Shown here: positions 1 to 44,311 of the stretch, one piece after another
Position numbering within the stretch: position 1 is the first letter of the stretch
Layout of the letters: every line of letters begins with the position of its first letter
From: a virus
Direction: 5' to 3' (one strand)
Length of the DNA: 44,311 nucleotides
IMG/VR virus record: IMGVR_UViG_3300029893_000018
Coordinates: 1-44,311 of that record
The notes under the pieces: generated by a model
What the model was told of the DNA's origin: nothing
Database searches by the model: none
Seen by the model: the letters and a program-made list of their open reading frames with translations, nothing else
Made by a program: the position numbers and the translations under genes

Positions 1-587
1 CCCCCAGCTCCTCCTCCGCCGCCATTTTCGTTACTAGTGCCAGAACTTCCAGAACCTATCCCTCCGTTTCCTGCTCCGGGAGAATCTCCTCCGTTTCCTC
101 CTGTCGAACCAGAATTAATCCCTCCATCATTACCATTACCAAACGGGGACGCACTACCACCACCTCCGCATCCCCCTATAGAACCTCCAGAAGTATAACC
201 CCCGTTTCCTCCTGAATTTTTTATATCGCCTATGCAAGAAGCAGAATTTCCTCCCAATCCTCCGGTTGAAGCGGTTCCTTTTTGTCCACTTTTTGCTAAA
301 CATCCCTGAGAAGTGTTTGTTGGGGCAGAGTTAGTGTTTTTATTAAACCAAGTATCTACCGGATTAGATCCTGTGATAGCAGTAGTTCCTGGTATTTGAA
401 TATAACAAGTTTGACTAGGAGAAATGATAACATTATTAGCTTTAGAATATGCCCCGGCTCCTCCAGAACCTATATTATCTCCATTATTTCCGGGAGCACC
501 TCCTCCCCAACACTCAATTTCTTCTAATAATGTTGTGGTTGATGGAGCTGCCCAAGTAGTACCGGAAGATATTACAATAATAGCCAT
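1..587 (-). CDS. Glycine-rich tail-fibre tip / adhesin-like protein (3' end outside window)
   Basis: Open on the minus strand from an ATG at 585-587 to the window edge with no stop, so at least 195 residues and C-terminally incomplete. After a short N-terminal beta segment (W-x-x-P-x-x-T, then ECWGGG) the protein is dominated by Gly, Ser and Asn runs. A lead-in of the type WxxPxxx...ExWGGGG is characteristic of glycine-rich domains at the ends of phage fibres; T-even gp38 adhesins likewise use glycine-rich motifs to hold receptor-binding loops. Several Cys residues occur, which is unusual for a fibre. The ATG overlaps the stop of the upstream fibre gene (TAATG), implying translational coupling and a matched fibre/tip pair. 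Role in host recognition is inference from composition and position. Confidence 0.7.
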   Translation of the reverse strand, partial: MAIIVISSGTTWAAPSTTTLLEEIECWGGGAPGNNGDNIGSGGAGAYSKANNVIISPSQTCYIQIPGTTAITGSNPVDTWFNKNTNSAPTNTSQGCLAKSGQKGTASTGGLGGNSASCIGDIKNSGGNGGYTSGGSIGGCGGGGSASPFGNGNDGGINSGSTGGNGGDSPGAGNGGIGSGSSGTSNENGGGGGAG

Positions 588-1891
588 TAAAGATTTCCAT
601 CTAAAATATATACATTAGATGCAACAGATACTATAGAAGCACTTCCATATCTATTACTAATTGAAGTATTTCCTGTTCTTGAATATAAAGTAGTTCCTGA
701 CGCCACTAAATTAGCAAATCCTGCACTTAATTTAGTAACTACGCATCTAAATCCTATTGGTAATCCAGAAGGAATTGTAATTGCAATGGCTGAAGCATTG
801 TTAACTGTTATGATACTACCCGAATCGTTTGCATTTAAAGTATAAGTAGTTCCTGTTTGAGTGTTAATATTAATATATTTACTTGAAACTATAGAATTAG
901 ATAATACAGCATTAGAAGAAACATTTCCCGGAACCGCTATATTGCCGGATAAAGAAATTAAAATATTTCCTGTAGAAGTGTTAACTGTTATTTGATTAGT
1001 ATTACCAGTTAATGATAATACCACAGAATTAGCTTTATTAAAAGCAGAAATAGCAGTAACGTTTGCAATATTAGCTTGATTAAAAGCCCCTATAGTATTA
1101 TGAATTGCCGTGTTAGCATAAGAATTGGCCGAATTTGCTTGGCTAAATGCACTAACTGCAGTAACGTTAGCAGAATTAGCTTTATTAAATGCTGCACTTG
1201 CAGTATAATAAGCTAAATTAGCATAAGAATTTACAGAATTTATATAATTATTATTAGTTAATACTAAATTATTTACTGCATTAACAGAATTTGCAGTGGC
1301 AGCTAAAGCTATATTAGTAGAATAAATAGTATCATTTAATAAAGTTATTCCATAATTACTAATTGTGGCTTTATTATTTGAAGTTATAATAGAATAATAA
1401 TTATTAGGAGAATTTACATCTCTTAATTGCCAAGGAGAATATATTGAAGTAGTATTAGCTTCATCCCAACGTATAACTGCATTTGGAGTTAAAGGATTTA
1501 AAGATTCTCCTCTATTAACTATAATATAATCAAATCCGGCCCCTATTGACTGAGAAGTTACACTTCTAAATACTATTCTATCATTTCCAATAAAATTTCC
1601 GGATAGGATGTTATTTCCTGTGGTGGTAAAAATTCCAGAAATAGAAGTATTAACAAACGAAGCCGGTCCAGAAACAGATAAAGTAGATCCTGACCCTGCT
1701 ATTTGCAGAGTTCCAGAAAATAAAGCATTATTAGAAACTGATAAAGAAGTTCCTGGAGAAGTTATATACAAAGTGCCGTTAGACTTTGTAAAATTGTTAG
1801 AAGTTAAGTTATTTATTTGAGATACGAGTTGATTGGTTATAATTAACCATTGACCAAAAGTATTTGCGTATTCTACTATATTAATTGCCAT
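587..1891 (-). CDS. Tail fibre protein with N-A-N/A-x-x-A heptad-like repeats
   Basis: 434 residues. The N-terminal ~100 residues are Ser/Thr/Gly-rich beta repeats. Around residues 195-295 there is a run of motifs of the form AFNKANSAN, SFSQANSAN and SYANTAI, a pattern common in the trimeric coiled shafts of marine T4-like phage fibres. The C-terminal ~100 residues look like a small beta-structured tip or attachment domain. It lies one base after the preceding small gene and overlaps the glycine-rich gene, so it belongs to a distal-fibre operon. No enzymatic motif is seen. Likely an adhesion fibre on the baseplate; which T4 fibre it corresponds to cannot be decided. Confidence 0.75.
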   Translation of the reverse strand: MAINIVEYANTFGQWLIITNQLVSQINNLTSNNFTKSNGTLYITSPGTSLSVSNNALFSGTLQIAGSGSTLSVSGPASFVNTSISGIFTTTGNNILSGNFIGNDRIVFRSVTSQSIGAGFDYIIVNRGESLNPLTPNAVIRWDEANTTSIYSPWQLRDVNSPNNYYSIITSNNKATISNYGITLLNDTIYSTNIALAATANSVNAVNNLVLTNNNYINSVNSYANLAYYTASAAFNKANSANVTAVSAFSQANSANSYANTAIHNTIGAFNQANIANVTAISAFNKANSVVLSLTGNTNQITVNTSTGNILISLSGNIAVPGNVSSNAVLSNSIVSSKYININTQTGTTYTLNANDSGSIITVNNASAIAITIPSGLPIGFRCVVTKLSAGFANLVASGTTLYSRTGNTSISNRYGSASIVSVASNVYILDGNL

Positions 1892-1892
1892 A

Positions 1893-2144
1893 TTATTTTG
1901 ATAGTAATTTAGACATTAAATCTTTAATTTCTTTTAAATCTGATTTAACCCCATTTAAATCAGATTTAATTGTATCTATTTCGGATAACTTTGATTTTAT
2001 ATTATTTATTTCTATTTTTTGTGTTTGGAGCATTTTTCTTTTCATTTTATAATCTTCTAATGCATTAGCATCACTATTAATCAAAGCCATATTAGTGATA
2101 TCTCTTACTAATCCGGTTCCTGGTATTTTTATTAAAGTGTCCAT
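1893..2144 (-). CDS. Small coiled-coil protein between baseplate and fibre genes
   Basis: 83 residues with a good Shine-Dalgarno (AGGAAATTT-ATG). Residues 1-25 carry IPGTGLVRDITNMALINSD, a segment I associate with small conserved proteins found beside structural genes in T4-like cyanophages. Residues 35-83 form a clear heptad coiled coil (I/L every 3-4 residues, repeats of IKSxL, VKSDL, IKDLM). It is sandwiched between the giant DUF4815-type protein and the fibre gene, with 12 and 1 base spacing. It may be a fibre chaperone or connector; function is not established. Confidence 0.7.
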   Translation of the reverse strand: MDTLIKIPGTGLVRDITNMALINSDANALEDYKMKRKMLQTQKIEINNIKSKLSEIDTIKSDLNGVKSDLKEIKDLMSKLLSK

Positions 2145-2156
2145 AAATTTCCTACA

Positions 2157-5100
2157 TTAAATCATTTCTGGAAGGGCTATTATTCTAATATCGTCAAAAA
2201 ACGGAACAAAAGTAGAATCTGAAGTGCTTAATACTATTTTTATAGCATATTTACTAAAATTAGTATAAATATTTCCGTTAGTTAAACTAGTATAAGAAAC
2301 TGCATTATTTGCTACATTATTAACTCCTGGTGCTGCCACATATTCATATAATTCGTTTCTAGTTTTAGAATATAGATTTTGTCCAGATATGGTAGTCATT
2401 AATTGCCAATTACCATCTTCAAATATTTGAGTGTCGTTTCTATTTAATATTTTGTAATAAATCCAAATATTAGTATTTAATGGTCTGTAAGCAGTATAAT
2501 AAACTCTTAAATCTCCAGCATCAAATCCCGGAGATAATGAAACTACTTTAGTAATATATCTACTTCTTGCATTTCCACCTTTATCTGAAGTTTCTCCTGC
2601 TACTATAATAGAAGCATTGCTCCCTGTTCCATCTGAAATTGATATCGTTGGAGTTGATGCATATCCAGAACCAGGAGAAACCACATAAACACTTGTAATA
2701 ACTCCGTTAGAAACATTAGCGGCTAATATAGCGCCAGATCCTTGGCCCGTTGAAGTTACTGTTATTACAGGAGTATTAGAATAAGAACTTCCCCCGTTAA
2801 CAATTGTGATATTATCATTACTTAATTCTAAATTATTTATATTCCATTTAATGGCGTATACACTTAGTCCAGATTCAGCTATTACCGGAGATACTGTAGA
2901 ATGTAAAGTTGATAATTTAGTATATAAAGAGAAAGAACTATTAGAATTTGCTATTAATACTCTTTTTCCTTGTCCATCATTTAAATAAATATTGTCTAAA
3001 GTAGCTGTTCCATATTGGCCCGGAGTAACAGAAACTTCTGCTAATTTAGTTTTATTAGATAATAATGATGCTGCATAAGTATAATTAATAGGGGCCACAC
3101 TAAAACTTAAATCTGTTGTTGTTAAATTAAAAGCATCAACTTCTATGTCTTGGTTAGTAGTAAAAGAAACCGTATTAGAAGTTGCATTATTAGCATCTAG
3201 ATAATAACTTATTGCATCGTCTATAATTTTTCTTTGTGGTAGTTTAGCTGGCAATACAAATTCAATAGTTTTAGAAGTAACAGTAAATTCACATCTACTA
3301 ATTTCAAACATCATTGATTGATTTTGATCTGCAGTCCATGTAATAGAATTCTGAGACAAAAATAATGACCCAACATAAGGAGTGGTAGATATTTTAGGAG
3401 TAACAGTTGGGGTTGGCTCCGATAAAGAAGTTTTTATAGTAGAAGCTAATGCAAAATCCCCTAATCTCCCCGTATATATAAAATATTCATTAGAATTAGT
3501 TTTTAACATAAAAGCATATAAAATTTCTGGTCTAATATATACCGGAACTGGAAATACAAATTCCGTATAAGTAGAAGGATCTAATATGGAAGGGGAATCG
3601 GAAATATTTATATCATCTGTGTTCAATGTTACGATGGAATGATTTAAAGTGTCTCCATTTGGGTATCCGTTTAAAGTTCCAACGATAGATAATGTTACGG
3701 GTACATTATGATCTGTTGGTTTAGTTTTAAAAAATATTTTTATAGATTTTAAAAATGCTCCATAAGGATATGTATTATTAGATATAATAAAGGTTTGACA
3801 TAGAGGATCTACGGGTTGATAATTTTCCGAAGAAGGGGTTGTTGGAGTTGAAGGTATAGTAGTAGTAACTGTATTAGAAGTTACTGTAGTTTTTATATCA
3901 GTAGAAGTTTTTCTATCGGTTCTAGTAAAAGTATTTTTAGCAGAACTAATATCAGGAGCAAAATCTAATTGTTGTTTTTGCACGCTCATAGAGGTTGCAA
4001 AAAAAGTGGCTTGTGAAAAAGTTGTATCAGTTCCAGGATTTCCGGCAATTCGGTTATCAATTCTAAATATTTTTTCTCCTGTATGAAAAGTGTTTTCTGG
4101 TAAATAAAATATACCAGAAATAGATCCTGTACTATCAGTTCTCAATGAGCCAGTGTTTCCGCTCGAAGGCATTCCCTGATAAGTTGGTTTTATAACGTAA
4201 GTGGAACCAATTAAATTATTGGCGATAGAAGTCCAATAAGTATTAGAAATACTACCCAGATTTGTAACTATATTTACGTTTGCTACATGAGAAATAGTAT
4301 TAACAGAAGAAATAGTTCCTGTAATACCCCCTAAATTAATTCTACTAAACAAAGAATTAAATTGATTAAAGGTATTAGAAACTCGTGTTCCTATTAAATT
4401 AATAGCTTGTCCTATATAACTATTTGCATTTATTGTAGAATGAAACGCTAACGGAGATAATTGAATTTGTATTATATTATTAGATAAATCTAATAAAGGA
4501 ACATTTCTAATAGCAGAAGATGAATGGATAGTTGAAATTATATTAGCAACCGAATTTACATTTATAGGAGTTCCATTAGCATTAAAACGTAAAGTTGCAA
4601 TATCTTTTAATGAAGGTGTCCAAGTATTAGCATGATAGGTATCTGAGAATATATCTGATAATACATGTAAAAATGCTCTTCTTGTAGTATTAGCAGAACT
4701 AGTGTTAGAAGAATTTGAAGAAGCATTTGATATAGAATTATTTGAAGTAACGTTAATAATTTGTCCTGTTGGAACATAGGTTCCAGTTATATTATCATAA
4801 TAACCAAAAACTTCTCCTGTTCTAAAAGAAGAATTTGAATCATATTCAACTTCAATGACATTAGCAATTCTTATTCTATCAGAAACATCTACCCCATCAA
4901 AGAAACAACTTACATTTGTATTAATAGACATTCCATGAGCAGAAAACGAAATTTGTTGTGCTCTAATATAAGGGTTTAAACTTACATCAGTAACATATCC
5001 ATTAACATTATTATAATTATTTCCTAAATTATTCCAATATCCAGAAACGTCCTTTTTTTCTGACGTAGTGGTTGTGGTAGTGGTTGTGGTAGTTGTAGTA

Positions 5101-8100
5101 GTTGTAGTGGTAGTGCTGCCAGAAGTGCTTCTATTAGATTGGTTTTGGGTTGAAACAGTAGAAGTTGATCCGATAGCTTGCCAATTACCACTTGATAAAG
5201 TATTTAAAGTATTACTTTGCAAATATAAAGTAGTATCAGGATTTACTATTAAAAGATCGGGTAAATATTCAGTACTAACCCAATTATCCATAGGAGGAAA
5301 TAATTTACAAATTCCTTCTTTATTAATAAAAGCAAAGGGATTTAAATTTTCTGTTCTACTAGCAATAGTTTGAGAAATAATAGGAATTTTTGTATATGGA
5401 AGGCTAATATAATTAGTATAGCCATCTGTATCAATAGTATATCCTAATCCAGAATAAACTGCAGAATCTAATTGCCCGAAATTATTTAAAGTATCTCTTA
5501 AATGAAGAGGGAAATTTTTAATATTGTGAGTAGAAGTCATTTGTTGTCTAATAGGATCAATAGACGCAACAAAATCTTGATTAGTAGTATCAGCAGTTTT
5601 AAAAGAAGAAAAATTATCTGTTAAAATACCATTTTTAAATCTATTTAATCCAAGATCATCTTGAATTTGTAAATTTTGGGCATTTTGTTCTAGAGTATTT
5701 AACGAAGTGTAATATTCTAATCTTCCTACTCTACTTTCAAGATCTGTAATATCTTGCATTCTCCATCTTTTATGATCTATGTATTCAATAGATAAAGAAG
5801 GAATAATTCCTGCATATTCTCCCGGAACCCAAGAAGTATATGGTTGATGAGTTAGTCTTGCTATGAGCAAAGACCCGTCAGGTTCTTTTGGCTCCTGCGG
5901 AGATAAAGAAGATAATCCTTCTAATAATAAAATTTGTTTATCTTTTGTTAATAATAATTTATCTATTCTTGGTAAATAGTATCCATAATCCATTATGAAA
6001 TTTGATACATCTTCTGGAAGATTGATGCCGTCTGCGGTATCTATTTGATAGGTTGCTATAGCATTTTTTCTTCTAGGTCTAAAATCTAAACAATCTCTTA
6101 AATTATAAATTCTTCCGTTTTTTGCAATATAAGACCCTATTAATCTATAATCTTCCGGACTAGAAGATAATGGAGATAAATAAGAATTAATTGAAAAATA
6201 TCCGTCCCCGCCAGAATGATCGTAATAATTCAATTGAATTAATAAATTTCCTCTAGGTGCAGGAGCTCCTTTAATTAAAGAAATTGAAGCATGATCATAA
6301 ATTCCATCGCGTTGTCCATTATCTAATGTATAAAAACGAGTTACATCATATGAAGGATTAGATAACATAGATACTGATACTGCAGTATTAGCATCGCCAG
6401 AATCAACAATCTTAACAATTTCTTTTACATCAGAAATATACAAACTTTGTTTTCCTGTTATTCCAGACAAAACATTCTTTTTAATATAAACTTGTGCATG
6501 AGTAGTATCTACAAAAACATTAGAAGATACTTCTGTTCCTGCCAAATATACTGCAGAATTAGTAGTATTAACTAAATTTTTGATTTTTAAAATTCCAGTA
6601 GAATTTGTATAATCGTTACCATTGTTTACATATGCTTTAGCAAATACTGTGGCGGTAAAATTATTTAAATCTGATACAGTGATAGTAGCAGTTAATTGAT
6701 CTACAGAAATAGAAACACTTTTCCCTGCAGTATTAGAAAAACTTAATATTTGTCCTACATTTAAACTGGGATTACTTCCAGTGTTTGTAACTACTACTAT
6801 AAAATTATCATTAATAGTATCTACAGAAAGAGTTCCTGTAGTCATAAATTTTAAAGTTCCGGGGGTGCCTGGAAATGTTATGGTAGCAGGGGTGCCGCCG
6901 CCTAAAGTTTGAGAGGCAAATACTTGAGTAGTATAATAAGAAGTATTTGCCACACTATTATCTTTTACAAAAGGTTGACCAATAGAAAATATTAATTCTG
7001 GGCTTTCTGTATTAAAAATAACAGTATCTTCTGTTGGAACTCCATTATATTTACTAGAAGTATTAATGAAAGCAGTATTAGTAATTCCGGTAGAATATGC
7101 ATTAGAATTAAAAATTGCCTCTACGTCGGATACGTCAAATAATAATGATACATTAACATTTGCTTCTGGGGTAAATGTAAAAGGGGGAGTGACAAAAGCA
7201 TATTTTGAAATTGCATTATAAGAATAAATACTTCTAACATCTGTAGCAGAAATTCCATTATTTAATCTGATAGCAACACCACCAAATGCATTTGCGACAT
7301 TTGAAAAATAGTCAGGAAACTGTATAGAATTAGCGGTTGCGCTTAATGCATTAAAAGACAAAGTAGAATTTTCAATAGTGTCTAATCTCATTTTATAAAC
7401 ATAAGTATAAGGATTGGCTACATTTGAATATCTTGAAAATTCTAAATTTCGTACTCTTGCGGTTCCTGCTAAAGTGCTATTATAAGCCAAGGCATTGGCA
7501 GTATTAGGGGTTGTTACTATATGAAGATCTATATTTTGTAAAGTAGAAGTGTTAAATACTCCAGCAACATTATCTACATATAAATAATTTCCATAATCTA
7601 ACGAAATTGATCTATTATTTTCATAATTATAATCTCTTGCTCTGTTAGAAATTATATCAAAATCGCTTTGATTTTCTACTATATAACCTCTAACATAAGC
7701 TTTACCTTTTCCAACTCGTAAAGTATATGTATTTGAAGATGCATTGTTAGCAAAAGTACTTAATTTAAATTTGTTTACAACATAATCTCCGTTAGTATCA
7801 AAAGTTCTTTTTGCAAAATAGTCGTCAATAATTGAATAAACAGTTTCATCAACTTTTCTTACTATATTACCGTTAACAATTCTTAACAATTCAATAAAAT
7901 TATCATCATTTCCTAATTGTAATGGTTTTGATACTAAAGTTAAATTTATTTGATACCTATCAGCTCCGGGGGCTTGATAATTAGATGCTCCAATAGCAGG
8001 GTCTAATAAAGAAGAATCCATAGAACTATCTACAATAATTTCTTCTACATTTAATCCTACTCTTAATGAAGGAGAATTGGAAGTTTGGTCTAAAATAATA

Positions 8101-8675
8101 GTTTGTTTATCAACCCCAACAAAAATTCCATTCACATAAAAAACCCCTTCAGTGATAGAGCAAATAGAACATAATCCTGAACTAGGTAAATATGAAGAAG
8201 ATGAACTTACTACTTGCGCTCTTAAAGTAGAATTTTTTACAAAAATAGCATCAGAATCTACAAATTTTTCTCCAGAAAGATATGATAATATCAGCGTAGG
8301 AGGAGAAGTAATTTGGCCAGAAGAATTAGTAACTTTTTCACTAACTGCTACTACTTTTGCTAATACATTTCCATTGGAATTGGTTATAGTAGTATTATTA
8401 AAATTAGCAGCAACAACATCTTGATTATTTTGGTCAATAGGATTTAATTTTAAATAATAAACATTAAAATTAGTAGTTATATCCCCACCAGAAACAGGAC
8501 TATTTTTTTGAAAAATATGATCCCCAAATTTGGTAATTTGGTCTTGTAATATTGTTTGCGATTGTGTTAATTCTCTTGCTTGGACAGCTTTATCGGGTCT
8601 AAACAAAATCCTGTGAAAATGTTTAGTAGCATCAAAATCGTCTCTATAAGGGGATGTTGAAAAATCTAATGCCAT
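2157..8675 (-). CDS. Giant baseplate/virion structural protein (DUF4815-type)
   Basis: 2172 residues, the largest gene in the window. The N-terminus (FSTSPYRDDFD..., RILFRPDKAVQARELTQSQT) matches the DUF4815 family of large structural proteins of T4-like marine phages, which sit at the baseplate periphery where T4 has gp9-gp12. Residues about 1180-1205 hold a run of 17 threonines encoded by degenerate ACN codons (around 5068-5120). Residues about 1950-2030 carry a GxxYxxxP...GxGxxA...GxV repeat also present in gp6, gp7-like and gp8. The C-terminus (FFDDIRIIALPEMI) looks like a compact attachment domain. Probably a baseplate-to-fibre adaptor; the exact role is unknown. Confidence 0.8.
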   Translation of the reverse strand: MALDFSTSPYRDDFDATKHFHRILFRPDKAVQARELTQSQTILQDQITKFGDHIFQKNSPVSGGDITTNFNVYYLKLNPIDQNNQDVVAANFNNTTITNSNGNVLAKVVAVSEKVTNSSGQITSPPTLILSYLSGEKFVDSDAIFVKNSTLRAQVVSSSSSYLPSSGLCSICSITEGVFYVNGIFVGVDKQTIILDQTSNSPSLRVGLNVEEIIVDSSMDSSLLDPAIGASNYQAPGADRYQINLTLVSKPLQLGNDDNFIELLRIVNGNIVRKVDETVYSIIDDYFAKRTFDTNGDYVVNKFKLSTFANNASSNTYTLRVGKGKAYVRGYIVENQSDFDIISNRARDYNYENNRSISLDYGNYLYVDNVAGVFNTSTLQNIDLHIVTTPNTANALAYNSTLAGTARVRNLEFSRYSNVANPYTYVYKMRLDTIENSTLSFNALSATANSIQFPDYFSNVANAFGGVAIRLNNGISATDVRSIYSYNAISKYAFVTPPFTFTPEANVNVSLLFDVSDVEAIFNSNAYSTGITNTAFINTSSKYNGVPTEDTVIFNTESPELIFSIGQPFVKDNSVANTSYYTTQVFASQTLGGGTPATITFPGTPGTLKFMTTGTLSVDTINDNFIVVVTNTGSNPSLNVGQILSFSNTAGKSVSISVDQLTATITVSDLNNFTATVFAKAYVNNGNDYTNSTGILKIKNLVNTTNSAVYLAGTEVSSNVFVDTTHAQVYIKKNVLSGITGKQSLYISDVKEIVKIVDSGDANTAVSVSMLSNPSYDVTRFYTLDNGQRDGIYDHASISLIKGAPAPRGNLLIQLNYYDHSGGDGYFSINSYLSPLSSSPEDYRLIGSYIAKNGRIYNLRDCLDFRPRRKNAIATYQIDTADGINLPEDVSNFIMDYGYYLPRIDKLLLTKDKQILLLEGLSSLSPQEPKEPDGSLLIARLTHQPYTSWVPGEYAGIIPSLSIEYIDHKRWRMQDITDLESRVGRLEYYTSLNTLEQNAQNLQIQDDLGLNRFKNGILTDNFSSFKTADTTNQDFVASIDPIRQQMTSTHNIKNFPLHLRDTLNNFGQLDSAVYSGLGYTIDTDGYTNYISLPYTKIPIISQTIASRTENLNPFAFINKEGICKLFPPMDNWVSTEYLPDLLIVNPDTTLYLQSNTLNTLSSGNWQAIGSTSTVSTQNQSNRSTSGSTTTTTTTTTTTTTTTTTSEKKDVSGYWNNLGNNYNNVNGYVTDVSLNPYIRAQQISFSAHGMSINTNVSCFFDGVDVSDRIRIANVIEVEYDSNSSFRTGEVFGYYDNITGTYVPTGQIINVTSNNSISNASSNSSNTSSANTTRRAFLHVLSDIFSDTYHANTWTPSLKDIATLRFNANGTPINVNSVANIISTIHSSSAIRNVPLLDLSNNIIQIQLSPLAFHSTINANSYIGQAINLIGTRVSNTFNQFNSLFSRINLGGITGTISSVNTISHVANVNIVTNLGSISNTYWTSIANNLIGSTYVIKPTYQGMPSSGNTGSLRTDSTGSISGIFYLPENTFHTGEKIFRIDNRIAGNPGTDTTFSQATFFATSMSVQKQQLDFAPDISSAKNTFTRTDRKTSTDIKTTVTSNTVTTTIPSTPTTPSSENYQPVDPLCQTFIISNNTYPYGAFLKSIKIFFKTKPTDHNVPVTLSIVGTLNGYPNGDTLNHSIVTLNTDDINISDSPSILDPSTYTEFVFPVPVYIRPEILYAFMLKTNSNEYFIYTGRLGDFALASTIKTSLSEPTPTVTPKISTTPYVGSLFLSQNSITWTADQNQSMMFEISRCEFTVTSKTIEFVLPAKLPQRKIIDDAISYYLDANNATSNTVSFTTNQDIEVDAFNLTTTDLSFSVAPINYTYAASLLSNKTKLAEVSVTPGQYGTATLDNIYLNDGQGKRVLIANSNSSFSLYTKLSTLHSTVSPVIAESGLSVYAIKWNINNLELSNDNITIVNGGSSYSNTPVITVTSTGQGSGAILAANVSNGVITSVYVVSPGSGYASTPTISISDGTGSNASIIVAGETSDKGGNARSRYITKVVSLSPGFDAGDLRVYYTAYRPLNTNIWIYYKILNRNDTQIFEDGNWQLMTTISGQNLYSKTRNELYEYVAAPGVNNVANNAVSYTSLTNGNIYTNFSKYAIKIVLSTSDSTFVPFFDDIRIIALPEMI

Positions 8676-8690
8676 TATATTTCTACTCTT

Positions 8691-10295
8691 TTAATATTTT
8701 AATATTAATCTAAAATTTTCTGTATCTTGAGCATTTCTATTTATATTAGTTCTATTTTCTATATAGATAAAATCTCCAGAAAAATTTATAAAATTTGATG
8801 TTGTTGTTTGTAAAGCAATTCTAGATGCTCCAGAATTTGACCCAAATATAGGATAATTTACACTAATATCTCCGGTTGAATGAATTAAATATAATATAGA
8901 ATTTGAAGAATCATATGATAAAACACTTCCGGTAAAGGTTGAATTAGCTAAACTATCTCCTTGATATATTATTTCATTATTTATATAATCTATAGAGCCC
9001 GAAGACATAATGACAGAAGTATAAGCATAATATATATCTGAATTTGCTAAATTAGGATAAGTATCATATGCATAAGGATTAACTAATAATCCTATTTGGT
9101 TATAATAAATATCAGTTGGAATTTTATTAGATTCTGATCCAGAAAATTCAGTAGAAATCATTAAATGATTACATCCTAATTCTATCGGAGGATTAAACCC
9201 ATGCCCGCCGATAGGAGAAATAGAAAAAGAAGTTTGTATTCCATTTCCAGAAAACCCGGGAGCAGGAACTATATTAACATTAGCATAAGTGTAATTTTTT
9301 CCTATATTATCCATTCCTATTTCTACTATGGTATTTCCTAATACTTGCGCAGTAGCAGAGGCATCTGTTCCGTCTCCTGTGATTAATACTATAGTAGTAT
9401 TTGTTCCGTCTGTATAATTATTTCCTCCGTTAACTACATTTATTACATCAATAGAACCTATCCCTACGGTTTCTAAAGGATTTGTTATATTAGTAGAAAT
9501 AGGAATTGGCATCCACTCATCGGTAAAAAACTTTTGTTTTAATCCTTGATTAATAGTATAAATATATTTCCATTTATAACCATCATTAGTTTTTACTATT
9601 TGATTAACGTCGAAAGTTCCTACATCAAAAGTTGGTTCGTCTGTTGATAATATTGCATTTTTTATAGTTCCTCCTGATTGATATGTCGTATTTGAAGTAT
9701 AAGTACAAGTTACTGATCCTACGGAACTATCTATTACTAATCTAGTTCCGTTATATTCCGAAGGAATTATATTTTGTAATGTTACATAATTTCCTATTTG
9801 AAAAGTTCCTCCTTCATGAGAAATTATCATAGTAGAATTTGCTACATTAGAAGAAACGTTTGTAATATTTACTGTATTATTAGAATTTATATTATTCCAC
9901 AAACATTTAAAAATTTGATCAAATCTATTTCTAACATAAAATTGTTTTAATAATTTCCCGTTAGAATTTTTTTCTAACAAATCTACGGTGTCTGAGTAGG
10001 CTTCATAATAAGTATTAGCTTTCCAATCTATTCTTTCTATTATAGGACTAATTTCATTAATATTAACTTTTTTCAATGCAATAATATTTTTATATAATAG
10101 TTTAGATTCATAAATTGTTTGAATAGGGGTGTTTGGAGAAAATTGATCAGTAGAATTAGCATTTAACCCTATAAAACAATATAGATTATTAATTAAAGCG
10201 CTATCATAGGATAATCTTGTAATAGGAGAATAATAATATTTTCTTATTTCATTCGTAGAATTATTATAAGTTAATATGCCATTATTAGCAGTCAT
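8691..10295 (-). CDS. 8: Baseplate wedge subunit, gp8-like
   Basis: 534 residues against 334 in T4 gp8. Recognised by the C-terminus (GDFIYIENRTNINR...ENFRLILKY), which parallels the T4 gp8 ending IYMENRPPI...EEINILFTF, and by the mid-protein GYKWKYIYTI segment corresponding to GYVWEYLFEI. Its place after gp6 and the gp7-like gene agrees with T4 order (6-7-8). The extra length comes partly from inserted beta-repeat segments around residues 285-350 (GGNNYTDG..., GDGTDASA...). Part of the six-fold baseplate wedge. Confidence 0.75.
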   Translation of the reverse strand: MTANNGILTYNNSTNEIRKYYYSPITRLSYDSALINNLYCFIGLNANSTDQFSPNTPIQTIYESKLLYKNIIALKKVNINEISPIIERIDWKANTYYEAYSDTVDLLEKNSNGKLLKQFYVRNRFDQIFKCLWNNINSNNTVNITNVSSNVANSTMIISHEGGTFQIGNYVTLQNIIPSEYNGTRLVIDSSVGSVTCTYTSNTTYQSGGTIKNAILSTDEPTFDVGTFDVNQIVKTNDGYKWKYIYTINQGLKQKFFTDEWMPIPISTNITNPLETVGIGSIDVINVVNGGNNYTDGTNTTIVLITGDGTDASATAQVLGNTIVEIGMDNIGKNYTYANVNIVPAPGFSGNGIQTSFSISPIGGHGFNPPIELGCNHLMISTEFSGSESNKIPTDIYYNQIGLLVNPYAYDTYPNLANSDIYYAYTSVIMSSGSIDYINNEIIYQGDSLANSTFTGSVLSYDSSNSILYLIHSTGDISVNYPIFGSNSGASRIALQTTTSNFINFSGDFIYIENRTNINRNAQDTENFRLILKY

Positions 10296-10301
10296 TAAAT
10301 A

Positions 10302-10982
10302 TTATACCCCAATAGATTTAGTTGCTATTAAATAAGAACCAGAAACTATATTTGCAACTGCTCCTCCGTTTGCGGCATATTGAATAAATACGTTGCCTGA
10401 ATTGCTTCCATTAATAATAGATCCTGATATTTTAATTAAAGTGTTAGAATTACTCGAAGCATAAACAATATCACTTAAAGTATTATTTGCTATTAATATA
10501 GATAAAGAATTTATAGAATTTGCATGATATATTGAAGATTTTATAGAAGCCCCTGAAGGAATTCTTATTGCAAATTTAATTCCGTTATTAGAAGAATTAA
10601 CTATTAAAGAAGATTCAAAATTCCATACATCAGAAGATGATATTGTAAAATATAAATTACTATCAATCGCAGTTGCGGAAGAGGTTGAAATTGTTGATAA
10701 TAAAGTTTTAGAAATTATATTATTAGAAACTATTGTATTGGCTGTATTATATGCATTATAAGCATTTACATTTGCAGTATTAGCTCTATCAAAGGAAGCA
10801 TTGGCAGTATTAAAAGCCGCAACTGATTGTAATAATGCCAAAGTATTGCTTAGATATATTCCTAAATTGGTTGCTGTAGTTAGAAAAGAATGTTGGGTGT
10901 CAGGGTTTACAGCTAATACTAAAGTATTAGGAGTTACGTTAGATCTTGTAATATCTGTTATTTTTATTATGGTATTTGCCAT
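10302..10982 (-). CDS. Fibre-like structural protein
   Basis: 226 residues. Residues 50-90 contain AAFNTANASFDRANTANVNAYNAYNTAN, repeats of the same kind as in the 434-residue fibre; the remainder (about 100-226) is a Ser/Ile/Asn-rich beta domain with the motif IPSGASIKSSIYHAN. It lies between the gp7-like and gp8-like wedge genes, an unusual site for a fibre gene in T4 but plausible for a short fibre or decoration attached to the wedge. No Shine-Dalgarno is obvious at the ATG, and the AUG lies only a few bases after a TATAAATA motif on the same strand (10988-10995). Function is inferred from repeats only. Confidence 0.65.
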   Translation of the reverse strand: MANTIIKITDITRSNVTPNTLVLAVNPDTQHSFLTTATNLGIYLSNTLALLQSVAAFNTANASFDRANTANVNAYNAYNTANTIVSNNIISKTLLSTISTSSATAIDSNLYFTISSSDVWNFESSLIVNSSNNGIKFAIRIPSGASIKSSIYHANSINSLSILIANNTLSDIVYASSNSNTLIKISGSIINGSNSGNVFIQYAANGGAVANIVSGSYLIATKSIGV

Positions 10983-11000
10983 AGTATTATTTATATTAGA

Positions 11001-13895
11001 TTATGAAGGAATAAAAATTATATCGTTGTTTTCTGTTGCTAATATATTATAATCAAAATCTGCAGAATTTAAGGTTGTTCCTACATTTCCTAATCCGCTT
11101 CCGGTCATTTGATGAATTAGATTAGATATAATTAATATAACGTTATTAGTTTCTAATATAGAATTATAAGAATAATTATATTCTACTAATATATTAGCAG
11201 TTGAATAATTTCTTTTAATAGATATTAATTGAGTATTAGAAATATTTCCAACATTAACAATTGAATTTGAAGTATAAATTATCCAATTAGTATAATCTAT
11301 GTTGGCTATTGGAATATCTACATTAGAACCTATAGAAATATAATCATTAGCAAATGCCATATCTAATAATTTATTATTAGAATCAGAATAAATTCCTCCT
11401 GTTATAACGTCATATTTGCCAGTGACATTGGCTACATGGATAGAATTACTAATAGAATTTGCATATCCAAAAGCAATATTATTATATTTTAATATATAAT
11501 CGTCTTTGATTAAAATTGTAGAATTTGCATCATCTACAGAAATTATTTGAGAATATACATTTTGTAATTTGTTTGTTCTTAAACTTATATAAGAATTTTG
11601 TAATAATACTGCAGATAAATATGTTCCTGTTAATTCAGGATGTACATTATAAAAATTAATTGTATTAGAATAATAAGTATTAGGAGTTATTGTTGCATAA
11701 ATATCAGGATGAGTTAATTTTTGGATTGGAATGGTTAAGGTTTGAGAAGAAATTTTATCAAGATTATTTGATATTTTACTTTTTATTAAGTTTCTTCCTA
11801 TTAGTTTAGTGCCAGTAGGATGTAAAATATCTAATACCATTTGCTTATATTTTTTAAATGATTGCTCTACGCTTAAAATATAAGTATAATTATTGTAAAT
11901 TTCTCCTTGTAATTTTGAATGGGAACTAGGATGAGAATCTTCGTTCAAATAAGAGCCTTCTCCTATAATTGTTCCAGTAATAAAATCTGCATTAGCTTTA
12001 GCTTTTCCATCTCCATATAAATGAAGTCCATTAGTAAAAAATGAAGAAGAAAAGGTGTCTATGAAATTCATACTCAAAGATTTACTATTAATTCCATTTC
12101 TATCTACGTATAGTGGAATTCCTGAATTCAAAGTTCCGTTATAATTATAAATTCTTAAAGAATAATAATTTTCAACTATATCTGAAATTTTTGATATTGA
12201 ATCTACTATTCCTAAGAAAGTTGGTGCATTTGCATCTGTTTGATATACTAATTCTCCCTGTCTTACAATATCTAACAAGCTAACATTACTTACCACCAAA
12301 TCTTGAATTTTTAAATATACGTTTGGCTGGGCGACATAATCTTCGCCAAAATTCACCATAGAAATTTCTAAAATTTGTCCTATTGCTTCAGTGGTCATAG
12401 AAATATCAACCCCATCAGCTAATATAGAAGAAACTTTTAATATAGCATTATTTCCGTTGGCAGTATTAATAGTTAAAGTTGGTAAATTTTGGTTATCATA
12501 TCCTAATCCTCCTAATGGAAATTGGTATGTAGTATTGTTGCTATAAACATAAGATACTGATACAATACTGCCATTAGAATCTACATTAGAAATATTAGCA
12601 TATGCACCAAATCCACTTCCTCCATTAAAAACTATAGTTTCTCCTATATTATAATTATTTCCTCTATTAATAATAGAAATAGGCCCTAAAATTCCAAGTT
12701 TTTTTATACTTCCATTACCATTATCGGTCGGATAATAAGAATCTGTAGATATACTAGGAAGTGAAGAATACTTAGAACCCCCACTTGATAAAGAGATTGT
12801 AGAAATTGGATAAGTATTTAGACTTAAAAATGATAATGCATTTGCTAACGTTGTATTAGCATCTGAAATTGCAATATTAGAAAAATTATAATTAGACGCA
12901 TTTAATGCTATATTTGATTTACTTAATATTGTATCAGTAGGAATAAATGCTATTAATGAAGGAGAAGTATTATTTACCCCGGTTATAGCAATATTTGCTC
13001 CGCTTCCTCCTCCGCCAGAAAGATTTATCACACTATTAGGAGGAAGTCTGAATCCAGACGAACCGTTATTCAATATTATAGTTTTTATACTTCCTTGAGA
13101 AGTATTTGATACTATAGCTGTAGCCCCAATAGGATTATCAATATCAGGATTTAATCCCCCTGTAATAATAACAGGATCTCCTATTTCATAATATAATCCT
13201 TTATTATTCGGATCTATTACTATAGTAGGAATAGTTCCTACTATTTTAGCTCTTAAATTTGTTCCATTAATAATAACATCTTGATTATTATTATCAATAA
13301 TTCTTATAAATTCTCCAGAAGTAAAATCTCTTATTATATCAGTTAAAAATATTTCTGTTTTAGATCCTGATATTTGACTTCTTTCAATTTTGGCAAATGA
13401 CTTAGATATTTCCCCTACTATTCTATAATTATCAATTTGTAAAAACCTAGGATCTAGAGAATTTATTTTAATACTTTTTGGAATTATCCATTTTCCTCCA
13501 GATGCTATTAATACTGCAGGATAAGTGTCATAAACTTGTGCTTCTGAATTGTAAATTGCTCTAAATAAAAATTTAAAAGAATCTTCTGTGCCTTTTCTTT
13601 GATAAAATTCTTTTGAAAATTTTACTAATTTTCTTTTATCAGCTAAACAATCTTCTGGAAAATAAGGAAGAAATTCATTATAAAAATATTTTTCAAATTC
13701 ATCTAATGTATAGTCAATGTCTTTATAATTTAATAAATTTTTCTTTCTATCTTCTAAATTGTTATTAGTTTCTAACCATTGGTAATAAGCTTTTAAAAAA
13801 CTTATAAACGTTTCGTAATTTTCATCATCCCTAATAAAACTAGGAAGTTGATGTTGGATTAAAGAAGAATTTTTATAATTATTAGGAATTGTCAT
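11001..13895 (-). CDS. Large baseplate wedge protein, gp7-like by position
   Basis: 964 residues. The N-terminal 150 residues (PSFIRDD..., AYYQWLET..., FYNEFLPYFPED, FYQRKGTEDSFKFLFRAIYN, ASGGKWIIPKSI) match a conserved N-terminus of a large structural protein that follows gp6 in T4-like cyanophages. The middle (about 268-520) is full of GxxY and GxGxxA beta repeats shared with other baseplate proteins here. The C-terminus is Asn/Ile/Ser-rich. T4 has gp7 (1032 residues) in the same slot between gp6 and gp8, so a gp7 role is the best guess, but I cannot align it to T4 gp7 by eye. Confidence 0.65.
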   Translation of the reverse strand: MTIPNNYKNSSLIQHQLPSFIRDDENYETFISFLKAYYQWLETNNNLEDRKKNLLNYKDIDYTLDEFEKYFYNEFLPYFPEDCLADKRKLVKFSKEFYQRKGTEDSFKFLFRAIYNSEAQVYDTYPAVLIASGGKWIIPKSIKINSLDPRFLQIDNYRIVGEISKSFAKIERSQISGSKTEIFLTDIIRDFTSGEFIRIIDNNNQDVIINGTNLRAKIVGTIPTIVIDPNNKGLYYEIGDPVIITGGLNPDIDNPIGATAIVSNTSQGSIKTIILNNGSSGFRLPPNSVINLSGGGGSGANIAITGVNNTSPSLIAFIPTDTILSKSNIALNASNYNFSNIAISDANTTLANALSFLSLNTYPISTISLSSGGSKYSSLPSISTDSYYPTDNGNGSIKKLGILGPISIINRGNNYNIGETIVFNGGSGFGAYANISNVDSNGSIVSVSYVYSNNTTYQFPLGGLGYDNQNLPTLTINTANGNNAILKVSSILADGVDISMTTEAIGQILEISMVNFGEDYVAQPNVYLKIQDLVVSNVSLLDIVRQGELVYQTDANAPTFLGIVDSISKISDIVENYYSLRIYNYNGTLNSGIPLYVDRNGINSKSLSMNFIDTFSSSFFTNGLHLYGDGKAKANADFITGTIIGEGSYLNEDSHPSSHSKLQGEIYNNYTYILSVEQSFKKYKQMVLDILHPTGTKLIGRNLIKSKISNNLDKISSQTLTIPIQKLTHPDIYATITPNTYYSNTINFYNVHPELTGTYLSAVLLQNSYISLRTNKLQNVYSQIISVDDANSTILIKDDYILKYNNIAFGYANSISNSIHVANVTGKYDVITGGIYSDSNNKLLDMAFANDYISIGSNVDIPIANIDYTNWIIYTSNSIVNVGNISNTQLISIKRNYSTANILVEYNYSYNSILETNNVILIISNLIHQMTGSGLGNVGTTLNSADFDYNILATENNDIIFIPS

Positions 13896-13900
13896 TTATA

Positions 13901-15964
13901 TTATTCTTTGACAATAGGATTTACTATTATAGCATTACTATCATTTATATCTAAAGTTATTAATTTATCTTTATTAGAATAAATAATATTAGATTCTGGT
14001 AAAACATTTATATTTAAAATTCCTAAATCATTGTTTATATTATAAGGATTAAAATTATGAAGAGTTATTTTTCCGTTTAAATAATCTACCGTTCCTACAT
14101 TCGTATTTAATATATATTTAACTCCATTTAAGTAATAATAAGATCTCAAACTACCATATTGTCCTTGTAATATCGCTCTTGCAGATCCTAATAATCCACC
14201 GCCTCCAGTTATTTGTACTATCGCTTGAGTATAACCAGAACCAGAATTAGTTATGGTTATAGATTGTATTTTTCCGTTTACTATATTTGCTTCCGCAGTT
14301 GCCCCTGTGCCATCCCCAACTATTGTTATTGTAGGTATTGAGGTATACCCATATCCAGGATTTATAATTTCTATTGAAGCTAAAGAAGTTGTAGAAGCAG
14401 GAACTTCTTCAATATATACATTTTCTCTAATAATATCATTACTAGAAGCGTCTATATATTGAAAAGAAGGAGTTACATGAACAGATTTTCCGAAAATATC
14501 TCTTTTAATTTTAGTGGCAAAATCTACTTCATAAGATTCAGAAGCTTTTAAAATAGGAGTTATTTTTTTCTGTAAATATATAATATTTTCGTTGGTTATA
14601 ATAGATTGATTGGAATCTTGTACGGATGTGATTAAATCTGATAATACAAAAGTTGAATTAAATGTGTTAAGAGTAGTATTGGCAAATGATACTATTGCAG
14701 AGGTAATAGTAGATTTTAATTGTTCTGAAGTTAAAGTAGTTTTTCTTGGATCATATAAAGTCGTATTATTGATAATTAAATAAGTATAATCAACGTCTAC
14801 TATTACCGGATTTACGGTTCTAACTGAAATATTTTTTATAAGTTCTTGTTCTATTTTATTTTTTTGATTAGGAGTTATTACATACCCGCCTTTAGGTTTT
14901 ATTGCAATATAAACTTTCCCATATACCGGAGGATTATTTTCTTCTCCTCCCCAAACATTTACTGAATCTATTGGAAAATTTCCGGAATTTTTTTGTATTA
15001 ATGTTATGTAATCATTTACAGAAACCGCTCTTCCTTGTGCAGAATATGATTTAGGGGCAGTATATTTGATAGAATTTAAAGATTCTTTTTCTTGTCCGTT
15101 TGTTGCGGGGGTTAATGGAGTTATAACTAAAGAACTATAATCTCCTATAATAGTTTCTACTAAATTAAAAGAATTAGCAGAATTTCCATTACTTCCTAAT
15201 GAACTTAAATAAGATAATATAATAATGTTTCCGTCTACTAATGATCTCCCTAATATTCCATCTCCAAAATAAATTTCGTAATATCCATCTAAAGATTCTT
15301 GTATAAAATATACTTTTGAAGTTCCATCTAATTGTAAATTATCATCTGGGGTTGTATATATATCAATATAATTATTAGTAGAAGAATCTTGTACAAAAAC
15401 TTGTAAAGTAGTTAAGTCTATATTAGGATCTGGAATTTTGAATATTTTATTAGTATTTGTTTGTGATGAATAAACAAATTGATAGGTAATAGGTTCGCCT
15501 TGTTTCAATGTAACAGAATCAAAAACAACATTATTTGAACTTCCTTTATTCCCTATATGTTCGTCTATAGTAACAAAAGTATAATTTACTCCGTCTATAG
15601 ATTCTGATAAAAATCTAGTAAATTTAGGAACTGTTAAAGAAGAAGATAAAACATTATTAAAAGTTAATTTAACAGTGGCAGTAGGAGAAGAAACAGATCT
15701 GGGATTATAACCTAATACTTTAGCATGAGAAATCACAGAACTTCTTTTAGTTGCCGAATCTAAAAACATTTCATTAGCAACCATATTTAAATAATACCCA
15801 TTATAATGAGTATTATAAGCTAATACATTTAATAAAACAGATAAAGCAGATCCCTCAAAATTATAAGAATTAAAAGTAGATTGTCCATTTAAAAATGTTT
15901 TTAAATTATTTTTAATAGTATCAAAATCTAAATCTACTATATTTATATTTGAATTTGCTGCCAT
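13901..15964 (-). CDS. 6: Baseplate wedge subunit gp6
   Basis: 687 residues, close to T4 gp6 (660). The N-terminus (DLDFDTIKNNLKTFL..., FNFEGSA-type segment, LLNVLAYNTHYNGYYLNMVANEMFLDSA, RSSVISHAKVLGYNPRS) is the signature of the gp6/Baseplate_J group. Residues about 310-380 (SAQGRAVSVNDYITLI, VNVWGGEENNPPVYGKVYIAIKP) are also typical. A GxGYTSxPTxTI repeat insert lies at about 533-586. It follows gp25 by 34 bases. In T4, gp6 dimers ring the hub and drive the sheath-contraction switch. Confidence 0.9.
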   Translation of the reverse strand: MAANSNINIVDLDFDTIKNNLKTFLNGQSTFNSYNFEGSALSVLLNVLAYNTHYNGYYLNMVANEMFLDSATKRSSVISHAKVLGYNPRSVSSPTATVKLTFNNVLSSSLTVPKFTRFLSESIDGVNYTFVTIDEHIGNKGSSNNVVFDSVTLKQGEPITYQFVYSSQTNTNKIFKIPDPNIDLTTLQVFVQDSSTNNYIDIYTTPDDNLQLDGTSKVYFIQESLDGYYEIYFGDGILGRSLVDGNIIILSYLSSLGSNGNSANSFNLVETIIGDYSSLVITPLTPATNGQEKESLNSIKYTAPKSYSAQGRAVSVNDYITLIQKNSGNFPIDSVNVWGGEENNPPVYGKVYIAIKPKGGYVITPNQKNKIEQELIKNISVRTVNPVIVDVDYTYLIINNTTLYDPRKTTLTSEQLKSTITSAIVSFANTTLNTFNSTFVLSDLITSVQDSNQSIITNENIIYLQKKITPILKASESYEVDFATKIKRDIFGKSVHVTPSFQYIDASSNDIIRENVYIEEVPASTTSLASIEIINPGYGYTSIPTITIVGDGTGATAEANIVNGKIQSITITNSGSGYTQAIVQITGGGGLLGSARAILQGQYGSLRSYYYLNGVKYILNTNVGTVDYLNGKITLHNFNPYNINNDLGILNINVLPESNIIYSNKDKLITLDINDSNAIIVNPIVKE

Positions 15965-15998
15965 TAATTTCTCTTTTATATATTATTTATGTTATATT

Positions 15999-16394
15999 TT
16001 AACGAGTTCTTTCTAATAAAAATGTTACGATAGAAGGAATTGCTTGATTTTCAATATAATATTGAATAGTTACTTCATAAGAATTTTCATCTTGAGAAGT
16101 TTCTACTGAAATATTAATTAATTTAACTCTAGGCTCAAAATTTTGAATGGTGTTTTTTATTTCTTGTTGTATAAAAGCTGCAGTTAAAGGAGTGGCAGGT
16201 TCAAATAACATTGCTCTAATATTACTTCCTATTTCTGGGTGAAAGGGAGATTCATAATGATTAGTTAATACTAAATTTTTGACGGCCCTAGTAATCGCAA
16301 GATCATTAGTAGATAATACTAAATCTTTTTTTACCGGATGAAGTTGAAAGGTTAAATCTAAATCTGTCCAAATAATATTATCTTGTAATGCCAT
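15999..16394 (-). CDS. 25: Baseplate wedge subunit gp25
   Basis: 131 residues, the same size as T4 gp25 (132). It contains the gp25/lysozyme-like core: D-x-x-LVLSTNDLAITRAVKNLVLTNHYESPFHPEIGSNI...LFEP, with the EPR knot motif (FEPRVKL) near residue 92, the universally conserved feature of contractile-injection gp25 proteins where the sheath attaches. It lies 3 bases after the gp5 stop and upstream of gp6, a standard order. Confidence 0.95.
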   Translation of the reverse strand: MALQDNIIWTDLDLTFQLHPVKKDLVLSTNDLAITRAVKNLVLTNHYESPFHPEIGSNIRAMLFEPATPLTAAFIQQEIKNTIQNFEPRVKLINISVETSQDENSYEVTIQYYIENQAIPSIVTFLLERTR

Positions 16395-16397
16395 TTA

Positions 16398-17537
16398 TTA
16401 ATCTCCTGATATATTTACATCTGGAGCAAGTACATTAATAGATCCTCCAGAAGTTACGTTTACCATAGAAGTTCCTATAACGTTTATTGCTCCTGGGGTT
16501 AAAATATCTGCCCCAGTGGAAGAAATAATTGATAATTTTCCTGTAACAGTTACAGTACAAGAACCTTTTACTACAATATTTTGATTTCCTTCGATTGTAA
16601 TAGTTTGTGAACCTTTTACTAAATGCGTTTCATTTTTATCTATTTCTTGAGTTTTATTACCTTTAATTAAAATATCACAATCATCGTCTAATTCAATATT
16701 AGTTTTACCTTTAATTCTAATATTTCCAACTTTTTCACAAGTTAAATCTATATTGCCTCTTACGTTAATTTTATCATTTCCATGAATTATTTCATAATTA
16801 TTTCTAACTATTTTTTCTAATTTATCTCCGTTAGGATACATTTCAATAGCGGTTCCTGTTCTATGCGATAACAATATATTTTCTTTTCCTTTTGTATCGT
16901 CTAAATCAAAAACATGTCCAGATTCGGTGTATGTTGCATGATTATAAGGATAATTAGAATTATAAGAAGTTTCAGGTTCTTCCCATTTATTATTTCCAAC
17001 AGAATCTACTTTAACTTTATGATCTTTTCTAAATTGTATTAATGTTTGATCAATTTTTTCATTTCTTCCTAATCTTGAAGTAGTTGGCTCGTTTAAAATA
17101 TTAGGATATCTGGCAGGTTCTTTATCTACATAAGAATATCCTTCTTTATCGGATAATTGCCTAGATTCTATATCTACTGGACGTTCTTCTAACGTTTTCC
17201 CTGGATCAGAGAATCCTACATTATTAGGATATAATTTTTCTGGAATTTCATTAAATTTTCCAAAATAGTAAGGATATTGTTTTTCTTCCCCGTCTATATA
17301 AAAACCAAATATCATATCTCCTTCTTTGGGGGCATGAACTGTATTAGTCATATTAGGGGGAATTATAGGCTGTGCCCAAGGAATTTCTTCAGTTGGAATT
17401 AAACTTTTATTTTCGGTGTGAGCATAAAAATCTCTAATTCTTACTCTTCCAAGTTTTAAAGGATCTTTTCTGTCTTCTACTATTCCTAAAAAGAATACAA
17501 ATCCATCAAATCCCCATAAATTTCTAATTTCTTTCAT
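16398..17537 (-). CDS. 5: Baseplate central spike gp5 (OB-fold plus beta-helix, no lysozyme domain)
   Basis: 379 residues against 575 in T4. Residues 10-110 are the gp5 N-terminal OB fold (FFLGIVEDRKDPLKLGRVRIR, EIPWAQPI..., PKEGDMIFGFYIDG). The C-terminal part (about 230-379) is a series of short beta strands (GNDKINVRGNI, GKTNIELDDDCDILIKGNKTQEI, GSQTITIEGNQNIVVKGS) matching the triple-stranded spike helix. The central T4-type lysozyme domain is absent, as in other marine T4-like phages; the large tape-measure gene in this window has a lysozyme-like domain instead. One base separates it from the gp27-like gene, its usual trimer partner. Confidence 0.85.
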   Translation of the reverse strand: MKEIRNLWGFDGFVFFLGIVEDRKDPLKLGRVRIRDFYAHTENKSLIPTEEIPWAQPIIPPNMTNTVHAPKEGDMIFGFYIDGEEKQYPYYFGKFNEIPEKLYPNNVGFSDPGKTLEERPVDIESRQLSDKEGYSYVDKEPARYPNILNEPTTSRLGRNEKIDQTLIQFRKDHKVKVDSVGNNKWEEPETSYNSNYPYNHATYTESGHVFDLDDTKGKENILLSHRTGTAIEMYPNGDKLEKIVRNNYEIIHGNDKINVRGNIDLTCEKVGNIRIKGKTNIELDDDCDILIKGNKTQEIDKNETHLVKGSQTITIEGNQNIVVKGSCTVTVTGKLSIISSTGADILTPGAINVIGTSMVNVTSGGSINVLAPDVNISGD

Positions 17538-17538
17538 A

Positions 17539-19032
17539 TTAAGTGTCCGGTTGAAAAGTATCTTGTGATCGGATGGTCGTCCATAATTCAGATTCGTTAT
17601 TAAAATCTATTAACGGATTTATTAAACTTTCATTACAAATTTCTAATATAGTATCAAAAGTATTTTCTTGATTTAACACATGATGAAGTGCAGTTACTAT
17701 ATAATTACCAGAATAATATTTGTCTAAATATCTTTTATTTTGCCCAGCTCCCCTTTCAAAATCTGTAGATGGAATTTCTACTAATATTTTATTTCCTGCT
17801 TTTATATTAATATTTCCGGGAATCATTATTTTTAATTTTATTGCATCGTTTAAAGATAATTGCGCTAATCTATAAGGAATAGTTTTTTCCACATTATTAT
17901 CTTTTATAGAAGGTTCGTTTTGTTGAATATATGGATTTTTATTTTGTCCTGTGGTTGAATAAGCTGTTTTAATAACAGCGTCAGGATATTCATTTTGTTT
18001 CTTTTTAAATCTATTTTCTGCATTGCTCATTATTTTATATTGATTTAAATGAGGAACACTAGGAAAATATTTTTCATAGTCAAAATTAGTATTAGAATGA
18101 AGTCCTCTTATTGTATCAACAGTAATTAATTTATTAGCCCATTGCCCGTTCATAGTAGTATCAATAGTATCAAATCCTTTTATTATTTCATATGAAATAA
18201 TATCAGCCATTTTATCCCCCATACTAATATCAAGATTTTTAGTTCCATAATAAAATCCCTTAAATTTAGTGCCTTCTGAATTAGTTGGTTTAGTTACTTC
18301 TTGTTCGTATAATGATAATAAAGATCTAAAAGTAAATCCTTTTCTTGTACAATAAAATAAAAAAGGAGCCCCTTGGGTTCCTCCACCCCCTACTGGAATG
18401 GCTTTAGTGCAAAGCCAATTAATAGCTTCAAACGGTTTAATATTAGGGATTACAATATCATATAATCCTTCTGTATCTTCAAAAGTATCTTTAAAATTAG
18501 CAGGAATTTTTAATATATTATCAACAATATCATGAACAATATCTACAATTTTTTTATTTTTATAAGATTTGCTAATTTTTAATTGTTCATTTAAAAAAGC
18601 TTCTTCTCCACATAAATGAATAACATAATTTTCATTTTGATCTTTAGTTAATCTTCTTTTTGAAGTTTTATATGATCTAAATATTTTATTATTAGGATTT
18701 CCTATAGCTGGTTTATCAAAACTTAATAATACTCCTTCATGACCCGACATAGATAATCTTTCATGCCAATTTCCAGAATCATTTAATACTAATTCGGCAG
18801 ATAAAAAATTTGAATATATATCTTCGTAATAATGAAATTCTACTGTAATTGGTCTAATTTCAATATTTTGTTCAGAAGCTCCTGCCAATCTTACATGATA
18901 AACATATAAATCTTGAGGATGAGAAATTACATTATTATCTGAAACAGTTGGCGATCCTGCAGGATAATTTCCATGTACGGGAACCGTGGGTAGAGTGGCA
19001 GAGCCTCTGGTAGGGGTGGGTGCTAATGCCAT
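17539..19032 (-). CDS. 27: Baseplate hub subunit gp27-like
   Basis: 497 residues. The N-terminus has HVRLAGASEQNIEIRPITVEFHYYEDIYSNFLSAELVLNDSGNWHE, a tube-like hub domain in which a ring surface receives the tail tube. The C-terminus (IMIPGNINIKAGNKILVEIP..., YYSGNYIVTALHHVL) is the hub domain found in gp27/gpD-type proteins that contacts the spike. It is immediately followed by gp5, the protein it binds in T4. T4 gp27 is 391 residues, so this one is longer. The assignment rests on architecture and neighbours rather than clear identity to T4. Confidence 0.75.
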   Translation of the reverse strand: MALAPTPTRGSATLPTVPVHGNYPAGSPTVSDNNVISHPQDLYVYHVRLAGASEQNIEIRPITVEFHYYEDIYSNFLSAELVLNDSGNWHERLSMSGHEGVLLSFDKPAIGNPNNKIFRSYKTSKRRLTKDQNENYVIHLCGEEAFLNEQLKISKSYKNKKIVDIVHDIVDNILKIPANFKDTFEDTEGLYDIVIPNIKPFEAINWLCTKAIPVGGGGTQGAPFLFYCTRKGFTFRSLLSLYEQEVTKPTNSEGTKFKGFYYGTKNLDISMGDKMADIISYEIIKGFDTIDTTMNGQWANKLITVDTIRGLHSNTNFDYEKYFPSVPHLNQYKIMSNAENRFKKKQNEYPDAVIKTAYSTTGQNKNPYIQQNEPSIKDNNVEKTIPYRLAQLSLNDAIKLKIMIPGNINIKAGNKILVEIPSTDFERGAGQNKRYLDKYYSGNYIVTALHHVLNQENTFDTILEICNESLINPLIDFNNESELWTTIRSQDTFQPDT

Positions 19033-19036
19033 TATA

Positions 19037-19678
19037 TTATCCTTGTTGTTTCATTAAATAAGTTAATTCGTCTACCACTTGTTGTGCATATTCCTTTTTT
19101 AATAATTTAATAGTTCTTTTAGATTCATTCATATTAAATTCTGTATCGTATATAGTTACTAAAGGATTTCTTCCTATTTCGTATACTACAGTCTTTCCTT
19201 CAGATAAATTAACAGTAAAAGTTTGAGGAACTGTTAATTGATAAGTTTCGTAATTTATAATATAAGTATTTGATAATAAAACATCTTCTGTCACTGAGTC
19301 TTTTATTGTAACTGATTTAGTATATCCATAATTAGGATCTGTAGTAATTTGAGACCACGCTAAACCAGTCATATTATTAGCTAATCCTTGTTCGTAATAT
19401 TTATCTTCTACATATTCATTAAATTGATCGTAAGATAAAGGAAATTCAAAAAAAGGATCTAATATATTATTAGTAATTAAAATTATCCAATGCTTTTCAG
19501 AATCCCCATAATATTTATCGGCAATATTTTCTGGGGTATCTTTATCTTGTGTATCATAATCATAATATAATAAAGAACTATTTAAATAATTATCATTTAT
19601 CTTAACCCTAGTTAATATATCAGTAACAATTTTGTTATTATAATAAACTTTAGGAAATTTATCGAAATAATTAGGCAT
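19037..19678 (-). CDS. 53: Baseplate wedge subunit gp53
   Basis: 213 residues (T4: 196). It contains the gp53 hallmark block: YFDKFPKVYYN, DILTRVKI, SLLYYDYDTQDKDTPENIADKYYGDSEKHWIILITNNILDP, PLSYDQFNEYVEDKY. In T4 gp53 clamps wedges together. Its start overlaps the end of gp48 and it lies just upstream of the gp27-like gene. Confidence 0.92.
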   Translation of the reverse strand: MPNYFDKFPKVYYNNKIVTDILTRVKINDNYLNSSLLYYDYDTQDKDTPENIADKYYGDSEKHWIILITNNILDPFFEFPLSYDQFNEYVEDKYYEQGLANNMTGLAWSQITTDPNYGYTKSVTIKDSVTEDVLLSNTYIINYETYQLTVPQTFTVNLSEGKTVVYEIGRNPLVTIYDTEFNMNESKRTIKLLKKEYAQQVVDELTYLMKQQG

Positions 19679-20658
19679 TATAATATATCCAATTCTGCTA
19701 TTTTTTCTTTCGTCATTATATCTAATTCTTTAAATCTTAATGATAAAATAGTTTGCACTGGCATTCCCCCTGTATAACAAGACCATCCATGAGGAGCATA
19801 ATCGTAATTACAATCTGTTAGTACACAAGTTGAAATTCTATGAATATTTCTGTTTTCTTGGCCTTGATACATAAAAGCAATATCAAAAGTTGAAGGGGTA
19901 ACAAAAAATCTTCCATAATTAGGATCAACTTCTGGGGCCATATGAAATTTAAAAGCATTTATAATATTTTTAATATTAGCAGCTTCGCCCTCATCATAAG
20001 GGGTTAATACAAAATCAAATTGAAAAGTTCTTAAATCAATTCCTCTAAATAATAATTGCACTTGAGGATTTACTGCATAATTAGAAATTTTTAATAAGTA
20101 ATTTCCTAATCCTCCCATTCCTCCTTTATTCAATAGTGGTTGTAACATATCTATTACAGCAGGACTAATATTTCTTATTGCTTCAGCTCCAAGATTTCTA
20201 TTAATTTGGTCTTTTAAAGTTCTAAGAATTCCAGAAGTATTTTGAACCGATCTTAGAAAAAGTCCTCCTGCATCAGACAGGCTTGATTCCTGCCAGTCGG
20301 TCGAGAGGGAACCGTTCATTGAATCGGGTAAGTAGAGGCTGATCGCTTGACTAATTGTCTTTGTTTGTTGAAATTGTATAGTGGAACCTCCAGCAGTAAT
20401 CCCTGATCCAGCAAAATTAGAATTATTTCTAAAAGGTTCTACTACTTTATAAGCAGTTCCCCCTGGATAATTATAATTGCTTCCTTGTAAATATCTTGAA
20501 GTGATGCTAGAGTTAATATAGAACGATATATAATGCCCAGAGCCTAATATATTATCAAAATTCATAGGATATTGTAATCCAGAAAAATTAAATCTTGAAT
20601 TTCCTCCTAATAAAGACGCTAATGGATTTCCTATTCCTAAATTAATATTAAATGCCAT
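19678..20658 (-). CDS. 48: Baseplate tail-tube cap gp48
   Basis: 326 residues (T4: 364). It has the marine gp48 features: ISLYLPDSMNGSLSTDW early, an alpha/Gly-rich middle, VNPQVQLLFRGIDLRTFQFDFVLTPYDEGEA, then FFVTPSTFDIAFMY, and a C-terminal CVLTDCNYDYAPHGW...GGMPVQTILSLRFKEL. The gene begins the leftward late operon; its ATG overlaps the stop of the decayed homing-endonuclease ORF (TAATG) and is preceded by AGAGGAAA. The stretch around 20268-20345 is noticeably more GC-rich than the rest and encodes the SLYLPDSMNGS to LSDAGG segment, perhaps a conserved or recombined block. Confidence 0.85.
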   Translation of the reverse strand: MAFNINLGIGNPLASLLGGNSRFNFSGLQYPMNFDNILGSGHYISFYINSSITSRYLQGSNYNYPGGTAYKVVEPFRNNSNFAGSGITAGGSTIQFQQTKTISQAISLYLPDSMNGSLSTDWQESSLSDAGGLFLRSVQNTSGILRTLKDQINRNLGAEAIRNISPAVIDMLQPLLNKGGMGGLGNYLLKISNYAVNPQVQLLFRGIDLRTFQFDFVLTPYDEGEAANIKNIINAFKFHMAPEVDPNYGRFFVTPSTFDIAFMYQGQENRNIHRISTCVLTDCNYDYAPHGWSCYTGGMPVQTILSLRFKELDIMTKEKIAELDIL

Positions 20659-21359
20659 TAATTAATTTCCTCTATATATTTTGTACATTCTTTTTGAGAT
20701 TTTCTTTCTCCTTTATTAACAAGATGCATTTTACTAAAACACAAATTATTTTCTTTACAGAATTTATTTAGACTTTTTTTTATTATTACTAATTCCTCTA
20801 AAGAATTTGTAAATTTATATATTCTATTTTTGTTTGGAATATAATCAGAAAAATTAACATTTTTATATTCTTCATATAAAATTGCTATATTAGACATTGT
20901 TAAATTGTTTTCTTTACAATATTGGTTTAAATTTTTAATTTTTATATGATTTCCTTCCAAATTTATAAATTTCCATTCTTTAGAATTTAATTCTTTTTGT
21001 TTTTCAATTTTTTCTCTTGATTGTTTATATCCAAAAGTTCCTTGTCTTCCTAATGTTATATTATAACTATTAGAATTCTTAAATTTTATAAATGAATTAT
21101 ATTCTCTAATAAAATATTCTTCCATTTTTTTTTTTTTTTTTTTTAGTATGATCTCTATCTTTGAATTTATATAAAACTTTCCAAGAAAAATTTTCTTTTT
21201 CATGTTTATTAATTCTCTATAAAACGCATAATTATAATTTTTAAAGTTTACTGGTTTTAAATGATTTTTTATTTTATTAGACTAATTAGAATCAAATCTT
21301 ATATAAACTTTCTCATTAATTAAATTGGTAGTTTTATAAATTGTGTATACCTTTTCTTT
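20658..21359 (-). pseudogene. Decayed GIY-YIG homing endonuclease
   Basis: Reading leftwards, the frame opening after the TGA at 21396-21398 encodes VYTIYKTTNLINEKVYIRFDSN, a GIY-YIG N-terminus in which the YIG glycine is Arg. It then meets an in-frame TAG (21282-21284) where a Trp is usual. It continues as HLKPVNFKNYNYAFYREL, hits a 20-A tract (21125-21144) that replaces part of the domain with poly-Lys, and resumes with MEEYFIREYNSF, YNITLGRQGTFGYKQS and two NUMOD-like repeats (NLNQYCKENNLTMS, SLNKFCKENNLCFS). From an ATG at 21203 a 181-residue remnant is still open and ends in TAATG with gp48. Catalysis is very unlikely; the remnant may only provide coupling to gp48. Confidence 0.75.
21125..21144. 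repeat. 20-bp homopolymer T tract
   Basis: Twenty consecutive T on the plus strand (A on the coding strand) inside the homing-endonuclease remnant, flanked by CCA and AGTATG. This is the longest homopolymer in the window, and it replaces part of the GIY-YIG domain. Confidence 0.95.
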
Positions 21360-21423
21360 TTTGTTATAAATGTTCGAGCTGATATTCCGCAATTGTCATT
21401 CTTATTAAATTTTCTTATCTAAT

Positions 21424-21431
21424 TATTTATA
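21424..21431 (-). promoter_or_regulatory. T4-type late promoter motif, leftward
   Basis: TATAAATA on the minus strand, exactly the T4 late -10 consensus recognised by gp55 with gp33 and the clamp. It is correctly oriented for the leftward gp48-fibre operon and lies in the divergent gap. The 8-mer occurs by chance in DNA this AT-rich, so position is the main support. Confidence 0.55.
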
Positions 21432-21450
21432 ATTAAAATCAAAAAGTTAA

Positions 21451-21458
21451 TATAAATA
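21451..21458 (+). promoter_or_regulatory. T4-type late promoter motif, rightward
   Basis: TATAAATA on the plus strand, 34 bases before the proposed gp4 start, in the same intergenic region as the leftward copy and about 20 bases from it. Together they form a compact divergent late control region for the two structural operons. Confidence 0.6.
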
Positions 21459-21492
21459 TTAAAGAACTTTTAGAGAAATTTAGGAAATAAAA

Positions 21493-22026
21493 ATTAAAAA
21501 AATAGGATCTAAATATACCGCATATCCAAAATTAAGAAAATGGTTTCCTACTAATATTAGTAAATATCTAGGAGACCCATATGAAATTATTGGAAGATCT
21601 GGATGGGAGATAAAAACCTTTAATTGGCTTGATAAATCTGAAAATGTTATATCATGGTCCTCAGAAGGGGTAGTAATTCCTTATATATCTCCATTAGATG
21701 GAAAGATGTATAGATATTTTGTGGATGTGTTTGCCAAGATTAAAACCGATTCAGGGATTAAGAATTTTTTAATAGAAATTAAGCCTTATTCTCAAATATT
21801 AGAACCTCCTAAACCAAAAAGAAAAACCAAAACCTATATTAATGAAATGAAAACTTATTTTGTTAATAGAGTTAAATGGAAAGCTGCTGAAGAATATTGT
21901 AAAAATAAAGGATGGATATTTTTGATATTAACAGATAAAGGAGAATTTACATATTCTTTTGTAAATAATAAAACTAATAATTTAAATTTAATTAATGAAA
22001 CAAATGGAAAAAATAGATTATTCTAA
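21493..22026 (+). CDS. 4: Head completion protein gp4 (apparently non-ATG start)
   Basis: 177 residues if started at ATT (21493). The core matches T4 gp4/gp50: KYLGDPYEIIGRSGWEIK, LDKSENVISWSSEGVVIPY, PLDGKMYRYFVDVFAKI, FLIEIKPYSQILEPPKPKR, KWKAAEEYCKNKGWIFLILTDK. It has the look of a PD-(D/E)xK nuclease-like fold (WSSE, D-V, EIKP). The first ATG (21706) lies after the WSSE motif and would delete a third of the domain, while the open frame reaches back to a TAG at 21481-21483 with no ATG, GTG or TTG. AGGAA at 21482-21486 precedes ATT at workable spacing. Either an ATT/ATA start or a mutated start is implied. Confidence 0.85.
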   Translation: MKKIGSKYTAYPKLRKWFPTNISKYLGDPYEIIGRSGWEIKTFNWLDKSENVISWSSEGVVIPYISPLDGKMYRYFVDVFAKIKTDSGIKNFLIEIKPYSQILEPPKPKRKTKTYINEMKTYFVNRVKWKAAEEYCKNKGWIFLILTDKGEFTYSFVNNKTNNLNLINETNGKNRLF

Positions 22027-22771
22027 ACGATATCAGATAGAACATAATGGAATTAAATATATTTTTAATCCAATGGCTTTTGGAGTGGGAGCTTGGCAAA
22101 TATTAACTGCTAAAGGAAAAGCCGGTCAATATGCTACTAAGAAAATTCAAAAAGAATTAAATGAAAAAATTTTTTCAAGAAAAGAGCTTCCTAATGTAAT
22201 AGAAAGATTAAAAAATGCTTCTAATATTGAAAGGAAAAAATTAACTAACGAAGCTATTGCTTGGCTTCAATTTAAAGTTAAAGGATTAAAAGGAAATGTT
22301 AGAAATATTCCAGGATCAGTTAAAAATAATAAAATAATACAAGGTAATTTATATTTTTTTGTATATGATGCTAAATTGAAAGATAAACTTCCTTATTGGG
22401 ATGCTTTTCCGTTAATTATATTGTTAGAAAAATATAATAATGGGTTTTTAGGATTAAATCTTCATTATTTGCCTCCAGAATATAGAGCAGTATTTTTAAG
22501 TAAACTAATGGATGAAAATAAATCTTTAATTAAAAATGCCGGAGAAATATTAAAATTAGCAATTAATTATGAAAGGGTTAAATCGGCTAAAATAAAAGGA
22601 TATCAATCTTGTTTAAAAAAATATTTAGCAGATTCTAGTTATTTAAAATCGGATTTGGTTTTATTAGAACCCCATGAATGGATGATGGCAATAAATCTTC
22701 CAAATGAAAATTTTCAAAAAGCTAGAAAACAAACTGTATGGAACGATACTAGGAAAAGAATTAATTCATAA
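21995..22771 (+). CDS. Probable DNA end-protector protein, gp2-like
   Basis: 258 residues (an internal ATG at 22004 is an alternative start). Distinctive block: GNLYFFVYDAKLKDKLPYWDAFPLIILLEKYNNGFLGLNLHYLPPEYRA, which I recall from cyanophage proteins annotated as gp2, the protein that caps genome ends in the head. The C-terminus has LEPHEWMMAINLPNENFQKA. It overlaps the 3' end of gp4; in T4, genes 2 and 4 are also adjacent. The match to T4 gp2 itself is from memory of annotations, so the name is provisional. Confidence 0.55.
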   Translation: MKQMEKIDYSKRYQIEHNGIKYIFNPMAFGVGAWQILTAKGKAGQYATKKIQKELNEKIFSRKELPNVIERLKNASNIERKKLTNEAIAWLQFKVKGLKGNVRNIPGSVKNNKIIQGNLYFFVYDAKLKDKLPYWDAFPLIILLEKYNNGFLGLNLHYLPPEYRAVFLSKLMDENKSLIKNAGEILKLAINYERVKSAKIKGYQSCLKKYLADSSYLKSDLVLLEPHEWMMAINLPNENFQKARKQTVWNDTRKRINS

Positions 22772-23395
22772 ATGTCACATAATATAAAAAATTTTATAAG
22801 TTCTTTTAATAAAGCAGATTTATCACGTCAATGTAATTTTGAAGTGAGAATTACTCCTCCTCTGGGATTTTTTGCTTCTATTTTAAAATACGGAACTTTA
22901 AATATAGGGGCAATTCCTTTTGCAGTATTTACTTTAGCTAATATGCAAAATATTACTATGAGATGTGAACAAGCTTCTTTACCTCATAGAACATTTGGAA
23001 CTGCTCATCAAAAAATATATGGTCCGGTTGAGCATTATCCAATTCAACATTATTATCCATATGTGACTTGTACATTTATTTGTTCTGATAATATGCATGA
23101 AAAAATGTTTTTTGATCTTTGGATGGAATATATGTCCACTTCATCCCCTGCATTATTAGCATTGAATGCTTTAGGAATAGGAGGAGCCAGATTTGATTTT
23201 GAATATAAATCTAATTACGCTGCTGCTATAAATATTAGGCAATATGATGTAGGAGGAAATTCTCAGTATAACGTATTTTTAATAGACGCTTTTCCAATAG
23301 CAGTTCATGAAATGCCGTTAGATTGGGCTTCTCAAGAAATAAATAGAATTAGAGTTACTTTTGCTTATCATTATTGGACTTTTATACCACTTTAA
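22772..23395 (+). CDS. Baseplate tail-tube initiator, gp54-like (gp19 fold)
   Basis: 207 residues. It has the tube-protein pattern: an N-terminal beta hairpin with RQCNFEVRITPPLGF, ITMRCEQASLPHRTF, PVEHYPIQHYYPYVTCTFICSDNMHEKMFFDLWMEYM, and a C-terminal FLIDAFPIAVHEMPLDWASQEINRIRVTFAYHYW. This DAFP...L-W...V-F-Y-W ending is shared by gp19, gp54 and gp48-associated tube proteins. Its position beside gp26-like and the tape measure favours gp54 (tube initiator) over gp19. It starts immediately after the stop of the preceding gene. Confidence 0.7.
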   Translation: MSHNIKNFISSFNKADLSRQCNFEVRITPPLGFFASILKYGTLNIGAIPFAVFTLANMQNITMRCEQASLPHRTFGTAHQKIYGPVEHYPIQHYYPYVTCTFICSDNMHEKMFFDLWMEYMSTSSPALLALNALGIGGARFDFEYKSNYAAAINIRQYDVGGNSQYNVFLIDAFPIAVHEMPLDWASQEINRIRVTFAYHYWTFIPL

Positions 23396-23412
23396 AATAA
23401 TTCGGAGATTAT

Positions 23413-24132
23413 ATGGCTTTACCTAAAATTGATACCCCTATTCATAGATTACTATTGCCAGTTTCTAAAAAAACTATTTCTTATAGACCTTGGTTAATGA
23501 AAGAACATAAACTTTTATTATTAGCTAACGAATCTAAAGAAATTGACGATATTACTCAGACTATTAAACAGATTATTAATAATTGTAATTTATCGGAAAA
23601 TGTAGAAATTGATACTCTTCCATTAGTAGATTTAGAATATTTGTTTTTAAACCTGAGAGCTAAATCAGTTGGAGAAATTTCAGAATTAAATTATTCGTGT
23701 AAAAATACCTTAGAAGACGGAAGTAAATGTGATAATCCATTAAAAGTGGAAATTAATTTGTTAGACATTAAAGTAGAAGATAATAATTATAATGATGTTA
23801 TACAATTAACTTCTAAAATAGGATTAAAAATGAAATATCCTAGTTTAGAGATTATTGAACAACTTTCCCATGTAGAAATTACGCAAGAATCTTTTGATAT
23901 TATTATAAAATGTATTGATTATATTTATGATGAAAATAATTTTTATTATGTTAAAGATACTCCTAAACAAGAAGTCGTAGAATTTCTTGAAAATTTAAAT
24001 TCTTCTCAATTTAAAAAAATAGATGAATATTTTTCTAATATGCCTTCTTTAAAAAAAGAAATTGATATTGTTTGTGATAAATGTGGATATCATCATAAAA
24101 TAATTTTAAATGGATTAGATGATTTTTTATAA
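23413..24132 (+). CDS. 26: Baseplate hub assembly protein, gp26-like
   Basis: 239 residues (T4 gp26: 208). It opens with LPKIDTPIHRLLLPVSKKTISYRPWLMKEHKLLLLANES, the standard start of the T4 gp26 hub family, and has DLEYLFLNLRAKSVGE. Two possible metal sites are visible: C...C at the KNTLEDGSKC region (about 97-107) and a C-terminal CDKCGYHHK. Preceded by a clear Shine-Dalgarno (CGGAGATTAT-ATG). In T4 it is a hub assembly factor encoded near gp51, gp27 and gp29; here it directly precedes the small ORF and tape measure. Confidence 0.8.
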   Translation: MALPKIDTPIHRLLLPVSKKTISYRPWLMKEHKLLLLANESKEIDDITQTIKQIINNCNLSENVEIDTLPLVDLEYLFLNLRAKSVGEISELNYSCKNTLEDGSKCDNPLKVEINLLDIKVEDNNYNDVIQLTSKIGLKMKYPSLEIIEQLSHVEITQESFDIIIKCIDYIYDENNFYYVKDTPKQEVVEFLENLNSSQFKKIDEYFSNMPSLKKEIDIVCDKCGYHHKIILNGLDDFL

Positions 24133-24155
24133 TAAGTGTTGGCAATGATAATTTA

Positions 24156-24323
24156 ATGAATTATTATAAAACTAATTATTCATTAACAAAATATAAAGGA
24201 ATTACTGATACGGAATTGGATAATAAAATTCCTTGGGAAAGGGAGTTATTAATAACTCAAATATTAAACGATATAAAAGAACAAGAACAAAAAATAAAAA
24301 ATAAACAATACGAATTATTCTAA
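24156..24323 (+). CDS. Small hydrophilic protein between gp26 and tape measure
   Basis: 55 residues beginning MNYYKTNYSLTKYKG, with a charged helical second half (WERELLITQILNDIKEQEQKIKN). Its stop overlaps the ATG of the tape-measure gene (TAATG), a strong sign that it is real and translated. T4 has gp51 (baseplate hub catalyst) or gp28 in the corresponding stretch; I cannot show similarity to either. It could be a chaperone for the tape measure. Confidence 0.65.
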   Translation: MNYYKTNYSLTKYKGITDTELDNKIPWERELLITQILNDIKEQEQKIKNKQYELF

Positions 24324-27300
24324 TGGAAAAATCTAACCTAATAGTAGAACATGAAGGTAAAAAATATTTTTATAATGTAGATAAAGAAAAATGGCAAGCA
24401 AAAACTAAAACTGGCGGTAAAGGAAGATTTGCTCCTGAAGAACTTCAAGAAATTTTAAATGAATTATTTGACGAACAAAAGAAAACTGAAAATCATTTAT
24501 CAGTAATTACTCAAAAATTAAAACAATTATCAGAAAAGGAAATTTCTTCTGAAATTGCTCCCGGAATCAATAAAACCGATTCTACTAAAGATGTTTTAAT
24601 TAAAATATATAAATTATTACAAGAACAATATTCAATTACAAAAAAATCAGAACAAATTAAAAAAAGTAAATTAGAAGAATCTCCTATTGATATTGAAGCT
24701 AAAAAAATAGAACGACTAAGAGATGTTAAAGAAATAGAAGGAAAAGAAGAACTATTACCAGGATTATTAGGAAAAGAAAATTTAGGTAAAGGAATATTAG
24801 GAAAATTGTTAAAAGGAAAACTCTCTAAATTTTTAATAGGTGGAGGATTATTAACTGCATTAATATCTTCTCAATTAGATAATTTGGAAGAATTATTTAA
24901 AGAAGAAAATATTGAAAAGGAAATTTCTCCTTTAATAGAAGAATTCGGAAAAGGAGCTTTAATAGGAGGAGGTAGTTTATTTGCATTAAAAACTATATTT
25001 AAATCTCCTAAACTTATAGGAGGAATTGCCAAATTTGCTTTAAGATCTTTTCCAATATTAGCAGCTTCAGTAGTTTCAGGATTATTATATAAATTTTTTA
25101 CTGATAGAAATCCTTTAGAAGATATAAAAAATATATCAGATGAAATTACAGACAAAATTTCTGGAGATTTTGAAGAATCTAATTTAAAAAGAGAAATTGC
25201 ACAAGAAGAAAAAGAAGTATTACTTAAAAAAATAGATGAAAATAAAAAAATAGTAGGAAATACTATTGAAAATATTAAAAAATATTTTATAGATAGTGCT
25301 AATTTAATAAAATCTACATATGAATCCTTTGAAAAAAGTTTTATTGATCAAATTGATTCTATAAAGGAAAAATTAATTCCAGAAAACAAAAAATTTGGAG
25401 AGTTATTATATGGGAAAGGGACTACTTTAACAGAAGGGTTGGGGACTCAATTATCTCAACATGTAGAAATGTTAAAGAAAAATATGAATGATTATTTCCA
25501 ATTTTTAAATGAACAAGAAAAAGTTAACAAAGAATTTTATCCTAAATTAATTGAAAAATTTAAATCAATGTTAAGCGAAACTTCGTCTTTGTTTAATTTT
25601 TCTTCCAATTATTTAAATTATTTAAATCAGAAAAAAGAAAAAACAGAAATTGAATTAGAACAAGAAAGACAACGAAAAATTTTCCAAGAAGAAGATACAA
25701 AAAATAAATGGCTAAGAGAACAAGGATATACCGTTGAACAAGACATGCCATTAGACCCTGCTGCAGAAACGGCTTGGAAAAAACATAAAGAAAATATAGC
25801 TATAACTGAAGGAATTCCTACACAAGGAGGGGTTGTAATTCCTTATAATTCTCCAAAAAAATTGAACATTGATATAGAAAAAGGATCTATTACCTCTCCA
25901 GAAGAAGAAGAGGAACAAGAAGAACGCGATGAAAAAATAATTAGAGAAAAAACGATTCCTATTTCTGAACCTATTATAGAAAAAACTTCTTCTAATATAG
26001 GATTAACAGAAAGAGAACAAGCATTTACTAATATTATTAGCAAATACGAATCTTCTGATTCTGATCCCTATAATGTTATATATGGAGGAGAAAAATACAA
26101 AAAAGAAGTTGGAATGGAAGATAAAAATTTAACTGATATGACTATTAATGAAGTATTAGAACTCCAAAAAAAATTAATTGCTGCCACAAAAGGAAAAATT
26201 AGTAAAGGAGATTTAGGAACTTCTGCAGTAGGAAAAGGGCAATTTATAAGTTCTACGTTACAATCTCAATTAAAATCTTTAGGAATTGATGAATCAAAAT
26301 GGGACGAGGTTAAATTTACCCCAGAATTACAAGATAAATTAATAATAAAATTAGCAAAATCTTCTGGTATTGATGTTGAAAACATTGAAGATATGTTAGG
26401 AAGAAATTTTGAAGAAGTTAAAGAAAAAATAGGAAAACAATGGGAAGCATTTAGACCTGGATTTAAAGGATTTGATAAATTAGAATCTGAATTAAAATCC
26501 CTTGCAGAAATTCCTAAAGGAAAACTTGCAGAAACAGATTCTACATTAGGAAAAATGGTGGAAAGGGGAAAAGGATTTGCTAAAAAAGGAGAAGAATTGT
26601 TGAAAAAAGGTTATAATGAATTAATAGGTAAAAAAGAATTATCATATAAAGATGAAGAATATGATTGGATAAAAGAAATTTCAAAAAAAGGGAAAGATGA
26701 TTCTGTCCGAATAGGAACTTTAGTAGGAGGAAGTGTTGGGGCGCTAGCTGCCACGATGAAGGCATTAACAGGAGGAAATTTTTCTGACATTATTAAAACT
26801 TTTGGAAAAACTGCTATTAAAACAGGAATTCCTGCCTTTAGTGCTGCCAAATTGGCAGGAATAGAAGAAGGCGAAACTAGCCAAATTATTGAAAAAGTTG
26901 TTTCTGAATATAAAGGAAAGTCTGTAGAAGATATAGTTTCGCAATTAGTAGAAGCTTCTGGATTTAAAATGGTTCCTTATGCAGAACATATTAAAGAAAA
27001 AAAATATACTACAGAAGAATATAAAAAAATAGGAACTCCTCATTTAGGACTTCTTCCTTCTAATGTTAATTTTGGAGAAATGATAGATAATTTTATGAAT
27101 TCTTTATTAGATTCTAAAGAAGAACATAAAGACAAAAAAACTGAAATTACTATGGCTAAACAAGCGCAGACAACTTCTCAGCAGCCGGTAGTGGTAAATA
27201 ATAACAATATAATGGGAGGAGGGGGAGGAATTAATTCTGGTCCTGCAATGGGGATTGCTATTGCAGCAAGGAACGATGAAAGCACATTAATAAAAAGTCA

Positions 27301-27325
27301 GTATTATTCGGTTAAAACAGTATAA
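24323..27325 (+). CDS. Tape-measure/hub protein with embedded lysozyme-like domain
   Basis: 1000 residues. Residues 1-165 are charged and helical. Hydrophobic Gly-rich helices lie at about 167-183 (LIGGGLLTALISS), 212-226, 241-258 (ILAASVVSGLLYKFF) and 800-818, typical of tape-measure proteins that enter the membrane. Coiled coil dominates 280-460. Residues about 561-710 contain a muramidase-like fold: TNIISKYESSDSDPYNVIYGGE, LTDMTINEVLELQ, GDLGTSAVGKGQFI, FTPELQDKL, which resembles GH104/transglycosylase-type phage lysozymes (YES as the likely catalytic Glu region, SAVGxxQF as the second motif). It may supply the wall-cutting activity missing from gp5. The C-terminus is Gly/Asn-rich. Confidence 0.75.
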   Translation: MEKSNLIVEHEGKKYFYNVDKEKWQAKTKTGGKGRFAPEELQEILNELFDEQKKTENHLSVITQKLKQLSEKEISSEIAPGINKTDSTKDVLIKIYKLLQEQYSITKKSEQIKKSKLEESPIDIEAKKIERLRDVKEIEGKEELLPGLLGKENLGKGILGKLLKGKLSKFLIGGGLLTALISSQLDNLEELFKEENIEKEISPLIEEFGKGALIGGGSLFALKTIFKSPKLIGGIAKFALRSFPILAASVVSGLLYKFFTDRNPLEDIKNISDEITDKISGDFEESNLKREIAQEEKEVLLKKIDENKKIVGNTIENIKKYFIDSANLIKSTYESFEKSFIDQIDSIKEKLIPENKKFGELLYGKGTTLTEGLGTQLSQHVEMLKKNMNDYFQFLNEQEKVNKEFYPKLIEKFKSMLSETSSLFNFSSNYLNYLNQKKEKTEIELEQERQRKIFQEEDTKNKWLREQGYTVEQDMPLDPAAETAWKKHKENIAITEGIPTQGGVVIPYNSPKKLNIDIEKGSITSPEEEEEQEERDEKIIREKTIPISEPIIEKTSSNIGLTEREQAFTNIISKYESSDSDPYNVIYGGEKYKKEVGMEDKNLTDMTINEVLELQKKLIAATKGKISKGDLGTSAVGKGQFISSTLQSQLKSLGIDESKWDEVKFTPELQDKLIIKLAKSSGIDVENIEDMLGRNFEEVKEKIGKQWEAFRPGFKGFDKLESELKSLAEIPKGKLAETDSTLGKMVERGKGFAKKGEELLKKGYNELIGKKELSYKDEEYDWIKEISKKGKDDSVRIGTLVGGSVGALAATMKALTGGNFSDIIKTFGKTAIKTGIPAFSAAKLAGIEEGETSQIIEKVVSEYKGKSVEDIVSQLVEASGFKMVPYAEHIKEKKYTTEEYKKIGTPHLGLLPSNVNFGEMIDNFMNSLLDSKEEHKDKKTEITMAKQAQTTSQQPVVVNNNNIMGGGGGINSGPAMGIAIAARNDESTLIKSQYYSVKTV

Positions 27326-27346
27326 AAAAAGGGGCTATTAAGCCCC
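27324..27346 (-). terminator. Intrinsic terminator between convergent tape measure and gp32
   Basis: Perfect stem GGGGCT/AGCCCC with an ATTA loop (27331-27346) and seven A on the plus side (27324-27330). On the minus transcript this reads as stem-loop followed by U7, so it terminates the gp32 message; the hairpin may also slow rightward transcription. Confidence 0.85.
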
Positions 27347-27366
27347 TTAATATTAAATTTCAAAAT

Positions 27367-28296
27367 TTACCAAGGAATATCATCATCTTCAAATCCGGAC
27401 ATTTCATCTAAATCAATATTGTCTGAAACTTCGTCTAAATATAATTCCTCTCTTTTATTTTCTGGAATGTTTTTGTTAGCTTGGGAATTGAGTATATTAC
27501 CGGATTTTTGATTAGTATCATTTCCTAATACCCAATCAAGTCTACGTTTTAGATCGTCATATGATTTAAATTTTGAAGGGTCTATGATATCTAAAAGAGA
27601 ATATTCTGACTTCCAAATTTCTTCTAATTTTGATTCGTCATCAAATAAAGGGGCTGCTTTATCAAATGAGGAATCTGAAAAATTAGGATATTCTCTTCCG
27701 TCAGATTTAATTAATTTAGCTCTAAACTTGAAATTAGCACCTTCTTCGAAGCAGAAAGGATCTTCAATTGGAATTTCTCCTTCATATACAGGTTTAATTG
27801 CTTGTTGAATCTTTTCCCAAATTGCAGGACCAAATCTCCATTTAAAAACTTTCCCTTCATATTGGGGATTCATTTTATCTTGAATTACATAAATATTAGC
27901 TACATAATGTAATTTTCTAGCACGATTTCTAACTCTATTTTTAGCCTCTTCTGTCCCTATATTCCATTCTTGTCCATTTAATTCAAATAAAGGATCTGGC
28001 TTTCCTAATGTAGTTAATGATTTTTCAATATAATATCTTTTAGTAGTACCATGCATAATATGAAAAGAATGGTCCCAATATTTTATATAAGGGAGTCCGT
28101 TTCTTTCAATATCTTGAGGAGGAGTAGGAAGGAATCTTAAAATTGCAGAAGCATTCCCTGATTTATCTAAAGAGAATTTCCAATATTCTTCTTTATTCTC
28201 ATCATTATAATTATTTGAATTCAGACTTTCAATAGATTTTAAAAGTCTTTCTTTAGATGCTTCTTTAGATTTTTTTAATTGTGAAAAGTCTACCAT
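27367..28296 (-). CDS. 32: Single-stranded DNA-binding protein gp32
   Basis: 309 residues (T4: 301). N-terminal basic LAST-like segment (LKKSKEASKERLLKSI), OB core with LRFLPTPPQDI, KLHYVANIYVIQDKMNPQYEGKVFKWRFGPAIWEKIQ, FEEGANFKFRAKLI, and an acidic C-tail (DLDEMSGFEDDDIPW) for partner binding. The His/Cys zinc site of T4 gp32 is missing: the corresponding region reads YYIEKSLTTLGKPDP with no Cys. It coats DNA in replication, recombination and repair and recruits gp59. Upstream carries an AT-rich repeat likely used for translational autoregulation. Confidence 0.95.
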   Translation of the reverse strand: MVDFSQLKKSKEASKERLLKSIESLNSNNYNDENKEEYWKFSLDKSGNASAILRFLPTPPQDIERNGLPYIKYWDHSFHIMHGTTKRYYIEKSLTTLGKPDPLFELNGQEWNIGTEEAKNRVRNRARKLHYVANIYVIQDKMNPQYEGKVFKWRFGPAIWEKIQQAIKPVYEGEIPIEDPFCFEEGANFKFRAKLIKSDGREYPNFSDSSFDKAAPLFDDESKLEEIWKSEYSLLDIIDPSKFKSYDDLKRRLDWVLGNDTNQKSGNILNSQANKNIPENKREELYLDEVSDNIDLDEMSGFEDDDIPW

Positions 28297-28300
28297 ATAT

Positions 28301-28340
28301 ATTTACCTTTAAATTAAACTTGATTAAACTTGATTAAACG
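28301..28340 (-). promoter_or_regulatory. Putative gp32 translational operator
   Basis: On the minus transcript TTTAATCAAG is repeated, followed by TTTAATTTAAAGG, leading into the Shine-Dalgarno AAAGG (28306-28310) 9 bases before the ATG. T4 gp32 represses its own translation by binding an unstructured UUAAA-rich leader; the same layout is seen here. Functional claim is inference. Confidence 0.5.
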
Positions 28341-28367
28341 TTGTCCACCTAATCATAATTTCTACAT

Positions 28368-28375
28368 TATTTATA
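28368..28375 (-). promoter_or_regulatory. T4-type late promoter motif upstream of gp32
   Basis: TATAAATA on the minus strand, 72 bases upstream of the gp32 ATG, within the only sizeable gap (28297-28443) of this block. T4 gene 32 also has a late promoter. Chance occurrence cannot be excluded. The rest of the gap shows only a possible 23-codon GTG ORF. Confidence 0.5.
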
Positions 28376-28443
28376 CTACATTTTATTCTCCTTCTTTGAT
28401 TACTAAATATCTTGTGATAGTAATAAAAACATTATCTACGTTT

Positions 28444-29055
28444 TCAACTTTCACTTTCTTTGTCGTGTAAATTTCCTATAATTGTTGATAAAATTTCTTT
28501 TATAGTAGTAGAATTGTATTTAATAAAAGGATGATATTTAATACAAGTAAATCTAAAATCTACCCATAATAAATCTTCTTTCATATAATTATGCCATTGT
28601 TTAGAAAAATTTAAAAACATGTTTAATATAATAAACGATTCTATAGTTATATCTTTATGATAAACATGATTCAATAATAAAGGATAAGAATTTTTTGTAT
28701 ATTCTAAACAATCTTTAAAATTTTCATATTTATTTGTTAAATAATCAATATTTGATTTAAAATTATAAGTTATTGATTGTTGTCTTTTATTCCATTCTTT
28801 ATAAATTTCGTTTGACTTAATATCTAAAAAATCATTAATCCAAAATTTTCTATTTTCTACTAAATTAGCCAAATAAAAATATCTAATATTTTGTCTATAT
28901 TGTTTTAAGGTTTTTTCTATTATATAATAATGTCCTTCATTTAAAATGATTTCTTTATTTGTAGAAAGTCCTTTATATTTAAAGTAATCATAAGAAACTG
29001 AATTAAAATGAAGTTTCAAATTTCTGTATAATATAACAGCTTCATTAACGTTCAT
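28444..29055 (-). CDS. 59: Loader of gp41 helicase, gp59
   Basis: 203 residues (T4: 217). It begins MNVNEAVILYRNLKLHFNS-YDYFKYKG, parallel to the T4 gp59 segment VYKLYLMIKQHMNGKYDVIKYN, and the C-terminal half contains ITIESFIILNMFLNF...LLWVDFRFTCIKYHPFIKY, matching FETFILLDSFLNI...LVWNNYSIKLKAYRKIL of T4. Conserved FYLANLVENRKFWINDF corresponds to IFISNLVANQDAWIGDI. Located between gp33 and gp32, as in T4. It loads the replicative helicase onto gp32-coated DNA. Confidence 0.9.
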   Translation of the reverse strand: MNVNEAVILYRNLKLHFNSVSYDYFKYKGLSTNKEIILNEGHYYIIEKTLKQYRQNIRYFYLANLVENRKFWINDFLDIKSNEIYKEWNKRQQSITYNFKSNIDYLTNKYENFKDCLEYTKNSYPLLLNHVYHKDITIESFIILNMFLNFSKQWHNYMKEDLLWVDFRFTCIKYHPFIKYNSTTIKEILSTIIGNLHDKESES

Positions 29056-29061
29056 AGTTAA

Positions 29062-29289
29062 TTAAAAAATTAACATAGGATTCTTTTTTAGTAAATTATT
29101 ATTAATAGCTTCTTCTTTAATTTTAGATTTAATAGAAGAACTTAATAATGTTGCTGCAACATCTAAATCTAATCCTATTGATTCACAATATTCTGTTATA
29201 ATTTCAAGATAAGTTAAATCAGACGAATTTGCAATATCAATAATTGTATGTGAAAATTTAATAATTTCTTCTTCTGATGGTTTTGTCAT
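29062..29289 (-). CDS. 33: Late transcription accessory protein gp33
   Basis: 75 residues (T4: 112; aquatic homologues are shorter). The pattern TYLEIITEYCESIGLDLDVAATLLSSSIKSKIKEEAINNNLL is the conserved gp33 core, ending in a hydrophobic clamp-binding-like tail (KKNPMLIF). gp33 bridges RNA polymerase beta flap and the sliding clamp to co-activate late promoters. It lies directly upstream of gp59, preserving T4 order, and supports reading the TATAAATA motifs here as late promoters. Confidence 0.85.
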   Translation of the reverse strand: MTKPSEEEIIKFSHTIIDIANSSDLTYLEIITEYCESIGLDLDVAATLLSSSIKSKIKEEAINNNLLKKNPMLIF

Positions 29290-29301
29290 AATTTCTTCTT
29301 T

Positions 29302-29652
29302 TTACTTTACAATCTTTAATTGTACCATGCTTATGCCATTGATGTCAAGTATTTCTGCAGCTTTTTTTGATAAATCTATAATTCTTCCTTTTACAAACGG
29401 TCCTCTATCAGTAATAGTTACGTATACCGATTTCTTATTTTTTGAATTAAAAACTTTGACTTTAGTTCCAAAAGGAAGTTTTTTATGAGCTGCAGTTAAC
29501 TTTTTAGGATTAAATTTAGTTTTTCCGTCTGCGCACAATTTACCGGCATGTTGATAGCCATACCAACTAGCCATTCCTTTTTGATATAAAATTTCTTTTG
29601 CATTTGTTATGTTTGAGCACAATAACATAATTAAAAAAATGAAATATTTCAT
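29302..29652 (-). CDS. Secreted RlpA-like double-psi beta-barrel protein
   Basis: 116 residues. A signal peptide is visible (MKYFIFLIMLLCSNITNA, cleavage near 18). The mature part is an RlpA/DPBB domain: GMASWYGYQHAGKLCADG, LTAAHKKLPFGTKVKV, VTITDRGPFVKGRIIDLSKKAA. RlpA proteins are outer-membrane lytic transglycosylases acting on denuded peptidoglycan. The aspartate of DRGP (D82) is kept, but the position expected to hold the catalytic Glu (xxGE in cellular RlpA) is Lys44. So it may bind but not cut glycan, or use another residue. Good Shine-Dalgarno (AAGGAG). Possible role in lysis or cell-wall remodelling. Confidence 0.85.
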   Translation of the reverse strand: MKYFIFLIMLLCSNITNAKEILYQKGMASWYGYQHAGKLCADGKTKFNPKKLTAAHKKLPFGTKVKVFNSKNKKSVYVTITDRGPFVKGRIIDLSKKAAEILDINGISMVQLKIVK

Positions 29653-29781
29653 CGTTTCTCCTTATTGCAATTTTTCAATTGCCTATATGAGATTAGACTA
29701 CTTTAAGGTAAAGCAGAAAAATCTAATTAATTAAAATTTACCTCACATATTAATAGTTATTAAAAATTAAGAGCATTATAT

Positions 29782-29789
29782 TATTTATA
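29782..29789 (-). promoter_or_regulatory. Possible late promoter for the rlpA-gp33-gp59 group
   Basis: TATAAATA on the minus strand at the very end of the glycosyltransferase gene, 130 bases upstream of the RlpA start. The intervening 29653-29784 has no ORF. It would make the RlpA-like gene late-expressed, fitting a lysis role; the motif alone is weak evidence. Confidence 0.4.
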
Positions 29790-30798
29790 TTCTAATTAAA
29801 TTATCTTCAAAAGTTTTTGTACATTCTCTCCAAGTATAATGTTTAATAGAATCAGTTATGTTTTGTTTATTTCTTGGAATTTTATAATAACAATCATAAA
29901 TACAATTTTCTAAATTATTTCCTATAAATCCATTAACGCCATTTTTAATTAGTTCTTTAGTCCCTGGTTGATTGTCATATGCGGCTACCGGAGTTCCGGA
30001 AGCTAAACATTCAAGCAAGACAATTCCGAAAGTTTCCGAAATGCTTGGAAATGCAAATACCTTAGCATTTGCATATTCTTTTGCTAATTCGATTCCAGTT
30101 TTCTTTCCTACAAAAGAAATAAAAGGTTCGTTTTTATATTTCTTTTTTAATTTTTCTAATTCAGGACCGTCTCCAACAATTCTTTTTTGAAATCCATGTA
30201 ATTCTAAATTAAGAAAATCTTCTATTCCTTTTTCTTTCGAAATTCTTCCCACATATAAAACAACAGGAACTTTATACTCAACACTTTTTCTATTAGGATT
30301 AAATAAATTAAAATCTACTCCTCTGCTCCATACTACCAAATTTTTAAATCCTTTTTCTTTTAATCTTTCTTTAATTATTTTGGTAGGAACTAAAACTTTA
30401 GAAGATTTAGAATGGAACCATTTTAAATATGTATAAGTAATATTTTCTGAAAATTTAAAATATTTGTAAAGATATTCTGCAAAGTTAGTATGATACGAGG
30501 TAGTATAATTATAACCTTTTTTATCACAATATAATTTTGCTGCTAATCCTAAAGTTCCTTCTGTTACAATATGAATATGAGTGCAATTACTATTTTCAAT
30601 TTGTTTCCCAATATTCCAAATGTCTAAAGATAATTCAATTTCTTTATAAAAAGGAATTGGAATTGTATTAAATCTTAAAGGAGAAATAACTTCGCTTATA
30701 AAAGTACCAGATAAATTTTTAATTGTATTTTTTAAAGTAGAAACTACCCCATTAATTTGAGGTTCCCAAGCATCAGTAATAATTAATAATTTGTTCAT
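29785..30798 (-). CDS. GT4 glycosyltransferase, Agt-type (glycolipid synthesis candidate)
   Basis: 337 residues, GT-B fold, family GT4. N-terminal donor/acceptor landmarks LLIITDAWEPQINGVVSTL, THIHIVTEGTLGLAA, TTSYHTNFAEYL; WSRGVDFNLFNP; VLYVGRISKEKG (183-191); GDGPELEKL; and the E-x7-E motif at Glu255/Glu263 within ISETFGIVLLECLASGTPVAAYD. The N-terminal wording is closely like the alphaproteobacterial glycosyltransferases that lie beside plcP and glycosylate diacylglycerol when phosphate is scarce. It follows the methyltransferase by 5 bases in the Pth2-PlcP-MTase-GT operon. Alternatives: a mannosyl- or sulfoquinovosyl-type transferase, or glycosylation of surface glycans or DNA. Confidence 0.85.
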   Translation of the reverse strand: MNKLLIITDAWEPQINGVVSTLKNTIKNLSGTFISEVISPLRFNTIPIPFYKEIELSLDIWNIGKQIENSNCTHIHIVTEGTLGLAAKLYCDKKGYNYTTSYHTNFAEYLYKYFKFSENITYTYLKWFHSKSSKVLVPTKIIKERLKEKGFKNLVVWSRGVDFNLFNPNRKSVEYKVPVVLYVGRISKEKGIEDFLNLELHGFQKRIVGDGPELEKLKKKYKNEPFISFVGKKTGIELAKEYANAKVFAFPSISETFGIVLLECLASGTPVAAYDNQPGTKELIKNGVNGFIGNNLENCIYDCYYKIPRNKQNITDSIKHYTWRECTKTFEDNLIRI

Positions 30799-30803
30799 AT
30801 AAT

Positions 30804-31739
30804 TTATCCTTTAATAAATGATAATATATGTGAAATAACATCTATAGTCCAAGCATTTCCTAAAACTTTATATCTTTTAGGATCTGAAATATTATTAGTA
30901 TAATTATCTGGAATTGTTTGTAATCTTTCACATTCTATTGGGGTTAATTTTCTGACAATACCAGAATCTATTAAAATATTTTTATGTTCCCAGCAAGAAG
31001 CTGTAAGTGTAGGAGATTTTCCGTTCAACCCTCTAATTCCTCCTTTATTAAATCCTCTTGGAGATTGTATAATATAAACAGTATTCCAAAAAGATTCAGG
31101 TTTGGCTGCTAAACATTTTGTTCTATTAGGATTAAAGACTACATATCCTTTTTGTTCTTTAATTTCGCCAAAATTTTTGAGCCAATTAGCGCTTTCAATC
31201 TTTATATAATATTTTTCTTCAACTTCATTTTCTAAAATATCTTGTAAATATATATTTTTATCTGTTGGCAAAGTTATGTTTGGAATATTTGTCCAATAAT
31301 ATCTAAGACGATTTTGCGCAGATACTAAAGAAGAATTTATAAAAATTGGTTCAACCCCTAATATATTTGATATAATTTCTTTATATTCCTCTTTCATTTT
31401 AACATTTTCCAAAAGAAAATATTTTGGAGAACATTCTTTTAATAGTCTTTCATATTCAAAAAATAATTTGCTTTGTTCATCCTTAAAGGCTAATTGTTTC
31501 CCGGCCATACTAAATCCAGTGCAAGGACTTCCTCCTATTAATAAATCAATTTTTTGGCAAGTTTTTCCTTGGATATTTCTAACATCTCCTAATTGAATAA
31601 TATCAGGAAAATTTTGATTAGATACTTTTATTGCATCTTTACAAATTTCTGAAGAATAATAATTATTGACTAAAATTCCTGCTCTTTCTAATGCCAATCT
31701 TCCGCAAGAAATTCCATCAAATAAACTTAATACATTCAT
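30804..31739 (-). CDS. C5-cytosine DNA methyltransferase
   Basis: 311 residues with ordered C5-MTase motifs: I LFDGISCGRLAL (6-17), IV GGSPCTGFS with nucleophile Cys73, VI ENV (111-113), VIII QNRLRYYW (142-149), a short target-recognition region around 165-255, IX LTPIECERLQ, X VLGNAWTIDV. The compact form resembles DNMT3-like orphan phage enzymes. No restriction endonuclease is nearby, so protection from host restriction or epigenetic marking is more likely than an R-M system. Overlaps PlcP-like by 4 bases (ATGA). Its recognition site cannot be read from the sequence. Confidence 0.92.
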   Translation of the reverse strand: MNVLSLFDGISCGRLALERAGILVNNYYSSEICKDAIKVSNQNFPDIIQLGDVRNIQGKTCQKIDLLIGGSPCTGFSMAGKQLAFKDEQSKLFFEYERLLKECSPKYFLLENVKMKEEYKEIISNILGVEPIFINSSLVSAQNRLRYYWTNIPNITLPTDKNIYLQDILENEVEEKYYIKIESANWLKNFGEIKEQKGYVVFNPNRTKCLAAKPESFWNTVYIIQSPRGFNKGGIRGLNGKSPTLTASCWEHKNILIDSGIVRKLTPIECERLQTIPDNYTNNISDPKRYKVLGNAWTIDVISHILSFIKG

Positions 31740-32509
31740 TTAATTTTTATCCTTTTAATTTCTTTAAATTCGTTATTTATATATTCAACTAAAATAAATT
31801 CCCCTTCATAAGTTTCTAAAATTGCTGAACAAGTTTCTACAAAATCTCCGCAATTTAAAATATATTTTCCATTTATAAAGTCTAATCTATTTTTATGAAT
31901 ATGACCTGAAATTAATCCATCGTATTTTTTATGTTCACAATATTCATAAATGCTGTTTTCATAGTCTTCAATATATTTAATAGCATCTTTTACAGAATGT
32001 TTTAATTTTTTACTTAAAGACCAATATGGTAATCCTAATAATTGTCTAAATTTATTGAACCAATGATTTATGTCTAACATAAAAGAATATGCAAAATCTC
32101 CAATAAAATATAAACTTCTTATAATTGGGAGATCAAATCCATCTCCGTGAAGTAATATTATTTTTTTATCATGGGTTTGATATTCGTATTCTTCTAATAT
32201 TTGAATATTTTCTAAATTAAAATTATATCTTAATAAATGTTTAACTTCATAATCGTGATTTCCGGTAATGTAATAAATTTGTGTTAATCCTTTTTTAGTG
32301 AGTTTTAATATTCTTTGAATTATATCAATATGATGCTTATCACAATAAAATCTATTATATTTGATTTTTTCTAAATCTAGAATATCTCCTATTAAAAATA
32401 AATTATCTGATTTGTGTTCTTTTAGAAATTTAGATAAAATTTCTGCTTTACAATGTCTACTAAATAAATGAATATCTGATAAAAATATAGATTTATAATG
32501 AGTTTTCAT
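31736..32509 (-). CDS. PlcP-family metallophosphoesterase (phospholipase C-like)
   Basis: 257 residues. Calcineurin-like metal motifs in order: DIH (D12, H14), GDILD (41-45), GNHD (83-86), LHGD (120-123), GHIH (202-205). Beyond these it shows the body of the alphaproteobacterial PlcP group, often annotated UDP-2,3-diacylglucosamine hydrolase: a hydrophobic IGDFAYSFMLDINHWFNKFRQLLGLPYWSLS stretch (136-166), and LNCGDFVETCSAI near the C-terminus. PlcP of Sinorhizobium cleaves phosphatidyl lipids to diacylglycerol. Overlaps Pth2 and the methyltransferase by 4 bases each. An LpxH-like activity on lipid A precursor is the alternative; the combination with an Agt-like GT favours PlcP. Confidence 0.85.
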   Translation of the reverse strand: MKTHYKSIFLSDIHLFSRHCKAEILSKFLKEHKSDNLFLIGDILDLEKIKYNRFYCDKHHIDIIQRILKLTKKGLTQIYYITGNHDYEVKHLLRYNFNLENIQILEEYEYQTHDKKIILLHGDGFDLPIIRSLYFIGDFAYSFMLDINHWFNKFRQLLGLPYWSLSKKLKHSVKDAIKYIEDYENSIYEYCEHKKYDGLISGHIHKNRLDFINGKYILNCGDFVETCSAILETYEGEFILVEYINNEFKEIKRIKIK

Positions 32510-32874
32510 AATAATGGTAAATCCTCTGTAATTTCATTTATAACAAAATTATAATCTGGGCCAATTGCTATACAAGTATAAGTAGATATATTATTAAATT
32601 CGGTTAATCCTAAATCTTGTACTAAATAATGATTTATGTCCTTTTTGATGCAATTTTCTTTAATATCTAATAATTCCTTTTCTGAATTAACATACACACA
32701 AATCTTCTTTTGATTTCCTAAATACCAATTTCTTATTTTTTCTGAATTTGTGTAACAATCCATATTTCTTAATACTGCTCCTAAAACAGCGTGGCCAGTT
32801 TGAGCCACTATTTTTCCTGTTCTCATATTCAAATCTTTTCTAACTACAATTACCATTTTTAATTCATTGTTCAT
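32506..32874 (-). CDS. pth2: Peptidyl-tRNA hydrolase, Pth2 family
   Basis: 122 residues. Full Pth2 domain: MVIVVRKDLNMRTGKIVAQTGHAVLGA (Lys and the GKIxAQ/HA active-site block), WYLGNQKKICVYVNSEKELL, HYLVQDLGLTEF, STYTCIAIGP. Pth2 is the archaeal/eukaryotic type, scattered in phages. It releases tRNA from peptidyl-tRNA stuck on stalled ribosomes. It is the first gene of the operon and preceded by a strong Shine-Dalgarno (AGGGGAGATTT-ATG). Confidence 0.92.
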   Translation of the reverse strand: MNNELKMVIVVRKDLNMRTGKIVAQTGHAVLGAVLRNMDCYTNSEKIRNWYLGNQKKICVYVNSEKELLDIKENCIKKDINHYLVQDLGLTEFNNISTYTCIAIGPDYNFVINEITEDLPLL

Positions 32875-32901
32875 AAATCTCCCCTAAAAAATTATACTAA
32901 T

Positions 32902-32930
32902 ATTATATCATACTAGAAGTAAAAAGTCAA
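32902..32930 (-). promoter_or_regulatory. Strong extended -10 sigma70 promoter for the Pth2-PlcP-MTase-GT operon
   Basis: Minus strand: TTGACT (32925-32930), 17-base spacer, TATAAT (32902-32907) preceded by TGA, giving an extended -10. This is near-perfect for host sigma70, so early expression by host polymerase is expected. The -35 overlaps the phoH stop codon. Predicted leader of about 20 bases. Confidence 0.85.
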
Positions 32931-33631
32931 GTATTTTTTGCAATAAGATAACTTTTAACCAAATCAGATCTTAGACAATCTTCCATAGTAAAATTTATAA
33001 GATCAAATTGGTCCATTTTTTCTAAAATAGATAAAAATTGTGAAAGTCCTGATTGTTCTTTTGTATATTGAAGATCATTTTGTGCAATATCTCCACAAAA
33101 GATAATTTTAGAATTTGTTCCTATTCTAGTAATAATAGTATCTAATTCATGAAATGTCATAGACTGACATTCGTCAACAATTACAATAGAATTTTTAAAA
33201 GTTAATCCTCTTAGAAAAGAAGTTCCATCAAAATCTAAAATTCCTTTTTTAACTAAAATTCCATAAGCATCTGATCTTCCATATAATTCATTAATAATTC
33301 CTATATAAGGAGCAGAATAAGCTGCTAATTTTTCTTCATAAGTTCCTGGTAAAAATCCAACCGCTTTTGTTGGTTGCGGAGAACGAATTATAATAACTTT
33401 TTCATAATAACTTTTAATATTCATAGCATCTTGTAATCCAAGATATATTGCTAATAAAGATTTTCCCGTTCCAGGAAATCCACTTAATACTAAGTTTTGT
33501 TTATTATAATAAGAATCAAAAACTTTCCTTTGATTTTCTGTTAATGGAGTAATTTTCTTTAGTTCAAAATTTTGTTCTCTTGCTTTATTGTTATTGTTTA
33601 AATGACTTTTTGAACTTTTTACTCTAGCCAT
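32927..33631 (-). CDS. phoH: PhoH-like P-loop ATPase
   Basis: 234 residues. TPLTENQRKVFDSY, Walker A GFPGTGKS (51-58), RSPQPTKAVGFLPGTYEEK, Walker B VIVDECQSM, then TRIGTNSKIIFCGDIAQND. This is the standard short PhoH of marine phages. In bacteria phoH belongs to the Pho regulon; the phage protein's biochemical role is uncertain (RNA-related ATPase suspected). Here it sits directly upstream of the lipid-remodelling candidate operon. C-terminus is complete. Confidence 0.93.
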   Translation of the reverse strand: MARVKSSKSHLNNNNKAREQNFELKKITPLTENQRKVFDSYYNKQNLVLSGFPGTGKSLLAIYLGLQDAMNIKSYYEKVIIIRSPQPTKAVGFLPGTYEEKLAAYSAPYIGIINELYGRSDAYGILVKKGILDFDGTSFLRGLTFKNSIVIVDECQSMTFHELDTIITRIGTNSKIIFCGDIAQNDLQYTKEQSGLSQFLSILEKMDQFDLINFTMEDCLRSDLVKSYLIAKNT

Positions 33632-33674
33632 ATGCTTTATATTTTCCTTGTTTTTAGTTGATGAATTTTACATA

Positions 33675-33712
33675 ACAAAAAAGGATAATACCCTTACAGA
33701 ATATTATCCTTT
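33675..33712 (-). terminator. Intrinsic terminator upstream of phoH
   Basis: 11-bp inverted repeat, AAAGGATAATA (33680-33690) with TATTATCCTTT (33702-33712), followed on the minus transcript by a T-run and TTGTT. It ends the small-protein operon at 33736-34196. Confidence 0.85.
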
Positions 33713-33735
33713 GAAAATTTTTAAATAAATATTTG

Positions 33736-34002
33736 TTAGTATTCTGAACGACTTCCGGTATCCCATCTTGATTTAATATTATGGTGAGGATTGGCAGCTT
33801 TAATACGATCTATTACTCCATGCTGGAAATCTGACGGGGGCTTGCGTATTCCTAATCTTAAAGGATCTCCTAAAGTTGGTATATAATCATAAAATCTTTC
33901 AACCTCTGGGTTTTCTTTTAAATAATCATCATATTCGGAAATCTTCATTACAATCTCAAAAATTTCTTCTGTTTCTTTATTCTTAAATGTATAAGTAGGC
34001 AT
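33736..34002 (-). CDS. Small conserved phage protein (FmdB-like N-terminus, no cysteines)
   Basis: 88 residues. MPTYTFKNKETEEIFEIVMKISEYDDYLKENPEVE is the pattern of small proteins common in T4-like cyanophages that look like the FmdB/CxxC_SSSS zinc-ribbon start but lack the zinc cysteines. The C-terminus (GVIDRIKAANPHHNIKSRW) is basic. The start overlaps the end of the upstream paralogue. Function unknown. Confidence 0.75.
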   Translation of the reverse strand: MPTYTFKNKETEEIFEIVMKISEYDDYLKENPEVERFYDYIPTLGDPLRLGIRKPPSDFQHGVIDRIKAANPHHNIKSRWDTGSRSEY

Positions 34003-34196
34003 TAAATATCTTTTCCTTTGGGACTAATAATAATTTTTTCTACTTTAGCTTTTTTATTTTCTTCAATTCCAAATCTAGGACCGTAATAAATTTCTATATT
34101 AGGATTTTCCTTTAAAAATGATTGAAGATCTACAATTTTAAAGAAATATTCATTAATCTCGTCCGTGTCTTTATTCCTTAATATATAATTTGGCAA
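34002..34196 (-). CDS. Paralogue of the adjacent small protein, TTG start
   Basis: 64 residues, same N-terminal plan as its neighbour: MPNYILRNKDTDEINEYFFKIVDLQSFLKENPNIE against MPTYTFKNKETEEIFEIVMKISEYDDYLKENPEVE, so a tandem duplication. Initiation is at TTG (34194-34196), preceded by a very strong Shine-Dalgarno GGGGGA. The C-terminus is shorter and lysine-rich. Function unknown. Confidence 0.75.
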   Translation of the reverse strand: MPNYILRNKDTDEINEYFFKIVDLQSFLKENPNIEIYYGPRFGIEENKKAKVEKIIISPKGKDI

Positions 34197-34413
34197 AATT
34201 TAATCCCCCAATCCAATAAAAAACTTATTAATATTCTAAGATAATTTTTGCTTGTTGGTAAGCTAGAAATTAATTTATTGAAATTAATATTTAATAGAAT
34301 TTTATTTATTGTAATCAAATTAGATTGAACATTATTAGTTTCTATATAATAGAAAATCTATTTTGATGCTTGTCTATGTAATCCTGAAAATTCTAATTTG
34401 TTTTCTTGAATAT

Positions 34414-34512
34414 TCATAATTCCTTAATTTTATAATATACAAATTTTAAAAATATTCCTAATAATAGCGTTATATGAAAATATAAATTGTCTATAATAGT
34501 ATTTATGTCCAT
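34414..34512 (-). CDS. Possible 32-residue membrane peptide in an otherwise empty gap
   Basis: MDINTIIDNLYFHITLLLGIFLKFV... with one hydrophobic helix and a Lys-rich tail. Its TGA overlaps an ATG that opens a 19-codon ORF (34358-34417, beginning MNIQENKLEFSG) with AAGGA before it. Weak Shine-Dalgarno for the first. The rest of 34197-34574 shows only AT-rich DNA, a 7-bp hairpin near 34341 and a late promoter motif. Confidence 0.3.
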   Translation of the reverse strand: MDINTIIDNLYFHITLLLGIFLKFVYYKIKEL

Positions 34513-34539
34513 TTGATTTTTAAATAATTCTGTAATGTT

Positions 34540-34547
34540 TATAAATA
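34540..34547 (+). promoter_or_regulatory. T4-type late promoter motif for the plus-strand repeat gene
   Basis: TATAAATA on the plus strand, 27 bases before the ATG of the only plus-strand gene right of 27.4 kb. Orientation and spacing match a late promoter, suggesting the gene is a virion or late protein. Confidence 0.6.
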
Positions 34548-34574
34548 ATAAAATAACTTTAAAATAAATCTAAT

Positions 34575-35198
34575 ATGATCAAAACTTTTTCTCAATTCTA
34601 TCAAACTATTTATAGTGAAGTAGATGAACAATTTAATACAATAGTATTTAAACAAACAATTAATGAAGATTTTGGTGTGACGGCTCTTGGGGCATTAGCA
34701 GGAATTTATGCTCTTCATAAAATTTCTAATAAATATAACAAATGGAGAACTAAAAAGTTAGTAGATGCTGCAGAAAAAGTAGTGTCGCATAAAACTCATC
34801 CTGACGAACTTCATAAATTAGCTTCTCATAAAAATTCTGGGATTAGATATTTAGCAACTTCTAATCCCAGTCTTAGTCATAAAACTGTTAAAAAATTATT
34901 AAAAGATAAAGATCCTCGTGTAGCTAATCAAATGAATAGACATTATCCTATTTGGCTAAGGCATCAAGGAAATAAAACCTTAAAAGATGCTACAGAAAAA
35001 ACATTATCGCATGAAACTCATCCTGATGAACTTCATAAATTAGCTTCTCATAAAAATTCTACAATTAGATATTTAGCAACTTCTAATCCCAATCTTAGTC
35101 ACAAAACTGTTAAAAAATTATTAAAAGATAAAGATCCTCGTGTAGCTAATCAAATGAATAGACATTATCCTATTTGGCTAAAAACATCAAGAAAATAA
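34575..35198 (+). CDS. Tandem LRV/HEAT-like repeat protein on the opposite strand
   Basis: 207 residues. N-terminal 60 residues (MIKTFSQFYQTIYSE..., a small hydrophobic segment VTALGALAGIYAL) followed by two near-identical 74-residue copies containing HPDELHKLASHKNSxIRYLATSNPxLSHKTVKKLLKDKDPRVANQMNRHYPIWL. The spacing of LA, IRYLA-NP, LL-DKDPRVA resembles leucine-rich variant (LRV)/HEAT repeats, helical protein-binding surfaces. A MKTF-FxxF-type start is common in T4-like structural proteins. Runs against its neighbours with its own late promoter; likely a mobile late cassette. Function unknown. Confidence 0.8.
   Translation: MIKTFSQFYQTIYSEVDEQFNTIVFKQTINEDFGVTALGALAGIYALHKISNKYNKWRTKKLVDAAEKVVSHKTHPDELHKLASHKNSGIRYLATSNPSLSHKTVKKLLKDKDPRVANQMNRHYPIWLRHQGNKTLKDATEKTLSHETHPDELHKLASHKNSTIRYLATSNPNLSHKTVKKLLKDKDPRVANQMNRHYPIWLKTSRK
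34764..35183 (+). repeat. 222-bp tandem duplication inside the LRV-like gene
   Basis: Copy 1 at 34764-34985 and copy 2 from 34986; period 222 bp (74 codons). Few base differences separate the copies, indicating recent duplication. Confidence 0.9.
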
Positions 35199-35259
35199 AA
35201 ACTTAAAAATTAATCCTTTATAAGTTCCTAAAAGAACCGGAGAATTATTAGGAATTTAA

Positions 35260-35493
35260 TTAGTAATCGTCTGAACTTAGATCTCTATTTAATTTTTTAG
35301 ATAATTCTTTCATTTTATTTTGTGATTCGTGACAGGCCAATCCAATAGTTCTTAGCCAAACATTATTAGTAGAATATCCTAAAGCTTTTGATGCAAGTTC
35401 TATTGTTTTAATATAACTAGGAACTTTATATTTTACATTAATTTTAACTTCTTGTTGAACAGTTTCTTTTTTATTATTTTTCTTTTTAATCAT
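35260..35493 (-). CDS. Small basic hypothetical protein
   Basis: 77 residues: a Lys/Asn-rich start, then VKYKVPSYIKTIELASKALGYSTNNVWLRTIGLACHESQNKMKELSKKL, probably helical. Preceded by TTAGGAG and a spacer almost identical to that before the gene at 40648, because the upstream repeat-protein genes are duplicates that extend past their stops. No family recognised. Confidence 0.65.
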   Translation of the reverse strand: MIKKKNNKKETVQQEVKINVKYKVPSYIKTIELASKALGYSTNNVWLRTIGLACHESQNKMKELSKKLNRDLSSDDY

Positions 35494-35508
35494 ATTTTAT
35501 ACTCCTAA

Positions 35509-36582
35509 TTAAATTTTCTTATCAAAAAAAGGAATTTCTAATCCTTTATATCTTTTTAATTGTCCATCAACATAATATTCAACTTGATAACTCTCTTCGT
35601 ATCCTTTGGAATCCTTACGATGAATTACATTATTATTAGCATCATAATCTTTCCAATATTCGCATCCATTAGAATCTTTATAATGAATTAAATTATTATT
35701 AGAATCGTATTCTTGCCAATATTCATTTCCTCTAGAACTTTTATAATGAATTACATTGCCATTGGAATCGTATTCTTGCCATTCTTCATTTCCATTAGAA
35801 CTTTTATAATGAATTAAATTATTATTGGAATCGTATTCTTTCCAATATTCATATCCTTTGGAATCCTTATGATGAATTAAATTACTATTGGAATCGTATT
35901 CTTTCCATTCTTCATTTCCATAAGAACTTTTATAATGAATTAAATTACTATTGGAATCGTATTCTTTCCAATATTCATATCCTTTGGAATCCTTATGATG
36001 AATTAAATTACTATTGGAATCGTATTCTTTCCATTCTTCATATCCATTACAATCTTTATAATGAATTAAATTATTATTAGAATCGTATTCTTGCCAATAT
36101 TCGCATCCTTCGGAATCCTTATAATGAATTATATTGCCATTGGAATCGTATTCTTGCCAATATTCGTATCCTTTGGAATCTTTATAATGAATTAAATTAC
36201 CATCGGAATCGTATTCTTTCCAATATTCGCATCCTTCGGAATCCTTATAATGAATTATATTGCCATTGGAATCGTATTCTTGCCAATATTCGTATCCTTT
36301 GGAATCTTTATAATGAATTAAATTACCATCGGAATCGTATTCTTTCCAATATTCGCATCCATTAGAATCTTTATAATGAATTACATTACCATTATCGTCA
36401 TAATGATAATAATTTCCCAATTTATCTTTAATCCACTCCACAAATCCTTCGTGATCTCCTTGGACCTGTTTTAACAGTTCAATTGGAAATCCTTCTAGTT
36501 TATTCCTTTCAAAAAAACTAATCCCTTCTTTACAGGCTCTATTTTTGATCAATAATTCTTTCGTAATAAATTCTGGCTTCAT
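35509..36582 (-). CDS. YD-like 21-residue repeat protein (13 repeats)
   Basis: 357 residues. N-terminal domain of about 65 residues (ACKEGISFFERNKLEGFPIELL, VQGDHEGFVEWIKDKL) followed by 13 copies of a 21-residue unit of the form EYWKEYDSNGNLIHYKDSKGY and a C-terminal cap (YYVDGQLKRYKGLEIPFFDKK). The YDxNGN core resembles Rhs/YD beta repeats, but units are shorter. The N-terminal and cap segments match those in the gene at 40664-41479. Its ATG overlaps the stop of the Bfd-like gene (ATGA). Presumably an extended beta solenoid or roll; a binding or anti-host role is only guesswork. Confidence 0.8.
   Translation of the reverse strand: MKPEFITKELLIKNRACKEGISFFERNKLEGFPIELLKQVQGDHEGFVEWIKDKLGNYYHYDDNGNVIHYKDSNGCEYWKEYDSDGNLIHYKDSKGYEYWQEYDSNGNIIHYKDSEGCEYWKEYDSDGNLIHYKDSKGYEYWQEYDSNGNIIHYKDSEGCEYWQEYDSNNNLIHYKDCNGYEEWKEYDSNSNLIHHKDSKGYEYWKEYDSNSNLIHYKSSYGNEEWKEYDSNSNLIHHKDSKGYEYWKEYDSNNNLIHYKSSNGNEEWQEYDSNGNVIHYKSSRGNEYWQEYDSNNNLIHYKDSNGCEYWKDYDANNNVIHRKDSKGYEESYQVEYYVDGQLKRYKGLEIPFFDKKI
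36103..36360 (-). repeat. 126-bp higher-order tandem repeat
   Basis: Two consecutive copies (from 36103 and 36229) of a 126-bp block, each two 63-bp repeat units, appear identical base for base and a third begins at 36355. This shows recent unequal crossover within the repeat gene. Confidence 0.85.
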
Positions 36583-36815
36583 TTTATTTCCTTTTTAGTT
36601 ATATTAGAGTAACATTTAGAAGCAAAATAATTTTGATAAGCAAAATTCCTTTCTTCTTTTTCATAGTGTTCGCATATTTCTTTAATATCTTTTAAACATT
36701 TTTTACAAGAAAATTTATTAGAATAAATTTTAATTATTTTTTTATAATCAAATCCTTGTTCTAACATACATTCAATTTTACTTTCATTTAATGGTATACA
36801 ATTACATATATACAT
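36579..36815 (-). CDS. Bfd-like [2Fe-2S] ferredoxin
   Basis: 78 residues. Cysteines at 4, 6, 37 and 40 (MYICNCIPLNESKIE...FSCKKC) match the spacing of bacterioferritin-associated ferredoxin (E. coli Bfd Cys4, 6, 38, 41) within one residue, as does the MYxCxC start. Bfd reduces the ferric core of bacterioferritin to release iron; Bfd-like domains also occur in assimilatory enzymes. It lies in a run of small minus-strand genes of unknown function with minimal spacing. Host iron mobilisation is a plausible phage role, not shown. Confidence 0.75.
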   Translation of the reverse strand: MYICNCIPLNESKIECMLEQGFDYKKIIKIYSNKFSCKKCLKDIKEICEHYEKEERNFAYQNYFASKCYSNITKKEIK

Positions 36816-36998
36816 CTAATCTTTCCTGGTCATATATCTATATTTTCCTCCTTCATATCGTGTTTCATAACATTTCATATCATAAAAATCTTCTGAGGAA
36901 CCCCAAACAACTTTATCATTAAAAACGTATTTATTATTACGATTCATACATTTTCCTTTAAAGAATCCTCCATTATCAAACGGAATTTTATCTCTCAC
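36816..36998 (-). CDS. Small hypothetical protein
   Basis: 60 residues, immediately abutting the Bfd-like gene (no gap). Rich in Gly, Tyr and charged residues (FDNGGFFKGKCMNRNNKYVFNDKVVW, CYETRYEGGKYRYMTRKD) with two Cys. No family recognised. Close spacing supports co-translation. Confidence 0.5.
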   Translation of the reverse strand: MRDKIPFDNGGFFKGKCMNRNNKYVFNDKVVWGSSEDFYDMKCYETRYEGGKYRYMTRKD

Positions 36999-37047
36999 AA
37001 AATGTTTACAAGTATTATAATTTTTTAAATAATTCTATAAAGAAATA

Positions 37048-37248
37048 TCAAAAAAATTTATAATAAAGATAATCAGAGACAAAATTTTCATATAATAATT
37101 TAATAAATTCTCCTTTTTCATTTTTAACGAATCCTATATTAATTTTTAACCATTTTACATGTGATTCTTTTATCCATTTTTCTTTTGTATTAATTATTGA
37201 ACAAATAGGATTATCTTTTTTAGAAAAATGCCGATTTTCATTAAAAAT
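37048..37248 (-). CDS. Possible 66-residue protein with ATT start
   Basis: Frame open from ATT at 37246-37248 (two bases before the upstream gene's stop codon) to TGA at 37048. AAAGGA lies 8 bases upstream. The product reads FNENRHFSKKDNPICSIINTKEKWIKESHVKWLKINIGF..., protein-like in composition, with no ATG/GTG/TTG near the beginning. It fills a 250-base gap. It may be a decayed gene rather than an active one; low certainty. Confidence 0.35.
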   Translation of the reverse strand: MFNENRHFSKKDNPICSIINTKEKWIKESHVKWLKINIGFVKNEKGEFIKLLYENFVSDYLYYKFF

Positions 37249-37249
37249 A

Positions 37250-37915
37250 TTATTTTTCCTTTAATTGCATTGCCACTAACCGATCTAATCCAATTGCAAC
37301 TTCAAATACCATTCCATGCTCCCAATCTTTTCTAATAGAGCACCCTGCAACTTCTAAATCATTAATATACCAATCTAAGGTTTTTTCTGAATAATGAGGA
37401 AGTTCTTCGGCTTCTTTAATTTCTCCTCCATAATATCTTACTAATTGTTCTAATACCTTTTCAATATAAGGAGCTTTAGAACCATGAGATGCAAATAATT
37501 GAAATTCAATTTGATAAAATTGTATTAATCTTAATTTTGATGCTCTCATAGTATCTGGATTAGTTTCGTCTCGAAAAGATAATCCGACTTGCCAAATACA
37601 TTGAGGAAGCAATTTTTGAAAATTATTAGAATTTTCTATTTTTTGATTCATAATTTCAAAGGTGCCAGCAGTGGTTTCTGGTCGTAAATATCCCCTTGAA
37701 AGAGTCTTAATAAGATTAAAATTTTCTTTAATATGACCTTCTAAATATTTTTCTGGAGTTAAAATAGGAGTTTCAGTTCTTTCTATTTTAACCCCAGGAT
37801 TTAAATTTTTCCAAGTATTAAAAACAATTAAAGGGATTTCTCTAATTAAATTTTCTCTTCTGATGATTTCTTGTTCATTCCAAGAAACTGTGGCATTAGA
37901 AAAACAATTTTTCAT
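37250..37915 (-). CDS. Class II aminoacyl-tRNA-synthetase core, glycyl-type
   Basis: 221 residues. GlyRS signatures in order: ILTPEKYLEGHIKENF (50-66), YLRPETTAGTF (76-86; cellular GlyRS has YLRPETAQGIF), WQVGLSFRDETNP (motif 2, 108-120), LIQFYQIEFQLF, and motif 3 FEVAIGLDRLVA (204-215). Only the catalytic core is present; the anticodon-binding domain and most insertions are absent, so it is about half the usual size. It could aminoacylate tRNA poorly, modify another substrate, or act as a decoy. It overlaps none of its neighbours but starts 3 bases after a tiny upstream ORF. Confidence 0.75.
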   Translation of the reverse strand: MKNCFSNATVSWNEQEIIRRENLIREIPLIVFNTWKNLNPGVKIERTETPILTPEKYLEGHIKENFNLIKTLSRGYLRPETTAGTFEIMNQKIENSNNFQKLLPQCIWQVGLSFRDETNPDTMRASKLRLIQFYQIEFQLFASHGSKAPYIEKVLEQLVRYYGGEIKEAEELPHYSEKTLDWYINDLEVAGCSIRKDWEHGMVFEVAIGLDRLVAMQLKEK

Positions 37916-37918
37916 TTA

Positions 37919-38086
37919 TTACTCCGGATGATAATTTTTTACGTTACTCTGAGAATGTCTAATATGAGTACAATTTAGCTTTTTTGAATAATTTGATCTA
38001 TCTTCAAAAAGCGTAAGGTATGTAAAATATCCTACCATAATTCCTACCATACCAAAAATTAAATAATTACTATCTTTCTTTTCCAT
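37919..38086 (-). CDS. Small single-span membrane protein
   Basis: 55 residues: a short charged start, a hydrophobic helix (YLIFGMVGIMVGYFTYLTLF), then a basic tail. Shine-Dalgarno TTGGAG 7 bases before the ATG. The stop lies 3 bases before the ATG of the GlyRS-like gene, so probably co-translated. Function unknown. Confidence 0.6.
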   Translation of the reverse strand: MEKKDSNYLIFGMVGIMVGYFTYLTLFEDRSNYSKKLNCTHIRHSQSNVKNYHPE

Positions 38087-38166
38087 ATAATTCTCCAAAT
38101 TTATTCAAATAATTAATAAACCAAATTAAATTCAATTTTAGAAGTAATATAACAAATTTTCTTTAC

Positions 38167-38423
38167 TTAGTCAAGAAATTCTTCACGGCCATACACAAAG
38201 ACATTTAATTTAATATCAAATTTATTCTTAATGTTTATTCTATAAGAATGAATGTCTTTTTCAGTATTCATGATCTTAAATTTAAAGGGCCAAAATTTCC
38301 ATATTTTTAACCCATTATAAGCTTTAATAATTTTTTCGTGAAGTTCCTTTTCTTTTTATCTAAATCTTTATAAATTTGATCGACATATTTTAAAATAAAA
38401 TTAATGGAAATTTTAAATTTCAT
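38167..38423 (-). pseudogene. Frameshifted small gene
   Basis: From ATG at 38421-38423 the frame encodes MKFKISINFILKYVDQIYKDLDKK. At an A-rich run (AAAAAGAAAAGG) the sensible frame shifts by one and continues as KEKELHEKIIKAYNGLKIWKFWPFKFK...RINIKNKFDIKLNVFVYGREEFLD to TAA at 38167-38169. The span is not a multiple of three. Either a one-base indel in a homopolymer, a programmed shift, or a sequencing error. Overlaps the end of the upstream small gene. Confidence 0.6.
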
Positions 38424-38580
38424 TCTCTTCCTCTTTATCAAGAGATTCTTCTAAAGCATATTTTTTAGCATATTCTTCTGATGTTAAATAAGATTCGCTT
38501 TCGCATATTTTGTTAAATAATACTTCCAAATCTCGTAATTCTACGTATTGATAAATAATATCATTGATTTTATAAGTCAT
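38413..38580 (-). CDS. Small acidic protein
   Basis: 55 residues: MTYKINDIIYQYVELRDLEVLF, then SYLTSEEYAKKYALEESLDKEEENEI. Helical and acidic at the C-terminus. Shine-Dalgarno-like AGAGAAA precedes the ATG, and it overlaps the ATG of the next gene. No family recognised. Confidence 0.55.
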   Translation of the reverse strand: MTYKINDIIYQYVELRDLEVLFNKICESESYLTSEEYAKKYALEESLDKEEENEI

Positions 38581-38667
38581 ATCATTTCTCTATACATTTT
38601 CATGAATTAAATTTAAATCTACTAACTAAGGCTTAGAAACTTTAATAATTTTCTTTATATACACATT

Positions 38668-38794
38668 TTAATTCTCAAAAGAGTTTACTAATTCATCAAA
38701 GTTATCCTGCTTCTTCTGAAAACGCTGTTAATTTGTGCAAATTTCCTGACCACTTGTTATGAGCACTTTATTTCTGTTTTTTATTAACATTCAT
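38668..38794 (-). pseudogene. Remnant of a small gene behind an excellent ribosome site
   Basis: ATG at 38792-38794 follows the strong AGGAGG just upstream, but after MNVNKKQK comes TAA. The same frame then reads SAHNKWSGNLHKLTAFSEEAG, hits another stop, and a shifted frame gives DNFDELVNSFEN before TAA at 38668. A strong start followed by scattered peptide-like fragments indicates a recently broken gene. The gap 38581-38667 shows nothing else. Confidence 0.5.
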
Positions 38795-38795
38795 G

Positions 38796-39797
38796 TCATC
38801 CTCCTATAAATCCAAAATTATGCTTAGTATCTTTAATATTATGTTTTGAATTATATATTTCTGCAACTGTCCACAATTCTTCAGATTTTTCTAATAAACC
38901 AACCCCAATCTTATTAGCTAATTTTTTGGCCTCTTCTTTATTTAAATATTCAAATTCTAATAAATCAAAACATCTTCCTGGTCTAATAGTGGCTTTATCT
39001 AAATCTTTCACATTTAAATTGGTGGTAAACACAATTTTTTTCTTAGAAGAAACTAATCCATCTCCAACATTTAAAATTTTGTGGGCAACTGGATTTCCTT
39101 CAATTCTTGATAGTAAAAGAATATCAATATCTTCTAAAATTAATATAGTTTCTTCTGAAGAAATAAATTCTGCGAAAAAATCGTCAGTTTCAATACATTT
39201 CATATCATACGAAATCATAGATTTCATTCCAGAATATAACAAAAGTCCTTTAATAAAAGTTGTTTTTCCTGTCCCAGGAGGTCCGGCAAGAATTAAAATA
39301 TTAGCATTAGAATTTAAATATTCTTCATAATATTCTTCAATACTATTATATTTTTTTTGTATAAAAGGATACATTTCCACAACAGGATAATTATCCTCAT
39401 TAAAAGGAATTGTTACATGATCTTGATATGGACCATATACCCATTTAATAGTATTTTTGATGACTTCAAAATTACTTTCAATATAATTAAAAAAATCTGA
39501 AATTAACTTATCATCCCCAATTCCAGTAATATCAATTTCTCTGTACATCTTTCTAATAGAAATGATAAAATCATCATTATATTTTAATAAATATTTTTCT
39601 TTGTTAAGTTGAATTATTTGTACGTCAGAAGAATAATATTCAGAAATTAATTTATCAAATTCGTCGGATTTAATTGCAAGTTGGCTATTTCGTTGGTGAA
39701 CATTTAATCCTTTAGAAGATCTGGAATAAATAAATTCATTTATAATTAAATCAGAAAGATATGAATTTTCTAAGTGTAGTTTATTACCAATTTCCAT
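38796..39797 (-). CDS. BCS1-like AAA+ ATPase (intact copy)
   Basis: 333 residues when started at 39797 (ATG with AAGGGAG upstream); a longer frame to 39875 lacks a ribosome site. The paralogue at 43534 starts with the same MEIG. N-terminal ~160 residues are a family-specific domain; Walker A GPPGTGKT (172-179), Walker B ILILEDID (219-226), then KKKIVFTTNL (sensor 1) and IRPGRCFDL (arginine-finger region). Single AAA module of the BCS1/FtsH-like clade, likely a hexameric remodeller. A second, broken copy lies at 42735-43534. Confidence 0.8.
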   Translation of the reverse strand: MEIGNKLHLENSYLSDLIINEFIYSRSSKGLNVHQRNSQLAIKSDEFDKLISEYYSSDVQIIQLNKEKYLLKYNDDFIISIRKMYREIDITGIGDDKLISDFFNYIESNFEVIKNTIKWVYGPYQDHVTIPFNEDNYPVVEMYPFIQKKYNSIEEYYEEYLNSNANILILAGPPGTGKTTFIKGLLLYSGMKSMISYDMKCIETDDFFAEFISSEETILILEDIDILLLSRIEGNPVAHKILNVGDGLVSSKKKIVFTTNLNVKDLDKATIRPGRCFDLLEFEYLNKEEAKKLANKIGVGLLEKSEELWTVAEIYNSKHNIKDTKHNFGFIGG

Positions 39798-39828
39798 AAA
39801 TCCACTCCCTTTTATATTTTTGTTAAGA

Positions 39829-40125
39829 TTATTTAAATCTGATCGGAATACAATACTTATTTTCGATTGAATCATACATTTCAGTAATTAAATTATTTTT
39901 TATTTCATGTTTTTTATAATTAAATAAAGCCCCTACAGAAGTAACTATAATTAAGAAATTTCCAAAATAAAAATTAATTATACCATCTTTATCTAATATT
40001 TGAAAAATTGGAATTTCTGAAATAATATGTCCTAAATAAGTTCCTATAGTAAATCCAATTGTTAAAAATGTTATATATGCAGCCCATAAAATAGCCGCAA
40101 TAATTGCACCTCCTGTTATCAACAT
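39829..40125 (-). CDS. Small membrane protein, start uncertain
   Basis: 98 residues with two or three hydrophobic segments (GGAIIAAILWAAYITFLTIGFTIGTYLG; FGNFLIIVTSVGALF) and a charged C-tail. No Shine-Dalgarno precedes ATG 40125. A better site (GAGGATTAAAT-ATG) lies at 40255 in another frame, whose first ~40 codons (MKEIILLQNSLLYKWLFFFEL) also look translatable. A single longer gene broken by a frameshift around 40125 is possible. It sits just upstream of the AAA+ gene. Confidence 0.55.
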   Translation of the reverse strand: MLITGGAIIAAILWAAYITFLTIGFTIGTYLGHIISEIPIFQILDKDGIINFYFGNFLIIVTSVGALFNYKKHEIKNNLITEMYDSIENKYCIPIRFK

Positions 40126-40264
40126 TATATATAGACATTATTGATGCAAGCAATAATCTCCAAATTAAATTACAACTTGTTAAATTACGACTAAGTTCAA
40201 AGAAAAATAACCATTTATATAACAAACTATTTTGCAATAATATAATTTCTTTCATATTTAATCC

Positions 40265-40648
40265 TCAATTAATTCTACCGGAACTACTTTGTATTTTTTT
40301 AATAATAAAACAATCAAAACACTTTTTTTGTTCTGCTTCTGGCAATTCAAAAATTCTTTTAATTAATTCTTTACTCCCATCATATATTTCAGGAAATTCA
40401 AAATCAATTCCGTTATTATCAAAAATTCTTTTTAAATTATAATCATCTACCACATCATTCCATTTATATCCATAATAATAAAAATCAATACTATTCCAAA
40501 ACTTTAAATTTTCTAAAAAACAGAATTCTTCAGCTTTTTCTTTGGTTTTATAAATTTCTGTTACTTGATATGCTCCATCTTCTGAAGTATAATAAATTTC
40601 ATCATTATATTCATAATTAATTTTAGCAATGGCAAAATAAGTATTCAT
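40265..40648 (-). CDS. Conserved-looking hypothetical protein
   Basis: 127 residues: MNTYFAIAKINYEYNDEIYYTSEDGAYQVTEIYKTKEKAEEFCFLENLKFW, a compact alpha/beta pattern, ending with CFDCFIIKKIQ. Good Shine-Dalgarno (TTAGGAG) within the duplicated 3' flank of the repeat-protein gene. Family not recognised, though the YNDE-YY start is reminiscent of small proteins in aquatic T4-like phages. Confidence 0.7.
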   Translation of the reverse strand: MNTYFAIAKINYEYNDEIYYTSEDGAYQVTEIYKTKEKAEEFCFLENLKFWNSIDFYYYGYKWNDVVDDYNLKRIFDNNGIDFEFPEIYDGSKELIKRIFELPEAEQKKCFDCFIIKKIQSSSGRIN

Positions 40649-40663
40649 ATTTTGTACTCCTAA

Positions 40664-41479
40664 TTAAATTTTCTTATCAAAAAAAGGAATTTCTAATCCT
40701 TCATATCTCTTTAATTGTCCATCTCCATAATATTCAATTTCATAACTCTCTTCGTATCCATTACAATCTTTATAATGAATTAAATTATTATTAGCATCAT
40801 AATCTTTCCAATATTCATTTCCATAAGAACTTTTAAAATGAATTACATTATTATTAGCGTCATAATCTTTCCAATATTCATATCCATTAGAATCTTTATA
40901 ATGAATTACATTATTATTAGCGTCATAATCTTTCCAATATTCATATCCATTAGAATCTTTATAATGAATTACATTATTATTAGCATCATAATCTTTCCAA
41001 TATTCGCATCCATTAAAATTTTTATAATGAATTACATTATTATTGGAATCGTATTCTTGCCAATATTCATTTCCATAAGAACTTTTAAAATGAATTACAT
41101 TATTATTGGAATCGTATTCTTGCCATTCTTCATTTCCATTAAAATTTTTATAATGAATTAAATTATTATTGGAATCGTATTCTTGCCAATATTCATATCC
41201 TTTGGAATCCTTATAATAAATTAAATTATCATTGGAATCGTACTCATACCATTCTTCATATCCTTTAGAATCCTTATAATGAATTACATTACCATTGGGA
41301 TTATAATGATAATTATTTTTTAATTTATCTTTAATCCACGCCACAAATCCTTCGTGATCTCCTTGGACTAATTCTAATAGTTCAATTGGAAATCCTTCTA
41401 ATTGGTTTCTTTCAAAAAAACTAATCCCTGCTCCACAAGCACCAACTTGTTCAAGCCATTTCTTAGTAATAACTTTCAT
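40664..41479 (-). CDS. YD-like 21-residue repeat protein (9 repeats)
   Basis: 271 residues, paralogue of 35509-36582. N-terminal domain GACGAGISFFERNQLEGFPIELL, VQGDHEGFVAWIKDKL; nine 21-residue units (EYWKDYDANNNVIHYKDSNGY type); cap YYGDGQLKRYEGLEIPFFDKK. The cap, stop and following leader are nearly base-identical to the paralogue, while unit composition differs (many YDANNN units here), indicating repeat homogenisation within each gene. Shine-Dalgarno AGAAGAGA. Confidence 0.8.
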   Translation of the reverse strand: MKVITKKWLEQVGACGAGISFFERNQLEGFPIELLELVQGDHEGFVAWIKDKLKNNYHYNPNGNVIHYKDSKGYEEWYEYDSNDNLIYYKDSKGYEYWQEYDSNNNLIHYKNFNGNEEWQEYDSNNNVIHFKSSYGNEYWQEYDSNNNVIHYKNFNGCEYWKDYDANNNVIHYKDSNGYEYWKDYDANNNVIHYKDSNGYEYWKDYDANNNVIHFKSSYGNEYWKDYDANNNLIHYKDCNGYEESYEIEYYGDGQLKRYEGLEIPFFDKKI

Positions 41480-41491
41480 GGTAATTCTCTT

Positions 41492-41896
41492 CTAGTCAAT
41501 AATTAAAACGTTGTCTTTCTTTATTTTAATTCCTATATTACTTCCAATAATTTTCTTATTAACAAATTCAATTCCTTTAAAACATTCTGATAAACTCATT
41601 ATTTCTCCTAAATCATCTAATACATGCTGTTCTGCTATATCTCTAACAGACACTTCTTTCCCATTAGAATTAACTATATAAGGCATTTTTATCCATGTGC
41701 CATCCCCCTTTTGTTTCATGGTTCCAAAAACTTGTTCACATAAATAAATTCCAAAAGAATTATGAAGTATCATTCTATGTCTTGAATCGGCTATATGAGC
41801 TTTTGTTTGATCAAAGAAATTATGAATTTCAATATAATCTTCCGGAATTCCACCAAATTTTTTAGAAGATATTTTAGCGTGAATTAAAGGTTTCAT
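41492..41896 (-). CDS. DUF6915-like conserved phage protein
   Basis: 134 residues. Features: HAKISSKKFGGIPEDYIEIHNFFDQTKAHIADSRHRMILHNSFGIYLCEQVFG and VRDIAEQHVLDDLGEIMSL. The His-rich pattern (HA, IHxFxDxxKA, RHRxxLHxxxG, EQHVxxDLG) is the family I recall as DUF6915; the histidines and acidic residues look like a metal site. Found widely in phages and bacteria, function unknown. A decayed second copy is at 42461-42753. Confidence 0.7.
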   Translation of the reverse strand: MKPLIHAKISSKKFGGIPEDYIEIHNFFDQTKAHIADSRHRMILHNSFGIYLCEQVFGTMKQKGDGTWIKMPYIVNSNGKEVSVRDIAEQHVLDDLGEIMSLSECFKGIEFVNKKIIGSNIGIKIKKDNVLIID

Positions 41897-41904
41897 ATTG
41901 TTAT

Positions 41905-42459
41905 CTAATCGTGGTCGTAATTGTCAATTTCAAATCCTTCCTTGGTAGCAGTAACTTCAACATGATTCCCAAACATTTCCATGAAAATTTCTCTCATCTC
42001 AGAATTATTAAAAATTTTATACAATTCTTCAACTTTTTTAACATTGCTAATTTTGTAAAGTTCTTCTGCTCCATAATCTAAATCATAGATAATTAAATCT
42101 TCTTTTGAAATATCAGCTCCTTTATATTCTCCATAAGAACTAACATATTCTTTTATATTCTCCATAAGAACTAACATATTCTTTTATATTCTCCATAAGA
42201 ACTAACATATTCTTTTATATTCTCCATAAGAACTAACATATTCTGGGCTTCCATTAGAAATAATTGGGAGGTTTACTCTAAAAATACATTCTTCACCATC
42301 GTTATACCAAGGGGTAAACTGTGCCCATTTTATAACCGTAATTTCAGGAACTTCTTTAAAAAATTCAGAAATAAATTCAAAAAAAAGATTTTTTAATTGG
42401 CTGCTAAAAATTTTCTTTTGTTCTGTATAATCTTTAATTAATTCATTAATATTAATCAT
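41905..42459 (-). pseudogene. Conserved phage gene split by a 31-bp tandem repeat
   Basis: N-terminal piece (42202-42459, 85 residues: ...VIKWAQFTPWYNDGEECIFRVNLPIISNGSPEYVSSYGEYK) and C-terminal piece (41905-42177, 90 residues: ...GADISKEDLIIYDLDYGAEELYK, MFGNHVEVTATKEGFEIDNYDHD) are in the same frame and belong to one protein: the WxQxTPWxNDGEEC and HVEVTATKEGFEIDxYDHD blocks are typical of one family in T4-like aquatic phages. Between them a 31-bp unit occurs four times; reading the second copy in its shifted frame meets TAG. One copy would give an intact protein of about 153 residues. Confidence 0.75.
42127..42243 (-). repeat. 31-bp VNTR, four copies
   Basis: Units start at 42127, 42158, 42189 and 42220, each beginning TTCTCCATAAGAACTAACAT on the plus strand; the fourth is partial. 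The unit length is not a multiple of three, so copy number changes the reading frame; three extra copies (93 bp) restore frame but expose a stop. Confidence 0.95.
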
Positions 42460-42460
42460 T

Positions 42461-42753
42461 TTAATCCACCTTTGTTATATTGTTAAAAGACATAAATTTT
42501 TTATTACTTTTCCTTCCCTTTTCTGTTCCGCTCATCCATTCTTGAATTTTTATATTATTCAAATATTGTTCCTCTGTAGGAATAAATCCTAAATCTTGGA
42601 TAATATGATCTTCTCATATATCTCTTACTAATACTTGTTTATTATCACTATTTACAATAAAAATTCCAAAAACTTGTTCGCATAAATAACATCCGGAACG
42701 CATGCCTTTGAAAAATCTATAAAATTATGAATTTTTATATAATCTTCAAATTC
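42461..42753 (-). pseudogene. Decayed second copy of the DUF6915-like gene
   Basis: Leftward reading gives FEDYIKIHNFIDFSKA (compare PEDYIEIHNFFDQTKA in the intact copy), then loss of the RHR-LH stretch with a frame change, then GCYLCEQVFGIFIVNSDNKQVLVRDI, an in-frame TGA, EDHIIQDLGFIPTEEQYL and a C-terminus to TAA 42461-42463. It is joined upstream directly to the broken AAA+ gene. Confidence 0.75.
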
Positions 42754-43534
42754 GTAGTGAATATCATCTTCTTATCATTCATCTTAATCAACCCATCCCC
42801 AATATTTAAAAACTTATTCATCAAAACATTTCCATCCCTTCAAGGAAGAATAAATGTATCCACATCCTCTAATATCAAATATCTAGAACTATCAGAATTT
42901 ATAAAACAAGTAAACATTCCTCTTCATACGTAATCACTGCACCCTTATCACCATAACTTAATAATCCTTTCAAAAACGTAGTCTTTCCAGTTCCAGGAGT
43001 CCCCAATAATAATAAAATATTAGACAACAATTCTAAAAATCTTTTATAATACTCAGCAACACTACTATATCCCTTCTTCCCCAAAATAGAATAAAATCCA
43101 ATTCCAGGAATCTCTTCCTTATCAAATTTAATATCTGTAAAACTCATCCCTTTATCAGTATAATAATACCTCATTAAATTTATATTCCTTTTATAATCTT
43201 TAAATATTTCATCAACTTTCCCTTTAATCTCTTCATAGTTCCTCTTCCCTAAACTATATAAATCAATCTTCATCGAACCATAAGTTCTATAAGTTAATAC
43301 AATAAAAGAATCTTCAGAATCGAAAATATATCCTTCCCCAAAATTCATTACCTTATAATTTTCTATAATACTTTCTATAAATCTCTCAATATCTTCTTGA
43401 TCATTAATTACAAAACTTTCTCCATAATAAATATCATTCCCAATATTTTTAATATAAAAATCTGTAACTAACTTAGTAGAAACTATTTCTTATATATTAT
43501 TAATATCAGCGTTAATATTAATACCAATTTCCAT
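42735..43534 (-). pseudogene. Decayed second copy of the BCS1-like AAA+ ATPase
   Basis: Starts MEIGININADI at 43534 with AAGGGGA upstream, stops at codon 15 (TAA 43490-43492), continues with recognisable family sequence; an open stretch from 43348 keeps Walker A LGTPGTGKTT. A frameshift after EEECLLVL, then ILEDVDTFILP, an in-frame TGA, NKFLNIGDGLI and MIFTTNLK, where homology ends at a TAA. At least three lesions, so non-functional as an ATPase. Codons use more C/T than the intact copy. Confidence 0.8.
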
Positions 43535-43660
43535 AACATCCCCTTATTAAATTTTTCTTATAATATTTAAAACAATACAAACATAATTTATTATCAATAT
43601 TAAATTTAATATCAGTAATATAATACAATATAAAATACGTTTTGTTTAATATAATTATAT

Positions 43661-43741
43661 CTTTTTATTTTTTTTACTTTTTATTTTTTTTACTTTTTAT
43701 TTTTTTTTTACTTTTTATTTTTTTTTTACTTTTTATTTTAC
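43661..43741. repeat. A-tract direct repeats
   Basis: Five or so copies of a CTTTTTATTTTTTTTTA-type unit with variable T runs and near-helical spacing (16-18 bp). It lies in the gene-free stretch 43535-43779 between a broken gene and a terminator. Likely intrinsically curved DNA; could be an UP element, protein-binding site or simple slippage product. Confidence 0.85.
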
Positions 43742-43779
43742 TAATGGTTTTGTGTGTTAAAAACAACAAAAATAATCGA

Positions 43780-43804
43780 ATGGGGTCCCCTTAGGGGACC
43801 CCAT
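43780..43804 (-). terminator. Strong hairpin terminator of the right-end cassette
   Basis: Perfect 11-bp inverted repeat ATGGGGTCCCC/GGGGACCCCAT with a TTA loop, 13 bases after the stop of the 131-residue repeat gene; the minus transcript continues into a T-rich stretch (ATTATTTTTG). Confidence 0.85.
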
Positions 43805-43817
43805 TATCTAAAGAACG

Positions 43818-44213
43818 TTAATTCTCATCCTCATCCTCATCCTTGCTCCACCTATATCCTTGTGAATCCTCTTTGTATATCACATTCCCTTCTTCGTCGT
43901 ACTCCATTACAACCCAATCATTTCCTTCCTTGTAGTAAGTCAAATTCCCTTTTTCGTCATACTCTTTCCAATACTCTCCCCATCCATTATCCTCCCAATG
44001 TACGACATTCCCTTTTTCGTCATACTCCATCCATTCCTCGTATCCTCCATTGTTTTTATAATGTATTAAATTCCCTTTTTCGTCATATTCCTTCCAATAC
44101 TCCATCCCGGAGTCATCCCATCCATGGACGACCTTCCCTTTTTCGTCAGATTCCTGCCAGTACTCCATCCCGGAGTCGTCGATTCCATGGAAAACATTAA
44201 TTTTAGCGTTCAT
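43818..44213 (-). CDS. Short YD-like repeat protein in a self-contained cassette
   Basis: 131 residues, five 21-residue units (EYWKEYDEKGNLIHYKNNGGY type) without the N-terminal ACxxG...FFER domain of the two larger paralogues, and an acidic C-terminus (SKDEDEDEN). Codon use is more GC-rich than in its relatives (many TAC, GAC, GGG). It has its own sigma70 promoter, 5' hairpin and terminator, the arrangement of a phage moron. It may be an ancestral or independently acquired member of the repeat family. Confidence 0.8.
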   Translation of the reverse strand: MNAKINVFHGIDDSGMEYWQESDEKGKVVHGWDDSGMEYWKEYDEKGNLIHYKNNGGYEEWMEYDEKGNVVHWEDNGWGEYWKEYDEKGNLTYYKEGNDWVVMEYDEEGNVIYKEDSQGYRWSKDEDEDEN

Positions 44214-44248
44214 AACAATATTTCCTATAAAAATATTATCAAAAATCT

Positions 44249-44269
44249 GGATACGCTTTTTTTGTATCC
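44249..44269 (-). promoter_or_regulatory. 5' leader stem-loop
   Basis: GGATAC/GTATCC stem with an A-rich 9-base loop directly after the predicted transcription start on the minus strand. Probably an mRNA-stabilising 5' hairpin; ribosome site TAGGAAATATTGTT-ATG follows downstream. Confidence 0.45.
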
Positions 44270-44279
44270 ATTGGCGACT

Positions 44280-44309
44280 ATTTTACACCAGTAAAAAAAC
44301 GCTTGTCAA
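44280..44309 (-). promoter_or_regulatory. Sigma70 promoter of the right-end cassette
   Basis: Minus strand: TTGACA (44304-44309), 18-base spacer, TAAAAT (44280-44285). Near-consensus for host sigma70, implying early expression. The -35 lies at the window edge within a short GCTTGACAAGC palindrome. Confidence 0.8.
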
Positions 44310-44311
44310 GC

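Follow-up and report, generated by a model that had tools for sequence, protein, structure and literature searches.

A 31-bp tandem array inside gene X

We analysed IMG/VR virus record IMGVR_UViG_3300029893_000018 over its full length of 44,311 nucleotides (hereafter the window), a linear virus contig of 44.3 kb that may be a fragment. Its baseplate and tail proteins match T4-like tailed-phage families, which identifies it as a contractile-tailed phage. No RNA families or tRNA were found in the window. On the minus strand, positions 42121..42244 contain a 31-bp unit, AGAATATGTTAGTTCTTATGGAGAATATAAA (coding strand), repeated four times head to tail without a mismatch; Tandem Repeats Finder reported the array over the same interval with a period of 31, 4.0 copies and a 100% match. 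A local search allowing up to three mismatches placed the unit at exactly these four sites and found no further copy elsewhere in the window, and 100 shuffles yielded 0 matches to it. The exact 31-mer was also absent from 2.9 million viral contigs, a set from which this record and near ones were possibly left out. A perfect array with at least three copies of a unit of 12–200 bp occurred just once in 1.46 Mb of other viral loci. When perfect arrays within ORFs of other viral loci were considered, the unit was divisible by three in 19 of 20, hence a 31-bp unit within a gene is unusual. The four-copy intragenic array is real as well as unusual, and an array of this kind is expected only in a gene whose frame has ceased to matter, or in a switch under selection.

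The array divides one minus-strand gene, here called X (42459-41905), into two pieces of 85 aa and 90 aa that share a frame; the repeat-finder output and the ORF coordinates agree on this point with the earlier note, which had described four 31-bp copies parting one protein into two open pieces. The N-terminal piece (42202..42459, minus strand) runs through native residues to EYVSSYGEYK, then continues with RIC to a TAG in copy 2, and carries the family's conserved W-x-Q ... N-D-G-x-x-C-x-F motif. The conserved F-G-x-H ... G ... H-D tail is part of the C-terminal piece (41905..42177, minus strand), a 90-aa ORF whose ATG start lies inside the array. One copy encodes EYVSSYGEYK, and X read through one copy has an open frame of 153 aa; a single copy does restore the protein, as had been claimed. 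It had also been pointed out that the extra 93 bp, a multiple of three, nevertheless pass through TAG, and reading the frames bears this out: they cross a frame with TAG, followed by TAA six codons on. An alternative genetic code or stop recoding is excluded, as the intact genes of the window use all three stops (TAA 23, TGA 6, TAG 2) and the copy-2 frame holds both TAG and TAA.

Single-copy X matched phrog_9564 from end to end (residues 24-153 against positions 27-175 of the 175-position profile, E=7.8e-17), and this homology, together with single annotated genes in other phages (see below), upholds the earlier statement that the gene is conserved. Of the 23 columns with a conservation of 80% or more, X keeps 20, and the other 3 are conservative aromatic changes, so that the gene was probably under constraint until recently. 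We found no lesion in X apart from the array. X matches the phrog_9564 profile without being the single uninterrupted ORF of that family, since the array interrupts it, and as a conserved gene cut after 85 aa of a would-be 153 it has the form of a pseudogene.

Other repeats are present in the window. Three genes (35509-36582, 40664-41479 and 43818-44213) are made of 21-residue (63-bp) RHS-type repeats; two of them share an N-terminal segment, GISFFERNxLEGFPIELL. Copy numbers differ between the genes, with Tandem Repeats Finder values of ~12.7 (35509-36582) and ~8.8 (40664-41479). These genes are a likelier site of in-frame repeat variation than the 31-bp array. Approximately four copies of a T-rich 18-bp unit, TTTTTTTTACTTTTTATT, occupy intergenic DNA at 43660-43739, beyond the pseudogene block described below, and a 222-bp unit occurs twice (91% alike) at 34751-35208, over much of the ORF at 34575-35198, which ends within that array.

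Relatives of X and its DUF6915 partner

A tblastn search with single-copy X gave matches in 86 phage records, where single annotated genes include Synechococcus phage B23 gp139, Gordonia phage Bantam gp128 and genes of Streptomyces phages of the Karimac group. A profile search of viral contigs returned 311 relatives, and the best-scoring 80 were fetched and combined with four phage records into a set of 84. The fetched relatives are ~28-41% identical to X and include no close strain. X is one uninterrupted ORF in all 84 relatives, although in three of them the profile match falls into two parts of that ORF; a tandem repeat within X was found in none of this set. The two separate genes whose presence in relatives the earlier note had named as counting against its reading do not occur in any of the 84. 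One copy is evidently the ancestral state of X, because these relatives have a single uninterrupted gene without a repeat and the unit, through EYVSSYGEYK, aligns with their single conserved (Y/W)-G-E-Y stretch. Since none of the 84 carries a tandem repeat in X, the array does not appear to be a maintained contingency locus across the family. Searches of phages at near or distant sensitivity returned no close DNA relatives of the record, and X was not found in the 25 records with the most similar baseplate protein, which are fragments.

We noted that X is seldom found without a DUF6915 gene beside it. DUF6915 lies upstream of X, mostly directly, in 81 of the 84 relatives (the 4 phage records and the best 80 of 311 viral-contig relatives). 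It is also adjacent to X in 30 of the 31 bacterial genome contigs with X (27 upstream, 3 downstream), the hosts of the pair being Streptomyces, Catellatospora, Cupriavidus, Hydrogenophaga, Epilithonimonas and a cyanobacterial MAG. DUF6915 has invariant H, D, R and E residues, and the X family an invariant W-x-Q-x-x-P-x-F-x-D-G-x-x-C-x-F core. The literature searched held no mention of DUF6915, and a defence library gave no meaningful match for X or DUF6915. DUF6915 and X (phrog_9564) form an undescribed conserved adjacent pair in phages and bacterial contigs, for which our searches turned up no function on record. Adjacent in more than 100 phage and bacterial loci, this pair is a more useful outcome than the switch question.

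The fold of an X relative, predicted with high confidence (pLDDT 92.8, pTM 0.84), has helices and strands both before and after the break. In this model, a cut after 85 residues would take away the C-terminal helices together with the final pair of strands, and a functional N-terminal fragment is unlikely. Fold searches against the PDB gave nothing significant (best E 0.65 for X and 1.0 for DUF6915), and the significant matches in BFVD were uncharacterised phage proteins.

Copy number and the surroundings of the array

We modelled the locus in silico with 0-10 copies of the unit. The frame stays open at N=1 alone, and truncation results both at N=0 and at every N≥2. Since copy 2 is always read in the TAG frame, every array from N=2 to N=10 gives an identical 85-aa product. 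Arrays of N=4, 7 and 10 return to frame, yet the earlier TAG has already ended translation, and they leave the gene no less OFF than N=2 or 3 does. Gain or loss of one or two units among arrays of N≥2 is therefore without effect, as the copy-2 stop has already been met. The sole route to an ON state in this model would be the loss of all extra copies, after which, at N=1, no array is left for slippage; reversal through the simultaneous loss of three units is possible. As a switch, the array would matter little, the arithmetic forbidding cycling. The earlier note had left a choice between an on/off frame switch and a captured broken variant: the broken variant is supported by the 84 intact relatives and by the pseudogenes upstream, and the frame-switch reading is not supported, given that only N=1 is ON and that the 84 relatives have no repeat.

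Both pseudogenes lie directly upstream of X on the coding strand. One is a DUF6915 pseudogene in two parts on the minus strand: the C-terminal two thirds (42479..42694), with an in-frame TGA at 42614-42616 and at most 65% identity to intact relatives, and an N-terminal remnant of the same gene (42682..42750) in a different frame. Its first ~18 codons are missing, as are ~11 codons between the two parts. The other is an AAA ATPase pseudogene (42741..43534, minus strand), related to an intact copy at 38796-39875, with a TAA near codon 15, a frameshifting lesion near 42913 and a TGA at 42840-42842; its C-terminal part is lost, and it is fused to the DUF6915 remnant. Directly downstream of X is an intact DUF6915 gene (PF21866, phrog_8143; 41492..41896, minus strand), a divergent second copy. 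X thus stands at the edge of a decaying block.

We also noted that the intact downstream and pseudo upstream DUF6915 copies share 77-90% identical stretches of 31-44 bp (41799-41842 with 42704-42747, and 41722-41752 with 42664-42694). These perhaps reflect past exchange between the copies flanking X, though the proteins differ more overall.

To place the damage in time, we compared the DUF6915 remnant with the relatives closest in X, to which it is mostly 54-67% similar; intact DUF6915 partners at the same X divergence have mean similarities of 61-70% (sd 12-13). As the remnant is about as similar as X divergence predicts, the decay of the partner would also be young, and the identity of the four copies points to a recent loss of X too. 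The X and DUF6915 losses both look recent, X having also kept most of its strongly conserved residues.

Origin of the array and comparison with known systems

We consider it probable that the array arose as a recent loss-of-function tandem expansion in a decaying block, and we take this to be its best explanation. X would be a once-functional member of the phrog_9564 family, which occurs in phages and bacteria and is normally placed behind a DUF6915 gene. A 31-bp stretch of its coding sequence would have been duplicated in tandem, the array then expanding to four copies without divergence among them. As the unit length of 31 is no multiple of three, copy 2 is read in the TAG frame, and translation ends after 85 residues. 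The array would then be one of several inactivating changes in the 42.1-43.5 kb region, where the DUF6915 partner and the AAA ATPase are pseudogenes too, and this region is most likely under relaxed selection, perhaps due to the second, intact DUF6915 gene and the second AAA ATPase. Nevertheless, the undamaged state of X apart from the array also fits a temporary switch-off. Moreover, the order X-DUF6915, as formed with the intact gene directly downstream, occurs in 3 bacterial loci, hence X could have a partner.

The assembly or its sampling might have produced what we see: misassembly or a minor defective variant could account for the array or for its number of copies, and perhaps also for the damaged block. 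The locus lies less than 2.5 kb from the end of a linear viral contig, the four perfect copies span 124 bp, near the span of a short read, and no second contig with the unit turned up among the 2.9 million viral contigs, from which own or near records were possibly left out. However, in ordinary graph assembly a copy-copy junction must derive from reads, even though the assembled copy number could be incorrect. Among the lesions upstream are multi-base deletions and substitutions to stops, not homopolymer slips only, and the rest of the contig holds long intact genes; altogether, we regard an artefact as unlikely. A reversible on/off locus, with four copies OFF, a 93-bp deletion between the first and last copies giving ON, and a mixed population, strikes us as quite unlikely. 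Slippage or recombination could readily act on four identical 31-bp direct repeats, and the single-copy form of an otherwise undamaged gene is fully open. However, changes among N≥2 would be silent and only N=1 would be ON, without the one-in-three cycling of known repeat switches, and N=1 leaves no repeat to slip on; in addition, the repeat occurs in 0 of 84 relatives, and the partner and the next gene are dead as well. It is very unlikely, though conceivable, that the array acts as a silencer that is easily set and rarely reversed, with multi-copy forms stably OFF at any length and contraction to N=1 turning on X, as a partner of DUF6915, in a small ON subpopulation. If true, such a "locked" repeat switch would differ in kind from mod-3 phase variation.

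We weighed two further readings. Both pieces of X might be made, the second from the array ATG, and act together. For N≥3 it is always the second-last copy that supplies the start ATG of a 90-aa C-terminal ORF, and GGAG stands upstream of each such ATG, but the spacing of 13 nt is longer than usual, two genes are found in none of the 84 relatives (4 phage and the best 80 of 311), and the predicted structure joins elements of both halves in one model (pTM 0.84). We therefore hold a split gene to be highly improbable. Hardly any weight falls on the array being a DNA element, such as an iteron-like protein-binding or replication site, that lies inside the gene by chance: its four perfect, evenly spaced copies do resemble iteron arrays in form, but the unit is X's own coding sequence for a conserved stretch and is absent elsewhere in the window, and none of the 84 relatives has the array. 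The locus illustrates clearly how a phase-variable repeat can be told from a dead one: simulate all copy numbers, check relatives and check neighbours.

The literature searched gave no direct precedent for the array besides neuO of prophage CUS-3, a phase-variable O-acetyltransferase gene with AAGACTC heptanucleotide repeats (PMC8653822, PMC13001214). Full-length neuO protein results when the number of repeats is a multiple of three; this number ranges from 3 to 53 among genomes, and switching of strains is seen in culture (PMC8653822, PMC13001214). Like neuO, X is a phage-borne gene with tandem repeats in its coding sequence and a unit not divisible by three. By contrast, several repeat numbers are ON in neuO, whereas X is open at N=1 only; the mod-3 cycling of the open frame seen in neuO is absent here, as is a repeat array in related genes (0 of 84). 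X shares the conserved motif of the uncharacterised families phrog_9564 and phrog_10375 and differs from them in its interruption by the array. It also resembles pseudogenes made by short tandem duplications, in that it is frameshifted by a duplicate of its own sequence and lies in a block with other dead genes, but it has four identical copies rather than two.
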